Below, piece after piece: positions 1 to 64,000 of a stretch of DNA of 64,000 nt. The notes beneath the pieces are model-generated. The model was not told where the DNA came from, did not search any database, and saw only the letters and a list, made by a program, of their open reading frames with translations. Made by a program: the position numbers and the translations under genes. The first letter of the stretch is position 1. Each line of letters opens with the position of its first letter. Source of the DNA: Streptomyces sp. ISL-87 (GTDB lineage: Bacteria > Actinomycetota > Actinomycetes > Streptomycetales > Streptomycetaceae); NCBI RefSeq assembly GCF_018614095.1, contig NZ_JAGGOY010000079.1, forward strand, positions 1-64,000, given 5' to 3'.

Positions 1-285
1 GGACTTAACGCCCTCTCAGAGCGCCTCGCGGGACGTCCCGCGCATCGCGCACTCCTCCAGGGCCTTCACGAAGAGGGCCATCTCGTCGCCGCAGGTCCTT
101 GGGCGGACGACACAGGCGCGCTACTTGTCTTCGATGTGGAACGTGGGGAGCTGGACCGCCTGCTCGAAGCCGATCCCTATTACCGCACACCCGGAGTCGA
201 GGTACTCGGCGTGCGCGAGTGGGCGCCGATGGTCGGTCGAGGACAGCCCGCCACACCGGCCGCACCTGGACCGCCACACCGGTAA
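1..285 (+). CDS. YciI-like (YCII-related) protein, 3' end only
   Basis: The window opens inside this gene; frame 1 stays open for 94 codons to a TAA at 283-285. The visible part reads like the C-terminal half of a YCII-related domain: HRALLQGLHEEGHLVAAGPW, then an acidic loop, a beta strand (ALLVFDVERGELD), and DPYYRTPGVEVLGVREWAP. The family has a ferredoxin-like fold and is usually about 95-100 residues, so only the start is missing. Function is poorly defined; homologues are small soluble proteins, sometimes fused to sigma factors. A proline/alanine-rich tail follows the domain. The assignment is from family resemblance only. Confidence 0.72.
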   Translation, partial: GLNALSERLAGRPAHRALLQGLHEEGHLVAAGPWADDTGALLVFDVERGELDRLLEADPYYRTPGVEVLGVREWAPMVGRGQPATPAAPGPPHR

Positions 286-357
286 CCCCCAGGGCATCAC
301 CCGCACCCATGTCCTCGTCACCATCACCGGTATTCTTTAACCCCTGGCGTCGCCGGC

Positions 358-384
358 TCCCGCCGTACTTTCCGCACGGCGGGA
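358..384. terminator. hairpin downstream of the YciI-like gene
   Basis: Two perfect 9-base arms (TCCCGCCGT at 358-366 and ACGGCGGGA at 376-384) enclose a 9-base loop. It lies 73 bp after the YciI-like stop and 150 bp before the next gene, so a terminator is the simplest reading. No T-run follows, as is common in Streptomyces. Apart from this, 286-537 shows no gene. Confidence 0.45.
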
Positions 385-537
385 ACCGGAGGCGCTTCCG
401 CAATACCCTCTCCAATCCACCTAACCGACCCGGCACTTCGACGGGCTCCGCGTCCCCTGCGGATCAGGAGCGACCAGCGGCGAACACCGCCCTCTGTCCC
501 CCGCCGCTCCTCACCGCTCACCCGCAAAGGAACCCAC

Positions 538-1491
538 GTGAGACTCCGCTTCCCCGGCGCCTACACGACTCTGATCACCGTCGCCGCCGTTATCGGTCTT
601 GGCGGCGCCGGCCTGACAGCTCTCGCCCTTCAGCCCCACGCGGCCGCCGCCGAAGCTACAGCGGACGCGATGCCCTACGCCGTGGAGGACTTCCCCCACG
701 ATCTGCAGGTCATGTCCTGGAACATGTGCGGCTCACAGAGAGCCACATGGCACTGCGAGGGCACCGGAACACCGGACCAGAAGACGAGCATGGTCACCCA
801 CCACGTCGACACGAACCGGGTCCAGGCCGCCCTCCTGCAGGAAGTATGCGAGGACGACCTGACGCTCCTCATGAGCAAACTCGGTCCGGACTGGAGCAAG
901 AACTTCGAGCCCTACCAGTGGGCCCAGGACGGCAAGAAGTGGCCCAGCCGCTGCGGAGAGGACACCGGGCGCGCCGACCGGATCGGGACCGCGATCGTCG
1001 TCAAGGGCCAGATCAGCGACGCCCGCCAGTACCCCATCACGCAGCCCGAGACCGGGCAGCAGTCACCCTTGCAGTGCGCAACGGCACTCGCCTGGGGAGT
1101 ACGGCTGTGCAGCGTCCACGCCGCACGGGTGGGAGCCAACCCCGACCTCCCCAAGGAGGACTACCGCGACGAGCAGTTCGCCGAGCTCAAGGCCATCGTG
1201 GACACGTTCCCCAAGACGGTGTTCGGCGGAGACTTCAACTCACTCTCCCCCGACGACCCGAACAACACCGCTGCCTCCGTGTGGCCCGTCGGCCTCTACT
1301 CCACAGGACCCGGCACCCCGGGCTACCAGGAGTGCGACCAGAGCGGAACCTCCCGCACGGGCCGTCCCACCCACGCATTCGGCGGAAAGATCGACTACAT
1401 CTTCAGCAGCGAGACCAAGCGCTGGTGCACCGTCACCGACACACCCTACTCAGACCACCACATATTGATCGAAAGCCTCAGCCTTCGCTGA
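538..1491 (+). CDS. secreted endonuclease/exonuclease/phosphatase-family protein
   Basis: This 317-residue exported protein has an N-terminal hydrophobic segment (about residues 8-32) ending in an AAAAEA-type signal peptidase region. The GTG start at 538 has the ribosome site AAAGGA 8 bases upstream. EEP-family landmarks appear in order: QVMSWNMCG (first beta strand, Asn), LLQEVC (metal-binding Glu), TVFGGDFNS (GDFN motif), KIDYIF and SDHHIL (catalytic Asp-His). Such enzymes hydrolyse phosphodiester or phosphomonoester bonds with a divalent metal. Substrate cannot be told from sequence; extracellular DNase, phosphatase and sphingomyelinase-like activities are all possible. Several cysteines suggest disulfides, consistent with secretion. 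It appears monocistronic. Confidence 0.82.
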   Translation: MRLRFPGAYTTLITVAAVIGLGGAGLTALALQPHAAAAEATADAMPYAVEDFPHDLQVMSWNMCGSQRATWHCEGTGTPDQKTSMVTHHVDTNRVQAALLQEVCEDDLTLLMSKLGPDWSKNFEPYQWAQDGKKWPSRCGEDTGRADRIGTAIVVKGQISDARQYPITQPETGQQSPLQCATALAWGVRLCSVHAARVGANPDLPKEDYRDEQFAELKAIVDTFPKTVFGGDFNSLSPDDPNNTAASVWPVGLYSTGPGTPGYQECDQSGTSRTGRPTHAFGGKIDYIFSSETKRWCTVTDTPYSDHHILIESLSLR

Positions 1492-1609
1492 CGATCGCCG
1501 CGTCTTCCCCGCCATGACGGCTTTCGACGGGGTGTTCGCGAAGTACTGCCGTTCGGTGGCCGGATCAGGACTTTGCGGACACTCCCCGGGGCTCCACTAC
1601 GTTGACCGC

Positions 1610-2194
1610 ATGCAGAGACAGAGCAGGTGGAAGCGGCACGGTGGGGCCCGGCGGACGGTTCTGACGACAGCCGTACGGGCCGTCACGGCCACCACTTTGG
1701 CGATCGGCGCGCTGACCGCCTGTTCCTCCGACGAGGAGGACCTGTGGTACGCGACGGACTACGGCGCCCACGAGCCGCTGGCCGTGGTCGGCTATCCGTC
1801 GGTGGATTCCCTGCGGATAGCCCAGGAGGTGGTCTGGCGAATGGCCGACGCGAACCCGGGCAAGCTGGCCGCGCTCGCGACGCCGAACACCGTGGACAGC
1901 GCCCCCGAGAAGACCGCGGAGAACTGGATCACCGCCTTCGGCAAGGGCGCCCGGGGGAAGGTCACCGCCGAGTTCTACGACGAGGGCTCCAAACGACAGA
2001 CCGTCGTGCTCTACTTCCACGGCACCGGGCAGATCAAGCAGCTGTTGGTCCGGGGAGGGATGGGTGGCGAGGAGGAAGGCTGGCACGTCTACATGACCGA
2101 AGCGGACTACGCGGAGGCCACGGCCGTACTCCCCTGGGTGCCCAAGACGCCTGGCGCGCTCGGCTCCAAGAGTGCCGCGGCCCCCGCGGGATGA
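1610..2194 (+). CDS. putative lipoprotein of unknown function
   Basis: The reading frame is open from 1514, but the ATG at 1610 puts a normal lipoprotein signal at the N-terminus: basic RQSRWKRHGGARR, a hydrophobic stretch, then the lipobox LTAC with the modified cysteine near residue 38. The mature part (about 155 residues) has ESAPEKTAENWITAFGKGARGKVTAEF-like regions and no recognised enzyme motif. It should be anchored to the outer face of the membrane. A short proline/alanine tail ends the protein. No close functional partner lies next to it; the following gene is convergent. Function unknown. Confidence 0.7.
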   Translation: MQRQSRWKRHGGARRTVLTTAVRAVTATTLAIGALTACSSDEEDLWYATDYGAHEPLAVVGYPSVDSLRIAQEVVWRMADANPGKLAALATPNTVDSAPEKTAENWITAFGKGARGKVTAEFYDEGSKRQTVVLYFHGTGQIKQLLVRGGMGGEEEGWHVYMTEADYAEATAVLPWVPKTPGALGSKSAAAPAG

Positions 2195-2222
2195 AATCCG
2201 GTCGGCTCCGTCGCCCACGCCT

Positions 2223-2681
2223 TCACGGGGCGCAGGCCTCGGCGATCGACAGGCTGTTCTCGTAGAGGTGGTGCCGGGTGATCCGGCCGCCCTCGACGGT
2301 GAGGTGCAGCGCGAACGGTCCCTCGAAGGACTTTCCCGTCGCGCGTACGGTTCCCGACAGGCACCCCATCAGGACGGCGTCGGCGCCGTCGACCAGGAAG
2401 GTGTCGACGGAGGCGCGCGCATCCTCGGGCACGGTGTGCTCCATCAACTCCGTGAACTGCGCGGCGCATTCGGCGGCGGTGGACCGCGGGCGGACCCACG
2501 GGACGGTGGGGTTCTCGGCGAGGAGCCAGTCGACCTCCTCGGCGAAGAGCGCGACGAGCCGCCCGGTGTCCCCGGCCACCCGGGCGGCAAGGAACTCCTG
2601 CACGACGGCCCGGGTGGCGTCGGCGACGGAACTCGCGGAGGCGGCTGAACTCTCCGTGGTGACGGTGGACTTGACGGACAT
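2223..2681 (-). CDS. SnoaL-like / NTF2-superfamily protein
   Basis: A 152-residue protein starting at the ATG at 2681, which has GAGGAG 7 bases upstream; the frame extends further but with shadow-like composition. After a serine-rich N-terminus come VVQEFLAARVAGDTGRLVAL, FAEEVDWLLAENPTVPW and LHLTVEGGRITRHHLYEN, the usual alpha-plus-beta-cone pattern of SnoaL-like proteins. Members include polyketide cyclases, limonene epoxide hydrolase-like enzymes and many small-ligand proteins, so the reaction cannot be assigned. A 17-bp perfect palindrome sits about 85 bp upstream and may be its operator. Confidence 0.75.
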   Translation of the reverse strand: MSVKSTVTTESSAASASSVADATRAVVQEFLAARVAGDTGRLVALFAEEVDWLLAENPTVPWVRPRSTAAECAAQFTELMEHTVPEDARASVDTFLVDGADAVLMGCLSGTVRATGKSFEGPFALHLTVEGGRITRHHLYENSLSIAEACAP

Positions 2682-2765
2682 GGCGCTCCTCGCGGCTGCG
2701 GCTGGATCCCGGCGGGGGGTCCCGTCGATGTGCTTGATCCTGCCGGGAGGAGGGGAGAACGGTCG

Positions 2766-2782
2766 ATTACCCCGAGGGTAAT
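2766..2782. promoter_or_regulatory. 17-bp perfect palindrome, candidate operator
   Basis: ATTACCC-CGA-GGGTAAT is a perfect inverted repeat 85 bp upstream of the SnoaL-like start. It is AT-tipped in very GC-rich surroundings, as expected of a regulator site for the leftward promoter. The cognate protein is not evident. Confidence 0.5.
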
Positions 2783-2960
2783 GAGCGGCCGGCAGCAACG
2801 GGGCAGACCTTCGGCAGGCTCAGCACACCGCACGTCGGTCGGACGCAGCAGCCCGAGGACCAGCGACAGCCTGGTTGCAACAGCCCACTCACGCCCGCCA
2901 GGTAGCGGCGGGACTCCATCAACAACTCCGTGCACAGCCGGGCCAGGCCCGATACAACTA

Positions 2961-2976
2961 TGTGACCTGGATCACA
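2961..2976. promoter_or_regulatory. CRP-like box
   Basis: TGTGACCTGGATCACA is a perfect TGTGA-N6-TCACA palindrome, the classic CRP/FNR-superfamily site. Streptomyces Crp recognises GTG-N6-CAC palindromes of this type. It is about 95 bp upstream of the NmrA-like start and roughly 280 bp upstream of the SnoaL-like start. Binding itself is inferred. Confidence 0.65.
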
Positions 2977-3015
2977 CTCTTGATTGCTGCGCGACACAGC
3001 ATTCTCGCGTAATCT

Positions 3016-3044
3016 ACTGCGTAGTGCAGTTGATGCGTCACGCA
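3016..3044. promoter_or_regulatory. paired palindromes upstream of the NmrA-like gene
   Basis: ACTGC-GTAGT-GCAGT (3016-3030) is followed at once by TGCGT-C-ACGCA (3034-3044). Both lie in the leader immediately before the ribosome site AGGAGA of the NmrA-like gene. They are plausible operators for the MarR-family protein encoded two positions downstream. Confidence 0.45.
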
Positions 3045-3071
3045 GATACTATCTACCTCCAGGAGAACCCC

Positions 3072-3953
3072 ATGCTCACCGTTGCCGTCACCGGAGCCAC
3101 CGGCGCCCAGGGCGGGGCCACCGCCCGCGCACTGCTTTCCTCCGGCCACCAGGTGCGCGCGCTCACCCGCGATCCCAACTCACCCGCCGCCGACGCCCTG
3201 CGCGGCCTCGGAGCCGACGTACGCCACGCCGACTTCGACGACCGCGCCTCCCTCGACGCCGCCCTCGCCGGAGCGGACTCGCTCTTCGCGGTCACCACCC
3301 CGTTCGAGGCCGACACCGCCACCGAAATCCGGCAGGGCAAGGCCCTAGTCGACACCGCCTCAACCGCCCGCCTCGGGCACGTCGTACTCACATCCGCCGC
3401 TCACGCCGACCGCGACACCGGCATCCCGCACTACGACAGCAAGCGCCTGATCGAGCAGCACCTGCGTGCGACCGGCTTGCCCTGGACGGTGATTGCCCCA
3501 GCGGCGTTCATGGACAACTACGCCAGCGGCTGGACCCTCGACGGACTGCGCGACGGCACATTCGCCTGGCCCATGCCCACCGACCGGCCGCTCACGCTCA
3601 TCCCCGCCGACGACATCGGCGCATTCGCCGCGCTGGCCCTCCAGCGCCGCGACGAGTTCACCGGACGACGCATCGACATCGCCTCCGACGAGCGCACCCC
3701 TGGCCAGATCGCGGAAATCCTCGCGGCGGCCATCGGCCGCCCGATCGCCCACCAAGAGGTCCCCCTGTCCTATGTGCGGACCTGGTCCGCAGACCTGGCT
3801 GCCATGTTCGAGTACTTCACCACCTCCGGCCTCGACGTCGACGTCGCCCGGCTGCACCGTGACTACCCCGAAGTCGGCTGGCACAGCTTCACTGACTGGA
3901 CCGTCGGCCAGGACTGGAGCGCGCTCCTGGCCCCCGCGCCCGCCCGTCACTGA
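3072..3953 (+). CDS. NmrA-family NAD(P)-dependent oxidoreductase/regulator
   Basis: A 293-residue Rossmann protein starting at ATG 3072 with AGGAGA 5 bases upstream. The dinucleotide loop VTGATGAQGG is at residues 6-15, followed by the NmrA/QOR2-like pattern VRALTRDPNSPAADALRGLG and LDAALAGADSLFAVTTPFE. HYDSKRLIEQHLRATGLPWT and the C-terminal NmrA region (FMDNYASGWTLDGLRDG) are also present. Family members are NAD(P)H-binding redox sensors or atypical short-chain reductases, with no universal Ser-Tyr-Lys triad. A MarR-family gene follows after 88 bp on the same strand, and palindromes plus a CRP-like box lie upstream. Regulation by the MarR protein, perhaps in response to a redox-active compound, is inferred. 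Confidence 0.85.
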   Translation: MLTVAVTGATGAQGGATARALLSSGHQVRALTRDPNSPAADALRGLGADVRHADFDDRASLDAALAGADSLFAVTTPFEADTATEIRQGKALVDTASTARLGHVVLTSAAHADRDTGIPHYDSKRLIEQHLRATGLPWTVIAPAAFMDNYASGWTLDGLRDGTFAWPMPTDRPLTLIPADDIGAFAALALQRRDEFTGRRIDIASDERTPGQIAEILAAAIGRPIAHQEVPLSYVRTWSADLAAMFEYFTTSGLDVDVARLHRDYPEVGWHSFTDWTVGQDWSALLAPAPARH

Positions 3954-4041
3954 CCCTCCGGACGCCCGACACCAGCCCGACACCAGCCGCTGCGGCCGCC
4001 GGCTTCCGCGGGCCAACCATTGAGAAAGGCAGGGCACCTTC

Positions 4042-4467
4042 ATGAAGCCCATCGGCTACTGGCTCAACCGCACTGACAAGGCCCTCACCCGCTACATGGA
4101 CGACATGCTGGAAGAGTTCGGCCTCACTCGGATCGCCTGGCAGGTCCTCAACGTCATCCACGACGCTCCCGAGGCCACCGACTCCGACGTCCTTTCGACT
4201 CTCTCCGCCAACGCCGAAATCCACACGCTGACCGCCGCCGTCGACACCGTGCTCGCCGATGGCTGGGCAACGCGGCACGCACCAGACCGTCTCTCCCTCA
4301 CCCACAGTGGCCGTCAGCGCCTGACCGATGTCGCCGAGCGCGTCGACGCGTTCCGCAACCTGTCCACAAGCGGCATCTCCCCTGACGAGTACCGCACAGC
4401 CGTCCTTGTCCTGGAACGCATGACCCACAACCTCGAAACGGCGGCAAGTGCTGATCGTCGGCCATGA
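4042..4467 (+). CDS. MarR-family winged-helix regulator
   Basis: A 141-residue protein beginning MKPIGYWLNRTDKALTRYMD, with GAGAAAGGCAGGG upstream of ATG 4042. The layout is MarR-like: an N-terminal dimerisation helix, a winged helix around residues 30-90 (TRIAWQVLNVIHDAPEATD, then a recognition helix near TLTAAVDTVLADG and a wing ending in LSLTHSGRQRL), and a C-terminal helix. Such proteins usually repress their own operon and release DNA on ligand binding. Co-directional with the NmrA-like gene, so it may be that gene's regulator. The effector is unknown. Confidence 0.82.
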   Translation: MKPIGYWLNRTDKALTRYMDDMLEEFGLTRIAWQVLNVIHDAPEATDSDVLSTLSANAEIHTLTAAVDTVLADGWATRHAPDRLSLTHSGRQRLTDVAERVDAFRNLSTSGISPDEYRTAVLVLERMTHNLETAASADRRP

Positions 4468-4506
4468 TGCCGAGCGCTTCCGTAACCGATCCCGGTACTG
4501 CCTCAG

Positions 4507-5389
4507 TTGGCCACATTCCGCGTCACGGTTGTCCGCTGGATGGCTCCGCTGGCCATTTTTGCACCCCCAGTCCTTCTGATCACGGGGGCAGGCGCACAGA
4601 TGATCAATCGGCCGGAGGGGTTCTGCCAGGCACTGGTGGACTGCGGTCTGCAAGTGATCCGGTTCGACACCCGCGACACCGGCCGGTCGACGCACTTCCG
4701 TGACGCACCCGTGCCCGACTCCGCAGCGGCCCTGGCCGGTGACCTCTCGACGGCGTCCTACACGCTCTCCGACATGGCAGCCGACACCGTCCGGCCTCCT
4801 CGACGCGCTCGGCCTCACCGGCGTGCACCTTGTCGGCTCCTCGATGGGCGGGATGATCGCCCAGATGGTCGCGATCGAGCATCCGGACCCGGTGCGCTCG
4901 CTGACGTCGATGATGTCCACGACTGGTGAGCCCGGTGTGGGCGAGGCCGATTTCTCGGTGTTCACCGAGCTGGGAGGACCGCCCAAGGACCGGGAGGCTT
5001 TCGTCGATTGGCAGGTGTGCGCCCTGCGCCTCGCCGCGTCACCGGGTTTCGAGTTCGATGCGGCCGCTGCATCCCAGCGGGCCGGCCGGGTCTTCGACCG
5101 GGGGTACGACGCCCTCGGCATGCAGCGTCAGGGCCTCGCGGTCGTAGCGGCGGGCGACCGCACCGAACGGCTGTGTTCACTGCGGGTTCCCCACACTGGT
5201 GATGCACGGCGCCTCCGACATCTTGTGTGATGTCAGTGGCGGTCGGGCGACAGCTGCCGCCATCCGGGGTGCCGAACTGGTGATCCTGGAGGGGATGGGC
5301 ACAACCTTCCGCGGGAGTTGTGGCCCGAGCTCGCCACCCACATCGCCGCACTCGTCCACCGCGTCGAGGGGGGCCAACTCGCCAACTGA
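4507..5389 (+). pseudogene. alpha/beta hydrolase broken by three frameshifts
   Basis: Three reading frames must be joined to restore one alpha/beta hydrolase. Frame 1 gives PPVLLITGAGAQMINRPEGF and VIRFDTRDTGRSTHF; after an extra C near 4790 frame 2 gives LLDALGLTGVHLVGSSMGGM with the nucleophile elbow GSSMGG. After an extra C near 5190 a third frame gives MHGASDILCDVSGG with the acid region. After a missing G near 5295 the last frame gives GHNLPRELWPELATHIAALV with the catalytic His, ending at TGA 5387-5389. All three changes lie in short C or G runs. The domain order is complete, so the damage is either recent or due to sequencing error. Confidence 0.8.
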
Positions 5390-5626
5390 AGCCGTCAGAG
5401 GCCACCTGCCGCGCGAAAGTTGCACACTCGGACCCCTCGACTACTTATGTCGATCTGAGTAGCCATCCTCATGTTCGTGCCCGCCGGACGATCTACGCTC
5501 GGCGACATGCATCCCCTTCGGCTCATCACCTGCGCATTGCCGTCTTCCCTCTTTCCCGAACGGATTCGAGTGGAACGAGCGGCAGGAGTCCGAGCCGAGC
5601 GCCGAGCGGAGCGCCAAGTGGGGCGC

Positions 5627-5932
5627 GTGAAACGGCATCCGGGCACCATGTCTCTCCTGCTGGGCATCTCCGCCACGGTCATGCTCGGATGTCCCTGGCT
5701 GCCGTCTACTTTCTCGAATTGGATCCGGTTCCTTCCCGTCTACTTCATCATTCCTGTGGGGATTTGCGCGATCGTCTCTGGAGTAAGCGCTCTGCGCGCG
5801 ATGCGGGGAGAGGGAGCGGCCGACCGGCGCCGTGCGCGGGCCGGGATCGCCCTCGGTTCGGTAGCCGTCGTCGTGCCGGTCGCCGTCGCCGTCTGGGCCT
5901 ACTGGACTCTCAGCACGCAGACGTACGGGTGA
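5627..5932 (+). CDS. small membrane protein (DUF4190-like topology)
   Basis: The frame is open from 5471, but the arginine-rich N-terminal part looks non-coding; GTG 5627 (or ATG 5648) gives a coherent protein of about 100 residues. Two hydrophobic stretches are evident: residues about 8-50 (SLLLGISATVMLGCPWLPS and LPVYFIIPVGICAIVSGVSA) and a C-terminal helix after RRRARAGIALGSVAVVVPVAVAV. The loop-helix pattern resembles the DUF4190 small membrane proteins common in actinomycetes. No catalytic motif and no partner gene. Confidence 0.5.
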   Translation: MKRHPGTMSLLLGISATVMLGCPWLPSTFSNWIRFLPVYFIIPVGICAIVSGVSALRAMRGEGAADRRRARAGIALGSVAVVVPVAVAVWAYWTLSTQTYG

Positions 5933-5978
5933 TGCGAAAGGATGTCCAGGACCCGCCGCTGCGCCCACGGGGTCGTGA

Positions 5979-6867
5979 TCAGTGCAGGTCGGACCGGGCG
6001 GGGCCGTCCTCGAGGAAGCCGCCCGACTGGTGCTGCCACAGCTTCGCGTAGGCGCCGTCGGAGGCGAGCAGCTCGTGGTGCGTGCCCTGTTCAACGATGC
6101 GTCCGCGGTCGAGTACGACAAGCCGGTCCATGTGGGCCACGGTGCTGAGCCGGTGCGCCACCACGAGCGCCGTCCGCCCCTCCATAAGGCGCCACAGCGC
6201 CTCCTGGACGAGGATCTCGCTCTCGGAGTCCAGGGCGCTGGTCGCCTCGTCGAGCAGCAGGATCGGAGCGTCGCGCAGAATCGCCCTGGCGAGCGCGACC
6301 CGCTGGCGCTGTCCGCCGGAGAGCTTGACGCCGCGCTCACCGACCATGGTGTCGAGACCGCACGGCAGGGCGTCCGCGAACTCCGTGACGTGCGCCGCCT
6401 CGGCCGCGCGGCGGATCTCGGCGTCGGTGGCGTCCGGCCGGGCGAACGCGATGTTCTCCCGCAGCGTGCGGTGGAACATCGCCGGGTCCTGCGGCACGTA
6501 GGCCATCAGGTTCCGCAGGTCGCTCTGGCGCAGCCTGCTGATGTCCTGCCCCCCGATCAGGATGCGGCCCGCGTCGATGTCCGTCATGCGCAGCAGCAGC
6601 CGGGTGAGCGTGGTCTTGCCGCCGCCGGACCGCCCTACGAACCCGATCTTCGCCCCGCTGGGCACGGCCAGGTCAAGTCCCTCGAAGAGCGGGGCCGCGC
6701 CCGCGTGGGCGAAGGTCACCTGATCGAAGCGGATGTCGGCCGCCCGGGTCGGCGGTGGCTCCGGCGACTGCGGGTCGACCACGGTCGGCGGCTTCAGCAG
6801 CAGCTCCGTGAACTGCGCGGCCTCCGTCATCGAGCTCTCCAGACGACGGTAGATCTGGTTGAACTCG
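5979..6867 (-). pseudogene. ABC exporter, 3' half (nucleotide-binding domain)
   Basis: This is the C-terminal half of a type I ABC exporter. Reading from the break: [20 protein letters not shown], the linker, Walker [28 protein letters not shown] (Q-loop), signature [14 protein letters not shown], Walker [13 protein letters not shown] and H-loop VVAHRLST, then stop at 5979. An ATG at 6830 could in principle give an isolated ATPase domain, but no membrane domain is attached. The missing half lies at 23633-24563 on the same strand; the two ends share the bases CGAGTTCAAC and join in frame. The gene was interrupted by the material between. Confidence 0.9.
6852..6867. repeat. left copy of the split-site sequence (candidate attL core)
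   Basis: GATC-TG-GTTGAACTCG at the left break of the ABC exporter. The right break (23627-23642) reads GATC-CA-GTTGAACTCG: 14 of 16 bases agree, including an uninterrupted 10-base run. The two copies are direct repeats 16,775 bp apart, the arrangement left by site-specific integration into a coding sequence. Confidence 0.7.
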
Positions 6868-6917
6868 CATTGGATCTCTGAACGTTTCCGCAGGTCAGAG
6901 CGTTACGAGTCCCTGCA

Positions 6918-6935
6918 AGTCAGCAAAAGTCAGCA
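6918..6935 (+). repeat. two AGTCAGCA direct repeats, candidate integrase arm sites
   Basis: AGTCAGCA occurs at 6918-6925 and 6928-6935, 10 bp apart in the same orientation, about 50 bp inside the left break. Three related copies occur near the right end of the same segment. Confidence 0.5.
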
Positions 6936-6956
6936 TCAGAGCGCTCCACCTCAAGC

Positions 6957-7070
6957 CTGATCACGAGGACCACCGACGGCTACTTCCGCACCGGCGAGCT
7001 CGCGCGGCGCACCCCGAACGGCAATCTGTTTGTGACCGGCCGCCTCGAGGAGGCCCCGGCGGCGGGCTGA
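6957..7070 (+). pseudogene. fragment of an AMP-binding (adenylation) enzyme
   Basis: The frame LITRTTDGYFRTGELARR then TPNGNLFVTGRLEEAPAAG, ending at TGA 7068-7070, matches the hinge region of acyl/aryl-AMP ligases, where GYFRTGDL and GNL.V.GR are conserved motifs. Only about 38 codons survive, with no start and no C-terminal lysine domain. It is a relic, possibly of an NRPS or siderophore gene. Confidence 0.65.
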
Positions 7071-7133
7071 CCACGAGGATCCCTCTGGCCTGTGACGGGC
7101 GGGGCGTACGGGCTGGGCGCCTTTGCGGGGGCT

Positions 7134-7961
7134 TCACGCATGCTCGTGACCCGGGATGTGCTGTAGACCGCCGTTGCTGCACAGGAGCTGACCGTTGATC
7201 CAGCCACCCTCGGGAGAACAGAGAAAGCCCACGAGACGGGCACACTCGCCTGGCGTGCCCAGCCTGCCCAGCGGGGTGGCCTTGACGAGGGTCTCCCGCA
7301 CCCGGTCGGTCATCCAGCCCGTGTCGACCGGGCCCGGATTGACGACATTGGCGGTGACGCCGAGTGCGGCCAGTTCCTGGGCGGCTGCCAGGGTGATCCG
7401 ATCGAGGGCGCCCTTGCTCGCCCCGTAGGGCAGGTTCCCGACCGTGTGGTCGCTTGTCAGGGCGATGATGCGGCCGCTGCCGTACGGTCCGGTGAAGCGC
7501 TCAGCGTAGGCCTGAATGAGGAGCCAGCCGGCCCGGGCGTTGACGGCGAAGTGCCGGTCGAAGCTCTCGACGCTGGTGTCCAGCAGGCCGGAGGCGACCG
7601 ACTCGGCGTGGGCCAGGACCAGAGCGGTCACGTGCTGGCCGAAAGCTGCCTCGACGCTGTCGACCACTGTGGCAGCGGCGGCCGGCTCGGAGAGATCGGC
7701 CTCCAGGAAGACGGCTCGGGCACCGGTCTCGGCGACCCGTGCGGTCAGCCACTCCGGGGCGCCCTCCTCCCTTCCCCAGGGCATCCTCGAGTCGTACGGC
7801 GTCCAGTAGGTGAACGCCACGTCCCATCCCGTTTCCGCCAGGCGCGTGACGATGGCGGCGCCGAGTCCACGTCGCCTGCTGGCCCCAGTCACCAGCGCCA
7901 CAGGCCGCGGTCCTTGTTCTGGCGGGGAGAGGCGTTCATTGATCGACGTCGGGGGCGACAT
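7134..7961 (-). CDS. short-chain dehydrogenase/reductase
   Basis: A 275-residue SDR, last gene of a four-gene operon. The cofactor loop is TGASRRRGLG (residues 25-34), the N-box Asn is at 141, and the catalytic triad is Ser170, Tyr179 and Lys183 (YGASK). PGPVDTGWM and the C-terminal WINGQLLCSNGG are typical of classical SDRs that end with a substrate-binding loop. The insertion FTYWTPYDSRMPWGREEGAPE after beta-2 is slightly longer than usual and is shared with some 3-oxoacyl-ACP reductase-like proteins. The ATG at 7961 has GAGGAGG upstream and overlaps the preceding methyltransferase by 26 nt. Substrate unknown; the context suggests glycan or secondary-metabolite tailoring. Confidence 0.88.
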   Translation of the reverse strand: MSPPTSINERLSPPEQGPRPVALVTGASRRRGLGAAIVTRLAETGWDVAFTYWTPYDSRMPWGREEGAPEWLTARVAETGARAVFLEADLSEPAAAATVVDSVEAAFGQHVTALVLAHAESVASGLLDTSVESFDRHFAVNARAGWLLIQAYAERFTGPYGSGRIIALTSDHTVGNLPYGASKGALDRITLAAAQELAALGVTANVVNPGPVDTGWMTDRVRETLVKATPLGRLGTPGECARLVGFLCSPEGGWINGQLLCSNGGLQHIPGHEHA

Positions 7962-8898
7962 GAGGCCTCCTCGCGGACTGGGAGGGCTTCGGCTGGCGGG
8001 CGGGTACGGCGACGGGGGGCTTCCCTCCGCTGAGCAGCGTCGTCAGGTCCCGTCTCGAGTGGTGCACCGCGAGGAGATTCGGACCGAAGAACCTCTCGTC
8101 GAACAGCGTGTAGGGCCGGAAGTCGACGCGCCGCGGCATGATCTTCCCCACGCGGTAGCCCAGAGGGCTGAGCAGATCGTACAGGCGATACAGGAGTGAG
8201 CCCGAAAGGATCGCGGCGTAGCCGTACTCGAACTGGACGACCGCCACCCTGCCGTCGCACAGGGCCTGTTGGAATCCCTTCAGGACTTCCAGTTCTGCGC
8301 CCTCCGTGTCGATCTTGAGGAGATCCACGGTCTCGATGCCGTGCGCGGTCAGGTAGTCGTCTCCCCGAAGCACAGGCTCCTGTCGCCACTCGAAGCACGC
8401 GTCGTGTGGGTAGTCGTACAACGAACTCAGTTCGTCACGCCCCGGGTAGTACTTGACCCGTCGGGTGCCGGACCGGCCTGCCAGCCCTGCTCCGGCCACC
8501 ACGATGCCCGTCCGTTCAGCCGCGAGGCGATGAAGTCGGCGTCGCACGGGCAGTACGAGTTCGAAGCAGTGCACCGTGGCCCCGGGGCACGCGTCGAGGG
8601 CGGTCAGGGCCCAGGCTCCGCGGTTGGCACCCACATCGAAGAGGACGGGGCCACCGGAACGCTGGTGTACCGGGCCGCTGGCCCGGCTCAAGCACCGCAG
8701 GACGCGCTCTTCGCCGTTCGTCGCCAGGCAGTGGTCCTCAGTGTGGAGCACGGAGAGGGCACCGTACACCGCGTTGCGGGCCGCGCGCACGATGCGGGCG
8801 TCGGGATGCCTGCGCACCCACTCACGCAACGCTCGGTCCGCCCGTGGCGGCAGGCCGCTGGGCCGGACAGCCGGGAACTGCTGTGCCTGTGGACTCAC
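7936..8898 (-). CDS. FkbM-family SAM-dependent methyltransferase
   Basis: About 320 residues from the GTG at 8898, which overlaps the upstream stop in GTGA; the longer open frame before it is compositionally shadow. SAM-binding motif I is VLFDVGANRGAW, followed by CPGATVHCFELV, and the FkbM hallmark DLLKIDTEGAELEVLKGF comes after the expected beta-strand spacing. FkbM enzymes O-methylate sugars or polyketides (31-O-methylation of FK506 is the founding case). A proline/lysine-rich tail follows the domain. Translationally coupled to the membrane protein and glycosyltransferase genes before it, which suggests action on a glycosylated product. Confidence 0.85.
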   Translation of the reverse strand: MSPQAQQFPAVRPSGLPPRADRALREWVRRHPDARIVRAARNAVYGALSVLHTEDHCLATNGEERVLRCLSRASGPVHQRSGGPVLFDVGANRGAWALTALDACPGATVHCFELVLPVRRRLHRLAAERTGIVVAGAGLAGRSGTRRVKYYPGRDELSSLYDYPHDACFEWRQEPVLRGDDYLTAHGIETVDLLKIDTEGAELEVLKGFQQALCDGRVAVVQFEYGYAAILSGSLLYRLYDLLSPLGYRVGKIMPRRVDFRPYTLFDERFFGPNLLAVHHSRRDLTTLLSGGKPPVAVPARQPKPSQSARRPHVAPDVDQ

Positions 8899-9560
8899 GG
8901 CGTACCCCCGGTGCCGGTGCCGGTGCCGGAGTCCGGGTCGGATGCCCGGATCGCCGTCCCGATGGTGCTGACCGTCTTCCGGAAGCCACGGAAGCGCGTG
9001 ACGGTGTAGATCCACAGCCCCGTCGCAGCGGCGGCCGGTACGACGACGAGGACGACCGAGCGCTCGCCACCGACCAGCATGACCACCACGTACCCGCAGA
9101 TCATGAGGGGCGGCGTACAGCCGAACAGCAACATGGCGTACACATCGGCTGCCGTGCTGCTCTGCACGTACACCCTGCTATGCGGAGCGGCCGTGCCGTA
9201 CAGCGCCCGCTGCGTCGTCCCGCCGCCGGCGTCGATCCTCCGCAGGAAGTGTTCCCAGCGCAGGACGGGGCGGCGGACATCCGCGCTGAGCTGCGGGCTG
9301 AGTTCGAGAGCGATGTAGCCAGCGATCTTGTACACCTGGCCGGCGTGGTCGACCCAGAACAGCCACAGGAAACTGGAGGCGGCCGCGAGGCCCAGCAGGA
9401 CGTCAGGGAGCCTGGTCATCACGGACAGACCGGTGCCGAGCGCCGCGAGCTGGAGCGTGATGAGGGCGTAGGCCAGATTCGTACGGTTGTTGATCTCCTG
9501 ACGGAGGTTCTGAAATTCGGTGACGTCGATCTCTTCGGGCGTGGGCGGAGCACCGCTCAT
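8895..9560 (-). CDS. four-helix integral membrane protein of unknown function
   Basis: 221 residues. A polar N-terminus (EFQNLRQEINNRTNLAYA) leads into two adjacent membrane helices (ALITLQLAALGTGLSVM and VLLGLAAASSFLWLFWV). A cytoplasmic or extracytoplasmic middle follows, then two further helices near MLLFGCTPPLMICGYVVVML and VVLVVVPAAAATGLWIY. The tail is a glycine/threonine repeat. The start overlaps the glycosyltransferase stop in ATGA and the stop overlaps the FkbM start in GTGA, so the three genes are tightly coupled. No known family was recognised; a scaffold or export partner for the operon product is a guess. Confidence 0.7.
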   Translation of the reverse strand: MSGAPPTPEEIDVTEFQNLRQEINNRTNLAYALITLQLAALGTGLSVMTRLPDVLLGLAAASSFLWLFWVDHAGQVYKIAGYIALELSPQLSADVRRPVLRWEHFLRRIDAGGGTTQRALYGTAAPHSRVYVQSSTAADVYAMLLFGCTPPLMICGYVVVMLVGGERSVVLVVVPAAAATGLWIYTVTRFRGFRKTVSTIGTAIRASDPDSGTGTGTGGTP

Positions 9561-10759
9561 CCCGAGTCTCCCGAGTCGCCCGTGAAACCGCCCGAATGCA
9601 CCGCCGTGTACATGTTCTCGAGCCGGCCCGTGTACGCGTCGATCCCGCAGCGCCGCGCCGTCTCCAGTCCGCCGGCGACGACCCGACGGCGCAGCCCCGC
9701 GTCGTCGTCCAGCAACCGCAGTGCGGCACGCGCCAGGGCGCCGCTGTCGCCGCGCGGCACGACCAGTCCGTTGACCCCGTCGACGACGGTCTCGACCAGG
9801 CCGCCCGAGTCGGCGACGACCACCGGCCGCTCGGATGCCATGGCCTCCAACGGGACGAGCCCGTAGGGCTCCTCCCCCGTCGTCGGGTACCAGACCAGAT
9901 CACAGCCCCGGTACGCGTCACCCATCGCGAGCGGCGGGAAATCCTGGAACACGACGTGCCCGGCTACTCCGGCGTCGGCCGCGTACCGTGTCAGACGCCG
10001 CCTGAGCTCGGAGACGACCGCCGACTCGCCGATGATGTTGTCGCCCGAACACAGGACGAGACTGGCGCGACCCAACCGCCTGCGTACGTCGACGAAGGCC
10101 TCGAGTCCGATGTCTACTCCCTTCCACGGGAGCGGCCGCGCAGGATGGAAGATGACGGGTCGTTCGAGTCGGTCGAGTGCCTCGTGCCGGGGCCCCTCCG
10201 AGGCGAACCTCGACACGTCGATGCCCAGCGGCAACGTCACGGACGGAGCCCGGCTCGGGAGGGAGGCGCGCAGGAAGTCGCTGACGTACAGCAGCAGGTT
10301 CCAGGGCAGGTCCATCACATCGCGGAGCACGTGCTCTCCGGTGTGGTCGTGGACACTGTTGAGCACGACCGGTTCCGTACGCCCCGCCTGTCCGCGCGCG
10401 GCATCCACGGCGGCCAGGACGCCGTGCGCGAGCTGCGGCCCGTAGTGATGCGCGTTGTGCAGGTGCACGACATGGGGCCGCATCGAGTCGAGGAGTTTGC
10501 ATACGACGACTTCGATCGACCGGAGATGGACGGCTCGGCCTTCGGCACCGGCACGATGAACCCTGAGGAGTTCCTCCGGCCGTAGCAGGGGACGCCGGTG
10601 CACGGGCACGCCCTCCCACGTCTCGTCTGACTCCTCTCCCCCGACCAGACACAGGATCTCGTGGCCTCGCCTGCGCAGTTCCCTCACCAGGTCGGCCAGG
10701 TGTGTCTCCACCCCTCCCCATGTGGGAGGGAAGGCATGAGCCACCATCATGATGCGCAC
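9557..10759 (-). CDS. GT4-type glycosyltransferase
   Basis: 400 residues from the GTG at 10759, with GAGAGG 7 bases upstream; an upstream frame extension lacks a ribosome site. The N-terminal Rossmann domain has MMVAHAFPPTWGGVETHLAD (nucleotide/acceptor loop) and VVHLHNAHHYGP. The C-terminal domain has FHPARPLPWKGVDIGLEA, LVLCSGDN and the GT4 EX7E region EEPYGLVPLEAMASERPVVV, followed by GGLVETVVDGVNGLVV. It transfers a sugar from an NDP- or GDP-sugar with retention of configuration. First gene of the operon GT, membrane protein, FkbM methyltransferase, SDR; the acceptor is unknown. Confidence 0.88.
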   Translation of the reverse strand: MRIMMVAHAFPPTWGGVETHLADLVRELRRRGHEILCLVGGEESDETWEGVPVHRRPLLRPEELLRVHRAGAEGRAVHLRSIEVVVCKLLDSMRPHVVHLHNAHHYGPQLAHGVLAAVDAARGQAGRTEPVVLNSVHDHTGEHVLRDVMDLPWNLLLYVSDFLRASLPSRAPSVTLPLGIDVSRFASEGPRHEALDRLERPVIFHPARPLPWKGVDIGLEAFVDVRRRLGRASLVLCSGDNIIGESAVVSELRRRLTRYAADAGVAGHVVFQDFPPLAMGDAYRGCDLVWYPTTGEEPYGLVPLEAMASERPVVVADSGGLVETVVDGVNGLVVPRGDSGALARAALRLLDDDAGLRRRVVAGGLETARRCGIDAYTGRLENMYTAVHSGGFTGDSGDSG

Positions 10760-10911
10760 GCGACGGCCTCTCGATTCCGAATGACGTCCGTTGCTTGGAC
10801 GAGTCGCATGCCCGACCGGCATGGGTCTGGCGCAGCGACTCCGCGACGGTCGGGTCCACACAGCGCCGGCCTCCGGCGACCGGATCCCGGCCTCGACCGT
10901 GGATCAGCGTG

Positions 10912-11046
10912 TCAAACAACCAGGACGGACGCCAGGAAGACGATCGCCGACGCGCCGACGAGGTCGAACAGGTACGACCGGCGGGGGGCGCCTCCCAGCA
11001 GATCATCCTCCGTACGTCTGCCCACGGAAGCGCCCCTCGCAGCGCC
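10912..11046 (-). pseudogene. C-terminal fragment of a membrane protein
   Basis: In the interval 10760-11200, which has no intact gene, one minus-strand frame reads SVGRRTEDDLLGGAPRRS and then a membrane helix LFDLVGASAIVFLASVLVV ending at a stop at 10912. Codon use in this stretch is coding-like, but no start or family is visible and the upstream part runs into the transposase relic. Low-confidence relic. Confidence 0.3.
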
Positions 11047-11204
11047 GTCAGCGCCTGCCCGAGGCCCCGGGGCTGCGCGGGCCCGGACGAGGATCCGGCG
11101 ATCCGGCGGTTCGTGGGCGGGGCCTGTTCGACGGCTTCACGACCAGTAGTCCAGGGCCGGGATTCCGGGGCGATGGGCTTGGCTGGCCGGCGGCCGGCCC
11201 GTGC

Positions 11205-11551
11205 CGCAGGTCGGGGACGTCAAAGGCCTTGTCCGCGTGCAGGCGTTGGGGTTTAAAGTGGCGGCCGCGGTGGGGGTCGTGTCTCGTTTGGTGACCGAGC
11301 ACCATGGGCTTCAGGGCTTCGCTGTCGTGGGTGTTGCCCGCGCTGACGCCGACGACGAGTGGCAGTCCTGCCGCGTCCGACAGGATGTGCATCTTGGAAT
11401 CCGGCTTGCCCCGGTCCACGGGGCTCGGACCTGTGAGTTCGCCCCCCTCTTTTGCCCTGGCGTGGGCGGAGTCGAGGACTACGCGGGAGAAGTCGAGCAG
11501 GCCGGCGTCGTCGAGCCGGTACAGGATCTCCTCGTGCAGCCGGCCCCACAC
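11205..11551 (-). pseudogene. IS5-family transposase fragment
   Basis: The frame gives WGRLHEEILYRLDDAGLLDF, VVLDSAHARAKEGGELTGPS, PVDRGKPDSKMHILSDAAG and VSAGNTHDSEALKPMVLG, then LHADKAFDVPDLR. These are the first DDE aspartate region, the GP.PVDRGK.GSK.H box and the LHADKGYD box of IS5-group (IS1647/IS112-like) transposases. The N-terminus and the final Glu-containing region are missing, and no terminal inverted repeats were found. Its 5' end abuts the RNA-methyltransferase repeat at 11561. It is an inactive relic. Confidence 0.8.
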
Positions 11552-11560
11552 GTCAAATGA

Positions 11561-11672
11561 GCGTCAAGATATCGCCCGTAACGCCCACAGCGCACATCAT
11601 GCGCACCGACAAAATCGCAGGTCAGATACCTTCCCGCACCGGTTCAAGGATCGCCACGCACTCCACGTGGTG
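11561..11672. repeat. RNA-methyltransferase 3'-end repeat, left copy
   Basis: I count 97 of 112 bases identical to 18167-18278, in the same orientation. On the minus strand it encodes the last residues THHVECVAILEPVREG before a stop at 11622, plus about 60 bp of downstream DNA. Upstream of THHVE the left copy diverges, so only the gene end is present. Duplicated gene 3' ends of this sort are the usual scars of site-specific integration. Confidence 0.7.
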
Positions 11673-12011
11673 GGTCGCGCAAAACATGTGCAACACAAGC
11701 GTGTGCAAGGAAACCGCAGGCCAGAGACCTGTTCCACTCTGACCGGGCGCAACGCCCTTGTGTGTTACGTGCGGAGTGGGCGCCAAGTGCGAAGTCCTGA
11801 CGCTCAGCCTCTCCGTCGCGCTCGGGACAGCGGCACGGTATGCGACATCAACATCATCCAGTTCGGGGCCATTTGACGGCACCATGTGCCAAGCAGCTGT
11901 GTTGCGCTCTATCAGGATTCGGGTGGATGGCCCCTCGTCACCCTGCGGACCCCTCCAGCAACACGAGACCGCCTTACCCGCCCGGGGGGGGTGGCGGGCA
12001 ACCTGGTTCGG
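11673..12011. other. gap with no recognisable gene
   Basis: Apart from the frame running out of the methyltransferase-like repeat, no open frame with coding-like third positions, no hairpin of note and no RNA gene was seen. GC content is lower here than in neighbouring genes, in keeping with patchwork non-coding DNA. Confidence 0.5.
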
Positions 12012-12788
12012 TTACACGTCTCGCGAGTGCAGCGTCGCGCCCCCGACGGCCAGTGCGCCGGCGGCCCACAGAGCCACCACGCCGAGACCTTCCCAGGGAC
12101 CGATCGGGAGTTGGTCGACGCCGATCGTCGTCTGGACGGAGAGGCCGGCCGTCATGGGGGCGCTCTGCTGGAGGAGCCGCTGCCAGTCCGGGTCCGTGAT
12201 CACCTGGGTGAGGATCGGGAAGAAGAAGAGCAGTCCCAGAACGATCCCGATCGCCGTCGCCGAGCTCCGCACGATCAGTGCAATGCCGAGGCTGAGCAGC
12301 CCGATCAGGGCGAGGTAGAGGACGGAGCCCACGCCGGCGCGCAGCGTCTGCGAGTCGGCCAGCGACATCGGCTCGTACCCGTGCGCCTCGGTGAAGCCCC
12401 GGCCCGGCTGGACCATCCCGCCGATCAGCAGGGACCCGAAGACACCGATGGCACCCGCCACCACGATCACCGCGCTGAGGACGGCCGCCTTCGAGAGGAG
12501 GACGGTCAGCCTGCGCGGTACAGCGGCGACCGTGGTCTGCATCATGCCGGTGCTGTACTCGTTGCCGACCATCAGCACCGCGACGATCGCGGCGACGACC
12601 TGGCCGACCATGACACCGGTGAGGCTGAGCTTCGTGGCGTCCTCTCCACAGCCGATGGCATCACACCGGGAGGTCATGGCCACCGCGGCGCCGACTGCCA
12701 GGGTCAGGGCCACGGCGCCGAGCAGCAGCCAGCCGTTGCTGGAGTCCGTCCGCAGCTTCGTCCACTCCGCGCGTCCCGCGTACCTCAT
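12012..12788 (-). CDS. ABC-2 type permease
   Basis: 258 residues beginning MRYAGRAEWTKLRTDSSNGW, the usual amphipathic N-terminal helix of actinobacterial ABC-2 permeases, then about six membrane helices (WLLLGAVALTLAVGAAVAM; VVAAIVAVLMVGNEYSTGMM; the CSKAAVLSAVIVVAGAIG region; LYLALIGLLSLGIALIV; GIVLGLLFFFPILTQV; and the last near ALWAAGALAVGG). The ATG overlaps the stop of the preceding permease gene (ATGA), so the two permeases and the ATPase at 14332 form one operon and probably one exporter. Such systems often give self-resistance to peptides or drugs. Confidence 0.85.
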   Translation of the reverse strand: MRYAGRAEWTKLRTDSSNGWLLLGAVALTLAVGAAVAMTSRCDAIGCGEDATKLSLTGVMVGQVVAAIVAVLMVGNEYSTGMMQTTVAAVPRRLTVLLSKAAVLSAVIVVAGAIGVFGSLLIGGMVQPGRGFTEAHGYEPMSLADSQTLRAGVGSVLYLALIGLLSLGIALIVRSSATAIGIVLGLLFFFPILTQVITDPDWQRLLQQSAPMTAGLSVQTTIGVDQLPIGPWEGLGVVALWAAGALAVGGATLHSRDV

Positions 12789-14335
12789 ACGTCCCTCCGG
12801 CGGATCAGGACCAGGGCGCCGACGAAGGCGGCCGCGGCGTAGGCGGACAGGACGGCGAAGCCCTCCCACGGCGCCAGCGGGAAGTAGCCGTGCGCCGGCG
12901 AATAGACGGTGACGACCTGGTCGTAGTGGGTGACGGTCTGCTGGATGGCGAACCCGGCGGCCGGCGTGACCTTCAGGAGCCAGTCCGAGGCCGCGGGGGG
13001 CAGCACGGATGCGGTGGCGAGCAGGTAGGGCAGCACCATGCCGATGACCACCACGGTGATGGTCACGGCGCTGCGCCGCAGGATCGCGCCGACCGCCAGG
13101 GCGAAGACGCTGGCAGCCGCGAGCAGCAGGCCCGTTCCCACGATGACCCGCAGTTCGGTCGATGACGGCACCGTCAGGACGGGAAAACCGTTCGCGAAGG
13201 ACCGTGCCGCGCCGAAGGGCACCATGACGGCGGCAGCGATCGTTCCGGCGAGGAAGGCGGCGCAGCCCACCACGAGGGCCTTCGACACCAGCACGCGGCC
13301 CCTGCTCGGACTGGCCGCGAAAGTGACGCCGATCAGTCCTCGCCGGTACTCGACGGTCATGTAACCCGCCGCCACGACGACCATCATGATCAGTCCTGCG
13401 AACGCGCCGACGAGGAAGTTCGAGAGGATGCGCACACCGCTGGCGGCCGGTCCGCCGACCACCGGCGCGATGTCGCCGGCCCCGGTGATGCGGTAGCCCG
13501 AGCCGGACCGGATCACTTCGCCCTTCGTCGACTGGCTGTAGCTGCCGTTCGTACCTGCGCCGTCGCTGACCTGCCGGTCCTGCCAGGCGTTGCCGCTCCA
13601 CCCGCCGCTCAGGGTGGGGGCGCTGAACGTGCCGGTGGCGACGGCGGGGTTGAACCCCGTTCCCGTACCGGTCTCCTCCGTGGCCGACGGCGAGGTCACG
13701 AACAGCCCGACCTGCGGCGAATCCGAGAGTCCGGAGAGCCGGGCGGTGCCCACCTCGGCCCAGTTGCTGCCGTCCGTCGACTGGTAGCCGGTCACGGTGT
13801 CACCGGAGCGCTCCAGCCGGAGCCAGCGCGGCGCCTCCTTGGACACTGCGCCGGGCAGTCCCGCCGTGTCGTGCGTGTAGTCGTACTGCATCCGTACGCC
13901 GTGGGCGCCGGTGACCATCATCGACGCGTACGAGGACCCCGGCTTGAGGGAGTCCTTCACGATGATTCCGGCCTTGGCCCAGGGTGCGAGACCGGGCTTG
14001 TTCTCCGTGGGCGACGACGCGACCTGACCGGTCAGCGAGGGCACGGACACCGTGATGCCGCCGTCGCCCTTCAGTGGCTGGTGCATGAAGTAGAAGGCGT
14101 CGTTGACCGCTTCACCGGAGGGACCGACGGGCAGCTTCGATGCGTTGACGCCCCCGTCGTTGCTCGCGGCCGTCGCGAGCAGACCGACCAGGCAGGTGAT
14201 CACCAGCGCGCCGACCGTGCTGAGCACCCAGCCCCGTACGGTCCGGAACTTGGTCCACTCCGCGTGCAGTACGCGTCCGAAGCCGCCCCACTCCGGCCGG
14301 CGGGTGGCGGGAGGCGGCGAGAGCGTCGTGATCAT
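12785..14335 (-). CDS. ABC-2 type permease with a large extracytoplasmic domain
   Basis: 516 residues. VLHAEWTKFRTVRGWVLSTV and the first membrane helix are followed by about 230 residues outside the membrane before five further helices begin near NFLVGAFAGLIMMVVVAAG. The inserted region has a jelly-roll look: APWAKAGIIVKDSLKPGSSY, RWLRLERSGDTVTGYQSTDG and WAEVGTARLSGLSDSPQVGL match the pattern of DUF1349/LamG-like concanavalin folds. The start overlaps the ATPase stop and the stop overlaps the next permease start, both by ATGA. The domain may sense or bind an envelope ligand; that role is inferred. Confidence 0.82.
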   Translation of the reverse strand: MITTLSPPPATRRPEWGGFGRVLHAEWTKFRTVRGWVLSTVGALVITCLVGLLATAASNDGGVNASKLPVGPSGEAVNDAFYFMHQPLKGDGGITVSVPSLTGQVASSPTENKPGLAPWAKAGIIVKDSLKPGSSYASMMVTGAHGVRMQYDYTHDTAGLPGAVSKEAPRWLRLERSGDTVTGYQSTDGSNWAEVGTARLSGLSDSPQVGLFVTSPSATEETGTGTGFNPAVATGTFSAPTLSGGWSGNAWQDRQVSDGAGTNGSYSQSTKGEVIRSGSGYRITGAGDIAPVVGGPAASGVRILSNFLVGAFAGLIMMVVVAAGYMTVEYRRGLIGVTFAASPSRGRVLVSKALVVGCAAFLAGTIAAAVMVPFGAARSFANGFPVLTVPSSTELRVIVGTGLLLAAASVFALAVGAILRRSAVTITVVVIGMVLPYLLATASVLPPAASDWLLKVTPAAGFAIQQTVTHYDQVVTVYSPAHGYFPLAPWEGFAVLSAYAAAAFVGALVLIRRRDV

Positions 14336-15285
14336 CGTCCGGCCTCCTTGGTGACGACCCCGCGGTACTGCACGGAGTCCCGGGTGAGTTCCATGTACGC
14401 CTCTTCCAGGGACGCCCGGTGCGAGGACACTTCGGAGAACGCCACCGCGTTCGCGCCGAGCACGGACACGACGTGCTCGGCCGGCAGGTCGGTGACGCTG
14501 ATCGTGTCGCTGCTCGTGGAGCTCACCGTCGCACCGGCCCGCGCGAGCACGTCCATCGCCTGCGCAAGGGCCGACGTGCGCAAGGTGACGCGCCCCTCGG
14601 AAACCGAGGCGAGCAGCTCGCGCACGCTCATGTCGGCGACGACCTTGCCGCGCCCGACGACGATCACGTGATCGGCCGAGTCCTGGAGTTCACTCATCAG
14701 GTGACTGGACACCAGCACGGCACGGCCCTGTTCGGCGAGCGACGCCAGGAAGCCCCGCATCCACATGAAGCCTTCGGGGTCCAGGCCGTTGAACGGCTCG
14801 TCCAGCATGAGCATCGGCGGGTCGCCGAGCAGCGCGGCTGCGATGCCCAGCCGCTGCCGCATCCCCAGGGAGAAACCGCCCGCCTTGCGCCCTGCCACGT
14901 CCTGGAGGCCGACCCTACGGATCACCTCGTCCACGGCGGCGGTGCCGAGCCCCTGCGAGTGCGCCAGCCACAGCAGGTGATGGCGGGCAGTCCGGCTCGG
15001 CTGTACGGCAGCCGCGTCGAGCAGCGCGCCGACGTGCTTGAGAGGCGTGCGCAGCGTCTGGTACGGGCGTCCGCCGACCAGCGCGCTCCCCTTGTCCGGC
15101 TTGTCCAGGCCGAGGATGACACGCATCGTCGTGGACTTTCCGGCGCCGTTCGGACCGACGAAACCGGTGATCTGCCCCGGCCTGACGGAGAACGACATGC
15201 CGTCCAGTGCCTGAGTGCTGCCGAAACGCTTGTAGACGTCCCTGACCTCGATCACAGCTTGCGACCCATCGATCGTCTTCTCCAT
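14332..15285 (-). CDS. ABC transporter ATP-binding protein (DrrA/BcrA-like)
   Basis: 317 residues. IEVRDVYKRFGSTQALDGMS, Walker A GPNGAGKST, signature FSLGMRQRLGIAAALLGDP, Walker B MLMLDEPFNGLDP and H-loop SSHLMSELQ are all present. A C-terminal domain of about 100 residues ends LEEAYMELTRDSVQYRGVVT, as in drug and bacitracin exporters. First gene of a three-gene operon with two permeases. Its promoter region contains a perfect 34-bp palindrome whose 16-bp centre recurs twice in front of the histidine kinase gene upstream, so the two-component pair probably controls the pump. Substrate unknown; peptide antibiotics are the usual theme. Confidence 0.9.
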   Translation of the reverse strand: MEKTIDGSQAVIEVRDVYKRFGSTQALDGMSFSVRPGQITGFVGPNGAGKSTTMRVILGLDKPDKGSALVGGRPYQTLRTPLKHVGALLDAAAVQPSRTARHHLLWLAHSQGLGTAAVDEVIRRVGLQDVAGRKAGGFSLGMRQRLGIAAALLGDPPMLMLDEPFNGLDPEGFMWMRGFLASLAEQGRAVLVSSHLMSELQDSADHVIVVGRGKVVADMSVRELLASVSEGRVTLRTSALAQAMDVLARAGATVSSTSSDTISVTDLPAEHVVSVLGANAVAFSEVSSHRASLEEAYMELTRDSVQYRGVVTKEAGR

Positions 15286-15368
15286 GGAAAAAGGCTAGGG
15301 AAAGGAGGGGGTGCGGGTCGTCACGGCAAAGAGTGAAGTTCCGCGGTGCTCGCGTGAGGGACGAAGCA

Positions 15369-15402
15369 GACCGCCCCTCCCTCGTACGAGGGAGGGGCGG
15401 TC
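15369..15402. promoter_or_regulatory. 34-bp perfect palindrome, candidate operator of the ABC operon
   Basis: 16-base arms around a TA centre. The middle 16 bp, TCCCTCGTACGAGGGA (15378-15393), equal the kinase promoter sites at 17731-17746 except for the two central bases. It lies 83-117 bp upstream of the ATPase start. It could also form a terminator hairpin for the carrier-protein fragment, but the match favours an operator. Confidence 0.7.
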
Positions 15403-15469
15403 TCCTCCCTGAGGATGTGGCCCAGGATCTGTCGTGTGGATCGGGCGGGCGTGATCCACACGCCGGGAC

Positions 15470-15709
15470 TCAGAGGTCGAATTCCTCGTACTCCGTGTCC
15501 TCCGCGTCCGCACCGCTTCCGACGATCGTGGCGATCGCCGCGACCATGGGCCGGTCGAAGACGGAGGCGTGCGACAGATCGACCCCGAACACCGCCCTGA
15601 CGCGTGAGACCGCCGGTGTGGCGAGCAGCGAGTGCCCGCCCCGGTCGGAGAACTTGCCGTCGACCCCGACACGTTCCACGCACAGGAGCTCGGCCCCCAG
15701 GAATCCCAT
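15470..15709 (-). pseudogene. NRPS carrier-protein (PCP) domain fragment
   Basis: 79 residues: [56 protein letters not shown] and an acidic tail [10 protein letters not shown] with a stop. The GGHS serine that takes the phosphopantetheine arm is intact. Free-standing carrier proteins normally begin further upstream, and here the first helix is abbreviated, so this looks like the 3' end of an NRPS gene fused to a chance ATG at 15709. It lies between the response regulator and ABC genes on the same strand. A short working carrier protein cannot be excluded. Confidence 0.65.
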
Positions 15710-15730
15710 AGGTCCGGAGTCCCGGATTCC

Positions 15731-16432
15731 CTAGTCGGTCCTGCGGAATCCCGGGACGACGAGTCCCGTTTCGTACGCCGCGATCACGGCCTGGGTGCGG
15801 TCCCGCAGGCCCAGTTTGGTCAGTGTGCGGCTGACGTGCGACTTCACCGTCTCCTCCGTGACGAGGAGGCGGGCGGCGATCTCCCCGTTGGACATACCTT
15901 CGGCGACGAGCAGCAGTACCTCGGTTTCCCGCGCCGTGAGCATCTTGACGTCCGGCGACGGCTGGGCCGTGGTCCTGGCGGGTAGTTGCGTGAACTCACT
16001 GATCAGCCGGCGGGTGACCCCGGGGTCGAGCAGGGCCTCTCCGGCGGCGACGACGCGCACGGCGTCGAAGAGCCGCTCGGCGGTGGCGTCCTTGAGCAGG
16101 AAGCCGCTGGCTCCGGCGCGCAGCGCGTCGTAGACGTACTCGTCCAGGTCGAACGTCGTCAGGATGAGGACGCGTGGCGCCTTCGCTCTGTCGGGCGCGT
16201 CGCCGAGGAGCTGCCGGGTGGCCTCTATGCCGTCCATCTCGGGCATGCGGATGTCCATGAGGACGACGTCCGGGGACACCTCTCGGCAGACACGGACCGC
16301 GTCGACGCCGTTGGTGGCGGTCTCGACGATGGTGAATTCCGGCTGGGAGTCGAGGAGTGCGGCGAATCCGGTGCGGACGACCAGGTGGTCGTCCGCAATG
16401 ACGACGCGGATCGGTGTCGGCGGGGAGGTCAT
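15731..16432 (-). CDS. NarL/FixJ-family response regulator
   Basis: 233 residues. Receiver domain: IRVVIADDHLVVRTGFAALL (acidic pair DD), phosphoacceptor Asp60 in VVLMDIRMPEMDG, Thr in LILTTFD and Lys in GFLLKDA. LuxR-type helix-turn-helix: LTARETEVLLLVAEGMSNGE and VKSHVSRTLTKLGLRDRTQA. It overlaps the kinase gene by ATGA and is its partner. Likely target sites are the 16-bp palindromes in front of the kinase gene and the ABC operon, which would give autoregulation and control of the exporter; this link is inferred from the shared sequence. Confidence 0.93.
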   Translation of the reverse strand: MTSPPTPIRVVIADDHLVVRTGFAALLDSQPEFTIVETATNGVDAVRVCREVSPDVVLMDIRMPEMDGIEATRQLLGDAPDRAKAPRVLILTTFDLDEYVYDALRAGASGFLLKDATAERLFDAVRVVAAGEALLDPGVTRRLISEFTQLPARTTAQPSPDVKMLTARETEVLLLVAEGMSNGEIAARLLVTEETVKSHVSRTLTKLGLRDRTQAVIAAYETGLVVPGFRRTD

Positions 16433-17679
16433 GTGGTCCGTTCTGGCTTGGCGGGGAAACTGGCTTCGACGATGAATCCACCGGAGTCCGCCGGACCTGT
16501 GTTGATCAGCCCTCCGACCGCGGCGACCCGTTCCCGCATGCCGAGCAGGCCGTAGCCGCCGTCCGGCGTCGCGGGCGGCGCTCCGGGGCCGTTGTCGCGG
16601 ATGCTGACGCGCAGGGCGTCGTGGGCGTAGTGCAGTTCCACGTCGACCGGTGCGCCCATGGCGTGTTTGCGGGCGTTGGTGAGGGACTCCTGGACGATGC
16701 GGTAGGCAGCCAGCTCGATTCCTGGTCCCATGGGGCGCGGGATACCGCTGAGGATGAGCCGGATCATGGCGGTGGAGGCTTTGCGGGCCTCGTCGAGCAG
16801 GTCGTTGAGCTGGGTGAGGTCGGGTTGCGGCTTCCGCTCGCCGCCGGTGACGGGCCCGTCGTCCTCGCGCAGTACGCCGAGCAGGCGGCGCATCTCCGTC
16901 AGGGCCGCGCGGGCGGTGTCGCCGATGCCGAGCAGCCGCTCACCGCCTGCGGCGGGCATGCCGGGGGTGGCCACGCGGGCCGTCTCGGCCTGCACGGCGA
17001 TCATGGAGACGTGGTGGCCGACGACGTCGTGCAGTTCGCGGACGATACGGGCGCGCTCCTCGCGGGCGGCGTTCTCCCATTGGCTGCCGGCCATGACTTC
17101 GCGTATGGCGTTGTGTTCCCGGTCGCCTTGTCTTGCGCGTCGGGCGAGACCGGCGAAGGCGGCCATCGGGGCCAGCGAGGCGAGGAGCACCGTGCGCGCC
17201 CGGTAGTCGGTGTCCGTGGATCCGGCGAGGGCCAGTGCGAGGAACGGTGTGGTGAAGAGCATCGCCGCCAGGACGTTTCCGCAGCGGCCGAGCCGGTACT
17301 GGGCGAGCAACTGAGCGGCGAAGCCTGCCAGCGTCAGCGTATGGAAGATCGTGAGTGAGCCGAAGCTCGCCGCGGTCACCGTGAATCCGGCGAGGACGGG
17401 CCGCAGGAGAGCCAGTGGCAGCGCGGTGCACAGGCATAACAGCCCCATGACCATGGCGAGTTGGAAACCGCCGACGCTTCCGTCGGCCGCTTTCTGCGAG
17501 GTGTCCGCGAACATCCGGGGGATCGACCCATGGACGGCGACCAGCTCGGCGAGCGATTCGGCGATCGCGAGCACGCACAGCATCGAGATGAACACGGCGT
17601 TGCACGGGAGGGCCGTGGCCCGCCACAGCACTCCGGTCCAGCCGTCACGCCAGGCAGTCGCACGGTTCACGCCGGTCAT
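16429..17679 (-). CDS. sensor histidine kinase (HisKA_3 type)
   Basis: 416 residues from the ATG at 17679. About six membrane helices occupy the first 165 residues, with short loops and so little external sensor domain. The DHp motif ERARIVRELHDVVGHHVSMI carries the phosphorylated His217. Later come LTNARKHA (N-box), IRDNGPGAPP (G1) and GGYGLLGMRERVAAVGG (G2). This architecture (membrane-sensing, NarL partner) is that of DesK/LiaS-like kinases that often respond to envelope stress or antibiotics. Two copies of a 16-bp palindrome lie 52-91 bp upstream of the start. Confidence 0.92.
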   Translation of the reverse strand: MTGVNRATAWRDGWTGVLWRATALPCNAVFISMLCVLAIAESLAELVAVHGSIPRMFADTSQKAADGSVGGFQLAMVMGLLCLCTALPLALLRPVLAGFTVTAASFGSLTIFHTLTLAGFAAQLLAQYRLGRCGNVLAAMLFTTPFLALALAGSTDTDYRARTVLLASLAPMAAFAGLARRARQGDREHNAIREVMAGSQWENAAREERARIVRELHDVVGHHVSMIAVQAETARVATPGMPAAGGERLLGIGDTARAALTEMRRLLGVLREDDGPVTGGERKPQPDLTQLNDLLDEARKASTAMIRLILSGIPRPMGPGIELAAYRIVQESLTNARKHAMGAPVDVELHYAHDALRVSIRDNGPGAPPATPDGGYGLLGMRERVAAVGGLINTGPADSGGFIVEASFPAKPERTT

Positions 17680-17730
17680 TATGGCAGCCGGACCTCTGCG
17701 CAGCCGTCCCTCCAAGCAGTGATCAGGTAC

Positions 17731-17770
17731 TCCCTCGCGCGAGGGACAGGGGCATCGCTCGCGCGAGGGA
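17731..17770. promoter_or_regulatory. two tandem 16-bp palindromes before the kinase gene
   Basis: TCCCTCGCGCGAGGGA at 17731-17746 is perfect. TCGCTCGCGCGAGGGA at 17755-17770 differs at one base. Their starts are 24 bp apart. The same 16-mer, apart from its two central bases, is the core of the palindrome in front of the ABC ATPase gene. This is a probable regulator-binding pair. Confidence 0.75.
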
Positions 17771-17804
17771 GCAGGGTGGTGCACGGCTCAGCGACGAGCC
17801 TCCT

Positions 17805-17990
17805 TCAGGGCGCCCGCCCGGCGTTCCAGGCCTCGGTCAGCTGGTCCGTCCGGCCGCCGAAGCCGACCCGGATGTGCTGGGGACTGCCGAAGCACGATCC
17901 GAGGATGATGAGTACCCCTCGTTTCCGGAACAGCCCGTCACAGAAGGCTACGACTCCGTTCGGCCACGCTGTCGCCCGGACAATTGAGGA
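17805..17990 (-). pseudogene. 3' end of a class I/II aminotransferase gene
   Basis: The frame reads VVAFCDGLFRKRGVLIILGS then CFGSPQHIRVGFGGRTDQLT and EAWNAGRAP with a stop at 17805. This is the C-terminal small-domain pattern of fold-type I PLP enzymes (LL.E.GV.V.PG..FG...H.R.GFG), with the carboxylate-binding Arg conserved. The lysine domain and the N-terminus are missing. It is a relic inside the island. Confidence 0.65.
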
Positions 17991-18166
17991 CGGAAGCCAA
18001 GGCGTGGATCGCGTTTGCGCTGGTTTCCGCACTGGCCAGGTGCGTACAGGCCTCAGTCAAGCGATAGCAAAGCGGGTCGTCTCCACTCGACAGTTTCACC
18101 TGCACGAACGAGCCCCTGACGAGCCATCAGAGCGAGCGTCAAATGAGCGTCACGAGCGTCATTTCA

Positions 18167-18278
18167 GCGTCAAGATATCGCCTGTAACGCCCACACCGCA
18201 CATAATGCGCACCGACGAAACCGCAGGTCAGGCGCCCTTCGCCACCGGCTCCAGGATCGCGACGCACTCCACGTGGTG
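18167..18278. repeat. RNA-methyltransferase 3'-end repeat, right copy
   Basis: Direct-repeat partner of 11561-11672 (97 of 112 bases the same by my count), 6,606 bp away. Near its left end the motif GAGCGTC/GACGCTC recurs several times (18132-18170). Confidence 0.7.
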
Positions 18279-18305
18279 CGTCATCGGGAAGACGTGGAGA
18301 CAGAG
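18228..18305 (-). pseudogene. C-terminus of a TrmA/RlmD-family RNA methyltransferase
   Basis: The minus strand reads GLCLHVFPMTHHVECVAILE then PVAKGA and stop at 18228. FPMTHHVECVA.LE is the very conserved C-terminal motif of uracil-5 RNA methyltransferases. Nothing upstream of it belongs to the enzyme; the truncated PucR frame begins at once. It is the gene end left by integration or recombination. Confidence 0.75.
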
Positions 18306-18310
18306 CCCTA

Positions 18311-18931
18311 TCAGCCCTGCCCTGCAGGGGGTCGAGCGTCACGGGCGTCGGCCTGCGTAACGGGCAGCGACGTGGCGGCCTCCGTCACGGGAACCGAGGG
18401 GCCGATCGCGCCGGACCAGCCGGTGAGGGCCCGGTGCAGCAGCTCTGCGCGTCCGGGGGCATCCGGGTCCGGTACGACCAGGCACGGCCGCTCGCCCTCC
18501 ATGTCGAACAGCACCTCGTCGCCCACGGCAGGGGCGACCGCCTCCGCGGCAGGGCGGAGCAGTACAGCTACCGCCACCTTTTCGGGCAGCTGCCAGCCCA
18601 CGTCGGCCGCGCGGTCGGCAAGGAAAGCGGACGGATCCGAGCGGTGCTCGGAGAGCAGGAGATCGACGAGGAGGCGCTGCAGGCGCAGCCGCTCCCCGGC
18701 CTGGCGGGCGATGGCCTCGGCGTATCCGCGTACGGACTGGGCCACCATCACGTCGAGATACTCGAACGCGGACTCGGCGAGCTCGTACATGGCCGAGGAC
18801 GGAATCTCGGCCTCCTGGCCGATCTCCGCCATGCGCCGCCAGGAAAGCCGCACGCCCAGCCGGTAGATCCCCTGCAGGGAGTCCAGGCTGCGCCCATGGG
18901 CGACCTCGCCGCGCCCGAAGTCCCGGAACAT
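18311..18931 (-). pseudogene. PucR/CdaR-type regulator, truncated
   Basis: FRDFGRGEVAHGRSLDSLQG, IYRLGVRLSWRRMAEIGQEA and LAESAFEYLDVMVAQSVRGY match the N-terminal ligand-sensing domain of PucR-family activators. The middle domain follows (GWQLPEKVAVAVLLRPAAE; DMEGERPCLVVPDPDAPGR). The C-terminal helix-turn-helix is absent: after TEAATSL near 18376 the sequence becomes unrelated, and it stops at 18311 next to the methyltransferase repeat. The start is also uncertain because an in-frame TAG lies about 80 bases before the first ATG. Without its DNA-binding region it should be inactive. Confidence 0.7.
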
Positions 18932-19176
18932 CTCGGGAAGAGTGCTCGGGCGGTCCGAGCCGCCGCCCGGCGGCCGCCGCCGTCCCGGCTTCCCCGCTGA
19001 CGCAGACGCCTACTGGGGCTGCAGGCCGTGGCACTCCCCACGGAGCCGCCCGCGCCTCCAAGGGTCCCAGGCGGTCGTCGCCTTGATCCCGCCGCTGGTG
19101 TCCGCGGATTCGCGGTGGCCGCCGCTGCGGCACACCACCTCGCCGGTGAACGTGACGGCGGGAGCGGGTGTCCGCG
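18932..19176. other. gap between PucR fragment and LysR gene
   Basis: A 65-codon minus-strand frame (19010-19207, MVGGVRRVELTRTPAPAVTF onward) overlaps the LysR 3' end by 31 nt and has G/C-rich third positions, but I cannot relate it to any family. It may be a relic or chance. Confidence 0.3.
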
Positions 19177-20154
19177 TCAGCTCGACTCGTCGTACACCAC
19201 CGACCATGGGCGGGGTGGCCCGTCCGGTGAGCCGGGGTTGCCGTCATGGCGCAGGGTCGCCGTATGGTCGCGGGCGAGCACACCAGCCGCGAGCTCCGCG
19301 AAGTGCGGGGCTGCCGGGTGGGCGGACCGGCCGGCGGGCCAGGCCCCGGTCGTCCGCTGGACGAGTGGGCGGCCGGCCAGCGGCCGCCAGACGACGCGGG
19401 GTTCCTTGCGGGCCACCGGCCCCTGGTCGAAGGCGACGCCGTGGCCCGCGTGGACAAGAGCCAGCAGGAACTCGGGGTTGGCGGCGTGCCGGAGCCGGCC
19501 GGGCACGAAGCCCTCGGCGCGGCAGGTGTCGAGGACCCGGTCGTACCAGCCGGGGGCCTGGGCGCGGGGGAAGAGCACCAGGTCGTGGCCGGACAGTTCG
19601 GCGAGCGCGACCTCGGGGAGCCGCGCCAGCGGTGAGGTGCGGGGCAGGACGACGCCGAGTTCCGCGCACACCTCCGGGCCGAGGCGGAGTTCGGTGGCGT
19701 CCACGGGCTGGTGGACGAGGCCGACGTCGAGTCCACCCGAGGCGAGCAGCCGCAGCTGTTCCTCGGTGGTGATCTCCTGGAGATCGACGGACAGGCCCGG
19801 GGCGTGCTCCGCGCAGGCCGTGAGCAGCGTGGAGAGCATGGCGACCGTGGTGTCGGGAGGGACGCCCGCGCGCAGGGTGCCCAGGCCGCCGTCCCCGGCG
19901 CGGCGGGCCAGCGTCCGTAACCGCTCCTCGCGGGCCAGGAGTTCGCGGGCCTCGTCCAGCAGCACCATGCCGGCGGCGGTCAGCCGGACCTGGCGGTGCG
20001 ATCGGTCGAACAGTTCGGCGCCGAGGTCCTTCTCCAGTCTGCGTACCGCTTGGCTGAGGGGCGGTTGGGCCATGCCAAACCGGTCGGCGGCCCGGCTGAA
20101 GTGCAGCTCGTCGGCGACAACGACGAAGATACGCAAGTGGCGCAAGAGATCCAC
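19177..20154 (-). CDS. LysR-family transcriptional regulator
   Basis: 325 residues from GTG 20154. The N-terminal winged helix is canonical: LLRHLRIFVVVADELHFSRA, ADRFGMAQPPLSQAVRRLEK and LGAELFDRSHRQVRLTAAG. The C-terminal part has the two-lobe ligand-binding pattern (GTLRAGVPPDTTVAMLSTLL; GLDVGLVHQP; DLVLFPRAQAPGWYDRVLD). It is transcribed away from a beta-lactamase-family gene with only about 15-30 bp between starts, the classic LysR arrangement (as for AmpR-ampC). It probably controls that gene; the effector is unknown. Confidence 0.9.
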   Translation of the reverse strand: MDLLRHLRIFVVVADELHFSRAADRFGMAQPPLSQAVRRLEKDLGAELFDRSHRQVRLTAAGMVLLDEARELLAREERLRTLARRAGDGGLGTLRAGVPPDTTVAMLSTLLTACAEHAPGLSVDLQEITTEEQLRLLASGGLDVGLVHQPVDATELRLGPEVCAELGVVLPRTSPLARLPEVALAELSGHDLVLFPRAQAPGWYDRVLDTCRAEGFVPGRLRHAANPEFLLALVHAGHGVAFDQGPVARKEPRVVWRPLAGRPLVQRTTGAWPAGRSAHPAAPHFAELAAGVLARDHTATLRHDGNPGSPDGPPRPWSVVYDESS

Positions 20155-20184
20155 AGCCAAGGACCTTACGTGAGGGGCGCAGCG

Positions 20185-21078
20185 ATGGTCGAGGAACGGA
20201 TCCGCGAGGTCTTCGCGGGGGCGGGTGCCGAGGGGTTGCTGCATGCGGTCCCGGTCGGCGGGGGGCCGGAGGTCGAGGAGGTGGCCGTCGGTGCGGAAGA
20301 GCCCGTGGTGATCGCCTCGGTCTTCAAGGTGCTGGTGGTCCTGGAGTTCGCCCGGCAGGTGTCCGCCGGCCAACTCGACCCCCGTGAGCGGGTGCGGGTC
20401 ACGGCGGCCGACCGGCTCGGCGGCTGGGGCACCGCCGGCTGCGCGGACGACGTCGAGCTGTCGCTGCGCGATCTGGCGTTCTTCGCGATCTCGGTGAGCG
20501 ACAACTCGGCGGCGGATCTGCTGCTGGCACGGGTCGGCCTGGACACCGTGCGGCTTCTCGCCGGGGAACTCGGGCTCGCCAGGACCCGGATCGTGGGTGG
20601 TCCCCGTGACGTACTGGAGTCGATGCTCGCCGAGGTCGGCGCACGGGACGAGGCGGAGTTCGCCCGCCGGTACCCGGCTCTGACGGACGATCGCAAGAGA
20701 CGGCTGAGCGTGCTGGATCCGCAGCGGACCAACGCCGCCACACCCCGTGAGATCACCCGACTGCTGCGTCTGGTCTGGCGTGACGAGGCGGGCCCGCCGG
20801 ATGCCTGTGCTCAGGTGCGGGAGCTGATGGCCCGCCAGGTGTTCAAGCACCGGCTGGTGTCGGGGTTCCCCGACGAGGTGACGATCGCGGCGAAGACCGG
20901 AACCCTGCCCGGGCTGCACATGGAGGCGGGGGTCGTCCGGTATCCCGACGGCGGTCGCTACGCAGTCTCCGTCTTCGCCCGTACGCGGGAGCTGGCCGCC
21001 TCGCGTACCGCGGTGGACTCCGCGATCGGCGCCACAGCCCGGATCGCCGTCGACTTCCTGCGCAGTAGAGGGCTCTGA
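20185..21078 (+). CDS. class A-like serine beta-lactamase family hydrolase
   Basis: 297 residues from ATG 20185 (an in-frame GTG at 20170 is possible). The three active-site motifs are intact: Ser45-x-x-Lys48 in ASVFK, Ser105-Asp106-Asn107 in SVSDNSAAD, and Lys237-Thr-Gly in AAKTGTLPG. No signal peptide is visible, so unlike secreted beta-lactamases it would be cytoplasmic; many such proteins are penicillin-insensitive esterases or amidases. The class A deacylating Glu loop is not clear around ESMLAEVGARDEAEF. Divergent from a LysR gene that probably regulates it. Confidence 0.85.
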   Translation: MVEERIREVFAGAGAEGLLHAVPVGGGPEVEEVAVGAEEPVVIASVFKVLVVLEFARQVSAGQLDPRERVRVTAADRLGGWGTAGCADDVELSLRDLAFFAISVSDNSAADLLLARVGLDTVRLLAGELGLARTRIVGGPRDVLESMLAEVGARDEAEFARRYPALTDDRKRRLSVLDPQRTNAATPREITRLLRLVWRDEAGPPDACAQVRELMARQVFKHRLVSGFPDEVTIAAKTGTLPGLHMEAGVVRYPDGGRYAVSVFARTRELAASRTAVDSAIGATARIAVDFLRSRGL

Positions 21079-21161
21079 CGTGCACTCATATGCATACACA
21101 TATGAGGACTCCGGGATTTTGATCTTGGACGGCGGGGGCCGCGTCCTGATCTCCTGACGCC

Positions 21162-22193
21162 ATGAACGACGACACAGACGCACAGCGCCCGAAGCGGCGC
21201 ATCCAGGGGTTCGGCCGGCGTACGGTGCTGCGCGGCGCCGTGCTCGGCGCGGCCGTCCCGCTGCTTCCCGCCACCGCCTCCGCGGCCGGCGCCTCCGCGA
21301 CCACCGCCTCCGATGCGGCCACCCGCGGGGCCCCGGCGGCGGGTTCGGCCTCCTTCCGCTGGTTGGGCACCTCCGGCTGGCGCATCGACGTCGACGGCCG
21401 GACGGTGCTCTTCGACCCGTACCTCACCCGGTTCAAGACCGGCCTGTTCGACGGGGGCTTCAAACCCGGTACGAAGCTGCAGTCCGACCCCGAGCTCGTA
21501 CGGGAGCACATCGGCCACCCCGAGATCGTCCTGATCAGCCACTGCCACTGGGACCACATCGCGGATGTGCCCCACATCGCCAAGTCCACCGGCGCCCGGG
21601 TCATCGGCACGGAGACCACGTTCCATCTGCTGGTCGCGTTTGGCGTCGACCCGGGACAGATCTCGGTGGTGAAGGGCGGCGAGATACTGGACTTCGACGG
21701 GATCACCATCGAGGTCGTGTCGAGCCTGCACAGCCGGAACAAGCGGCACTCCTATTTCGCCCCGGGCACGCTGAACGCACCGCCCGCGGCGGCCCCGAGG
21801 ACCATCTCCGACCTGCCGGAGGGCAACACGCTCGCCTTCCAGGTGACGGCGGGGAGCAGCGGCCCTTCGGCGTTCCTGATGGGCGCCAGCGACTTCTCCG
21901 AGCGGGCCGTGCAGGGGTTGAGCCCCGATCTCGCGATGGTCGCGGTGCCGTCCAGCGCCGCCACCTCCCGCTATGTGCCCCGACTGTTGCGGGCACTGGG
22001 CCGGCCCGGCGTCGTCGTACCCGTCCACTGGGACAACTTCGAGGAGCCGCTGAGCGAGCCCCCACGCCGCGACCCGGCAATGGACCTGGACGGGTTCGTC
22101 GCCCAGGTCCACCAGGAGTCTCCGACGAGCCGGATCGTCGTCCCGGACTACCGCACCACGTACGGGGGAGACATGCGGCCGAGGAGACTCTGA
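21162..22193 (+). CDS. Tat-exported metallo-beta-lactamase-fold hydrolase
   Basis: 343 residues. The N-terminus has a twin-arginine signal (GFGRRTVLRGAVLGAAVPLL, then ATASA). The metal site is HCHWDH with His127, His129, Asp131 and His132; further ligands are probably His in LHSRNKRH, Asp in MGASDFSE and His in VVPVHWDNFE. The overall pattern (FRWLGTSGWRIDVDGRTVLF at the start) is that of UlaG/YcbL-like lactonase or phosphodiesterase families rather than true beta-lactamases. It folds with metal in the cytoplasm before export. The preceding gene ends 83 bp upstream. Confidence 0.88.
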   Translation: MNDDTDAQRPKRRIQGFGRRTVLRGAVLGAAVPLLPATASAAGASATTASDAATRGAPAAGSASFRWLGTSGWRIDVDGRTVLFDPYLTRFKTGLFDGGFKPGTKLQSDPELVREHIGHPEIVLISHCHWDHIADVPHIAKSTGARVIGTETTFHLLVAFGVDPGQISVVKGGEILDFDGITIEVVSSLHSRNKRHSYFAPGTLNAPPAAAPRTISDLPEGNTLAFQVTAGSSGPSAFLMGASDFSERAVQGLSPDLAMVAVPSSAATSRYVPRLLRALGRPGVVVPVHWDNFEEPLSEPPRRDPAMDLDGFVAQVHQESPTSRIVVPDYRTTYGGDMRPRRL

Positions 22194-22451
22194 CCGACGT
22201 ACCGGCCCCGCGAGCCCTCCGACTCCCGGTCCTCGCGGTGGTGCTCGGCACGACGCCGATCAGGGTGGTGACGTGGTCGGGCCGAACGGCGCCGGGGCTG
22301 CCGTTCCTCAGCAGCGAGCCGGCCGTGGAACGGGGCATCGAGACGGATCGGCGCCTGCCCGCCAACGGCGACGCCGCACGGGTGGCCAACGAACTTCGCC
22401 ATCACCTCGCCATCGCGGACGGGGCCTGACTCACACCGGCACAGCGGCCGG

Positions 22452-23024
22452 GTGAGCCAGGTCCCGCCGGTAACAGTGGCGTGGCGGGTCGACGGGATGA
22501 GCCGCGCCACCGGCCTCGCCGTCTCCGCCACCGGCACCGTCGACCAGGACCCGAACCTCCCGGCCGACTGGTGGTGGGCGGAGCTCCGCCGCGCCCTGGC
22601 CGCCCTGTCCGGACACCACACGGACCGGGCGTGCATGCGGCATGAGCACCTGACGGGCCGGATCCGCGAGGTCTACAGCGACACCGTCGACACCACGATC
22701 ACCGACTGGGCCTGCGCCCACGGAGACATCGGCTGGGCCAACCTCACCGACCCCACCCTGACCCTGCTCGACTGGGAGGGCTGGGGCCGCGCCCCCGTCG
22801 GCTACGACGCCGCCTGCCTGAGGTCCGCATCCCTTCCCGTCCCCACGCTCGCCGCCCGCGTCCTCACCGAGTTCCACGATGTCCTCGACACCCGGGCCGA
22901 CCGCCTATCCCGGCTGATGCCGTCCGCAAACGTCGAGCGGGCCCGCCGCCGCTCTGGGAAGACGACGCCACTGACCGCGCCGGCACAGGAAGCGGCGCGG
23001 CAGCTGCTCGCCTCCCTGACTTGA
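22452..23024 (+). pseudogene. aminoglycoside-phosphotransferase-fold kinase, N-terminally truncated
   Basis: The frame contains the catalytic loop ACAHGDIGWANLTDP (HGD...N) and the magnesium motif LLDWEGWGRAPVGYDAA of APH/choline-kinase-like enzymes, then a C-terminal helix bundle. The N-terminal lobe with the ATP-binding lysine is missing; the frame begins at GTG 22452 directly after a stop. The 22197-22431 interval before it holds another short open frame that I could not identify. It lies near the right end of the island and is probably inactive. Confidence 0.65.
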
Positions 23025-23274
23025 GATCATCGGGCGGGCCGGGTGGCGAGCCGGCGCCCGCCCCCACGCTCAGAGACCCGTACTCCGAGCCGTCGAGCTG
23101 CTCCAGCTCATCCAGGATCGCCAGGCACGCCTTGTCCGCCCCCCACAACTGCGACCTCCCGAGACCCCTGCCGTGATGACGCGTGGCCACATCTCGGAGA
23201 AGGGCCTCAAGCTCTGCCGAAAGGGGCAGGGCCAGAGGCCCTCGGCGGGACGCCTGTAGAGCCGAGCGGCTCAC
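22864..23274 (-). CDS. small hypothetical protein, truncated
   Basis: From GTG 23274 the frame reads SRSALQASRRGPLALPLSAE, LEALLRDVATRHHGRGLGRS and KACLAILDELEQLDGSEYG with coding-like third positions. Beyond about 23043 it runs antisense through the kinase relic, and its composition changes, so only the first 75 residues look genuine. Helical, acidic C-terminal part; no family recognised. Immediately upstream (23294-23321) are the AGTCAGCA repeats. Confidence 0.35.
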   Translation of the reverse strand: MSRSALQASRRGPLALPLSAELEALLRDVATRHHGRGLGRSQLWGADKACLAILDELEQLDGSEYGSLSVGAGAGSPPGPPDDLKSGRRAAAAPLPVPARSVASSSQSGGGPARRLRTASAGIGGRPGCRGHRGTR

Positions 23275-23626
23275 ACCGATGAATATGACTACTAGTCAGT
23301 AAAGTCAGCAAGGAGTCAGCATTCGTCCGACCAGACCCGATCACAGCCTGATCCACATGAGACTCGACGGCAAGATCCGCAAGCGCCTCCCGAGGCGGCA
23401 CCACTAAGTCCGACACCTCTAGAACTGGAACTAATGACACCCACCAGGCCCAGCTCACACCCGGACGCATCACCCAAGGTCAACAGGCTCTGCCCCATGC
23501 CCTATGGGGGAGTTGGGGACAGCCGAGGTGCCACATACGGAGGGCCCGCTCGGCCGTTGACCTTGTCGCACCAAGCCCCTTCCCTCGCCTCCCTCGGAGG
23601 CGTGCGATACGCTCGTGGGGCCGTCC
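23275..23626. other. right-end non-coding segment of the island
   Basis: About 350 bp with no convincing gene. It holds the AGTCAGYA direct repeats at 23294-23321 and a minimal frame MRLDGKIRKRLPRRHH at 23357-23407, then reaches the exporter break. GC content is visibly lower around 23275-23330. Confidence 0.5.
23294..23321 (+). repeat. three AGTCAGYA direct repeats, candidate integrase arm sites
   Basis: AGTCAGTA (23294-23301), AGTCAGCA (23303-23310) and AGTCAGCA (23314-23321), spaced 9 and 11 bp, same orientation as the pair at 6918-6935 at the other end of the segment. Confidence 0.5.
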
Positions 23627-23642
23627 GATCCAGTTGAACTCG
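23627..23642. repeat. right copy of the split-site sequence (candidate attR core)
   Basis: GATC-CA-GTTGAACTCG. The ABC exporter membrane half resumes exactly at GTTGAACTCG (minus strand CGAGTTCAAC, coding for EFN). Partner of 6852-6867. Confidence 0.7.
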
Positions 23643-24563
23643 AACATGATCCGCGTGGCGCTGGAGTAGTACGTGAAGGCGACCACGACCGCCTCCACAC
23701 CGTGCCCGCCCGCGGCGACCGCGACCGCGAGCAGCAGCCCCAGCGTGTTGGCCAGTACGGACATCGGCGCGACGACGGTGTCGATGCGCAGGTTGCCGTA
23801 GTCCCACGACCGCAGCATGAGCCCACGCGACTCCGCCACCCGGGACCGGTGCTCGGAGGCCTCGCGCTTCTCCGCGGCGAACGCGCGGACCGTGTCCATG
23901 TTCATCAGGCTGTCGGCAACGTGCCCCGACACCCGCGCGATGGCCTCCTCACGCCGGTCGACGAGCGCCTGACGGCGACGGATGAGGGACAGCACGCACA
24001 CCGCTGTCACCGCAATCGTGGCCAGGAGCGCCACGACGAGCAGCGGCTCGTAGTGCCAGAGCACCACCGACCCGAACAGCAGCGGCACGAACCTGCCCAC
24101 GACCGAGAAGGTCAGCGTGTCGACGAACTCCTCGAAGCGGGAGGCGAAGCTCAGGACCCGTTTGGTGAGTGACCCGGCAAAGTTGTCGTGGAAGAACGCG
24201 GCGTCCTTCGCGAACAGCTCGTCCATGCCGATCACGTACAGGCGCTCGATGCCGAGGGCGTCGAGGCGGTTCAGGCAGTGCAGGCCGATGCGCCACACCG
24301 CCTCCGAGAGCAACAGGACACCGGCGAACCCGAGGACGTACGGGAGCATCGAGCCGAGGGTGGGAGCGGCGTCGTCGGCGATGCGGCCGACGAGCTTCGC
24401 GACGACCAGCGGGGCGATGTAGTTGATGCCGATGTTGCCCAGGGCCGGCAGCAGCGGGCACCGTCAGCCACCGCAGCCGCGCCAACTCCCGTCCGTAGTA
24501 ACGAAGTGCGAGGAGCACTGGGCTCCTGCCGGGCTCAACCCCTCGTGACGCAGACGATTCCAT
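23633..24563 (-). pseudogene. ABC exporter, 5' half (membrane domain)
   Basis: From ATG 24563: MESSASRGVEPGRSPVLLAL, RYYGRELARLRWLTV, then after an extra C near 24459 the frame continues LLPALGNIGINYIAPLVVAK, VGRIADDAAPTLGSMLPYVL, GMDELFAKDAAFFHDNFAG and SLTKRVLSFASRFEEF. It goes on through the remaining helices to SATRIMFEFN at the break. These are the six-helix transmembrane domain and coupling regions of a type I exporter. Beyond EFN the sequence is unrelated (WIGRPHERIARLRG). Joined to 6857-5979 it restores a protein of about 602 residues. Two lesions exist: the split and the single-base shift. Confidence 0.88.
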
Positions 24564-25035
24564 CGCAACCCTGTGATGTTGTGTGGCAGACCGGGAACCG
24601 CAGTGTCCCGCGAGCGCGCCCACGCCGTCCAAGCGTTTTCCGTGTGGGCGACACCCCGCACGGACGAACGACCCGCCGGTCCCCCGTCCCGCGCGAGCCG
24701 CCGCCCTCACCGCCCCGGCCTCGGCCTCCTCCCTGTCCTTGTCCAGCCGGTCCGTCCTGGATCTGTAGTCCGGCAGCCCAGACGTCATCACCCACGCCCA
24801 GGCATGGTGTCAAGGCAGGTGAACCGGCGGACCTGTAGCGCAGCACCACCCACCTTCCCGCGCTGGGCAGTCACTCGGCACCGGCAGACCTGCGGGTGAT
24901 GCCGATCCAGATCGCAGGTGATTGACTACGTCGCATGGACCTCGCGCAAGCGTTCCGTACACGCACGGACGTGCTGACGAGCTGTTCCGGTCGGGATGCC
25001 GGCCGGTGTTCCCACACCCGACGGGATGGCTCGTC
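24564..25035. other. intergenic region, exporter promoter side
   Basis: About 470 bp between the divergent exporter 5' end and the esterase gene. Open frames here have shadow-like composition. No clear hairpin, operator or RNA gene was found; promoters for both neighbours are expected. Confidence 0.45.
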
Positions 25036-26082
25036 ATGAGTGCCGGTGGCATGCCGTCCGAGCCCGGCCCTGTCTCGACGGCTTGGGATGCGCCGCCTTT
25101 CGACCCCGAACTGGGTGTGGCGCTGGCGGCTTTGGGGGACGAGGCGAGGGAGCCGTTCACCCCGGAGAACCTTGCGGCCCGGCAGGAGCGGGATGCTCTG
25201 GTCCGGCCCAGGCCGACGGTTCGGGATCTCCAGGCCGACGGCCGCTTCGAGGTAGATGAGCTGCGTGTGCCGGGCGCGCCGGGCGGGCAGGACGTCACGC
25301 TCGTGAGCGCACGGCCCGCCGGGATCGCCGGGCCGCTGCCGCTGCTGTACTACATGCACGGCGGCGGAATGATCATGGGAAATGCGTGGTCCGTACTTCC
25401 GCAGCTGCTTCGCGAATGGGCTCTCACGCTGGAGTTGGCCGTCATCTCCGTCGAGTACCGGTTGGCTCCGCAGGCGCGGTACCCCGGACCGGTGGAGGAC
25501 TGTTACGCCGGATTCGTCTGGGTGGCCGCACACGCCGCCGGACTGCGCATCGACGCGGACCGCATCATTATCGGAGGAAAGAGTGCCGGCGGCGGACTCG
25601 CCGCGGCACTCGCCCTGCTCACCCGTGACCGGGGCGGGCCCACACCGATCGGGCAACTGCTCCTCTGCCCGATGCTCGACGACCGCAACAACACCTACTC
25701 CAGCCACCAGATGGCCGGCATCGACACCTGGGACCGGACCTCCAACGCAACCGCGTGGCAGGCGCTGCTGGGCGACCGGTACGGCGCCGCGGACCTGCCG
25801 CCCTACGCGGCTCCCGCCCGCGCTACGGATCTGTCCAGGCTTCCCCCGGCCTACATCGAGGTCGGCTCGGCCGAGACCTTCAGGGACGAGGATGTGGCCT
25901 ACGCCAATGCGATCTGGCAGGCCGGTGGCCAAGCGGAACTGCACGTATGGCCCGGAGCCTTCCACGGGTTCGACACCTTCGCACCACGGTCAGCTCTCAG
26001 CCAGGACGCCCGCAACGCCCGTTCCCGCTGGCTTCGGCGCATCCTCAGACAGTCCGATCCGAGCAACGCACCTGCCTGCTGA
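25036..26082 (+). CDS. alpha/beta hydrolase of the hormone-sensitive lipase type
   Basis: 348 residues from ATG 25036 (the frame is open earlier, without a good ribosome site). HSL-family features: oxyanion motif MHGGGMIMG, VISVEYRLAPQARYPGPVED, nucleophile Ser183 in GKSAGGGLAA, the acid in the VGSAETFRDED region, and His in GAFHGFDTF. Note GKSAGG in place of the usual GDSAGG. Such enzymes hydrolyse short acyl esters or act as detoxifying carboxylesterases. No signal peptide, so probably cytoplasmic; monocistronic. Confidence 0.9.
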   Translation: MSAGGMPSEPGPVSTAWDAPPFDPELGVALAALGDEAREPFTPENLAARQERDALVRPRPTVRDLQADGRFEVDELRVPGAPGGQDVTLVSARPAGIAGPLPLLYYMHGGGMIMGNAWSVLPQLLREWALTLELAVISVEYRLAPQARYPGPVEDCYAGFVWVAAHAAGLRIDADRIIIGGKSAGGGLAAALALLTRDRGGPTPIGQLLLCPMLDDRNNTYSSHQMAGIDTWDRTSNATAWQALLGDRYGAADLPPYAAPARATDLSRLPPAYIEVGSAETFRDEDVAYANAIWQAGGQAELHVWPGAFHGFDTFAPRSALSQDARNARSRWLRRILRQSDPSNAPAC

Positions 26083-26337
26083 GCAGGTTACGGCGGCCGG
26101 GCGGGCCGCACCCGACCGGATCACGGGCCGACGGCACCGCCGTCTGCGGCGCGCCGCCGCTTCGCGAGGAGGGTGTCCGTCGATAGCGGACGATCAAGGC
26201 AAAGAGGCGGGCACGACGACGACGGCCGCCCGGGCCGGCGCGCCTCAGGTGGTCGTACCCCAGATGGCGGACCAGCCGTACTGGGCCGCGAGATCGCCGA
26301 GCCAGGGAAGTAGCCCGTGGTGCGGTCAGTGGTCGTC

Positions 26338-26745
26338 CTACCCCGTGATCGGGAACAGGCCCGAGCAGTCGTTCCCGCCGCTCGGATCCGGGGCGTACAG
26401 CGTGTATACCGCCATGAGCAGCACCAGCACGAGTACCAGGGCGATGGCGGCGGACACCGCCGCGAGCCGTCGCTGCCAGGCCGCCCCCGCCGGCGGTCCG
26501 TGCCGGTGCGCGGAGCGGCGCAGAGCTGTGTACACCAGCAGGGAGCCCACGGCACAGGCAAGACCGGCCCACGAGGTGACGTACATCCGCGTGGAGGGGC
26601 CCAGGTAATGACAGTTTTGGAACGTGTCCGAGTCGAAGACCCCGCGCGCGGCCAGCAGTACGGCCGAAGCGGTTGCCAACAGCGGTATGAGCAGCGCGCG
26701 TCGGCGCCAAGTCGGGGAGACGGCGGGGGCGGGTGGGTTCATCAT
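26338..26745 (-). CDS. small integral membrane protein
   Basis: About 135 residues from the ATG at 26745 (alternatives at 26742 and 26814). Three hydrophobic stretches: ALLIPLLATASAVLLAARG, YVTSWAGLACAVGSLLVY and a strong helix VSAAIALVLVLVLLMAVYTL. Between the first two is a loop with a Cys (FQNCHYLGPS), and a second Cys is near the C-terminus (GGNDCSG), perhaps forming an external disulfide. No family recognised. The 255 bp between it and the esterase hold no convincing gene. Confidence 0.6.
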   Translation of the reverse strand: MMNPPAPAVSPTWRRRALLIPLLATASAVLLAARGVFDSDTFQNCHYLGPSTRMYVTSWAGLACAVGSLLVYTALRRSAHRHGPPAGAAWQRRLAAVSAAIALVLVLVLLMAVYTLYAPDPSGGNDCSGLFPITG

Positions 26746-26910
26746 TACCAGTCCAGGTCGGGGCCAACGAAGCGCTTCGAGGTGATCATTCAGCATGCCC
26801 CGCCTCGGGGTCATCCCGGCGCCGGGTTCCTGGCCGCCACCGCGCAGACATGGGCATCTTCGGCACCCAGAAGCCTTTGTCCGTGGTGATCACGGCTGGG
26901 CAACAGAGCG

Positions 26911-26988
26911 GTGGCCACGCGATACGACAAGCTCGTTGTCCGCTACGAGGCGACCGTGCTGGTCGCGGTCCTCAACGAGTGGCCGTGA
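26911..26988 (+). pseudogene. C-terminal relic of an IS5-family transposase
   Basis: 26 codons, VATRYDKLVVRYEATVLVAV then LNEWP and stop. ATRYDKLA..YEA.V..A...W is the conserved end of IS5/IS1381-like transposases. No other part of the element or its inverted repeats remains. It overlaps the 3' end of the convergent Nudix gene. Confidence 0.75.
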
Positions 26989-27434
26989 CCAGCACGTTCA
27001 TTCTGTCCCTCGCGTCCAAGCATGCGAAGGGCATCAGCAGCCGCCGGTGACAGCATGGCGTCCTGCAAGTCCGCCAGGGGGATCCAGACAGCCGCGTCAG
27101 TGGAGCCGTCGATCTCAACGACCGCCGGTGTCCCTCCCCTGAGGTCTACGGCGAAGAACAATGCTGTGAGGTTCCAGCTCACTCCGTGCCGCTGGACCGC
27201 GTATGTCCGCGCGTCAAGCAGTCGAGCAGCGGCGAGTTCAAGCCCTGTCTCCTCCCGAAGCTCACGCGCCAGGGCCTCCACGGGCTGTTCGCCCGGGTCG
27301 ATCCCTCCGCCCGGCAGGTGCCACAGCCCAGGCGTGAAGATCGGCGAAGCATCCGACAGGCGGGCCAACAACAGCCGATCGTCCTGCACTGCGATCGCGT
27401 ATGCCGAAACACGGGTCTGCACGCGAACATCCAT
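26943..27434 (-). CDS. Nudix hydrolase
   Basis: 163 residues from ATG 27434 (GAGGAGGGA 7 bases upstream). The Nudix box is complete: GGGIDPGEQPVEALARELRE then ETGLEL, giving G-x5-E-x7-REUxEExGU. It hydrolyses a nucleoside diphosphate linked to another group; the substrate cannot be predicted. After LRMLGREGQNE the last residues (RAGHGHSLRTATSTVAS) are encoded antisense to an IS5 relic, so the original C-terminus seems to have been replaced, probably without harm to the fold. Confidence 0.88.
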   Translation of the reverse strand: MDVRVQTRVSAYAIAVQDDRLLLARLSDASPIFTPGLWHLPGGGIDPGEQPVEALARELREETGLELAAARLLDARTYAVQRHGVSWNLTALFFAVDLRGGTPAVVEIDGSTDAAVWIPLADLQDAMLSPAAADALRMLGREGQNERAGHGHSLRTATSTVAS

Positions 27435-27747
27435 GGATCCCGTCCCTCCTCACATGAAAGCCGACAGACGGGAACTCTAGCCTCATCAAGATCGACTTTC
27501 GCAACGGCCCCTGGGTGGCCGATCGCGGGGCCCGTCACCCACCGAAGGCGGCAGGCCGGGTCGGTTCACGCGGCCCATCGGTCAAGGAACGGAGGGCTTC
27601 CGCATGTCGGGCGGGGATTTCCGGCCGACACACCATCACCATATCGAGACAAAAGGTACTGCCGAGAGGCGACGGGTGATCACATCTGGCGCCCTCGGTC
27701 GTTATCCGAACAACCCTGCCCACCGCCCGAACGGACAACTCCCTGAC

Positions 27748-29444
27748 GTGGCCTCCGTCGAACTGTCCCCGCACCCCACTGCGCTCCCCGTCGTCCTCTC
27801 CCCCGCCGGCGCGCCGTGGCACCGGCGGCACCGTGTGCCGCTGATCGTCACCGGGGCCGTTCTCCCGCTGTACGCCTTGTGGGCGGCGTTCCTCGCCACG
27901 GGCGGCGGGGACCTCGCGGCGCAGGAGGCCTGGGCCGGATTCGTCGCGCGGCACCCCGGTTCCCCCTACAACCTCTCCTGGTACGGCGGGCTGCACACGG
28001 TCGGCTACAGCCTTCTGTCTCCCTACGCGATGGCGGCACTGGGCGTGGTGCCCGTCACCCTGGCCTGCGGGCTGGTCTCCACCTGGCTGGCCGGGGTGCT
28101 CTGCGTGCGCAGCGGCCTGCGCCGGCCCCAGTGGCCCGCCGTGACACTCGCGTTGATGCTCTGGTGCCAGGTGGCCTCGGGGCGTACGACCTTCATGCTG
28201 GGCATCGCCTTCGCCTGCGCGGCGCTCGTGGCCCTGCTGGGTGGGCGGCACACCGGGGTCACGGCGCTCTGGGCGGCGCTGGCTGCACTGGCAAGCCCCG
28301 TCGCCGGCCTGTTCCTTGCCGTCGTGGGTGCAGGCCTGCTGCTGATGAGGCGATGGGGACACTCGGCCGGGCTGCTCGTACCGCCGGCCGTCGTCCTCGG
28401 CCTGACGGCCTGGCTCATCCCCTTCTGGGGCGAACAGCCCATGGACTTCGTGCGGGTCTGGCCCCCGCTGGTCATGGGGGTAGCCGCCGCAGCGGCGGCA
28501 CCGCGCGCCTGGCGGACGGTGCGACGGGCCGCGGCGGTGTACGCGGTCGGGGTGGGACTGGTCTATCTGATCCCCTCCCCCATCGGGACCAACGTCGAGC
28601 GGCTGGCCCATCTGGCTGCCCCGCCGGTCCTGCTCGCCGCCGCGCTGGTCCACGGAGTCCGCACGGGGGAACAGGCGGCGGGCTGGCCGCGGGGCTACGG
28701 GGAACCGTGCGGCGGCTCTCGCTGCCGCTCGTCCTCGCCCTGGCGGTGGCCTGGGTGGGCGGCAGCACGGCGGCCCACCTCAGGGACACGGCCGAGGTGC
28801 CCGCGTGGGCCGCGGAGACGGACGGTGTCGTCGGCGCGCTCAAGCGGATGGGGGCGGACCGCAGCCGCGTGGAGGTGGTCATGGCGCGCAGCCATCGCGA
28901 GGCGGCCGTCCTGGCTCCCCACGTCAACCTGGCGCGCGGCTGGAACCGGCAGGCCGACGTCGTGCGCGGGCGGCTGTTCTACGAGCGGTCCGGCGGGAAC
29001 GGCGGTCCGGCGGGGGCCCTTACCCCCGGTGCCTACCGCCGCTGGCTCGACCAGTGGGCCGTGGGCTTCGTCGTCCTGCACAACGGGCCGCTGGACGGCG
29101 CGTGGGAGCGCGAGTACATGCTGGTGGCGAGGGGGCCGGGATATCTCGAGCCGGTGTGGCAAGACGAGAACTGGCGGATCTACCGGGTCAAGGATCCGGT
29201 GCCCATGGTCGACCCGCCGGCCTCCGTGGTGAGTTCGAACAGCGCCGAGGTCGTCGTGCGCATGCCGGAGCCGGGCACGGTGACACTACGGATCGCCTAC
29301 TCGCCCTGGCTGCGGGCGGACGCCGGCTGCCTGGACCCGGAGCACGACGGCGGACTTACATGGCTCACCGCGAGCCGGCCGGGCGACATCACCATCGGGT
29401 CCGGGTACCGGTACGGCAGGCAGGTTCGGCGATGCGCCGCGTGA
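27748..29444 (+). pseudogene. polytopic membrane protein, one frameshift
   Basis: From GTG 27748 the protein has about nine membrane helices (PLIVTGAVLPLYALWAAFLA; PVTLACGLVSTWLAGVLCV; ALWAALAALASPVAGLFLAV; and others) with the conserved-looking loop HPGSPYNLSWYGGLHTVGYS. Near 28660-28690 a base is missing; frame 3 then continues RRLSLPLVLALAVAWVGG, HLRDTAEVPAWAAETDGVVG, NLARGWNRQADVVRGR and FYERSGG to a stop at 29444. The topology (membrane part, then an external domain with ARGWNRQADV) recalls GT-C or lipid-linked sugar transferase-like proteins, but no catalytic motif was fixed. The stop overlaps the MMPL start by 13 nt, so the two form an operon. Confidence 0.7.
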
Positions 29445-31851
29445 CGGCCCGGCTCACGCTGGCGTGCGTCCGCCACCACCGGCTGGTGCTGGGGGTGTGG
29501 TTGCTGATCGTGGGGGCCGGACTGTGGGCCGTGGGACCCGTCATGGACCGCCTGGACCGGCAGCCGTGGAGCGTGGCCGCGCACGAGTCGGTCCGGGCAA
29601 ACCGCCTGATGGACGGCGCTCGGGCGCACGGTGAGCAGATCGACGCGGTAGTGGCCGGCGCACCTGTGGCCGGTCCCCGGTTCCGGAGCGCTCTGGCCTC
29701 CATGAAGCGTGACGTGTCCGCGATCGACGGCGTGCTGACGGTGAGCGCCCCGGCGGTGACCGCGATGGCCCCGACTGCGGCCCCGACTGCAGCCCCGGCG
29801 GCCCCGACTGCGTCCGCGAGCGGTGGGCGCCCTCACGATCCGGCCGTCTCCGCCGACGGGGAGGCGGCCCTGGTCTCCGTACAACTGAAGCGGGACCTTC
29901 CCGACACCGTACGCAAGGCATCGGCGGCCGCCGTCGAGACCCGCCTGCGGGAGATCGCCGACGCTGTGCCCGGTGTCGAAGTGACGCTCGGCGGCAGCGA
30001 CCGCGCGCGCCACGCCGTGGCCGCCCGGTCGCTGGCCGACACCCGGCGCAGCGAGTTGATCACCCTGCCCGTGACCCTGGTGGTGGTCTATCTCCTCTTC
30101 GGGGGCCTCGTAGCGGCATCGGTGCCGCTGCTCGCGGCCGTGGGCACGGTCGTCACGGGGATGCTCTGGCTCCTCCTCCTGTCACGCTGGTACGCCTCAC
30201 CTCGCCCGCCCTGTCCACGACCACCATGGTCGGGCTGGGCCTGGCCATCGACTATTCGCTGGTGACGGTGGGCCGGTTCAGGGAGGAGCGGGCCGCGGGG
30301 CACCCGGTTCCGGAGGCCGTCGTCCGCACGGCGCGGACCGCGGGGCGCTCGATCGTCTTCGCGGCGCTGGTGGTCACCGCCGCGCTGTGCGGACTCGCCG
30401 CCTTCCCCAGTGATTTCTACGCCGCGATCGGCCTGGCCGCGGCTGGGACCGTCGCCCTCTCGCTGGCAGGGGCGCTGACACTGACGCCGGCGCTTCTGGC
30501 GGCGTTCCCGGAGAGGATCGGGTCGCGCGCGGCGCGGGACACCGATGACGGCGCATTCGCCCGTCTCGCGCGGTGGACCCGGCGGCACGCACTGATGGTG
30601 GTGATCGGCGTCGGAGTTCTGCTCCTCGCCTGCGCCACCCCGTTCCTTCGGGTGCATCTGGTCAGCCCGGTCGGGGAGCACCAGCTTCCGCCGGGGGCCG
30701 AGGCCCGTCGGTACGCCGGTCTCGTGGCCGAACGGTTTCCCCAGCAGCGCGCCGATGCCGTCCTCGTGGTGGCCCGTACTGATCCCGCCCGGCTGCAGGC
30801 GTGGGCCGGCCGGTTCGCGAGCCGACCGGAGGTAGAGGCGGTGGGCACGGCCACCGCCTCGGGGCCGGGGGTCGCCGTCGTACGGGTCGTTCCCGTGGCC
30901 GATGCGGTGGACACGGGGCTGGACGTGGTGGAGGCGGGGCGGGATGGGGTGGAGGCGGGGCCGGGCGCGGTGGACTCTCCGGGGGAACGGCTGGTGCACC
31001 GTCTGCGGGGCGAGCGGCCGGCCGACTTCCCGATCTGGGTCACGGGGCGCAACGCCGTGGACATCGACTTCAGGGCCGAGGTCGTCGACTACGCGCCCCG
31101 CGCCGCTGCGTTGATCGCACTGTCCACCCTCGTCCTGCTGTTTCTGATGACCGGATCGGTTCTGCTCCCGCTCAAGGCGATCGCGATGAACACGCTCTCG
31201 CTGGGCGCGTCGTTCGGCGCCTTGGTCCTGGTGTTCCAGGACGGGTGGGGTGCGGGGTTGCTGGGCGTGCACACCCTTGGCGGGCTGGGCTACTGGCTCC
31301 CCGTCGTCGTGTTCGCGCTGGCCTTCGGCCTGTCCATGGACTACGAGGTCTTCCTGCTCTGCCGGATTCAGGAACTGTACGACTCCGGGGTGGGCAACGA
31401 CCGCGCGGTCGAGCTCGGGCTTCAGCGCTCTGCCCGGATCATCAGCTCCTCAGCGGCATTGATGTGCATCGTCTTCGTCGGCTTCGCCACGGGCGAGCTG
31501 ATGGTCGTCAAACAGCTGTCGGTCGCGCTCGCCATCGTCGTCGTGGTCGACGCCACGCTGGTGCGCTGTCTGCTGGTTCCGGCCACGATGACGCTGCTGC
31601 GCGACGTCAACTGGTGGGCTCCGCGGATGGTGCGGCGGACCTTGCCCCGTCCCGTGCAGTCGCCCAGCCGACAGGAGGGCCCCCGCTGGGCGCCGGTCGA
31701 GGCCGCGAGCGGCGTGCGCTCATTCGGCGCCCCTGCCGACCGGGCCGAGGATCCCCGTAAGGAACGGGCCGTTCGCCGTCGGCCGCCGAAAGCTCTCACC
31801 CCCGGTGGTGGACGGCGGGATGGTGTACATCAAGGGCCAGGACATCCGTGA
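29432..31851 (+). pseudogene. MMPL-family RND transporter, one frameshift
   Basis: ATG 29432 starts RLTLACVRHHRLVLGVWLLI (first helix), a periplasmic loop with an alanine/proline/threonine repeat (about residues 112-128), and then helices ELITLPVTLVVVYLLFGGLV and VPLLAAVGTVVTGMLWLLL. A missing base near 30190 shifts the frame; the other frame resumes VRLTSPALSTTTMVGLGLAI, DYSLVTVGRFREERAAGHPV and the second half, including FGLSMDYEVFLLCRIQE. Together these are the GxxxDY motifs of both MMPL halves. MMPL proteins export lipids or lipoconjugates. After NWWAPRMVRRTLP the C-terminus runs into the next relic, so it may also be truncated. Confidence 0.8.
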
Positions 31852-32566
31852 AGGCACGGTGTACGCGCTGGACGCGGCAACCGGGGCGGCGAAGTGGTCC
31901 CGCCCCCTCAAGGGCGGGGGCTACGGCCAAGCCGGCGCCAAGGAGGGCGACTCCCTCGACGTCCCGCCTCCGGCGGTGATCGACGGAGCGGTGTACGTCA
32001 GCGGCCTGGACGAGAAACTCTGCGTTCTGGACGCGGCCACCGGCGAGACGAAATGGGAGTTTCTCAGCCCCTCCAGCGTGTTTAGGGCTCCTCCAGTGCG
32101 TACAAGGGCGCGGAGGTGGCCGACGGGGGGCGTATGTCTCCGGGTCCTCGGCCGACGATTCTCATGACCAGTCGGTACATGCGCTGGATGCCGCCACCGG
32201 GAAGCGGAAGTGGTCCGCACGCCCTGGTAACAACCTCGGCCGCGGCACGCTGACGGCAGTCGACGGGGCGTTGTACGTACGCGGACGCGACGGACGCATG
32301 CCCTGAGCGTGGCCTCGGGGAAGACCAAGTGGTCGATCACCAGCCCGGACCGTCAGGAGCTGAAGTGCGCCGACGGGGTCGTGTACGTCAGCGAGACCGG
32401 CGACGACCCCCACGTCCAGGCGCTCGACGCGACCACCGGCATGAAGAGCTGGACTTCCCCCATCAGCGGCAGCTCCCTGCTGATCGCCGGCGCGGTGCTG
32501 TACGTCACCAGCAAGAACAAAGAAGCCGTCTATGCCCTGGACGCGGCCACCGGAGCGATGGCCTGA
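31790..32566 (+). pseudogene. PQQ-like beta-propeller protein, several frameshifts
   Basis: Repeats of the PQQ-propeller type occur in three frames: VYALDAATGAAKWSRPLKG, VYVSGLDEKLCVLDAATGET, VHALDAATGKRKWSARPG, VYVSETGDDPHVQALDATTG and VYALDAATGAMA. At least three frame changes (near 32080-32120 and at 32306) break them up, and there is no start. In Streptomyces such propellers usually form the external part of serine/threonine kinases or secreted proteins, so this may be the 3' end of one. It is inactive. Confidence 0.75.
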
Positions 32567-32911
32567 GACATGGGGCGATGCTACGACGCCTGACGCTGAC
32601 GACTGAGGACGATGGGAGGTCCGGTCGGCCATTCCCCTCGGGCGATCAGCCTCCGGTGAAAGCGTCTCCCGCGCCGGTCACCCGGGCTAGGACCCCGATC
32701 CGGGAGCCCTCCGCGGATGGGGAAGCCGCACGCAACCACACCCGATCGAGCGGCATCGACCGCAAATCCTTACCAACTTCCCTTCTGTAACGGGAAATCG
32801 GTCAAGCAACAGCCAAAGAATCCCGGCACTCTTGCCGCACGCCCCCACGCGCGCTTCACTGTCGATCACCCCACAGGAGAGCCCCCGTCCCACGACATCG
32901 AAGGGTTTCCC
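32567..32911. other. intergenic leader of the protease gene
   Basis: No gene seen. It ends in the ribosome site GAAGGG (32900-32905) of the protease start. A frame open from 32717 joins the protease but lacks a signal-like N-terminus and was not used. Confidence 0.5.
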
Positions 32912-33790
32912 TTGACTGCCGTACCCGTACGTCTGAGTGCCGTCACCGCTGCGGCCTGCGCCCTCGTCCTCGGCACTGCCCTACCGTCCTCGGCGATCAA
33001 CTCGTACAACGCGACGCCTGCGCCGGAGCGCACCGAGGTGGGCGCCCTCGTCGCCACCTGGGACAACGACGACGACCCGGCCACCCCTGACAGGGTCGAC
33101 TGGGTCTGCTCCGGCACCATGATCGACGCGGATACCTTCCTGACCGCCGCGCATTGCACCACCGATTGGCCGGCGAACGTGAAGTTCTACGTCTCCCTCG
33201 ACCAGGACGTGCAGGCGGGCCTCGACAAGGCCGCCGCCGAACACCCCGGCGACCCGGCGGCCGCGGCGAAGGCCGTCGCCGTACAGGGCGCCGCCCACAG
33301 CGACCCCGCCTACCCGGGACCGGCCTCGGACAGTCACGACATATCGGTCATCGAGCTGCCCGCTGCCCAGATCAAGGCGCGCTGGACGTTCACCCCGGCC
33401 ACACTCCCCCAGGCCGGAGCGCTCGACGCCCTGGGCCCGCAAGGACTGAACGCCACCCCGTTCTCCGTCGCGGGATACGGCACTCAGGAGGCCGCGCGTG
33501 GCCCCGGCGGCCAGACCCACCCCGGCGGCGGCGTCCGTATGAAGGCCCCCGTCACCTTCGACGCCCTCAACAACGCCTGGGTCCGTCTGGCCATGACCGC
33601 GCCGCAGGGCAACGGCGGTGCCTGCTACGGCGATTCGGGGGGCCCGAACTTCGCCACGCTCGGTGGCAAGCTCACCCTGGTCGCCACCACCATCACGGGC
33701 GACGGCCCGTGCTACGCGACCAACGTCTCGTACCGCCTGGACACGCCCGGCGCCCGCGCGTTCCTCTCCCCTTTCGCCAAGTTGCCGTAG
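32912..33790 (+). CDS. secreted trypsin-like serine protease (S1)
   Basis: 292 residues from TTG 32912, chosen because GAAGGG precedes it by 6-7 bases and a signal peptide follows (VRLSAVTAAACALVLGTALP, then SSA). The catalytic triad is His81 in LTAAHC, Asp143 in DSHDISVIEL and Ser242 in CYGDSGGP. Cys in the WVCSGTMID and CYATNVSYRLD regions fit the usual S1 disulfides. Family members degrade extracellular protein; the specificity pocket was not resolved. A poly-Asp segment (TWDNDDDPATPDR) lies in the N-terminal loop. Appears monocistronic. Confidence 0.9.
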   Translation: MTAVPVRLSAVTAAACALVLGTALPSSAINSYNATPAPERTEVGALVATWDNDDDPATPDRVDWVCSGTMIDADTFLTAAHCTTDWPANVKFYVSLDQDVQAGLDKAAAEHPGDPAAAAKAVAVQGAAHSDPAYPGPASDSHDISVIELPAAQIKARWTFTPATLPQAGALDALGPQGLNATPFSVAGYGTQEAARGPGGQTHPGGGVRMKAPVTFDALNNAWVRLAMTAPQGNGGACYGDSGGPNFATLGGKLTLVATTITGDGPCYATNVSYRLDTPGARAFLSPFAKLP

Positions 33791-33799
33791 CCGACGCCC

Positions 33800-34234
33800 T
33801 CACCCTGCACGAGACCCTTGGGCTGTGTTCCGGGGCGGGTGCAGTCGGCTGAAGCCCGCTTGCGGGGTGTGGAAGTTGACGGTGCCTCCACCGAGCATCT
33901 CGGCCTTCTGGCGGAGCTGCGTCACGACCTCCGGGCTGGGCCGGCCGTACACGTCGATTGATCTCATGCGGATGAGCGCACCGAACGCGCGGAACTTCGG
34001 TCCGCCGAGCTCCATGTGGAGTTCCATCGACGCCGAATCAGGATGTACGGCCAGTACGGTCATCGTGGACTCGGACTCGTCGATGTAGAAGTGGTAGGCG
34101 ATCAGCTGCGGCTCGCGCTCCTCGGCGAACGCGGCCAGATCGCGCATTCCGCTCTTGACCTCCGCGAGCTTGCCGTCGTGGATGTCTGAGCGGTCGACGT
34201 AGTAGATGGGGTCCGTGTAAATGGGTTCCGTCAT
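33800..34234 (-). CDS. conserved small protein, ABM/dimeric-barrel-like
   Basis: 144 residues starting TEPIYTDPIYYVDRSDIHDG. The order KLAEVKSGMRDLAAFAEERE, PQLIAYHFYIDESESTMTVL and HPDSASMELHMELGGPKF is typical of small antibiotic-monooxygenase-like ferredoxin folds. Few residues are diagnostic, so an oxygenase activity is not claimed. The C-terminal 15 residues are low complexity. Convergent with the protease gene, only 10 bp apart. Confidence 0.65.
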   Translation of the reverse strand: MTEPIYTDPIYYVDRSDIHDGKLAEVKSGMRDLAAFAEEREPQLIAYHFYIDESESTMTVLAVHPDSASMELHMELGGPKFRAFGALIRMRSIDVYGRPSPEVVTQLRQKAEMLGGGTVNFHTPQAGFSRLHPPRNTAQGSRAG

Positions 34235-34335
34235 GCCGCCGAAACCTATCGCCGGACGGCCGTTACGCCCTCTCGGCGCGCGGTCCCCGCGCGGAACCTT
34301 CGGGCGGCATCGCGGCGTGCGGCCGGGGGCCCAGG

Positions 34336-34791
34336 TCAGCCGGACGCCGTTGGAAAGGCCCGGTCGAGCAGGTCCTGGAGGGTCCGGCGTTCGCTGTCGT
34401 CGAGTTGTCCGAGGTGGGGCAGGGCGGTGGTGATCTCGGCGCGAACCCGCAGGACGGTCGCTTCGCCGTCGGGGGTGAGCACGACGGTTTTGATGCGCCG
34501 GTCGGCGGGGTCGGCTTCCCGGCGGAGCAGGCCGCGGCTTTCGAGCCGGTCGACGATGCCGGTGACGTTGGAGGCGTCGCAGCCGAGCAGTGCGGCCAGG
34601 GCGCGCATGGACAGCGGCCGCTCGAGCACGGTGAGCAGCCTGGCCTGGATGAGCGTGAGGCCGTGGTCGGCGGCGGCGGCGGTGGCAAAGGCGCGGTAGT
34701 AGCAGTCGGCGGCGTGGGCGAGGTGCTCCACCAGGCGGTCGCTGCCGGGAGCGGCGGGAGCGGGCGCCGCGGGGGGTGTGGTCCAGGTCAT
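34336..34791 (-). CDS. MarR-family transcriptional regulator
   Basis: 151 residues. HAADCYYRAFATAAAADHGL and TLIQARLLTVLERPLSMRAL form the first helices; LLGCDASNVTGIVDRLESRG is the recognition helix; LLRREADPADRRIKTVVLTP is the wing with the conserved Asp-Arg-Arg. The C-terminal dimerisation helix ends DLLDRAFPTASG. Divergent from a quinone oxidoreductase with 116 bp between starts that hold several TTGAGG/CCTCAA palindromes, so it very likely represses that gene and itself. The inducer would be a quinone, aldehyde or phenolic by analogy. Confidence 0.9.
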   Translation of the reverse strand: MTWTTPPAAPAPAAPGSDRLVEHLAHAADCYYRAFATAAAADHGLTLIQARLLTVLERPLSMRALAALLGCDASNVTGIVDRLESRGLLRREADPADRRIKTVVLTPDGEATVLRVRAEITTALPHLGQLDDSERRTLQDLLDRAFPTASG

Positions 34792-34813
34792 GCCTCCACC
34801 CTAGGCCGATTAC

Positions 34814-34867
34814 TTGACCTATTCAACCATTGAGGTCTACCTTCGATTTATTGCTTGAGGACCTCAA
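34814..34867. promoter_or_regulatory. MarR operator cluster
   Basis: TTGA-CCTAT-TCAA (34814-34826), a TTGAGG half site at 34830-34835 followed by TCTACCT, and the perfect 13-mer TTGAGG-A-CCTCAA (34855-34867). ATTGAGGTC (34829-34837) and GACCTCAAT (34860-34868) also pair. All lie between the divergent MarR and oxidoreductase starts. Confidence 0.7.
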
Positions 34868-34907
34868 TCATCCAGGTTCTCTAATTTATCTGTTCTGGAG
34901 TATCGCC

Positions 34908-35834
34908 ATGAAGGCCATCACCTACCGCACCTACGGCAGCCCCGACGTCCTCGAATACGGCGACGTCCCGGAGCCCAAGCTCGGCGCCGACGCGGTGCTG
35001 GTCAAGGTCAAGGCCGCCTCCGTGAACCCGGTCGACTGGAAGATCCAGGCCGGCTACCTGGACAGCCTGATGGTCGCCGTCTTCCCGGTGATCCCGGGCT
35101 GGGACGTGGCCGGCGTAGTGGAGCGGGTGGGCGTCGGCGTCACCGAGTTCGCCCCGGGCGACGAGGTCATCGGCTACGTTCGCGAGGACATGGTCGGCCG
35201 TGGCACCTTCGCCGAGTACGTCGCCGCACCCGTGCGCACACTGGCTCGCAAGCCCGCAGCCCTCACCTTCGAGGAGGCCGCAGGGCTGCCGCTGGCCGGC
35301 CTCACCGCCTACCAGGCACTGACCCGCGCCCTGGAGATCAAGCCTGGCGACACCGTCCTGGTGCACGCCGCGGCCGGCGGCGTCGGCTCCCTCGCCGTCC
35401 AGATCGCCACCGCCCTCGGCGCCCGCGTGATCGGCACCGCCAGCGCACGCAACCACGACTACCTCCGCGCCCTGGGCGTCGAGCCGGTCGCTTACGGCGA
35501 GGGCCTGGCCGACCGGGTCCGTACGCTCGCCCCGCGGGGCGTGGACGCCGTCCTCGACCTGGTCGGCGGCGACGCCCTGCAGCTCTCCCCCGGGCTCCTC
35601 GCCGAAGGCGGCCGCCTGGCCTCGATCGCCGACGGCGCCGTACTCGCCCTCGGCGGCCACTACGTCTTCGTCCGGCCGGACACCGCGGACCTCACCGCGC
35701 TCGCCGACCTCGCCGACAGCGGACGACTGCGGGTCGAGGTCGCCGCGACCTTCCCACTGGAGAAGGCCGCGGACGCCCAGCGCCTGAACGCCGAGGGCCA
35801 CACCCGCGGCAAGATCGTCGTCACCATCGCCTGA
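34908..35834 (+). CDS. zinc-independent quinone oxidoreductase (MDR family)
   Basis: 308 residues from ATG 34908 (CTGGAG upstream). MKAITYRTYGSPDVLEYGDV, NPVDWKIQAGYLD and VIPGWDVAGVVERVGVGV form the N-terminal GroES-like domain. VLVHAAAGGVGSLAVQIATA is the NADPH motif; IGTASARNHDYLRALGVEPV and DLVGGDALQLSPGLLAEGGR follow. The zinc-ligand cysteines of true alcohol dehydrogenases are absent, as in QorA-like reductases. Presumably reduces quinones or enals with NADPH. Controlled from the divergent MarR promoter region. Confidence 0.92.
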   Translation: MKAITYRTYGSPDVLEYGDVPEPKLGADAVLVKVKAASVNPVDWKIQAGYLDSLMVAVFPVIPGWDVAGVVERVGVGVTEFAPGDEVIGYVREDMVGRGTFAEYVAAPVRTLARKPAALTFEEAAGLPLAGLTAYQALTRALEIKPGDTVLVHAAAGGVGSLAVQIATALGARVIGTASARNHDYLRALGVEPVAYGEGLADRVRTLAPRGVDAVLDLVGGDALQLSPGLLAEGGRLASIADGAVLALGGHYVFVRPDTADLTALADLADSGRLRVEVAATFPLEKAADAQRLNAEGHTRGKIVVTIA

Positions 35835-36031
35835 TCAGCCCCGCCTCGCCATCGCCGCCCCCCTTCGAAAGGCACCCCGGCCGCGAGTTGACGTATCGGA
35901 AGGCGGCGAACCGGGCGGCACGAGCTCGGTCGGCTCCCCCGGACGGGGGAGGCGGATGCGGCCAGCGAGGGATGCGACTGGTCGGGGCCACCTTCGAAGA
36001 TGGAATTCCTGCTAGTGGAAGGGGAGTTCTG

Positions 36032-37132
36032 TTGGAACGGTGGGATCGGGTCGGGCGGAGAGCGGCTTACGGGGCGGCCCTGGCGCTGTCTCCGTACTTG
36101 CTGATCAAGGTGTCGTGGGTGGTCGGCTCGCTCTTGGGGGTGCTGCCGGTCGGCGACGGCTTCGGGGTGGCGGAGTGGGTGGTTCTCAACATCGTCACAG
36201 TCGGCATGGCCGCGATCGGGATCGCGTTGGCGCTTGCTCTGGTGCGGCCGTGGGGGATGCGTATACCGGGGGCGCTGGTCGCGTTCCCCGCCTGGGTCGG
36301 GTCGGGGTTCCTCGTCTCGATACTGCCGTTCGGCGTGCTCAGCGCCCTCCTGGATAACGGCGGCGGCTCACAGGGCGGCAGCGAGGATCCGGCCATGCCG
36401 GTCTGGGAGGGCGCACTGCTCCAGTTCAGCTTTCTGGGCATGGGGCTGGGGCTGGCCCTCGCGGTCCCCGCGTATCTGAGGCGCCGCTGGCCGGAAGCGT
36501 TCACTGGGCGAGTCGGCGACGACCCGCGCACCGCGCCGCCATGGGGGGCCGCCGTCGGTGCGGCGGTCGGGCTGGTCTGGCTCTACTGGGCGGTCGGCGG
36601 CACCATCGGAATCGCGCACCCGGCCGAGCGGGTCACCGACGGGTACGTGCTGGGAGCTGTCTCCGGTTTCTGGGCGCTCGCCGGATCCGTCGCCGTCTGG
36701 CTGGTCGCCCGGGCGCGACCTGCCCGGTTGCCCCGCTGGGTGCCTCTGGTGTTCGGTTGGGTCGGGTCGGGCTCGCTGTTCGCGTGGAGTGCCTGGAAAC
36801 TGCCCATCACGCTGTACATAGCGTGGGCGGGCCCGGTTGGCGCCAGGCCGCCTGAGAACCTCGTCGTCGCGGTTGGGCTGCATCTCTGCGCCGTGGTGGC
36901 GGGCGCGGCGATGGTGCGGACACTCGTCCGCAGGCCTGTCCGCGTCGCCGAGCCCCGTCATCAGTCCGGACCCAGGCCCCGACTCGGGACCACACCGAGG
37001 GCCACGGCAGGTCGGGGCCTGGGTCCGGGCCCGGACGCATGGGGTCGGCCCAGCCGGTCGGCGAAGAGGGCCGCCGCGGCCCCGTGGGGGCGTCGACGCG
37101 GTTCGCTGATCCCGAACTCACCCTGTGCGTAA
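36032..37132 (+). CDS. eight-helix integral membrane protein
   Basis: About 366 residues if TTG 36032 is used (GGAAGGGGAG 5 bases upstream); the frame is open from 35888. It starts ERWDRVGRRAAYGAALALSP then YLLIKVSWVVGSLLGV, a pattern common to a family of uncharacterised Streptomyces membrane proteins. Eight hydrophobic segments can be counted through LCAVVAGAAMVRTLVRR, including the paired-glycine helix WVGSGFLVSILPFGVL. The last 60 residues are basic and proline-rich and probably cytoplasmic. No enzyme motif. Confidence 0.65.
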   Translation: MERWDRVGRRAAYGAALALSPYLLIKVSWVVGSLLGVLPVGDGFGVAEWVVLNIVTVGMAAIGIALALALVRPWGMRIPGALVAFPAWVGSGFLVSILPFGVLSALLDNGGGSQGGSEDPAMPVWEGALLQFSFLGMGLGLALAVPAYLRRRWPEAFTGRVGDDPRTAPPWGAAVGAAVGLVWLYWAVGGTIGIAHPAERVTDGYVLGAVSGFWALAGSVAVWLVARARPARLPRWVPLVFGWVGSGSLFAWSAWKLPITLYIAWAGPVGARPPENLVVAVGLHLCAVVAGAAMVRTLVRRPVRVAEPRHQSGPRPRLGTTPRATAGRGLGPGPDAWGRPSRSAKRAAAAPWGRRRGSLIPNSPCA

Positions 37133-37243
37133 GCGGTACGGGGAGGGGAACGCGCGGGCGCACCGGGTAGACCCGGTGTGGGAGGACGGTTGGGGCGGGC
37201 CCAGGGAACGGGGCGTGGAGGCGATCGAGCCCGTCGGCGGCGG

Positions 37244-37645
37244 TTCGAGGTCGACGGCGCGGACGAGGCCCGCCGGTTCCTGGCCTCGCACGGAATGGCC
37301 GACAGCGCGGTGCAGCGGGTGTGGACGGCGATCGCGCTGCACACCACTCCCGGCATCCCCGAGTTCATGGACGCCGAGGTCGCCCTGGTCACCGCCGGCG
37401 TCGAGACCGACGTCCTGGGCATCGGCCACAGCGACCTCGACCCGGCGGCGATCCGCGCGGTCACCACCGCCCATCCCCGACCGGACTTCAAGCGGCAGAT
37501 CCTGACGGCGTTCACGGACGGCTTCAAGGACCGCCCCGACACCACGTTCGGCACGGTCAACGCGGATGTCCTGGCTCACTTCGTACCCGAATTCACCCGA
37601 ACCGACTTCGTCACCACCATTCAAACCAGTCCCTGGCCGGAGTAA
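37244..37645 (+). pseudogene. HD-domain protein, N-terminally truncated
   Basis: The frame from FEVDGADEARRFLASHGMAD continues VWTAIALHTTPGIPEFMDAE, VALVTAGVETDVLGIGHSDL and FKRQILTAFTDGFKDR. This is the C-terminal two-thirds of an HD-domain family (IALHTTPGIPE.M.PEV.LV..GV..DV.G) found in actinomycetes. The first helices with the HD metal pair are missing; upstream of 37244 the frame is arginine/glycine-rich shadow. Probably inactive. Confidence 0.65.
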
Positions 37646-37703
37646 CCCGAACCCTGACCAGCGCCTCTCGTTCCGCCGCCTGCCTGGTTGTCATACTTCT
37701 CCG

Positions 37704-38255
37704 ATGGACAGAGCAACGGCTTCTTGGCGTAACACGACGCACGACTGGGCGAGCGCCGTGGACATCGACCACCTCTCGTCCATCCGGAGCGATCCGGCCG
37801 CGTTCGCTCCCGGTGGCACGGGGCACCTGATCCTTGAAGTCGTCGCTTATGCAGCCGACGAGGCTGAGTCCACGGGCGGGGGGCGCTGCACGGTCACCCT
37901 TCACGCCGATGGCTCAGTGTCCGTCGCGGATGACGGACGAGGCACAGACACCCGATTCGACGATCACGGCCGGCCCGTGAAGAAGCCCGTCATGGCGTCG
38001 AAGGACCTCCGGTTCTTCGACCACCCTGACGCGCAACTGCTTCCCGATGGTTATCCGCGTCGGGGCATGTCCGTCGTCGCGGCGCTCAGCGAATGGCTCG
38101 TCCATACCAACCGCCGCGCAGGCGGAGCCTGGCTTCAGCGTCTCCCCGCCGAGCCCCTGCTCACGGCCGTCGGATCGACGTCCCACGAGTTGGCGCGGTT
38201 CGTCACACCATGGCCGTACCTGTCCGTCGAGGTCGACGATCGCCGGATCATCTGA
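37704..38255 (+). CDS. GyrB-like GHKL ATPase-domain protein, degenerate N-box
   Basis: 183 residues. TGHLILEVVAYAADEAEST and CTVTLHADGSVSVADDGRGT closely follow the first ATP-binding region of DNA gyrase B (HLV.EVVDNS.DEA; VT...DGSVSV.DDGRGIP). The Asn that holds magnesium in GyrB (EVVDNSVDE) is replaced here by EVVAYAADE. KPVMASKDLRFFDHPDAQLL and GYPRRGMSVVAALSEWLVHT correspond to the ATP-lid region, and there is no topoisomerase domain. It may bind but not hydrolyse nucleotide. Convergent with PolX, 19 bp apart. Confidence 0.75.
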   Translation: MDRATASWRNTTHDWASAVDIDHLSSIRSDPAAFAPGGTGHLILEVVAYAADEAESTGGGRCTVTLHADGSVSVADDGRGTDTRFDDHGRPVKKPVMASKDLRFFDHPDAQLLPDGYPRRGMSVVAALSEWLVHTNRRAGGAWLQRLPAEPLLTAVGSTSHELARFVTPWPYLSVEVDDRRII

Positions 38256-38274
38256 TCCGGCGGTCGTTGAACGT

Positions 38275-39990
38275 CTAGTTCAGGAAGCGGTGCAGCCGGG
38301 ACCACGGCCAGGTGTTGACGACATCGTCCTTGGTCAGCCACCCGCGCTGGGCCGTGCCCACCCCGTACCGGACGTACGGCAGATGCGTCGTCGCGTGCGC
38401 GTCCGAGTTCACCGCGAACTTCACTCCGTAGCGCCTCGCCCGCAGGATGTCCTCGTCGCACAGGTCGAGCCGCTCCGGGTGTGCGTTGATCTCCAGCGCC
38501 GTACCCGTACGCGCGCACGCCTCGAAGATCGCGTCGAAGTCGGCGTCCACGCCAGGGCGTTTACCGATCCGCCGGGTCGTGGGGTGGCCGATTACGGCGA
38601 CGTACGGGTTCTCGCAGGCGCGGATGATGCGGCGGGTCATGGCCTGCCTGCTCTGGTTGAAATGGGAGTGGACCGAGGCCACACACAGGTCGAAGTCCGC
38701 GAGGAAGGCGTCCGGCCAGTCCAGGCCGCCGTCGGGGCCGATGTTGAGTTCCGTGCCGTGCAGCAGTCGCATCCCTCGCGCGGTGCGGTCCAGCGCGCGT
38801 ACCTGCTCGCGCTGCGCGAGGATCTTCTCCCGCGTCATGCGCTGCATGGCGAGGTCCGGCGCGTGGTCGGTGACGGCGTAGTAGGCGTAGCCCCGCTCCG
38901 CGGCCGCGGCGACCATGTCCTCCAGCGAGGCGACGCCGTCGGTGAGGTCGGTGTGGGTGTGCAGGTCGCCCTTGATGTCGCGCTCCGTCAGGAGGGCGGG
39001 GAGTTCACCGCGCAGCGCGGCCGCGATCTCGCCGCGGTCCTCTCGTAGCGGCGGCGGGATCCAGGGCAGGCCGAGCCGTGCGTAGATCTCCTCCTCCGTC
39101 TCCGAGGCGAGGTTCTCGCCGCTCTCGGCATCGAAGAGGCCGTACTCGGAGAGCTTGAGCCCCTGGCGTACCGCCAGCGCGCGGGTGCGGATGTTGTGCG
39201 CCTTGGAGCCGGTGAAGTACTGCAGTCCCGCTCCCCAGGAGGCTGGGGGCAGGACGCACAGATCGACCTGGAGGCCCGTGGTGGTGCGGATGGAGGTCTT
39301 CTTCGCCCCGTGCGCGATGACCTCGGCGGTGTACGGGAGACCGGCGAGGGCCGTCATGAACGGCTCGGACCGATCCGCCGCCACCAGGATGTCGATGTCA
39401 CCGATCGTCTCCCGCATCCGGCGCAGCGATCCCGCGTAGGTGCACCGTACGCATCCCGGGATCCGCGACAGGTCGGAGACGATCTGCTCGGCGACGTCCA
39501 TCGCGGCGCCGAGGAGGATGCGGCTGCCGGCCTGCTGGAGCACAGAGATGCCGTGCAGGATGTTCTGCTCGGTGCGCTCGCCGAACCCCTTCAGGTCGCG
39601 CAGCCGCTCCCCCTGGATGGCGTCCTGCAGCTGGGGCACGGACGAGATGCCCAGCTCCTGGTAGAGGGCCATGGCCTTGTGCGGCCCGAGTCCGGGGATG
39701 CTGATCAGCTCGCGCACCCCGGCCGGGATCGAGGCCCTGGCCGTCTCGATGTCGGGCGGCGCGTGGCCGGTGTGCAGGTATTCCACGACCTTGTCGGCGA
39801 TGGACCTGCCGACGTGGGGAATCTCGCGCAGACCCTTGGCGTCGAGCTGGGCGACATCGGCCGGGTGGCTGCCGATGGCGCGGGCGGCCTTCTCGTAGGC
39901 ACGCGCCTTGAAGGCGTCCCCGCCGGTGATCGCGATCAGGTCCGCGTACTCCTGGAGCAGCGCCTCGACCTCTTCGTTGGTTCTGGCCAT
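38275..39990 (-). CDS. polX: family X DNA polymerase with PHP exonuclease domain
   Basis: 571 residues from ATG 39990. The N-terminal 8-kDa and helix-hairpin-helix part: VEALLQEYADLIAITGGDAF, GLREIPHVGRSIADKVVEYL and LISIPGLGPHKAMALYQELG. The palm is AGSLRRMRETIGDIDILVAA with the GS and DxD metal motif. The C-terminal PHP domain: KGDLHTHTDLTDGVASLEDM, YAVTDHAPDLAMQ, LHGTELNI and SDAHATTHL, with the usual metal-binding His and Asp residues. Bacterial PolX fills short gaps in base-excision repair, and the PHP domain gives 3'-5' exonuclease or AP-endonuclease activity. It is divergent from acylphosphatase, with a 72-bp gap. Confidence 0.95.
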   Translation of the reverse strand: MARTNEEVEALLQEYADLIAITGGDAFKARAYEKAARAIGSHPADVAQLDAKGLREIPHVGRSIADKVVEYLHTGHAPPDIETARASIPAGVRELISIPGLGPHKAMALYQELGISSVPQLQDAIQGERLRDLKGFGERTEQNILHGISVLQQAGSRILLGAAMDVAEQIVSDLSRIPGCVRCTYAGSLRRMRETIGDIDILVAADRSEPFMTALAGLPYTAEVIAHGAKKTSIRTTTGLQVDLCVLPPASWGAGLQYFTGSKAHNIRTRALAVRQGLKLSEYGLFDAESGENLASETEEEIYARLGLPWIPPPLREDRGEIAAALRGELPALLTERDIKGDLHTHTDLTDGVASLEDMVAAAAERGYAYYAVTDHAPDLAMQRMTREKILAQREQVRALDRTARGMRLLHGTELNIGPDGGLDWPDAFLADFDLCVASVHSHFNQSRQAMTRRIIRACENPYVAVIGHPTTRRIGKRPGVDADFDAIFEACARTGTALEINAHPERLDLCDEDILRARRYGVKFAVNSDAHATTHLPYVRYGVGTAQRGWLTKDDVVNTWPWSRLHRFLN

Positions 39991-40062
39991 GATTCCAGGG
40001 TGCTCTTCCGGCACGGCCGGGGCGTCCCGGCGGGGGAAGCCGACGGGCTTTATGGTCGGGAC

Positions 40063-40359
40063 ATGGTACGCAAGCGCGTGATCGTGACCGGGCGGGTCCA
40101 GGGTGTGTTCTTCCGGGACAGCTGCCGGAGCGCGGCCCTTGAACACGGGGTGTCCGGGTGGGTGCGCAATCTGCCCGACGGCGATGTGGAAGCGGTGTTC
40201 GAAGCGGACGAGGACGCCGTCGCGAGGATGGTGCGGTGGGCGCATACGGGCCCGTCGGCGGCCGAGGTAAATGGCGTCGAGGTACGCGAGGAGGCCCCGG
40301 CCCCGGAGGAACTCACCGGGTTCGAGGTGCGGCCCACTCCGGCGCCGGGCAGTGGCTGA
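40063..40359 (+). CDS. acyP: acylphosphatase
   Basis: 98 residues. The catalytic Arg is in VTGRVQGVFFRDSCRSAALE and the Asn in GWVRNLPDGDVEAVFEADED, the two residues needed to hydrolyse carboxyl-phosphate bonds. Length is about right for the family (90-100), with a short acidic C-terminal extension. Starts at ATG 40063. Cytoplasmic; physiological substrate unclear. Confidence 0.95.
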   Translation: MVRKRVIVTGRVQGVFFRDSCRSAALEHGVSGWVRNLPDGDVEAVFEADEDAVARMVRWAHTGPSAAEVNGVEVREEAPAPEELTGFEVRPTPAPGSG

Positions 40360-40560
40360 GCGGTGTGCGGCCTGGCCTGGATCCCCGTGGCTGTACCGGC
40401 CGGAGCCTGAGGGACCACGCCGATCACTCGGAGTGAACAGCGATCGATCGTCGGACCCCGAAAGGCCGGAGAAGGTCCCGATCGCCGCGCACGAGCTGCG
40501 GTTCCGGCGCCTGGAGGGGGATGGTGGTTGTACGACCCCTGAAAGGAAGAAGGAGAAGCG

Positions 40561-40770
40561 ATGTCGAACGACGCGGTCTCGCGGTTCCTGAAGGCCCTGA
40601 GCCCGGCCCGGAGGGAAGAGGTCGATCAGATGCCGCGCGAGCGGCAGGAGGAGCTGACCGCCGCCTGGGAGGCCGAGCTGGCGGAGGACACCGAACTCGA
40701 CACGCTGTCCGAGCTGTCCCCTGCCGCGGCCGAGAGTGAAGCCGCCAAACGGGTCATGGAAGGCACCTGA
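40561..40770 (+). CDS. small charged hypothetical protein
   Basis: 69 residues, MSNDAVSRFLKALSPARREE, VDQMPRERQEELTAAWEAEL and AEDTELDTLSELSPAA, helical and strongly acidic. The strong ribosome site AAGGAAGAAGGAG precedes the ATG by 5 bases, and third codon positions are G/C-rich. Possibly a short coiled coil. No family recognised. A fourfold tandem repeat begins 8 bp after its stop. Confidence 0.6.
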   Translation: MSNDAVSRFLKALSPARREEVDQMPRERQEELTAAWEAELAEDTELDTLSELSPAAAESEAAKRVMEGT

Positions 40771-40778
40771 CGTACGGC

Positions 40779-40850
40779 CCGTACACACAGTCACAGCCGT
40801 ACACACAGTCACAGCCGTACACACAGTCACAGCCGTACACACAGTCACAG
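40779..40850. repeat. 18-bp unit tandemly repeated four times
   Basis: CCGTACACACAGTCACAG is repeated perfectly four times with no spacer, in the 144-bp gap between the small acidic protein and the YjbQ gene. Perfect units suggest recent slippage. No coding frame is attached. Confidence 0.95.
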
Positions 40851-40914
40851 TCCGCGTGCCGGAAGCGGTGCGGCGGCGGGCACCCTTTCGCGGTGCCCGA
40901 GTGAGGATGAGCCT

Positions 40915-41337
40915 ATGGCAGACACATTCACCACGCGGGTCCTCGACGTCACGACCGGTGCTACGGAGACCGTCCACGATCTGACCGCCGCCTGCGCGGA
41001 ATTCCTGCGGGAGGCTGCCCGAGGGCAGGACGGGCTGCTCAACGTGTTCACCCCACACGCGACCGCCGGGCTGGCCGTCATCGAGACGGGCGCCGGCAGT
41101 GACGACGACCTGCTGGACGCCCTGCGTACGCTGCTGCCCGCCGACGACCGCTGGCAACACCGGCACGGCTCCCCCGGGCACGGCCGCGACCACGTGCTGC
41201 CCGCGTTCCTGCCGCCGCACGCCACTCTGCCGGTGGTACGGGGCGAACTGGCACTGGGGACCTGGCAATCGGTGGTACTGGTGGACACAAACAGGGACAA
41301 CCCCCGACGCAACGTTCGGCTGTCCTTCCTTGGCTGA
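40915..41337 (+). CDS. YjbQ-family protein (secondary thiamine-phosphate synthase fold)
   Basis: 140 residues. VLDVTTGATETVHDLTAACA, GLLNVFTPHATAGLAVIETG and GHGRDHVLPAFLPPHATLP, then ELALGTWQSVVLVDTNRDNP. These are the conserved FTPHATA, His and GTWQ...D.....R features of the UPF0047/YjbQ fold, a hexameric beta-barrel with a His-rich metal-like site. E. coli YjbQ has weak thiamine-phosphate synthase activity; the real function is unsettled. Starts at ATG 40915. Confidence 0.93.
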   Translation: MADTFTTRVLDVTTGATETVHDLTAACAEFLREAARGQDGLLNVFTPHATAGLAVIETGAGSDDDLLDALRTLLPADDRWQHRHGSPGHGRDHVLPAFLPPHATLPVVRGELALGTWQSVVLVDTNRDNPRRNVRLSFLG

Positions 41338-41352
41338 CCGCCTGCGCATCGG

Positions 41353-42741
41353 TCAGTGGCCGCGGGCCACCGAGATGATGATTTCCCGCAGCTGCTCCAC
41401 GTACAGCCGCATGTTCTTGTGCGCGATGTCGGTGTCCGGGTAGCGGCTCGCGAACTGCAGCCCCTCATGGAGCCTGTTGATCCATGCGCATACTTGGTCG
41501 CCGTACGACACCCTGACCAGGCCGTATGCCTTCAGGTCAGTCCAGCGCCCGGATCCGGGGATGCCCCGGGCATCGACGAACGAGACGATCGAGTACAGGT
41601 CGGGCGACGTCGGGCGGAAGTCGGAGCCGAGCAGGCCCAGTACCCGGGCGATGGGCATGCGGGCCAGTGACCTGTTGGCCTGGAGCTCGGCACGCACCAT
41701 CGCCAGGACGCTGTGGAAATCGGGTTTCTGCGCCATGGGAATCTCGATCGGTGCGCCGCCGACGTACCAGCCCACGGAGTCGTGCCATCGGGATTTCGCC
41801 CTGGTGTGGAAGGGCACGACCGTGCGGTAGACGGATTGCCCGCCGATCTCGTGGACGATGAGGCTCGTGGCTGCCAGGACGCCGACCAGACTCCCGCCGA
41901 AGGGCCGGCAATACGACTCGAACGCGGCGGCGTCGTCGGCGTCCACCAGCATCTCCTGCATGAGCTTCTGGGTGGGTAGCTTCCCTCCGGGCTCCAGCCC
42001 GAGGTCGACGGGGAAGTTCGGCAGTTTCCCGTCGCACCGGTTGATGAACTCCCGCCAACGGGCGACGATCGCGTGGGTTTCGTCGATCTGGTCCGCGTTC
42101 GCCCGCTCGATCTCGCAGAAGTCGACGTAACTGCTGACGGGTGCCGGCTCCACGGCCCGGCCTTCGACGCCCGCCGTGTAGAGCTCGTGGATCTCGGAGG
42201 GGATGCGTTGGATGGAGTACGAGTCGACGTTGCTGTGGTCGAAGGCCATGTACACGCTCGTGCAGTCATCCCGGACAACCGCCGTGTAGATGAGGTTCGG
42301 CCAGCTGAGCGCGTCCGCCGCGACGTCGAAGCGGTCCTGGAGGTACTGGACGAGCTCTCCCGCGTCCGAGAACTCGCCGACCACCCCGCGATACAGCGAG
42401 ACGGCCTCGGCGTCGAGCGTGAACCGGCGCATCTCATCGCCGGCCCAACGGAAGCCGCTGCGCAGCGTCTCGTGCCGGAGTGTCCAGCTCCGTAGTGCAT
42501 CTTGCAGTACGTCGAGATCGACCGTGCCCGGGATGTCGAATGCCGTGCCGAGCCAGGTCGGCACGAACAGGCCGTCTTCGCGGACGGATCGAGCGGTCCT
42601 GATGTGTGCCTCCTGGACGTACCCAGGCGGTCGGGAGTCTTCCGGCAGGTCTGTCGCGGTCTCGATGGCCGCCGGATCGAGCGTCCACTCGATGAGCAGT
42701 CCGGGCCGGACCTCGCACCGTTGGATGTCGGTCATTCGCAC
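41353..42741 (-). CDS. stand-alone condensation-domain-like acyltransferase
   Basis: About 462 residues from GTG 42741 (GGAGA 7 bases upstream; ATG 42735 is the alternative). The fold is that of NRPS condensation/PapA/WES enzymes: DVLQDALRSWTLRHETLRSG, VYMAFDHSNVDSYSIQRIPS, FVDARGIPGSGRWTDL and GLQFASRYPDTDIA. The catalytic HHxxxDG motif is here DHSNVDS: the second His and the Asp are kept, but the first His and the Gly are not. It may join an acyl group to an alcohol or amine, or be a non-catalytic relative. No carrier protein or adenylation gene is near. A 20-residue ORF lies upstream on the same strand. Confidence 0.8.
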   Translation of the reverse strand: MRMTDIQRCEVRPGLLIEWTLDPAAIETATDLPEDSRPPGYVQEAHIRTARSVREDGLFVPTWLGTAFDIPGTVDLDVLQDALRSWTLRHETLRSGFRWAGDEMRRFTLDAEAVSLYRGVVGEFSDAGELVQYLQDRFDVAADALSWPNLIYTAVVRDDCTSVYMAFDHSNVDSYSIQRIPSEIHELYTAGVEGRAVEPAPVSSYVDFCEIERANADQIDETHAIVARWREFINRCDGKLPNFPVDLGLEPGGKLPTQKLMQEMLVDADDAAAFESYCRPFGGSLVGVLAATSLIVHEIGGQSVYRTVVPFHTRAKSRWHDSVGWYVGGAPIEIPMAQKPDFHSVLAMVRAELQANRSLARMPIARVLGLLGSDFRPTSPDLYSIVSFVDARGIPGSGRWTDLKAYGLVRVSYGDQVCAWINRLHEGLQFASRYPDTDIAHKNMRLYVEQLREIIISVARGH

Positions 42742-42843
42742 GGGGGCGTCTCCGTTCACGCATGAGGCAGAGGGCAAGTAACGGTGGAGGGGGTCCAGTC
42801 CGGCGCCCGTACTGTTCAGCGGGCATGTCGGGGCTCTGAGCCT

Positions 42844-42906
42844 TCAGACGGTGGTCCTGCACCAAAGGCTCCATCCAACCTCGAGTGGATCACCGCATCG
42901 AGACAT
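42844..42906 (-). CDS. possible 20-residue micropeptide
   Basis: ATG 42906 is preceded by GGAGGAAAGG about 8 bases upstream, the best ribosome site in the neighbourhood. The peptide MSRCGDPLEVGW then SLWCRTTV has two Cys and two Trp. It ends 103 bp before the condensation-like gene on the same strand. It could be a leader (attenuator) peptide, a small secreted or modified peptide, or chance. Confidence 0.35.
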   Translation of the reverse strand: MSRCGDPLEVGWSLWCRTTV

Positions 42907-43135
42907 GAAGTGACCTTTCCTCCGTACGGGTGACACAGCGCTGCGGAAGTTCACCGAGTTCGAATCCGTACGCCCGCCCGTACAGGAGTCCGGGACGAGG
43001 TCCGCATCTTCGTTGCTTCTGCCAGTACGACGGCCTGCCGGGGTGCGGCAAGACTTCCCGTCAGAGGCTGCGGCACGTCCCGGGGTCCGGGGGGCCGAGG
43101 CCAGGACATGACGAAGCACAGGGGAGGACAGCACG

Positions 43136-43876
43136 ATGAGCGTGCAGCAGTATGACGAGATCGGTGAGGCGTACGAGGGCTTCAAGTCCCTGCCGCTGGA
43201 GCACTACGCGGTGGTGCCCGGCTTCCTGGCCCTGGTCGGGGACGTACGCGGCAAGTCGGTCCTCGACCTGGCATCCGGCACCGGCTTCTACAGCCGGGAG
43301 TTCAAGCGGCGCGGCGCCACGGAGGTGCTGGGAATCGACATCTCCGGTGAAATGATCGCCGTGGCACAGGCATTGGAAGAGCGCGCTCCGCTGGGTGTGC
43401 GCTACGAGGTGGGCGACGTGTCCGAACTGCGGCCCCTCGAGCAGCGGTTCGACATCGCCTTGGCGGTCCAGCTGCTCAACTACGCGGAGGACATCGCCGC
43501 CACGGAGCGGATGAGCCGCAACGCGCACCGGAGTCTGAAGCCCGGCGGCGAGCTCTTCGTGCTCAACCAGTCGCCCGACTTCCGCTTCGACGGGCCGACC
43601 CCGGAGAAGTACGGCTTCCTCAGCGAGCTCACCGGCGAGGAGGCCGAGACCGGACCGCAAGTCCGGACCACGGCGCTGCTCGACCCGCCGATCTCGTTCG
43701 TCGCCAACCGCCCGCGCCGCGAGGTCTACGAAAACTGCCTGCGGGCGGCCGGATTCAGCGAGGTGACCTGGGTCCCACTGAAGGTGTCCGACGCCGGCGT
43801 GCGCAAGTTCGGAGCGGACTTCTGGGCGGACTTCCTCGACAACCCCCCGCTGGAGATGCTGCGCTGCCGCGCCTGA
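43136..43876 (+). CDS. class I SAM-dependent methyltransferase
   Basis: 246 residues from ATG 43136 (GGGGAGG 9 bases upstream). Motif I is SVLDLASGTGFYSREFKRRG, followed by VLGIDISGEMIAVAQALEER, VRYEVGDVSELRPL (motif II) and FDIALAVQLLNYAED, then LKPGGELFVLNQSPDF (motif III). It resembles ToxA/TylM-like small-molecule N- or O-methyltransferases (start SVQQYDEIGEAYEGFKSLPL). Divergent from the condensation-like gene; the two could share a pathway, but this is not shown. Confidence 0.88.
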   Translation: MSVQQYDEIGEAYEGFKSLPLEHYAVVPGFLALVGDVRGKSVLDLASGTGFYSREFKRRGATEVLGIDISGEMIAVAQALEERAPLGVRYEVGDVSELRPLEQRFDIALAVQLLNYAEDIAATERMSRNAHRSLKPGGELFVLNQSPDFRFDGPTPEKYGFLSELTGEEAETGPQVRTTALLDPPISFVANRPRREVYENCLRAAGFSEVTWVPLKVSDAGVRKFGADFWADFLDNPPLEMLRCRA

Positions 43877-43957
43877 CGACTGACCGGACTGACATGGTGC
43901 GGCTGCCCCGCGTGGGCGCGACAAGCCGGGGGGGTCCGGGGCCGCGGCACCAGTTTT

Positions 43958-44018
43958 CGGAACGGAAAAGTCCCGTTTGTGAGCCCCGAGGCTTCCACAA
44001 CGGGACTTTTCCGTTCCG
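43958..44018. terminator. 61-base hairpin with 20-base perfect arms
   Basis: CGGAACGGAAAAGTCCCGTT (43958-43977) and its exact reverse complement (43999-44018) flank a 21-base loop that can pair further (GTG/CAC, AGCC/GGCT). It lies 82 bp after the methyltransferase stop. Each arm contains a run of four A or T, so a strong terminator in either direction is the best reading; a small transposable relic is also possible. Confidence 0.6.
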
Positions 44019-44283
44019 ATGTTGCTCGAAGGAAGCAGGTCGTCCCATGGCCTACGGGTTTGTCCACCACGTAGCGCTTGCCACCCATCCGGCCCGCGAG
44101 CGCAAGGACATCGGCCCGTTCTCGATGCCTTGATCGATTGAACTAGAGTACGGGCGCAAGTGTGTTCGTTATTTGCGTTCGCGTACAGGGGGGTCCGCAC
44201 ATGGCCGACGGCGTACTTCCCGGACCGGCGGCCGCCCTGTCGTTCAGGGGCGTCAGCCGCCGCTCGCAGCTGGAGAGGATCTG

Positions 44284-45423
44284 ATGACCACCTTCTACCA
44301 GGAGATCCTGGAAACGGACCTCGGTCCGCTGGAGAAGCTCGTCACCCAGTGGCGCACCACGCGCGACGCTCTCGCGAAGCTCCCCAAACGGGTCCACGAC
44401 GAAATGCTCACTCCGCTCCGGGACAAGGGCTACTGGGAGGGCGTCGCAGCGCCTTACGCATGGCGGATGATCGACGACATCGAGCGGCAGATCGACTCGG
44501 CCGCCAAGGTCGCCGACGCGGTGATCGGCGTCATGGAGGATGCCCTCGGCGACTTCAAAGTGGTGAAGAAGGACCTGCAGGACGCGGTCCGTCGCGCCCA
44601 GGAGAAGGGTGTCTTCATCCAGGCCAGCGGCGCCGTCGCCACCACGGTGTTCGAGGGCCAGTGCAAGGTGATCGAGAAGGACTCCCCGGAGGCCAAGGCG
44701 ATCGAGGGCGCCCAGCGGGAGATCGACGGCATAGTGAAGCGGGGCATCATCGCCGACCGGAACCTGGCGTTCGCGCTGATGTCCGACGTGGGGCTCGGGC
44801 AGTGGTTCAACAGCAAGCCGCAGCACAGCAACATCGACACGACCGACAAGATCTCTCACGAGGACTACAACGCCCTCAACCTCGCGATGCAGGGCAAGGA
44901 CCCGTACCCCGCCCACAAGGGGGAGGGCGCCTACTCGCTCGGCTGGGACTACGGCACCGGCAGTGGCCCACGAGAGCGCGAGTACCACGACGGCGACCAG
45001 ATGACGGAGCTCATCAAGAAGAGCGTGAGCATGGACCAGCTCCGGGCCGACACCCTCGCCGATTGGCAGGAGCACGGGAGCCAGGACGGCACGGTCAGCT
45101 ACTCGATCTCAAAGGACGGAAAGGTCGGCGCGCTCAAGAAGCTCTTCACCACCGACCTCCCGGCGATCTTCACCAATGACGAGGAGCACCTCGGCGAGGC
45201 CTTCGTGGGCTCGTACTCCCTCGACTACAACGTGAAGGGCCAGGATCCCGACGGCTCGCTCGTGGTCGAGTACACCCTGAACAACTCCACCAGCAACGAG
45301 TCCCTCCTCCACTACATCGGTTATTACAAGTGGCTGGAGAAGACGAATCGCGAGGATGGCATGCTGTCCACCATTGATCAGAAGATCACATGGACCGAGC
45401 GCATCCCGGCAGACCGAAAGTAG
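44284..45423 (+). CDS. WXG100/LXG-like helical protein
   Basis: 379 residues from ATG 44284 (GGAGAGGATCTG upstream). The first 120 residues are almost wholly helical: LVTQWRTTRDALAKLPKRVH, DEMLTPLRDKGYWEGVAAPY and IDDIERQIDSAAKVADAVIG, with a W/G turn as in WXG100 proteins. The middle and end are beta-rich (GSYSLDYNVKGQDPDGSLVV; VEYTLNNSTSNESLL). No signal peptide, in line with type VII export, but no ESX gene is near. A lipoprotein gene follows after 4 bp. It may be a secreted effector or a surface component; function unknown. Confidence 0.65.
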   Translation: MTTFYQEILETDLGPLEKLVTQWRTTRDALAKLPKRVHDEMLTPLRDKGYWEGVAAPYAWRMIDDIERQIDSAAKVADAVIGVMEDALGDFKVVKKDLQDAVRRAQEKGVFIQASGAVATTVFEGQCKVIEKDSPEAKAIEGAQREIDGIVKRGIIADRNLAFALMSDVGLGQWFNSKPQHSNIDTTDKISHEDYNALNLAMQGKDPYPAHKGEGAYSLGWDYGTGSGPREREYHDGDQMTELIKKSVSMDQLRADTLADWQEHGSQDGTVSYSISKDGKVGALKKLFTTDLPAIFTNDEEHLGEAFVGSYSLDYNVKGQDPDGSLVVEYTLNNSTSNESLLHYIGYYKWLEKTNREDGMLSTIDQKITWTERIPADRK

Positions 45424-45427
45424 TCCC

Positions 45428-45919
45428 GTGCACCACCGACCACAACGCATCCGCCGTGCCGCGGCAGCCCTGGCCGTCCTCTGCGGCTCGCTCACCGCCT
45501 GCGGCTCGGACACCTTCGAACGCTGCGTCCCGGAAGCGTCGACCACGGCGAGCGCTGCTCAGCTCGTCGGCACCTACGAGGGGTCCCACGAGGCCGAGGG
45601 CGTCCGCCTCACCCTCACCGCCACCCCTGGCGAAAACCGGGGTGGCACCCTCACGACGGAGAACTGGCCTACCGGCAGCTTCCACAAGTCCAAGCCGGGC
45701 AAGGCCTTTACTGGCTCCGGCACCTGGGAGGTGGAGGACGCCCGCGCTTCGACGCACAGGTCCCTGCTTCGGCTGCAGTTCGAGGATCCGGCAGAAGTCA
45801 CCTCGGGCGACACCCTCGATAAGCTTTCCATCGGCATCGACGCCGATCGGATCTTCGTCTACGACGACTTCGACCCCGACGTCTGCCCGGCCTTCCGTCT
45901 GGAACTCCAGAAGAGCTGA
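45428..45919 (+). CDS. lipoprotein, partner of the WXG-like protein
   Basis: 163 residues from GTG 45428, 4 bp after the WXG-like stop, so co-transcribed. Basic N-terminus HHRPQRIRRAAAALAVLCGS then lipobox LTAC. The mature part is beta-rich: GTYEGSHEAEGVRLTLTATP, TLTTENWPTGSFHKSKPGKA and GTWEVEDARASTHRSLLRL; it looks like a small lipocalin-like or META-type barrel. It should be bound to the outer membrane face. Function unknown, possibly an immunity or surface partner. Confidence 0.75.
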   Translation: MHHRPQRIRRAAAALAVLCGSLTACGSDTFERCVPEASTTASAAQLVGTYEGSHEAEGVRLTLTATPGENRGGTLTTENWPTGSFHKSKPGKAFTGSGTWEVEDARASTHRSLLRLQFEDPAEVTSGDTLDKLSIGIDADRIFVYDDFDPDVCPAFRLELQKS

Positions 45920-45956
45920 TCCCGATGGCCCGAGCCGCGCCGCCCCCGCGGCCGGC

Positions 45957-46382
45957 TCACTCGCGGAGGCGGTCGGGGGTGGGGTCTTCCCGAATGGCGG
46001 CAAGGACGAACGCATGGCCCGCAGGGTCGGCGTAGCGGCGCAGGCTCGTCCGGTTGTCCGGCCGGCTGCCGTCTTCCTCGGCAGCCACCGGACGTGCCCC
46101 GAGAGCCACGGCCTCGCGCTCGGCCTCGTCGAGGGACTGTGACTCCACGAGGATGCGCAGATGTGCCTGTTGGGAGTCCTCCGGCGGTGGCCAGCTCGGT
46201 GGGGCGTGGTTCGGGTCGCGGCGGACCCCGAGTACCACGCCGGTGCGGCCGGTGATGAGGATCAGATCGTCGTCACGGGCAGCCGGCCCCGCCGTGGCAC
46301 CGAGGAGTTCGGCGTAGAACCGCGCCAGCAACTCCGGCTCGGCACTGTCCAGGACGACGACGCTTGTCTTGGGTACGGTCAT
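45957..46382 (-). CDS. VOC (glyoxalase-fold) protein
   Basis: 141 residues from ATG 46382. TVPKTSVVVLDSAEPELLAR then FYAELLGATAGPAARDDDLI, HLRILVESQSLDEAEREAVA, LGARPVAAEEDGSRPDNRTS and LRRYADPAGHAFVLAA give the paired beta-alpha-beta-beta-beta modules. The His of the RILV arm and terminal D-P-x-G-H resemble glyoxalase-like bleomycin-resistance-fold proteins. Substrate not predictable. Confidence 0.85.
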   Translation of the reverse strand: MTVPKTSVVVLDSAEPELLARFYAELLGATAGPAARDDDLILITGRTGVVLGVRRDPNHAPPSWPPPEDSQQAHLRILVESQSLDEAEREAVALGARPVAAEEDGSRPDNRTSLRRYADPAGHAFVLAAIREDPTPDRLRE

Positions 46383-46447
46383 GCACCGCGTGTGCCCTGA
46401 GTCGGCGTCCGTACACAGGGAGTACCGGGCCACGAGAGGGGCGACGG

Positions 46448-46816
46448 TTACGCGGAGCGGATGCGGAGCCCGATCTCCTTCTCCTGGTCGCCCGATACTG
46501 CTCCCGCGCCCTCGACCGTGAAGTGCCCGGCGAGCGCGGCCTGCACCCGGTCCACCGCCCGCGGGCTCCCCTGCAGTGCGACGCTGACCGAGTCCTCCAC
46601 CCGAACGGGCGCCGGCCGTCGCTCCGGGGGCTTGGCCGCGTCGAGGGTCGTACTCCATACGGTCGCGGCGCTACCGCCTTCGACGGCGCGGCCCGTCCCA
46701 GCCACCGGGAAGAAGTGTTCGAGCAGGTCGATGACGGTGCGCGCGTCCGTCTTGGAGCAATCGCTGATCGTCACCGCCACTTCGGCCGCCGGGTTGTCCT
46801 TGTCCTTGCTGTCCAT
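46448..46816 (-). CDS. small hypothetical protein
   Basis: 122 residues from ATG 46816 (GAGAGGTGG upstream). ISDCSKTDARTVIDLLEHFF, RVEDSVSVALQGSPRAVDRV and QAALAGHFTVEGAGAVSGDQ form an alpha/beta pattern with no known family recognised. Located just downstream of the MscS gene on the same strand, with a 77-bp gap. Confidence 0.6.
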   Translation of the reverse strand: MDSKDKDNPAAEVAVTISDCSKTDARTVIDLLEHFFPVAGTGRAVEGGSAATVWSTTLDAAKPPERRPAPVRVEDSVSVALQGSPRAVDRVQAALAGHFTVEGAGAVSGDQEKEIGLRIRSA

Positions 46817-46893
46817 CGGACGCCACCTCTCTCGTGCCGTGCAGCTCGGCATCTCAACGCTCACACAGAGAGTCACACAGCGCATCACGTGGG

Positions 46894-47973
46894 TCACCGA
46901 GGGTGTCGAGTCTTGCCGTCGAGCGGTGCGCCGTCGGCCTCGGGTGCCGACGCGAGGACCAGCCGTGGCAGGGCATCCGGGTGCTTCTCCGCGAGCCAGG
47001 CGATCAGCTGTTCGCGTACCGCGCAGCGCACCGTCCACAGGTCGTCGGCGTCCTTGGCCGTGACGATGGCGCGCACGACGATGGTGGAGGGAGTGGTCTC
47101 CGTGACGGCGACGTCCCAGCCACGGCCGTCCCACTCCCGGCAGTGGTGCAGGATCTCGTGGACCTTGTCCCGCATGAGGTCCACGGGCGCGGAGTGGTCG
47201 CAGTGGAGGAAGACGGTGCCGGTCATCTGGACGCCGCCGCGGGACCAGTTCTCGAAGGGGCGGGTGGTGAAGTACGAGACGGGCATGGTGATCCGGCGCT
47301 CGTCCCAGGTGCGTACGGCGAGGAAAGTGAGGGTGATGTCCTCCACCACCCCCCATTCGCCGGCGACCACGACCGTGTCGCCGATGCGCACCATGTCACC
47401 GAAGGCGATCTGGAAGCCGGCGAAGAGGTTGCCGAGCGTCGACTGGGCGGCGACACCCGCGACGATTCCGATGATCCCGGCGGAAGCGAGCAGGGAGGTG
47501 CCGAGTGCGCGGAAGCTCGGGAAGGTGAGAAGCATCGCCGCGGCCGCGACCATGGCGACGACCGCGGTCACGACTCGCATGATCAGGGTCACCTGGGTGC
47601 GGACCCGGCGGACCCGGGCCGGGTCACGGGTGCCGGTCGCGTAGCGCGCGTATCCGGACTCGACGAGGGCGGAGGCCATGCCCACGATCAGCCAGGCCCC
47701 CGCACCGATCAGGGCGAGCGAGAGGACACGGCCCACGGCGGCCTCGTTCTCCCGCAGCGGCCGCCATGCGGTCTGCGGATAGGCGCCCTTGAGCAGCGCC
47801 GCGAGCAGCACGATCTGAAGTGCCCGGCGGCAACGGCGCAGCAGGTTCCACAGGGGTGTTTCGGGGTGCCGTGCGTCGGCTCGGCGCAGCAGCAGGTCGA
47901 CGGCCCATCCGGCCGCGACGGTGAGCAGGATCGAGCCCCCCAGGACGGTCAGCAAGCGAAGTGCGCTGTTCAT
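46894..47973 (-). CDS. MscS-family mechanosensitive channel
   Basis: 359 residues. Several N-terminal helices lead to the pore helix and beta domain: LLASAGIIGIVAGVAAQSTL then GNLFAGFQIAFGDMVRIGDT and VVVAGEWGVVEDITLTFLAV, the MscS signature. The C-terminal cage part (MPVSYFTTRPFENWSRGGVQ, then MTGTVFLHCDHSAPVDLM) is present. It releases solutes when the membrane is stretched. ATG 47973 has GAGGGG close upstream. Confidence 0.92.
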   Translation of the reverse strand: MNSALRLLTVLGGSILLTVAAGWAVDLLLRRADARHPETPLWNLLRRCRRALQIVLLAALLKGAYPQTAWRPLRENEAAVGRVLSLALIGAGAWLIVGMASALVESGYARYATGTRDPARVRRVRTQVTLIMRVVTAVVAMVAAAAMLLTFPSFRALGTSLLASAGIIGIVAGVAAQSTLGNLFAGFQIAFGDMVRIGDTVVVAGEWGVVEDITLTFLAVRTWDERRITMPVSYFTTRPFENWSRGGVQMTGTVFLHCDHSAPVDLMRDKVHEILHHCREWDGRGWDVAVTETTPSTIVVRAIVTAKDADDLWTVRCAVREQLIAWLAEKHPDALPRLVLASAPEADGAPLDGKTRHPR

Positions 47974-48169
47974 ATCCCCTCAGCGGATGTAGGCGGCATG
48001 GACTTCGCGCGCCTGCCCCGAGGAGGCGAGCTGAAGCTGACACCACGGGCCCCGTCGTGCCCGGCCCGGCGCATGCGGCCGTCGGAGGCGGGTAGCCGCG
48101 CTTGAAACGCCCTGGCGGGCGACCCGCACCGCGGGGTGCGGGGTCACTGACGACGCGGAAGGGGTGCGC

Positions 48170-48619
48170 ATGTCGCACGTCGAGGAGTATGTCGAGGTCA
48201 ACGTCCCCGTACGCACGGCCTACAACCAGTGGACCCAGTTCGAGGAGTTCCCGGCCTTCATGGAGGGGGTCGAACGCATCGACCAGCGCACGGACACGCT
48301 CACCCACTGGGTGACGAATGTGAATGGTGTGCAGCGCGAGTTCGACGCGCAGATCACCGAGCAGCTGCCGGACCGGCGCGTCGCGTGGATGACGGTGGAC
48401 GGGCAGGCCCGCCAGGCCGGGCTGGTCACCTTCCAGCCGATCGACGCGACCACCACCAAGGTCGTCCTGCACATGAACTGGGTACCGGACGGCCTGGCCG
48501 AGACGGCCGCCGACAAGCTCGGCTTCGTCAAGCGCCAGGTCGCCGGCGACCTGAAGCGGTTCAAGCTCTTCATCGAGTCGCGCGGAGTCGAGACGGGCGC
48601 CTGGCGGGGTGAGGTCTGA
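48170..48619 (+). CDS. SRPBCC-family (polyketide cyclase/dehydrase-like) protein
   Basis: 149 residues from ATG 48170 (AAGGGG 5 bases upstream; GTG 48164 is in frame). SHVEEYVEVNVPVRTAYNQW, TQFEEFPAFMEGVERIDQRT and VVLHMNWVPDGLAETAADKL match the START/Bet v1-like pattern of COG5637-type membrane-associated proteins. It probably binds a hydrophobic ligand; no enzyme activity is assured. A DUF1206 gene follows after 5 bp, suggesting an operon. Confidence 0.85.
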   Translation: MSHVEEYVEVNVPVRTAYNQWTQFEEFPAFMEGVERIDQRTDTLTHWVTNVNGVQREFDAQITEQLPDRRVAWMTVDGQARQAGLVTFQPIDATTTKVVLHMNWVPDGLAETAADKLGFVKRQVAGDLKRFKLFIESRGVETGAWRGEV

Positions 48620-48624
48620 CGGCG

Positions 48625-49449
48625 ATGAGAGGCAGGACCGCGAGCAAGGGTGTGCTGGCCGCTTCCCGAGGCGGCGGGGTGCGGGAGGTCGTGGCGCGCT
48701 GCGGGCTGCTGGCACGCGGGGTGCTGTACGTACTGGTCGGGTTGCTGGCCTTGCGTATCGTCTCCGGTGGCGGCGGTGGCAAGGAGGCCGACCGGCAGGG
48801 GGCCCTCCAGGAGCTCGCGGGAAAACCCCTCGGCGGTCTGCTGATCTGGGCCGTGGGCATCGGGCTCGTGTGCATGATGCTGTGGTGCCTGTCGGAGGCG
48901 GTGTTCGGCGAGGCCGGACCGGAGGGCGACAAGCCCGGGAAGCGGCTGGCCTCGGCAGGCCGGGCCGTCTTCTACGGCGTAGTCGCCTTCTCCGTGTTCA
49001 CATTTGCGGCGGGCGGCGGCGGGCGCTCCGGCGACGAACAGTCGCGCGATGTGACGGCGAAGGCTCTGGACCTGCCCGCCGGCAGGTGGCTGGTGGCTGC
49101 GGCCGGGCTCGGGATCGCCATCGCGGGCGTGGTCATCGCGGTTCAGGCTGCGCGGTGCAGCTTCCGCGAGCACCTCGCCATGGGCGGGGTCCCGGCGCCG
49201 TGGCGCAAGGCCGTCGACGTCCTCGGGGTGACCGGCGGCCTGGCCCGGGGCAGCGTGTTCGCGGCGGCCGGCGGCTTCATCGTGTACGCGGCGCTGCGCT
49301 ACGACCCGGCGCAGGCGAAGGGCATCGACGACACCCTGAGGTCGTTCACGCGGACCGCGGCGGGGCCGTGGCTGCTGGTCGCGGTCGCCGTCGGGCTGAT
49401 GCTCTTCGGGGTGTTCTGCTGGGCGATGGCCCGGTGGCGCCAGGTCTGA
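48625..49449 (+). CDS. DUF1206-family membrane protein
   Basis: 274 residues with six membrane helices in three pairs, each pair of DUF1206 form: CGLLARGVLYVLVGLLALRI, GRAVFYGVVAFSVFTFAAGG and TGGLARGSVFAAAGGFIVYA, each introducing a repeat and followed by a second helix (LLIWAVGIGLVCMMLWCLSE; WLVAAAGLGIAIAGVVIAVQ; WLLVAVAVGLMLFGVFCWAM). Repeats carry the ARG..Y pattern. Function unknown. Co-directional with the SRPBCC gene 5 bp upstream. Confidence 0.88.
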   Translation: MRGRTASKGVLAASRGGGVREVVARCGLLARGVLYVLVGLLALRIVSGGGGGKEADRQGALQELAGKPLGGLLIWAVGIGLVCMMLWCLSEAVFGEAGPEGDKPGKRLASAGRAVFYGVVAFSVFTFAAGGGGRSGDEQSRDVTAKALDLPAGRWLVAAAGLGIAIAGVVIAVQAARCSFREHLAMGGVPAPWRKAVDVLGVTGGLARGSVFAAAGGFIVYAALRYDPAQAKGIDDTLRSFTRTAAGPWLLVAVAVGLMLFGVFCWAMARWRQV

Positions 49450-49645
49450 TCCGGGGAAGTGGGGCGGGGCCAGTCTTCGAGGGCCAGTGTTCAAGGGGGT
49501 TACCCGCCAAACGGAAGCCGAATCCTTGAGTGTCTCGGCCAAGCTGCCCGTGCGCCCCTGCACGCCCCCCGCAGTGACGTTCCATCGCCCCTGTACGGGG
49601 GCAGCCGCGTGGTGCTGTTGGTTCGTCTACCGAGGAGAGCACACG

Positions 49646-50254
49646 ATGACGAAGGTCCTCGTCCTGCACAGCGTCAGCCTCGTCCGGTCGGCCCTGGCCG
49701 CCCTGCTGAGATCGGAAGGGTCCTTCGAGGTCACGTCGGCGGGCTGGCGGACCGCGGCACGCCAGGCCGAGTCCTTACGACCAGACGTGACGGTCGTCGA
49801 CTTCGACTGTCCGGGGACGACGGCCGTCCTGGCCGACAACGGACGCGGGGATCGCCAGGTCCTCGCCTCCCCCACCCCGGTGCTGGTGCTGGCGTCGGCG
49901 GACGCACCCGGCTCGCTGCACCGGGCCTTCCAGGCCGAGGCCCGCGGCTACGTGGACAAGGACGGCTCACCGGGGCGGCTCGTGCGGGCCGTCCGGAAGG
50001 TCGCGGCGGGGGAACGGTTCATCGACGCCTCGCTGGCCTCGGCCTTCATGGAGGCCGACCCCGTACCGCTGAGCCCGCGGGAACTCAGCGTGCTGGCCCG
50101 GGCCGCCGAGGGCGATTCCATCGTCGAGATCGCCCGCACACTGCACCTGGCGAGCGGGACCGTACGCAACTACATGGCCGCGGCGACCCGCAAGACCGGC
50201 GCGCGCAACCTCATCGACGCGATCCGGATATCCCGGCGGGCCGGCTGGGTCTGA
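49646..50254 (+). CDS. ramR: LuxR-type regulator of the SapB locus (RamR/AmfR)
   Basis: 202 residues from ATG 49646 (GAGGAGAGC 7 bases upstream). Receiver-like N-terminus TKVLVLHSVSLVRSALAALL with the central Asp in VTVVDFDCPGTTAV. The N-terminal acidic pair of normal receivers is His-Ser here, so phosphorylation is doubtful. The C-terminal helix-turn-helix is PLSPRELSVLARAAEGDSIV then HLASGTVRNYMAAATRKTGA. It lies convergent to the ramCSAB operon, 36 bp from its end, as expected for RamR/AmfR, the activator of SapB/AmfS production. A TTA leucine codon at 49775-49777 makes it a probable bldA target. The 195 bp before the start hold its promoter. Confidence 0.9.
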   Translation: MTKVLVLHSVSLVRSALAALLRSEGSFEVTSAGWRTAARQAESLRPDVTVVDFDCPGTTAVLADNGRGDRQVLASPTPVLVLASADAPGSLHRAFQAEARGYVDKDGSPGRLVRAVRKVAAGERFIDASLASAFMEADPVPLSPRELSVLARAAEGDSIVEIARTLHLASGTVRNYMAAATRKTGARNLIDAIRISRRAGWV

Positions 50255-50290
50255 TCCGCCACCGTGGCCGCGCACGGTAGCCGCGCCGCG

Positions 50291-52060
50291 TCATTCGTCC
50301 GTGATCTCGTTCCACATCCCGACCAGGTCCCGGTACAGGGGCGACCTGGCCGGGAGTTCCTCATGGGTGCCGCACACGGCGCGGGTCCCGTCGAGGACGA
50401 GGACCCGGTCGGCGCGGGCCGCGGACGAGACGCGGTGTGCCACGACGACGAGGGTGCCGGCGCGGGCCGCGAGGGCCCGTTCGGCACGCTCCTCGGTGCC
50501 CGGGTCCAGGTGGCAGGTGGCCTCGTCGAGCAGGAGGAGCGGAGCCGGTGAGAGGTAGGCGGCCGCGAGCGCGAGGTGCTGGCTCTCGCCCCGGGACAGC
50601 AGCCGGGGGGACACCTCGGCGTCCAGACCGCCGAGCCGGTCGATGAGGCCGTCCAGTCCCAGGGCGGTGACGGCCCGCCGTACCTGTGCCTCGTCGGGTG
50701 CTCCGGGGCCCGAGCCGGGGCACAGGTGGGTCAGGTTCTCCCGCACCGTGCCGGTGAACACGTAGGCCTGCTGCGGCAGCAGGGTCCGCCTCCGGTCCGG
50801 CGCCGGGGCACCCCGCTCCCGGCGGGCGGCCGCACCGGCGACGAGGACCGTCCCCGCGTCGGGGGCCAGTATTCCGGCGAGCAGTGCGGTGAGCGTGGAC
50901 TTGCCGATGCCGCTCGGTCCGACCACGGCGAGGTGCTCCCCCGGACGCACGACCAGGTCGAGGTCGTCGAGGACGGGGGCCGCGCCGGGGCCGTACGCGA
51001 AGGTAACGCCCTGGAGCTCGGCAGCGGCGGCGGTCCGGCGACCGGCCGGAAGGGTGGTGGGCTGCTGCTTCGCGCGGCGGCCGTCAGGGTCCGGCGACAG
51101 CGGATCGCAGAAGCGTTCGAGGACCACCAGCAGGCGCGTACCGGCGGAACCCAGCGCCGTCATCAGGGTGTTGAGCGCGGGCAGCAGGGCCTGTACCAGG
51201 TACGTGAGGGCGCCGGCCAGCGTTCCGGCGCTGATCCCGTGCCCGAGCAGCCAGGGCGTCGCCGCCAGCAGTGCGACCACCGGCAGCCGTCCCGCCGCAC
51301 CCAGGGCAAGCGTACGCAGCGCCGCCCAGCGCGCGAGCGTGCGCGCCAGCCGCTCCTGGGTAGCGATAAGCGGCTCCACCCGGGCTTCCGCGGCCGCCTG
51401 CCCGCCGCACGCGACGACGTCGCGCAGGCCCTCGCCCAGTGCCCCCACCCGGTCCGACAGCGCCTCGTCGGTGTCCAGGGAGCGGCGTTGCACGGAGGCC
51501 ATGGGGCGCAGTGTGGCCAGGAAGGCGGCCACGCCCAGGAGCAGCGGGGGCAGCACGATCAGCAGGAGCACGGGAGCAAGCGCCGCCATGCCGGCGAGGG
51601 CGCCCACGGCGGTGAACACGAACGAACGTACCGTCAGGACCAGGCCCGCGAACGAGTCCCGGGCCATCTCCGTCTGCTGAGTCAGCCGGGACACCGCGCC
51701 GGCATCGGGAGCGCGCGCCGGGTCGGCGATCGCGCGGTCCAGCGCCTGCCGCACCGCCCGCCGGACCAGGCCGTCCCGCAACGGCTCCACCAGGTCCGCG
51801 AGTCCGGCGAACACACCGCGCAGCGCGAACCCGCCGAGCAGCGCACCGGCTCCGGCCACGGCCAGCCAGGCGAGACCGGTCCCGGTGCGACCGGCGAGGA
51901 AACCGTCGTCGAGGGCTCGGGCCACGCCGTAGCCGCCGAGGAAGGTGTGCGCGGACTCCAGCAGCGACCATGCCGCCAGCCGTCCCAGAGGGCGCTTGCG
52001 GCCGCGCAGGAACCTCCGCCCTTCGGGGGCGACCCGGCGCCAGGCGTCGGTCTCGGTCAC
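50291..52060 (-). CDS. ramB: ABC exporter half, SapB-type lantipeptide export (RamB)
   Basis: 589 residues from GTG 52060, which overlaps the RamA stop (GTGA). Six-helix domain with SLLESAHTFLGGYGVARALD and SFAGLVLTVRSFVFTAVGAL, then the ATPase: Walker A GPSGIGKST, Q-loop LLPQQAYVFTGTVRENL, signature LSRGESQHLALAAAYL (LSRGE in place of LSGGQ), Walker B LLLLDEATCHLD and H-loop VVAHRVSSA. Paired with RamA as a heterodimer; its Walker B Glu is normal. It exports the modified RamS peptide in the model of the ram/amf clusters. Last gene of the operon. The A/B naming follows S. coelicolor gene order. Confidence 0.9.
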   Translation of the reverse strand: MTETDAWRRVAPEGRRFLRGRKRPLGRLAAWSLLESAHTFLGGYGVARALDDGFLAGRTGTGLAWLAVAGAGALLGGFALRGVFAGLADLVEPLRDGLVRRAVRQALDRAIADPARAPDAGAVSRLTQQTEMARDSFAGLVLTVRSFVFTAVGALAGMAALAPVLLLIVLPPLLLGVAAFLATLRPMASVQRRSLDTDEALSDRVGALGEGLRDVVACGGQAAAEARVEPLIATQERLARTLARWAALRTLALGAAGRLPVVALLAATPWLLGHGISAGTLAGALTYLVQALLPALNTLMTALGSAGTRLLVVLERFCDPLSPDPDGRRAKQQPTTLPAGRRTAAAAELQGVTFAYGPGAAPVLDDLDLVVRPGEHLAVVGPSGIGKSTLTALLAGILAPDAGTVLVAGAAARRERGAPAPDRRRTLLPQQAYVFTGTVRENLTHLCPGSGPGAPDEAQVRRAVTALGLDGLIDRLGGLDAEVSPRLLSRGESQHLALAAAYLSPAPLLLLDEATCHLDPGTEERAERALAARAGTLVVVAHRVSSAARADRVLVLDGTRAVCGTHEELPARSPLYRDLVGMWNEITDE

Positions 52061-53937
52061 CGCGCCACTTCCGTTTCCGCGTCGGCCGCGAACACCGTCC
52101 GGTAGGCCGGCTCGTGCTGCCACAGCACGTCGTGGGTGCCGGTCGCCCGGACGCGCCCGTCCTCCAGCCATACGACGAGGTCGGCGCGGGCGGCGGAGGA
52201 GAGGCGGTGCGCGATGACGATCCGGGTGCCGGGCCGGATCTCGTGGGCGAGCGCGCGCTCGACCTCGCGGGCCGTTACGGTGTCGAGGCTGGAGGTGGCG
52301 TCGTCGAGGACGAGCAGTCGGCCGGCGTGGCAGAACGCCCGTGCCAGCCCGAGGCGTTGGACCTCACCGCCGGACATCGGGGCGTCGGCGAGGCGCGTGC
52401 CGTACCTGTGGGGCAGGCGCCGTACGAACAGGTCTGCGACCGCGGCCCGGCCCGCGGCGCGGACCGCTCCCGGGCCGGGGTCCGGACCCGCGCCGAACCC
52501 GATCGCATCGCCGACCGTGTCCCCGAACAGCACGGGCCGGTCGAACGCGTGCCCGACCTCACGGCGCAGCGCTTCGGCGGTCAACTCCCGCAGGGGCACA
52601 CCGTCCAGCAGTACCTGTCCCGCGTCGGGGTCGGTCAGCCGCCCGGCCACGGCGGCCAACAGGGTCTTGCCCGCGCCGGAACGGCCCACCACGGCCGCCG
52701 TGATGCCACCGGGGATCACCAGGCTGACGTCGTGCAGCACCGTCGATCCGCCGCGTACGACCCGGACTCGGCGCAGTTCCAGGGTGCCGGGGCCGCCTTC
52801 CGGCAGCTCCGCCCGGCCGTGGTCGAGTACGGGCAGGGTGAAGAGGGCAGCGGTCCGCCGGGCGGCGGCCCGGCCGCGGACCACGGCCGCCAGCCCGCCG
52901 GTCACGGCGCCGACGCCGGCGGCGAGGCCGGCGTACCGTACGGCGGCGAGCAGTTCGCCGACCCCGACGGCCCCGGCCGACAGGCGGATGCCGCCGACGG
53001 CGAGGACCGCGTACAGGAGCATCGGCATGAGGGCCGTGGAGCGGGCCGTCGTACCACCGTAGACGCGCCACATGCGCCTGCCCTCGGTGCCCAGCTCGGG
53101 CAACTGCGCGAGGATCCTGGCGCGTTCGCGGTCGGCGGTACCGGCGGCGGCGATCGTCCGGGCCCCGGCCAGGGCCTCGACGAGGCGGCCGGCGGTCGCG
53201 AGCTGCACCTGCTGGTACCGGGCGACGCTGGTGAACGAGTCGCGCGCGAAGGCCCGTAGCAGGAGCACCAGCAGCGGAACGCCCGCGAGGAACGCGAGCG
53301 CCGTCCACAGGTCGATGAGGAGGAGCGCGGCGACTCCGCCGAGCGGCGGCAACAGTGCGGCGACGCCGTGCGCGACGGCGGCCGGGACCTTCCCGGCCTC
53401 GGCGGCGTGCGCGGTCAGCCGCGCGGCGGTTTCGCCGGGTGCGTACCGGGCCGCGTGGTGCGGGGCCGTACGCAGTAGCCGGGCGAGCCCGAGCCTGCGC
53501 AGCCAGGCGGTGGAGCGGCCGTCCACCTCGCCGGTCAGCCGTGCGGCGGCGCCGTCCAGCGCGACCTCGGCCGCGATGACACCGGCGCACAGCAGGGTCC
53601 AGGCGGGTCCCGACGGGGCGCGGCGGAGCAGCAGGTCGAGGGTATGGCCGAGGACGGCGGGTTCGGCGAGGGCTGCCGCGGCCGCCGCCACCGTGCATCC
53701 GAGGACGGCGGCGGTGCGACCGGCGCTGTGCCGGGTGGCGGCCGCGAGCGCCCGGTCGGCAGTGCGCGCCCGCGCCTCCACCGCGTCCTCCGCGTCCACC
53801 GCGTCCACCGCCTCGGCCGCGTCCACAACGTCCACCACCTCGGCCGCGTCCACTGCCTCGGCCGCCGCGGAGCCCGGGCCCGCCGCCGGGTCCGCGGCGC
53901 CGGCCGGGGCCGGGGCCGGCTGGTCAGGGGGGCTCAT
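52057..53937 (-). CDS. ramA: ABC exporter half, SapB-type lantipeptide export (RamA)
   Basis: 626 residues. An unusual N-terminal extension (residues about 10-60) of alanine/glutamate/aspartate/valine repeats (VDAAEVVDVVDAAEAVDAVD) precedes the six helices. ATPase motifs: Walker A GRSGAGKTLL, signature MSGGEVQRLGLARAF and Walker B LLVLDDATSSLD, where the catalytic Glu is Asp. So its own ATP site is weakened, and activity would rest on RamB, a known pattern in heterodimeric exporters. The start lies 67 bp after the RamS stop, and its stop overlaps the RamB start. A translation start further inside the repeat-rich tail is possible. Confidence 0.88.
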   Translation of the reverse strand: MSPPDQPAPAPAGAADPAAGPGSAAAEAVDAAEVVDVVDAAEAVDAVDAEDAVEARARTADRALAAATRHSAGRTAAVLGCTVAAAAAALAEPAVLGHTLDLLLRRAPSGPAWTLLCAGVIAAEVALDGAAARLTGEVDGRSTAWLRRLGLARLLRTAPHHAARYAPGETAARLTAHAAEAGKVPAAVAHGVAALLPPLGGVAALLLIDLWTALAFLAGVPLLVLLLRAFARDSFTSVARYQQVQLATAGRLVEALAGARTIAAAGTADRERARILAQLPELGTEGRRMWRVYGGTTARSTALMPMLLYAVLAVGGIRLSAGAVGVGELLAAVRYAGLAAGVGAVTGGLAAVVRGRAAARRTAALFTLPVLDHGRAELPEGGPGTLELRRVRVVRGGSTVLHDVSLVIPGGITAAVVGRSGAGKTLLAAVAGRLTDPDAGQVLLDGVPLRELTAEALRREVGHAFDRPVLFGDTVGDAIGFGAGPDPGPGAVRAAGRAAVADLFVRRLPHRYGTRLADAPMSGGEVQRLGLARAFCHAGRLLVLDDATSSLDTVTAREVERALAHEIRPGTRIVIAHRLSSAARADLVVWLEDGRVRATGTHDVLWQHEPAYRTVFAADAETEVAR

Positions 53938-54004
53938 CGGCGGATGCCTCCAGGAATGTGGTGCGGGCCCGGGCGGCGAACCGCCCGGGCCCGAGGTGAC
54001 CCGG

Positions 54005-54139
54005 TCAGTTACAGGTCGTGATGCTCAGGCTGCTGTCACCGCAGAGCAGCAGGCTGGCCCGGCTGCCGCCGCCCGTCATCGCGGCCTCGGTGGTCTCTTC
54101 CTTCGGGGTCTCCATCGACTGCAGGTCAAGAAGCGTCAT
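54005..54139 (-). CDS. ramS: SapB-like class III lantipeptide precursor (RamS/AmfS)
   Basis: 44 residues. The leader LLDLQSMETPKEETTE contains the conserved LxLQ-type element for the class III synthetase. The core begins near TGGGSRAS and holds two S-x-x-S-x-x-x-C units: SRASLLLC and SSLSITTC, ending in Asn. The S. coelicolor SapB core has TGSRAS where this one has TGGGSRAS, two extra glycines. RamC dehydrates the serines and forms two rings; the product is a surfactant that lets aerial hyphae rise from the medium. The ATG overlaps the RamC stop by ATGA, so the two are translationally coupled. It is missing from automated gene calls because of its length. Confidence 0.95.
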   Translation of the reverse strand: MTLLDLQSMETPKEETTEAAMTGGGSRASLLLCGDSSLSITTCN

Positions 54140-56781
54140 GTCAGATTCCTCTTCTTCTCTTGAGTGGTGCGATGGGTCACGGCCCCGGGTGGGACCGGCT
54201 TGGGGGCCGCCGCGCCACCGCGCAGCGGCGGGAGGAACGGCAGGTGTGCGCGCCCGCCGGGCGCCGCGCTGCCGAGGGCGAGGAGAGCGCCGGCCGTGCC
54301 CGTGGCCAGGTCCATGGACAGCCGCATCATCTGCTCGCCGGGGAAGGCCAGATGCCCCTGGTACGGCACGGCGTGCCGGGCCAGTGCGTCGATCTGGCGG
54401 GCGATGGCGCCGGGCCCGGTGCCCGGGCCGGGCGTGGTGGTCCGGGCCAGGTAGAGGATCATTCCGGCGGCGCCGCGCAGCAGCCCGGGCTGGGCGTAGA
54501 AGGTCGCCTGCGCCGCCCGTACGATCTCGCGCCGGGCCTGTTCGAAGCGCTCGTCAGGGCCGTGTTCCAGCCAGTCGTCGAGCACCATGCCGATGCCGAC
54601 GCTGCCCTCGCCGAGGTACGGCATCGTGCGCCAGCCCTCATTGACCTGGAGGGTGCCGTACGCGCTGGTGACGCAGCGGTCGAGGTCGCGGTGGAGCGCG
54701 TGGCCGGCCTGGATCAGCAGTTCCTTGTCGCCGGTGCGCTCGTACAGCCGCAGGAAGAGCAGGGCAGGGCCGGAGTTGCCGTACAGCAGTCCCGCACGGG
54801 TCGGCCGCTGCGCCGGCCGGGCGATCAGCTCGGCGCAGCGCAGGGCCGCGGTGTGCAGTGCGCTCTCGCCGCTCGCCGTCCCGAGCGCGTCGAGGGCCAG
54901 TCCGATGCCGGCGAGTCCGCTGTGCAGGTCGGGGCCGGCGCTCTCCCAGGGCTGGCGCAGCAGCTGTTCGGCGAGGGCGAGCGCACGGCCGGGGTGTCCG
55001 AGCCGGTTCAGCGTCCAGGCCGTGCCGGCCAGGCCGTCGTAGAAGCCGAGGGGGGTGCCGGAGGCCGGTTCCCCGGTCCGGTCGAGCAGCCATTCCTCGG
55101 CTTCGTGCCAGGGCCCGGCGTCGGTCTCGGCGAGGGCGTGGAGGACTCCGGCGATCCCGTAGCCGAAGCCGACGCCTCCCCCGGCGGTCGCGAATTGGGC
55201 GATGTCGCCGGGGACCAGACGGTCCTCGCGGTCCGGGGTGGCGGCCGCGCGTAGCGCCGCGGTCATCGACGTACGGGCGGCCGGCCAGTCCCGTGGCTCG
55301 ACGGGCAGGTAGGGCCCGCGGGGTGCCGGCAGGCGCCCGCCCGGGGAGCCCTGCTCCGGCTGCGGCGCGCCGGACAGGATCTCCTCGACGGCTTCGTCCA
55401 GGAACCGCCGCGCTACGGGGAACTGCTCGGCGGCGATGGCGGCCAGGTGCGTTGCCTTGGCCCGGTCCAGGACGAGCAGGCTGGTCAGCGGGAGGAACAG
55501 GGCGAGCCGCAGGCAGGCGAGGGCGTAGCGGTCGACGGAGAACCCGCGCCGCTCGGCCGGGGCGACGAAGGCGGGGTTGGCCACCGTCTGCCGCAGCCCC
55601 TCGTCGACGTGCGCGGCGGCCTCGAAGTCCAGCAGTGCGACGGCGGGTTCACCGGTCTCGTCCTCCGCCACCATGATGTTGAAGAGGTGGAGGTCGTTGA
55701 AGACCACCCCGCGGGCGTGGACGGCGTCGACGGCTTCCGTCACCCGCTGGTGGATCGCGAGCGCCCACGCGGTGTACGAGGCGAGCTCGGCGGGGTCGGG
55801 GTCCGCCTCGATCAGCGGATGGCGGCGGGCGAAGTAGGTGTTGAGCGGCTTGCCGGCCAGGTGTTCCAGGACCAGGAAGTGGTGGTCGCCGACCGTGAAC
55901 GTGCCGCGGACCGCGGGGACGCAGTCCAGGCCCGCCAGCCGTTCCAGTGCGGCCTGTTCGCGGTGCAGCCGGGTCACGGCGTCGGCGCCGTCGGCGGCGA
56001 GGCCGGCGTACGGCCGGGCCTCCTTGAGTACCACGGGCTCGCCGGTGCGGCTGTCCTTGCCGAGGTAGACGCCGCCGCCGTTGGAGAAGTGCAGGGCCCG
56101 CTCCACCGTGAAGGGGATGCCGGTCAGGGTGACGGCGGAGCGCGCGTCGAGGTGCGGCTTCAGGAAGGCGGGCGGCTCGACCCACTCTGGCGGCTGGAAC
56201 ACCGGCCCGCGCGGATCCGGTACGAGCCGCCCGTCGGGAGCCTCGATCGCCGGGACGAGTTCGCCGCGCTCGTCGTAGCAGTGCCGCAGGGTGAAGCTGC
56301 CGTAGCGAAGGTGGACCGGTCCGCCGCCCCAGCGCAGGTCGCTGAGGATGTACGGGCCGGCCGCTCCCGCCAGCGAGGCGTCGAGGTCCTCGGCGATCCG
56401 GCGGCACTGCTCCTCGTCGGCCGGGTACACGGTGATGAACTTCCCGCTCGCCGCACGGTCGGCGTACTTGGCGTTGCGCAGGTGCAGCAGGTACCGGCTC
56501 GGTATGAACTTGAAGGCGATGCTCCGGGTTGTGCAGTACTCGTACACCGTCGTGAGAAGCGATTCGGCGTTGTCGAGCGTGGCCGAGATGTGGATCTTCC
56601 AGCCCTGCGCGGGCAGCACGGCGGCGACGGGACGCAGCGCGAGCCAGTCGCCGCTGCGGTGCGATCGCCACCCTGACGGGATGGGGGCGAGGGCGGCCGG
56701 GTAGCTCTCCTCGGCCCGCCGGTACGGCGCGTCGTAGAACCAGCGGTCGGCGTCGCAGAAGGCGGCGTACCCCTTGTTCAC
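54136..56781 (-). CDS. ramC: class III lanthipeptide synthetase (RamC/AmfT)
   Basis: 881 residues from GTG 56781 (GGGAGCAGGT upstream). Layout: N-terminal lyase-like domain (about 1-220), Ser/Thr kinase-like domain (VVLKEARPYA with Lys253; HARGVVFNDLHLFNIMVAED with Asp363 and Asn368; LLDFEAAAHVDEGLRQT as DFE in place of DFG), and a C-terminal LanC-like cyclase (about 480-881: GIAGVLHALAETDAGPWHEA; FYDGLAGTAWTLNRLGHPG; LYGNSGPALLFLRLYERTG). Class III cyclases lack zinc ligands; no clear Cys-Cys-His set is seen here. It phosphorylates and eliminates core serines, then closes rings. First gene of ramCSAB; the promoter lies at 56782-56987, shared with the divergent TetR side. Confidence 0.93.
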   Translation of the reverse strand: MNKGYAAFCDADRWFYDAPYRRAEESYPAALAPIPSGWRSHRSGDWLALRPVAAVLPAQGWKIHISATLDNAESLLTTVYEYCTTRSIAFKFIPSRYLLHLRNAKYADRAASGKFITVYPADEEQCRRIAEDLDASLAGAAGPYILSDLRWGGGPVHLRYGSFTLRHCYDERGELVPAIEAPDGRLVPDPRGPVFQPPEWVEPPAFLKPHLDARSAVTLTGIPFTVERALHFSNGGGVYLGKDSRTGEPVVLKEARPYAGLAADGADAVTRLHREQAALERLAGLDCVPAVRGTFTVGDHHFLVLEHLAGKPLNTYFARRHPLIEADPDPAELASYTAWALAIHQRVTEAVDAVHARGVVFNDLHLFNIMVAEDETGEPAVALLDFEAAAHVDEGLRQTVANPAFVAPAERRGFSVDRYALACLRLALFLPLTSLLVLDRAKATHLAAIAAEQFPVARRFLDEAVEEILSGAPQPEQGSPGGRLPAPRGPYLPVEPRDWPAARTSMTAALRAAATPDREDRLVPGDIAQFATAGGGVGFGYGIAGVLHALAETDAGPWHEAEEWLLDRTGEPASGTPLGFYDGLAGTAWTLNRLGHPGRALALAEQLLRQPWESAGPDLHSGLAGIGLALDALGTASGESALHTAALRCAELIARPAQRPTRAGLLYGNSGPALLFLRLYERTGDKELLIQAGHALHRDLDRCVTSAYGTLQVNEGWRTMPYLGEGSVGIGMVLDDWLEHGPDERFEQARREIVRAAQATFYAQPGLLRGAAGMILYLARTTTPGPGTGPGAIARQIDALARHAVPYQGHLAFPGEQMMRLSMDLATGTAGALLALGSAAPGGRAHLPFLPPLRGGAAAPKPVPPGAVTHRTTQEKKRNLT

Positions 56782-56987
56782 ACCTGCTCCCTCGGTCGGC
56801 GGCAGACCCGACCGTGTCACGCCCGGCGGACGCGGCGACAGTCACGGCTGTCACTGATGGGGTGTGCAGTCCTCACGGGTCACGAGGCCCCGCGTACCGA
56901 GACGGCCGCGGACCGGGGGGACGGTGTGCCGCGCGCCCCCAATGGACGGTCCGTCAGCCGTCGTGTCGGCAGGAGGCGTGGAAGTGA

Positions 56988-57026
56988 GTAGACAGTGTCT
57001 ACGCGACGCTGGTAGACACTGTCCAT
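56988..57026. promoter_or_regulatory. two TetR operators and promoter
   Basis: GTAGACA-G-TGTCTAC (56988-57002) is a perfect 15-bp palindrome. GTAGACA-C-TGTCCAT (57012-57026) is an imperfect second copy 24 bp later, overlapping the TetR start codon at 57025. TAGACA occurs at 56989-56994 and 57013-57018, 18 bp apart, which would fit a promoter whose start lies near the ATG (possibly leaderless). Confidence 0.7.
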
Positions 57027-57681
57027 GGAAACTGAGAGCTCTCTTCGGGAGCGGCTGATCGACGCCGGGGTGGATCTCGTACTGGCGGAGGGCTCGGCAT
57101 CGCTGGGGCTGCGCGAGATCGCCCGTCGGGCGGGGGTGTCGCACGGGGCGCCGCGCAGGTACTTCCCCACGCACCACTCCCTGCTCTCGGAGATCGCCCG
57201 GCGCGGCTTCGAGGACCTCGGGGCCCGGTTCGCCGGCGCGGTCACCGGAACGGGATCGGCACGGGCCCAACTGGAGGCTGTCGCACGGGTGTACATCTCA
57301 TACGCGCTGGAACGCCGCGGCATGTTCGAGCTGATGTTCCGTCACGAGCTGCTGGACAGCGACCAGCATGCTTCGGGCGAGCGGCGGCTGCGGGAGTCGA
57401 CTGTCCCGCTGTTCGAGCGCATCGTCGCCCTCGTCGCCCGGTGCCGGTCGGAGCAGGACACCGCGCGCCGCACCGGAGGCCCGGGCGAGACCGCGCCACC
57501 GCCGGCCGTGACGGCCGCGGCCCTGTGGTCGAACCTGCACGGCATGGCCCAACTCTGGGCGTGGGGCAGCCTCCAGCTGGCCCTCGACACCTCGCCGCCC
57601 GGCGGCGCGCCACGCGGCGATCGCCTCGACGACCTCGTCGCCGCGGTGCTCAACGCTCATCTCGGCCAGGCGCATTCGTGA
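57025..57681 (+). CDS. TetR-family repressor
   Basis: 218 residues from ATG 57025. The DNA-binding domain is canonical: RERLIDAGVDLVLAEGSASL, GLREIARRAGVSHGAPRRYF and PTHHSLLSEIARRGFEDLGA. The C-terminal ligand part is helical (YISYALERRGMFELMFRHEL; AALWSNLHGMAQLWAWGSLQ). There is no upstream ribosome site, because the start lies inside the operator; translation is probably leaderless. It overlaps the MFS gene by 4 nt (GTGA), and the pair forms an autoregulated drug-efflux unit. Confidence 0.92.
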   Translation: METESSLRERLIDAGVDLVLAEGSASLGLREIARRAGVSHGAPRRYFPTHHSLLSEIARRGFEDLGARFAGAVTGTGSARAQLEAVARVYISYALERRGMFELMFRHELLDSDQHASGERRLRESTVPLFERIVALVARCRSEQDTARRTGGPGETAPPPAVTAAALWSNLHGMAQLWAWGSLQLALDTSPPGGAPRGDRLDDLVAAVLNAHLGQAHS

Positions 57682-59057
57682 GCGCACCGATACGGCGGCG
57701 CCTCGCCCTTCTGGTCAGCGTGGCCGGCGCGATGCTCGTCGCGCTGGACGGCACGGTGCTGCTGGTGGCGCAGCCCAGCCTGCAGCGGGACCTCGGCGCG
57801 AGCGTGGCGCAAGTCCAGTGGACGAGCACCGGATACCTGCTCGCGGTGGCATCGCTTCTCGTGATCGCCGGGCGGCTGGGAGACCGGTACGGGCACGCTC
57901 GGCTGCTGCTCGTCGGCGTGCTCGGCTTCGGGGCCGTCTCGGGCGCCATCGCGCTGGCGCCCGGCACGGGCTGGGTGATCGGCCTACGCGCCGCCCAGGG
58001 CGTGTTCGGTGCGCTTCTCCAGCCGTCGACGCTCGCACTGCTGAGGCTGGCGTACCCGGCACAGCGGCTCGGCGCGGCAGTAGCGATCCGTACCAGCGCG
58101 ATCGGTGTGGCCGCAGGGGCCGGTCCGCTCCTCGGTGGTCTGCTCGTCGCGCATCTGGGCTGGCGCGCCGTGTTCTGGCTCAACGCCCCGATCGCACTTC
58201 TGATCGCAGTGCTCACGCTCGCCATCCGGCTGCCCCGCCCTGAACGCACCGGCCCCCAGCGGCTCGACCTGGCCGGCGCGGCCCTGCTCGCGACCGCGCT
58301 CGCCAGCCTGGTCCACGCCCTGGCCGGCGTCCCCACGCACGGGTGGGCCGGCGCGCCGACGCTGCTCGGGCTCGGCGGCGCCGCGGCTCTCGCAGGAATC
58401 CTGGCCTGGCATGAACGCCGTACCGTGCACCCGATCCTGCCGCACGCGGTGGCCCGGTCCCGACCGGTGACGGCATCGATGGCGCTCCTGCTGGTCACCT
58501 CCGCAGGACTGTTCGGCGCGCTGTTCACGGCCACGTTCTACCTTCAGGACGTACTCCGCCTCGACCCGCTGGTCAGCGGCGTGCGCGTCCTTCCCCTGAC
58601 CGTGTTCATGGTCCTCGGCGCCCCCGTCGCCGGCACCGCGCTGCGCCGTCACGGGCCGCGCCGCAGCGCGATCACCGGTACGGTCCTCATCGTCCTCGGC
58701 ATCGCGGGGCTGTCCCGACTCGGTCCGAGCAGCGCCGGGACGGCCACGGGCACGGCCTTCGCCGTACTCGGCGCCGGATTCGCCACGGTCATGGTCACCG
58801 CCACCGGAACCGTCGTCGGCGACGCGCCACCCCGGTACGCCGGGGTCATCGGCGGGCTCAAGCAGACCGCCATGAACATCGGCCCGACCCTGGGCATCGC
58901 CATCGCCGCCAGCGCGAGCAGCCGGCCCACCGGCGTGAGCGCAGCAATGGGACCCACCCTGCCGGTCCTGACCGCACTCACCGCCCTCGCCCTACTGCCG
59001 GCGGCCCTGCTCCCCTCACACCCGGCTCGCCCGGCGGGGCCACCCCAACTTCCATAG
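57678..59057 (+). CDS. MFS drug transporter, DHA2-like (14 helices)
   Basis: 459 residues from GTG 57678. Motif A-like DRYGHARLLLVG and motif D1-like ALDGTVLLVAQPSLQRDLGA are present, with the WTSTGYLLAVASLLVIAGRL helix typical of QacA/EmrB-type transporters, and about 14 hydrophobic segments to the C-terminal proline tail. It exports a hydrophobic or cationic compound with proton antiport. Coupled to the TetR gene just before it, whose operators lie upstream; the inducer and substrate may be the same compound. Confidence 0.9.
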   Translation: MSAPIRRRLALLVSVAGAMLVALDGTVLLVAQPSLQRDLGASVAQVQWTSTGYLLAVASLLVIAGRLGDRYGHARLLLVGVLGFGAVSGAIALAPGTGWVIGLRAAQGVFGALLQPSTLALLRLAYPAQRLGAAVAIRTSAIGVAAGAGPLLGGLLVAHLGWRAVFWLNAPIALLIAVLTLAIRLPRPERTGPQRLDLAGAALLATALASLVHALAGVPTHGWAGAPTLLGLGGAAALAGILAWHERRTVHPILPHAVARSRPVTASMALLLVTSAGLFGALFTATFYLQDVLRLDPLVSGVRVLPLTVFMVLGAPVAGTALRRHGPRRSAITGTVLIVLGIAGLSRLGPSSAGTATGTAFAVLGAGFATVMVTATGTVVGDAPPRYAGVIGGLKQTAMNIGPTLGIAIAASASSRPTGVSAAMGPTLPVLTALTALALLPAALLPSHPARPAGPPQLP

Positions 59058-59150
59058 CGGCCAGCATCGTTGGGCGAGTTCCTGTCAGAGCGCCTCGCCC
59101 CGGCCGCCTCGTCCAGCACAATGGAGGACGGAGCGGCAAAGGGGGCCCGG

Positions 59151-59570
59151 ATGGATCCGGAACTGGTGGCACTGGCGTCGTCGGCCGCGAACACGGTGGT
59201 CGGGCTGTTGGCGACCGACGGCTGGGAGCAGGTCAGGCGAGGGGTCGCCGCCCTGTGGCGGCGCGTCCGGCCCGAGCAGGCCGATATCGTCGAGGCGGAG
59301 CTGGTCGAGGCCCGCGCAGAGCTGCTGAGGGCCCGCGAGGCCGGTGAGGACCAGGCCGAGCAGGACCTCACGGCCGAGTGGCGGGCCCGGCTCCGCCGCC
59401 TGCTGGCGGCAGACCCGGCGCTCGAACGCGACCTGCGCGAACTCCTCGCGGAGCTGCGCCCGGCGGAGGCCGAAGGGGGCGAGATCCGCCGGGTGGAGAT
59501 GCGCGGCACGGCCTCCGACAACGCCCGGCTCTACATGTCGGGCGGGGATATGCACATCACCGGTCAGTGA
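59151..59570 (+). CDS. small helical protein with a GGDMHITG tail
   Basis: 139 residues from ATG 59151 (AAAGGGGG upstream). DPELVALASSAANTVVGLLA then TDGWEQVRRGVAALWRRVRP, AELVEARAELLRAREAGEDQ and LRRLLAADPALERDLRELLA form a helical bundle. The C-terminal GGDMHITGQ resembles tails of small actinobacterial proteins that often precede NTPase- or CHAT-type effector genes. Here no such gene follows, so it may be a lone component. Function unknown. Confidence 0.6.
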   Translation: MDPELVALASSAANTVVGLLATDGWEQVRRGVAALWRRVRPEQADIVEAELVEARAELLRAREAGEDQAEQDLTAEWRARLRRLLAADPALERDLRELLAELRPAEAEGGEIRRVEMRGTASDNARLYMSGGDMHITGQ

Positions 59571-59805
59571 ACCCCGACCCGCGTGCTGGGCCCTGTGGAT
59601 GACCCCGGGGTGGTTGCTCGTCACCACCGACTCGTCACCACCGACGCATGGCGCGTGGCATTCGGGCACTGTCGAGTGGATGGCCGGGCTCGACGGCGAC
59701 TCGTGCGGCGCGCTCACCTCTCCGGCTGGTCGGATCCGTTAGGTTGAGGGCCGCTCCTCAAGCCCGTGCTACGCGGATGCCCGGCCAGCCACCCCGGAGA
59801 CCACC
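59571..59805. other. intergenic region before the exo-glucosaminidase
   Basis: 235 bp with no gene seen. No clear hairpin or operator was found; the promoter of the GH2 gene should lie here. Confidence 0.5.
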
Positions 59806-62541
59806 GTGTTCCCCTCCCCCGTCCGTGTGCCGTGGGTAACAGCAGCCCTGGCAGTGCTTGCCGTGTCGTGTGCGCTGCTCGCGGGTGCTCCGGCCGCCGC
59901 TCCCTCCCCTCGAGAAGTACACCGCCCGCCGGTGGCCGTCGTCCCGGCGGCGCCCGGGAGTACCACCGCCCTGTCCGGGTACGCCCTCCGGTCGACGGCT
60001 GAGGTCTCCGACTCGGGGGCTGTCGTCTCCGCCCCGGGCTACCGCACGACCGGCTGGTACCGGGCGGGGCCCCGCTCCACCGTGCTCGCGGCCCTGGTCG
60101 CGAGCGGCGCGTATCCCGACCCCTTCTACGCCGGCAACCAGCAGCGCATCCCGGCTGCCGCCTTCACCGTGCCGTGGTGGTACCGCTCCGAGTTCACCGT
60201 CGACGACACCTCCTCACGCACCTTCCTCGATTTCAGCGGCGTGGTCTCCGCAGCGGACGTGTTCGTCAACGGCCAGCAGGTCGCCACCTCATCCGAGGTG
60301 GCCGGCGCGTACACCCACCACGAGCTCGACGTCACCGCCTCGGTGCGGGCCGGCGTCAATGCGGTGGCCTTCCGGATCCAGCCCAACAACCCCCGCGAGA
60401 ACCTCACCATGGGATGGCTCGACTGGCTCCAGCCGCCGCCCGACGAGAACATGGGCATCGTCCGCGACGTCCTCGTGCGCCGCGGCGGCCCGGTCGCCCT
60501 GCGCGACGCGCACGTACTGACGAGCCTGGCGCTGCCGTCCCTGGCCGAGGCCGAGCTGACCGTCAAGGCGCAGGTCCGCAACGACTCGGCCGAAGCCGTC
60601 ACCGCCACCGTGTCCGGCACCATCGGCACCGCCGTCTTCCGCCGGGACCTGCCCCTGCGCGCCCACGAGACGCGGACGGTGGCCTTCACCCCGGCCGACA
60701 CCCCGCAACTGCACCTCAGCTCACCGCGCGTGTGGTGGCCCGCCGGCATGGGCCCGCAGGAGCTGTACGACCTCGACCTGGCGGTGACGGCGTCCGGCTC
60801 CGTCTCCGACCGATCGCGCCACAGCTTCGGCATCCGCACCGTGCAGGCTCCGCTCAACGGCGACGGCGCCCGCCAGTACTTCATCAACGGCCGCCCGTTG
60901 CTGATCCGGGGCGCCGGCTGGTCCCCCGACGAGTTGCTGCGCTGGGACCACACCTACACCGAGGACCGGCTGAAGTACGCACTCGACCTCGGCCTCAACA
61001 CCCTGCGCCTGGAAGGGCACCTCGAGCCGGACGAGTTCTTCGGCCTCGCCGACCGGTACGGAATCCTCACGCTGCCGGGCTGGCAGTGCTGCGGCAAATG
61101 GGAGGGCCAGGTGAACGGCAGCGAGGCGGGAGAGAGCTGGACCGAGGCCGACTACCCCGTCGCCAAGGCCTCCATGGCCGCCGAGGCCGCACGCCTGCGC
61201 GATCACCCCAGCGTCGTCTCCTTCCTGATCGGCAGCGATTTCGCACCGGACGAGGAGATCGAGGAGGGCTACGTCGACGCCCTGAAGGCCGCCGACTGGC
61301 CCACCCCCGTGGTTTCCGCCGCCGCCTCCGCCTCGGCACCGATCACCGGCCCTTCGGGGATGCGTATGACCGGGCCCTACGACTGGGTGCCGCCCGGCTA
61401 CTGGTACGACAAACGAGAGGGCGGCGCCACCGGCTTCAACTCCGAGACCAGCGCCGGCCCCGACATCCCCACCCTCGACACCCTGCGCCGCATGATGTCC
61501 CCGGCCGAGCTGACCACCCTCTGGAAGGACCCGTCCGCGCCGCAGTACCACCGCTCCCCTTCCCGTACGTTCGCCACGCTCGAGCTGTACGACCACGCGT
61601 TGACCGCCCGTTACGGGACCACGACCAGCCTCGAGGACTACGTCGCCAAGGCCCAGCTCGCCCAGTACGAGAACGTCCGGGCCCAGTACGAGGCGTACGC
61701 GCGCAATGCCACCGACGCCTCGGAGCCGTCGACGGGGGTCATCTACTGGATGTTCAACAGCGGCTGGACCTCCCTGCACTGGCAGCTCCTGGACCGCTAC
61801 CTCGACCAGGGCGGCGCCTACTTCGGCGCGAAGAAGGCGAACGAGCAGCTGCACATCCAGTACTCCTACGACGACCGCACGGTGGCCATCGTCAACCGCC
61901 GTCCCACGACGGTGTCCGGGCTGACCGCGCGTGTGTCGCTCTTCAACACCGACGGAACCCAGAAGTACGACCGGACCGTGACCGGTATCGGCGTCGGCGG
62001 GAGCGGCGCGAAGGCCACCGCGCTGGCCCTCCCGGCCTCGGTGAGCGGGCTGTCCACCACGTACCTCGCGCGGCTGATCCTCACCGACGACGCCGGCCGC
62101 GAGGTGAGCCGGAACGTCTACTGGCTTTCCACCCTGCCCGATGTCCTCGACTACGAGGCCACCGACTGGTACTTCACCCCCACCACCGCGTACGCGGACC
62201 TCAGCGGCCTGCGGTCCATGGCGCAGGCTTCCGTGTCCGCCACGACGACGACGACCGCGAACGGTGATGCGACGACGCCGACTTCGCTCTCCAAGACCAC
62301 CGTCACCGTACGGAACACCAGCACCGGGAACACCCCGGCTCTCCTCACCGACATCCACCTGGTCGACAGCAAGGGCACCCCCGTCCTGCCCATCCAGTGG
62401 TCCGACAACCAGGTCAGCCTCTGGCCCGGCGAGTCGGCGACTCTGACGGCGACCTACCGAACCGCCGATCTGCACGCAGACGCACCCCGGATCAGAGTCT
62501 CCGGATGGAACACACGGGCGACCACGGTCCCGGCCAACTGA
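59806..62541 (+). CDS. secreted GH2-family exo-beta-D-glucosaminidase-like enzyme
   Basis: 911 residues. Signal peptide VPWVTAALAVLAVSCALLAG then APAAA. The GH2 layout: sugar-binding beta domain (FLDFSGVVSAADVFVNGQQV; MGWLDWLQPPPDENMGIVRD), immunoglobulin-like domain, then the TIM barrel (QYFINGRPLLIRGAGWSPDE; GLADRYGILTLPGWQCCGKW). By comparison with CsxA-type exo-chitosanases the acid is Asp478 in IGSDFAPD and the nucleophile Glu547 in FNSETSAG. C-terminal beta domains follow. It releases glucosamine from chitosan oligomers outside the cell. Some GH2 relatives act on other sugars; the CsxA-like motifs favour glucosamine. Confidence 0.9.
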   Translation: MFPSPVRVPWVTAALAVLAVSCALLAGAPAAAPSPREVHRPPVAVVPAAPGSTTALSGYALRSTAEVSDSGAVVSAPGYRTTGWYRAGPRSTVLAALVASGAYPDPFYAGNQQRIPAAAFTVPWWYRSEFTVDDTSSRTFLDFSGVVSAADVFVNGQQVATSSEVAGAYTHHELDVTASVRAGVNAVAFRIQPNNPRENLTMGWLDWLQPPPDENMGIVRDVLVRRGGPVALRDAHVLTSLALPSLAEAELTVKAQVRNDSAEAVTATVSGTIGTAVFRRDLPLRAHETRTVAFTPADTPQLHLSSPRVWWPAGMGPQELYDLDLAVTASGSVSDRSRHSFGIRTVQAPLNGDGARQYFINGRPLLIRGAGWSPDELLRWDHTYTEDRLKYALDLGLNTLRLEGHLEPDEFFGLADRYGILTLPGWQCCGKWEGQVNGSEAGESWTEADYPVAKASMAAEAARLRDHPSVVSFLIGSDFAPDEEIEEGYVDALKAADWPTPVVSAAASASAPITGPSGMRMTGPYDWVPPGYWYDKREGGATGFNSETSAGPDIPTLDTLRRMMSPAELTTLWKDPSAPQYHRSPSRTFATLELYDHALTARYGTTTSLEDYVAKAQLAQYENVRAQYEAYARNATDASEPSTGVIYWMFNSGWTSLHWQLLDRYLDQGGAYFGAKKANEQLHIQYSYDDRTVAIVNRRPTTVSGLTARVSLFNTDGTQKYDRTVTGIGVGGSGAKATALALPASVSGLSTTYLARLILTDDAGREVSRNVYWLSTLPDVLDYEATDWYFTPTTAYADLSGLRSMAQASVSATTTTTANGDATTPTSLSKTTVTVRNTSTGNTPALLTDIHLVDSKGTPVLPIQWSDNQVSLWPGESATLTATYRTADLHADAPRIRVSGWNTRATTVPAN

Positions 62542-62660
62542 CTCACCCTCCCGACCGACGGGAACCCCACCAGAGGCCCCGCTTCTCCTGACCGGCCCGA
62601 CGTAGGTAAGGAGAAGCGGGTGCCGGAGCCCGGTGGGGCGCCGCCGTGGTTACGGCATGG

Positions 62661-63099
62661 TCAGAGGCTGTTGGGTTCCCAGACGGGCAGCCAGACGTCG
62701 TTGGCCACGCCCTGTGAGGTGCAGTCGTACTGGATGATGTTGTAGCCGACGCCCACCCCGCCCGCGACGTTGAGGCACTTGTTGCTGGACTTGACGACGA
62801 TCTGATAGCCGATGCCCTTGGGCACGAACTTCCACAGTTCGTTGTCGGCGTTGCCGCAGGTGTACTGGATGACCTGGGTGCCGTTGACGTTGCCGGCTCC
62901 CTGGACGTTGAGGCACTTGCCACGCCCACTGACTTGAACCGGTACCAGCCGCCAGGGCCGAGTCCGCTTCCCAACGCTCGTTGGCCGTTCCGGACCACGG
63001 GTACTGGATGACCGGAACCCCATCGCCGGTCGCCGCCCCTCGCACGTTGGCGACCTGGCCCGGGTCGCTGGCGCGCCGCAAAGTGAACTGCTGGGCCAC
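62661..63099 (-). pseudogene. ricin-type beta-trefoil lectin domain, frameshifted
   Basis: Three frames rebuild a trefoil: AQQFTLRRASDPGQVANVRG then ATGDGVPVIQYPWSGTANER (first unit, QxW-type), next GWYRFKSVG, and then RGKCLNVQGAGNVNGTQVIQ with YTCGNADNELWKFVPKGIGY and SSNKCLNVAGGVGVGYNIIQ. Two one-base shifts near 62930-62960 separate them, and no start or catalytic part is visible upstream. The stop is at 62661. Such domains are appended to secreted glycosidases. A relic. Confidence 0.75.
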
Positions 63100-63108
63100 G
63101 ATGGAGTC

Positions 63109-63461
63109 TCCGACCCCAACGACCTGAAGATCTGGGCCAAGGTGCTGGCCACCGGGACGCTGCTCAAGCCCGCCACTCAGGCGGAGCGGCTGAAGTCCTC
63201 CCGGCCCTCCCTGGCGCCGGCTATGGCCTGGGTATTTTCAACGTCCAGGGCTGGATCGGGCACAACGGCTCGCTGCCGGGCTACGAGGCGCTGAGCGTCT
63301 ACCTGCCGGAGTCCCAGGCCACCCTGGTGGTGCAGCTCAACACGGACATCAACTACGAGGGCTCCGAGCCCAGCTCCCTGTTCGGTGAGGCGATCACCAA
63401 GATCGTCACGCCGCAGCACACCTTCAAGCTGCCGGCGGTGCCGGTCACAGGGAACAACTGA
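63109..63461 (+). pseudogene. 3' end of a serine hydrolase (beta-lactamase/DD-peptidase type)
   Basis: SDPNDLKIWAKVLATGTLLK and PATQAERLKSS in one frame, then after a one-base shift near 63210 GYGLGIFNVQGWIGHNGSLP and GYEALSVYLPESQATLVVQL, ending at TGA 63459-63461. GHNGSLPGY is the family's KTG-equivalent HxG region. The N-terminal half with the active serine is absent. A secreted D-Ala-D-Ala carboxypeptidase-like relic. Confidence 0.75.
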
Positions 63462-63483
63462 GCACCATCGCCACCCCCACCCT

Positions 63484-63515
63484 CGGCGCCGTCCCTGAAG
63501 GCAGGGACGGCGCCG
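63484..63515. terminator. strong hairpin terminator
   Basis: Two perfect 14-base arms (CGGCGCCGTCCCTG and CAGGGACGGCGCCG) around the 4-base loop AAGG, just after the hydrolase relic. GC-rich with no T-run, the common actinomycete form. Confidence 0.75.
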
Positions 63516-63688
63516 ACGCGTTCCACACGCTCCGGGGGCGGGGGTGTGGCCGCCGCCATTAACCGTCCCCGATCCGTTCCTTAAGCCTGCCTCAAGATCT
63601 CGGGAGTGAGACCCGAACGGCACGTTTGTCCGTTTTCCGGTCGCTAGCGTGCTGCTCGACCCTCATCCCAACACAGAGGCAGGTCCGC

Positions 63689-64000
63689 ATGGCTGGCAAT
63701 TCCCATCGCCGTACGACGAGCGGCAAGGCGAAGGCGGCTGCGGCCCTTGCCGTCGCGGCGGCCGTCGGGGGCACCGCCCTGGCGCTGACGGGTACCGCAC
63801 AAGCGGCATCGGTCGGCGCGGCCTTCACCAAGGCGAGCGGCTGGACCGCCGGTTACACCGGGCAGTACGTCATCACCAACCACAGCGGCGAGGTGCTGGG
63901 GGACTGGACGCTCGAGTTCGACCTGCCCGCCGGCACGACCCTCTCTTCCCTTTGGAACGGCGAACAAGCCGTCAACGGGCAGCATGTGACGGTCAAGCCG
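63689..64000 (+). CDS. secreted carbohydrate-binding protein (CBM2-like), 5' end only
   Basis: The frame from ATG 63689 runs open to the window edge (104 codons). Signal peptide: basic AGNSHRRTTSGKAK, hydrophobic AAAALAVAAAVGGTALALTG then TAQA. The mature part SVGAAFTKASGWTAGYTGQY then VITNHSGEVLGDWTLEFDLP and AGTTLSSLWNGEQAVNGQHV matches a family 2 carbohydrate-binding module, as found at the N-terminus of Streptomyces chitinases and cellulases. The catalytic part, if any, lies outside. No ribosome site stronger than GAGGCAGG was seen. Confidence 0.8.
   Translation, partial: MAGNSHRRTTSGKAKAAAALAVAAAVGGTALALTGTAQAASVGAAFTKASGWTAGYTGQYVITNHSGEVLGDWTLEFDLPAGTTLSSLWNGEQAVNGQHVTVKP

Follow-up and report, generated by a model that had tools for sequence, protein, structure and literature searches.

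The arrangement in which a regulator has a site before both its own operon and an export pump is already known elsewhere. Among the components of the closest described systems, HrtB is a permease of the MacB/FtsX type, LnrM and LnrN are both ABC-2 permeases, LnrJK is of the HisKA_3/NarL type, and Bce modules contain an OmpR-type regulator and an FtsX-type permease. Inverted half-sites of 7 bases on either side of a 2-bp gap make up the NarL 7-2-7 sites known from Escherichia coli, and the MacR site of Streptomyces is built likewise. The heme-responsive ChrA of Corynebacterium glutamicum is described, in the available text, as exerting positive autoregulation from a single centred site on chrSA and hrtBA, which are divergent (PMC6850329). 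For the polyene-responsive lnrLMN genes of Bacillus subtilis, the accessible part of the report states that induction needs LnrJK and that the promoter lies behind a terminator (PMC7472640). AbrA1/A2 of Streptomyces coelicolor is likewise described as positively regulating its own operon, which includes ABC genes; in the portion available, the authors left directness open (PMC4193843). In Bce modules (BceRS-BceAB), a kinase is, from the accessible text, paired with a transporter having an unusually large extramembrane loop (PMC3023708).

We analysed a 64,000-nt stretch of DNA from Streptomyces sp. ISL-87 (the window). On its minus strand lie, in this order, a HisKA_3 kinase, a NarL-type regulator, an ABC ATPase and two ABC-2-like permeases.

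16429..17679, minus strand: sensor histidine kinase (HisKA_3, HATPase_c), start at ATG 17679 or at a leaderless GTG 17670
15731..16432, minus strand: NarL/LuxR-type response regulator, from profile matches
15470..15730, minus strand: frame containing the C-terminal tail of a carrier domain from a non-ribosomal peptide synthetase (recognisable over ~15470-15667)
14332..15285, minus strand: ABC transporter ATPase, from profile matches
12785..14335, minus strand: ABC-2-like permease with a ~250-residue insert (DUF1349-like) between TM1 and TM2
12012..12788, minus strand: second ABC-2-like permease

Response_reg, GerE and HisKA_3 all scored above their curated cut-offs, as expected of a NarL/FixJ-type two-component system. 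The ATPase fell below the curated cut-offs for drug export and lantibiotic protection (best TIGR03740, 182.7 against 309.75 bits; drrA, 166.2 against 312.45 bits). The DUF1349, ABC2_membrane_3 and ABC2_membrane_4 matches of the first permease were all below their curated Pfam cut-offs, and those of the second were just below (ABC2_membrane_2, 26.5 bits with a cut-off of 27.2; ABC2_membrane_4, 24.1 with a cut-off of 27). The frame with the carrier-domain tail is missing at the corresponding place in the related locus L011.

The locus is a well-supported new example of the known sensor-exporter type. As in ChrSA-hrtBA, the same putative operator sequence stands before the two-component and exporter operons, and the regulators are related (solved ChrA matched at E 7e-33). 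The centred-site divergent layout, as far as it is described for ChrSA-hrtBA, resembles the divergent relatives discussed below; the window differs in having two promoters with separate site copies after a change of gene order, and in its ABC-2-like permeases. In LnrJK-LnrLMN, by the available account (PMC7472640), the two-component genes are followed, behind a terminator, by an ABC operon with its own promoter, a layout that the window probably shares; that system belongs to another phylum, and the comparison is by description, no operator being described in the accessible text. AbrA1/A2 has in common with it a NarL-type regulator pair (PMC9739842, available in part), ABC genes and positive autoregulation, but its ABC genes come first under a common promoter, and the text available gives no operator. 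The permease insert, predicted from topology to lie outside, may resemble the large loop of Bce-type transporters, whereas the NarL-type regulator and ABC-2-like permease here depart from the OmpR/FtsX composition of those modules. The repeat has the shape of the NarL 7-2-7 and MacR sites, but its half-site sequence is different. Among the literature matches listed, which covered few subscription papers, we found no description of such an operator or of such a permease. PMC3498368 was considered as a motif precedent and rejected, its 7-mer being, in the text seen, part of a primer.

The elements in front of the kinase and pump genes are as follows.

17755..17770 (centre 17762.5), minus strand: distal candidate operator, one mismatch
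17731..17746 (centre 17738.5), minus strand: proximal candidate operator, exact
17707..17722, minus strand: weak third candidate operator, TCACTGCTTGGAGGGA, four mismatches
17678..17686, minus strand: putative extended -10 of the kinase promoter, TGCCATAAT
15378..15393, minus strand: candidate pump operator, exact 16-mer, centred 100.5 nt upstream of the ATPase ATG
15368..15403, no strand assigned: 36-bp perfect palindrome made of the operator core and extended arms; possible terminator hairpin
15346..15361, minus strand: weak second candidate pump operator, TCCCTCACGCGAGCAC, four mismatches, 32 bp from the first and between the 36-bp palindrome and the ATPase gene
15318..15324, minus strand: GTGACGA, conserved -35-like element or half-site
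15292..15298, minus strand: CTAGCCT, conserved -10 (TANNNT), ending 6 nt upstream of the ATG

The repeat TCCCTCG-NN-CGAGGGA occurs exactly at 15378-15393 (centre TA) and 17731-17746 (centre CG), and a one-mismatch copy at 17755-17770 starts 24 bp from the latter. The two kinase-side copies are about 52-91 bp upstream of the kinase ATG (17679), and the 15378 site is ~92 bp upstream of the ATPase ATG (15285). Scanning the window confirmed these three promoter-side copies and their spacing, as the initial annotation had given them; the perfect palindrome around 15378, which it had put at 34 bp, is 36 bp long. With at most one mismatch, the window contained 3 matches against a mean of 0.09 in 100 dinucleotide shuffles, none of which reached 3. 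With at most three mismatches, there were 7 matches against 10.3 expected; since this is no excess, the weight rests on the strong matches only. The strain's own assembly (8.14 Mb, 155 contigs) contained two exact and three one-mismatch sites; both exact sites and one of the three others are the window's copies. At up to two mismatches the motif gave 44 sites and the reversed control pattern 30, which is a small excess. The earlier judgement that such matches are very unlikely by chance holds. The genome search it had proposed confined the exact form to this locus in the own assembly, and the exact motif is not common away from promoters in this genome. We rejected a chance origin of the sites: the shuffles, the assembly scan and the permuted half-sites described next all spoke against it.

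We examined related loci for conservation on the kinase side (78 of 80; L070 and L086 begin inside the kinase gene). In the 500 bp around the kinase start, the window's 16-mer was present with at most two mismatches in 39 of the 78; 104 permuted half-sites gave a mean of 0.6 and a maximum of 8. The family form TCCCYCR-NN-YGRGGGA, at one mismatch or fewer, was found in 54 (209 permutations: mean 1.0; maximum 31, from near-identical permutations). The loci counted are the ones from which the family form and the promoter pattern were derived, and related loci are not independent. Fourteen of the 78 regions had no site within two mismatches. In the close relatives L011-L018, a site at the place equivalent to the proximal operator lies 66-67 nt upstream of the aligned kinase start, with 0-2 mismatches to the family form, and L011 and L012 also carry a one-mismatch copy as far from the kinase start as the distal one. 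In L013 and L014, which lack this pump, the kinase site is retained. The weak third site continues the 24-bp spacing toward the kinase promoter; at equal offset, seven of eight close relatives show 3-6 mismatches of 14, and L018 shows 4 mismatches one base off. The extended -10 is our reading of conserved alignment columns. A sigma-70 scan gave no site at the inferred kinase and pump promoters. The weak sites at 17707-17722 and 15346-15361 are absent from the initial annotation.

On the pump side, the counts cover 75 sequences (the window and 74 loci) with an ATPase match above 55% identity; six of the 80 loci (L012-L014, L070, L086 and L090) have no such ATPase. The pump promoters of the family have a conserved core with an operator site upstream. 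The promoter element could be recognised in all sequences except L029; both parts were seen in 60 of the other 74, and only the -35-like part within the stretch searched in 14. Upstream of it, 67 of these 74 sequences, the window included, had a site within two mismatches of the family form, and seven did not (L021, L062, L074, L077, L081, L083 and L085). Some relatives likewise carry site pairs about 32 bp apart. For the phasing analysis we took the 56 sequences with a best site of at most one mismatch. Four distance clusters, at 18.5, ~28, ~50 and ~61 nt upstream of GTGACGA, took in 54 of these best sites, and the site-promoter distances had a period of 10.7 bp (R 0.89; six cluster medians were picked by eye). 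Distances that differ by whole helical turns point to activation.

Pump and kinase genes are divergent in 66 of the 74 pump-bearing loci, typically around one site. The collinear order, with the pump after the regulator, is found in one clade of nine, that of the window, which is nested among divergent loci (support 0.94). In this clade the gene order changed from divergent to collinear. A site within two mismatches precedes the pump in eight of the nine members. Before the kinase, the Actinomadura loci L019 and L023 of this clade have none (best, 4 mismatches), and Actinomadura L021 has a two-mismatch site that is placed differently. The motif is kept near the kinase and pump genes of the family in several actinobacterial genera. 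This conservation, the pump-side site in most of the rearranged clade and the confinement of the exact form to the locus support the earlier proposal that the palindrome is a likely response-regulator site linking kinase and pump.

Weighing against this, the looser family motif had three further exact matches in the own genome (C33, C56 and 35935) with no evident link, compared with one for the reversed control; the C56 match is roughly 2 kb from a kinase match. Of 295 genomes of the genus, 71 carry the exact 16-mer and, by our count of the listing, 8 carry the reversed control. We looked at the first 30 loci with the exact motif in other genomes of the genus, which do not form a random sample: 16 were one orthologous site in other surroundings, unrelated to these genes, two adjoined a related regulator and kinase, and one adjoined a distant ATPase. 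A composite search for operator plus promoter in 295 genomes of this genus hit eight genomes, against none for the reversed pattern; all eight hits adjoin a gene related to this kinase and six also adjoin this pump family. Exact matches elsewhere were mostly unrelated in the 30-locus sample, and only the combination of operator and promoter is specific. A recognition-helix serine was rejected as a predictor of the site: it is present in two of 11 own-genome paralogues, and only one of these has a site. The other, L132, showed no site within two mismatches in the 3.6 kb fetched.

Because matching sites recur in dozens of related bacteria, and at regular positions, the shared site is very probably a real switch tying the pump to the sensor. 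We consider it probable that the phosphorylated regulator binds the sites and activates its own operon and the pump together. The regulator encoded at 15731-16432 would have as its DNA site the 16-bp inverted repeat, in which 2 bp separate two 7-base half-sites. Upon stimulation of the kinase, phosphorylated regulator would bind as dimers, at the kinase promoter about 92, 68 and 44 bp upstream of the start and at the pump promoter about 100 and 68 bp upstream; we infer that both transcripts are leaderless. Bound regulator would then aid RNA polymerase at a weak promoter, switching on the sensor operon and the pump together, with positive autoregulation plus pump induction as the outcome. In most relatives, one site between the divergent genes could serve both; in the window, each transcript would have its own site copy after the change of gene order.

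The same palindromes could instead be repressor operators of this regulator, keeping both operons off until a signal arrives. The weak third site overlaps the inferred -35 region of the kinase promoter, and L055, L061, L072 and L082 have a site within two mismatches centred 4.5 nt from the -35-like element; both speak for repression. We nevertheless regard repression as unlikely, since about 68-100 bp lie between the strong sites of the window and the inferred starts downstream, a simple steric repressor would have no need of distances that vary in steps of whole helical turns across the family, and the precedents of ChrA, LnrJK and AbrA1/A2 are, as far as described, all activating. It is very unlikely that the sites serve another regulator too or instead, for example that of a paralogous two-component system encoded on contig 94, with a different or mixed signal. 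On contig 94, TCCCCCACGTGGGGGA does accompany a divergent regulator/kinase and ATPase, with a second copy 22 bp on that is one mismatch from the family form, and the regulator there has the same recognition-helix serine. Its sites, however, differ from those of the window at two half-site positions, and the nearest regulator is the simplest owner of a site.

A terminator hairpin behind the regulator gene would account for the 15378 copy without any operator, its likeness to the kinase-side sites being coincidental. The 36-bp perfect palindrome fits such a role: the RNA of 15350-15420 folds at -46 kcal/mol (z -5.8), and 12 flanking position pairs matched 11, 8, 7, 4, 12 and 9 times in the clade's six Streptomyces loci, 6 and 2 times in Actinomadura L019 and L023, and on average 4.0 times in 50 divergent loci (background 3.3). 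Yet in all six of these Streptomyces loci 60.5-62.5 nt separate the 16-bp core from the pump promoter element, a distance that is also a cluster of divergent loci. Core and distance recur where a terminator is needless, and we therefore treat a pure terminator as a highly improbable rival. The extended arms also occur at the kinase-side sites of L013-L018 (11, 12, 7, 8, 8 and 6 of 12), and a terminator scan listed at 15368-15403 no hairpin with the T run of an intrinsic terminator; the strong hairpin itself is present there. Streptomyces terminators without T runs exist. Alongside activation from the core, the two transcripts are probably separated by a terminator hairpin that the extended arms supply. 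The kinase-side sites of the window, L011 and L012 have no extended arms (4, 5 and 3 of 12).

Read as an activator site, a repeat first noticed by eye becomes a regulator code that can be tested: a single 16-bp site with two inferred promoters, a regulator that can be named and natural variants by the dozen. The whole-helical-turn steps predict that a half-turn insertion breaks activation, and the divergent-to-collinear change is a natural experiment on operator retention through gene rearrangement. The pump presumably exports something harmful; such modules can be induced by the exported compound, so a pump-promoter reporter could help to find it.

More tentatively, and with considerable doubt, the loci might form an undescribed, widespread actinobacterial sensor-pump family, in which the permease carries, outside the membrane, a conserved jelly-roll domain of sugar-binding-like type that passes the signal to the kinase, and in which one operator code is kept through rearrangement by site duplication. 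The pump would then sense as in Bce modules, built from NarL and ABC-2 parts. The ~250-residue insert is predicted to lie outside the membrane. We aligned the first permease of the window with 41 of the 71 frames found in relatives. All 42 matched DUF1349 at E ≤ 0.01, and 37 matched ABC2_membrane_2 at the same threshold (best, 3.1e-17).

The initial annotation described a palindromic operator, TCCCTCG-NN-CGAGGGA, shared by a sensor kinase gene and the ATPase gene of its ABC pump. All three sites were confirmed, at 15378 on the pump side and at 17731 and 17755 on the kinase side. The larger palindrome around the pump-side site is present as well, but is 36 bp long instead of the 34 bp first given. 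The genes of the module are as follows.

17679-16429, minus strand, sensor kinase (HisKA_3)
16432-15731, minus strand, regulator (Response_reg and GerE)
15285-14332, minus strand, ATPase, preceded by a 445 bp gap after the regulator
14335-12785, minus strand, first permease, ABC-2-like, with a DUF1349-like insert
ending at 12012, minus strand, second ABC-2-like permease

With at most one mismatch, the window contains three sites, against 0.09 expected from shuffled windows. In the 8.14 Mb assembly, the exact 16-mer occurs only as the two window copies, and two one-mismatch sites lie outside the module; the two-mismatch level gives a small excess (44 sites versus 30 for the reversed control).

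Relatives were obtained by a protein search with the kinase, and the best 80 of 213 loci were analyzed (Streptomyces, Saccharothrix, Actinomadura, Catenulispora, Kribbella, Plantactinospora and other genera; L-numbers below denote loci from other genomes). The window 16-mer alone, allowing two mismatches, was found within 500 bp around the start of the kinase gene in 39 of 78 usable loci, and in 37 of 76 when the two closest relatives were left out. An equal search with 104 half-site permutations gave a mean of 0.6 loci and a maximum of 8. The looser family form TCCCYCR-NN-YGRGGGA, which was derived from these very loci, was present near the kinase in 36 (exact), 54 (up to one mismatch) and 64 (up to two) of the 78. 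Its 209 permutations averaged 0.3 loci for exact matches and 1.0 for one mismatch; the respective maxima, 11 and 31, both came from near-identical permutations. The window has a further exact match to the family form, TCCCCCGGACGGGGGA at 35935-35950, close to the 5' end of an open frame and with no demonstrated tie to the sensor-pump module.

A close ATPase is present in 74 loci. It is divergent from the kinase gene in 66, where the site, if present, sits between the two genes, and collinear in eight (L011, L015-L019, L021 and L023), where the pump comes after the regulator as in the window. In a tree built from regulator and ATPase together (76 tips, outgroup a paralogue on contig 94 of the same assembly), the window and these eight loci group as a single clade (support 0.94) that branches from within the divergent loci. 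On the pump side, eight of the nine members have a site within two mismatches of the family form, L021 missing it at three. On the kinase side, all six Streptomyces members have a site within one mismatch; the best match has four mismatches in Actinomadura L019 and L023, and Actinomadura L021 has a two-mismatch site at a position unlike the others. The kinase site is retained in L013 and L014, which lack a pump of the window type; L012 gave no ATPase match within its 7.7 kb. We read L013 7159-9189 as an apparent one-piece ABC exporter that follows the sensor pair and operator, replacing the usual pump.

The pump genes have in common a -35-like G(T/G)GACGA followed after 19-20 nt by a -10 element, CTANNNT. 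Of 75 sequences, 74 contain the first element and 60 contain the two together. A start codon lies 6-8 nt past the -10 in 55 of the latter 60, which argues that the pump transcripts are probably leaderless. Among the 56 sequences having a site within one mismatch, 54 have it upstream of the -35-like element at a distance of 18.5, 26.5-29.5, 48.5-51.5 or 60.5-62.5 nt, and the other two at 37.5 and 81.5 nt. These distances have a vector strength of 0.89 at a 10.7 bp period, loci inside a clade not being independent; six cluster medians, which were picked by eye and took in the two outliers, gave p about 0.002 when compared with random distances. This pump-side geometry would be easier to explain by an activator than by a simple repressor. 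The kinase promoter has its sites 24 bp apart, not a whole number of helical turns, and a weak third site lies over the inferred -35.

The 36-bp palindrome is read as the operator core with an added hairpin. At the pump sites of the window's Streptomyces clade, the flanks pair past the 16-bp core at 11, 8, 7, 4, 12 and 9 of 12 positions. There is no extension in Actinomadura (L019, 6/12; L023, 2/12) and hardly any in 50 divergent loci (mean 4.0 versus a background of 3.3). Since the kinase-side sites of L013-L018 are also extended (11, 12, 7, 8, 8 and 6 of 12), the extension need not be a terminator everywhere; those of the window, L011 and L012 are not extended (4, 5 and 3 of 12).

Of 295 genomes of the genus, taken to be Streptomyces, 8 contain operator plus promoter with a gap of 9-39 nt, which is shorter than the window's own, and none contains the reversed pattern. 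All eight matches adjoin a gene related to the window kinase (31-57% identical). Six also adjoin the window pump family, four of them seemingly species already in the pattern-defining set (L049, L054, L063 and L073). The remaining two (L144 and L149) come from a different sensor pair, whose divergent neighbour, by our reading, is a protein with His- and Met-rich stretches besides predicted signal and membrane segments; this protein is perhaps metal-related, and its L149 copy matched no Pfam family at E 0.01. Their regulators are 48-50% identical to that of the window and carry ETVKTHVSRIL, the commonest residue at each position in the family (ETVKSHVSRTL in the window). The operator and promoter layout of the pump family thus recurs before the His- and Met-rich protein in L144 and L149 (L153, L154). 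Within the window's own genome, the pattern with 30-60 nt spacing matched the window pump promoter only. Of 77 family members, 76 have serine 201 of the regulator, as do 2 of 11 own-genome paralogues; one of these two, on contig 94, is accompanied by a divergent ATPase and a site of its own, and the other had no site in the stretch fetched. Sixteen genomes of the genus share one orthologous site with exact TCCCTCGNNCGAGGGA, in many next to a GGTAACAGGAATCACCGG-like stretch (L091, L092, L094, L096-L099, L101, L102, L104, L107, L108, L110, L114, L118 and L120).

By analogy, the module would work like three known systems. ChrSA-hrtBA has a control logic like that of the divergent relatives (PMC6850329), LnrJK-LnrLMN has the gene layout of the window (PMC7472640), and AbrA1/A2 is a Streptomyces instance of positive autoregulation with ABC genes (PMC4193843). 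Judged from sequence, the module would be classed as a sensor system of the NarL type whose exporter is under shared control, and no more closely than that. The window ATPase resembles lantibiotic-protection and daunorubicin-type ATPases at scores well under their cut-offs, and we therefore claim no pump substrate.

Both permeases have Pfam matches of their own under curated cut-offs. By hydropathy, the first starts with one helix, continues with an insert of roughly 250 residues and ends with five further helices. Every one of the 42 aligned permeases, from the window and from 41 of the 71 frames in relatives, has a DUF1349 match with an E-value of at most 0.01; for the window permease itself it scores 23.7 bits against a cut-off of 32.4. 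The structure model of the window permease (mean pLDDT 88) is similar to an uncharacterised Erwinia protein, a glutamic peptidase and a lichenase, at 7-16% identity and with partial overlap; because their folds are all-beta, we infer that these matches cover the insert, for which a binding or sensing role is our guess. Several viral spike entries among the matches have poor alignments, with rmsd mostly above 16, and were given no weight.

Direct repeats at 11551-11676 and 18157-18282, 86% identical over 127 columns, flank the module and may represent the attachment sites of an island. We read both as the final codons of a TrmA-like RNA methyltransferase, of which an apparently fuller copy lies on contig 67 of the same assembly; more partial copies are found on its contigs 116 and 86, and one close to the kinase in L011. 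Directly outside the left repeat, 11048-11551 holds a frame that to us resembles an IS5-type transposase. Between the regulator and the pump operator, 15470-15730 encodes a non-ribosomal peptide synthetase tail (carrier domain, 21.5 bits; cut-off 20.8). L011 is without this tail at that place, and its regulator-pump gap is 226 bp versus 445 bp in the window.
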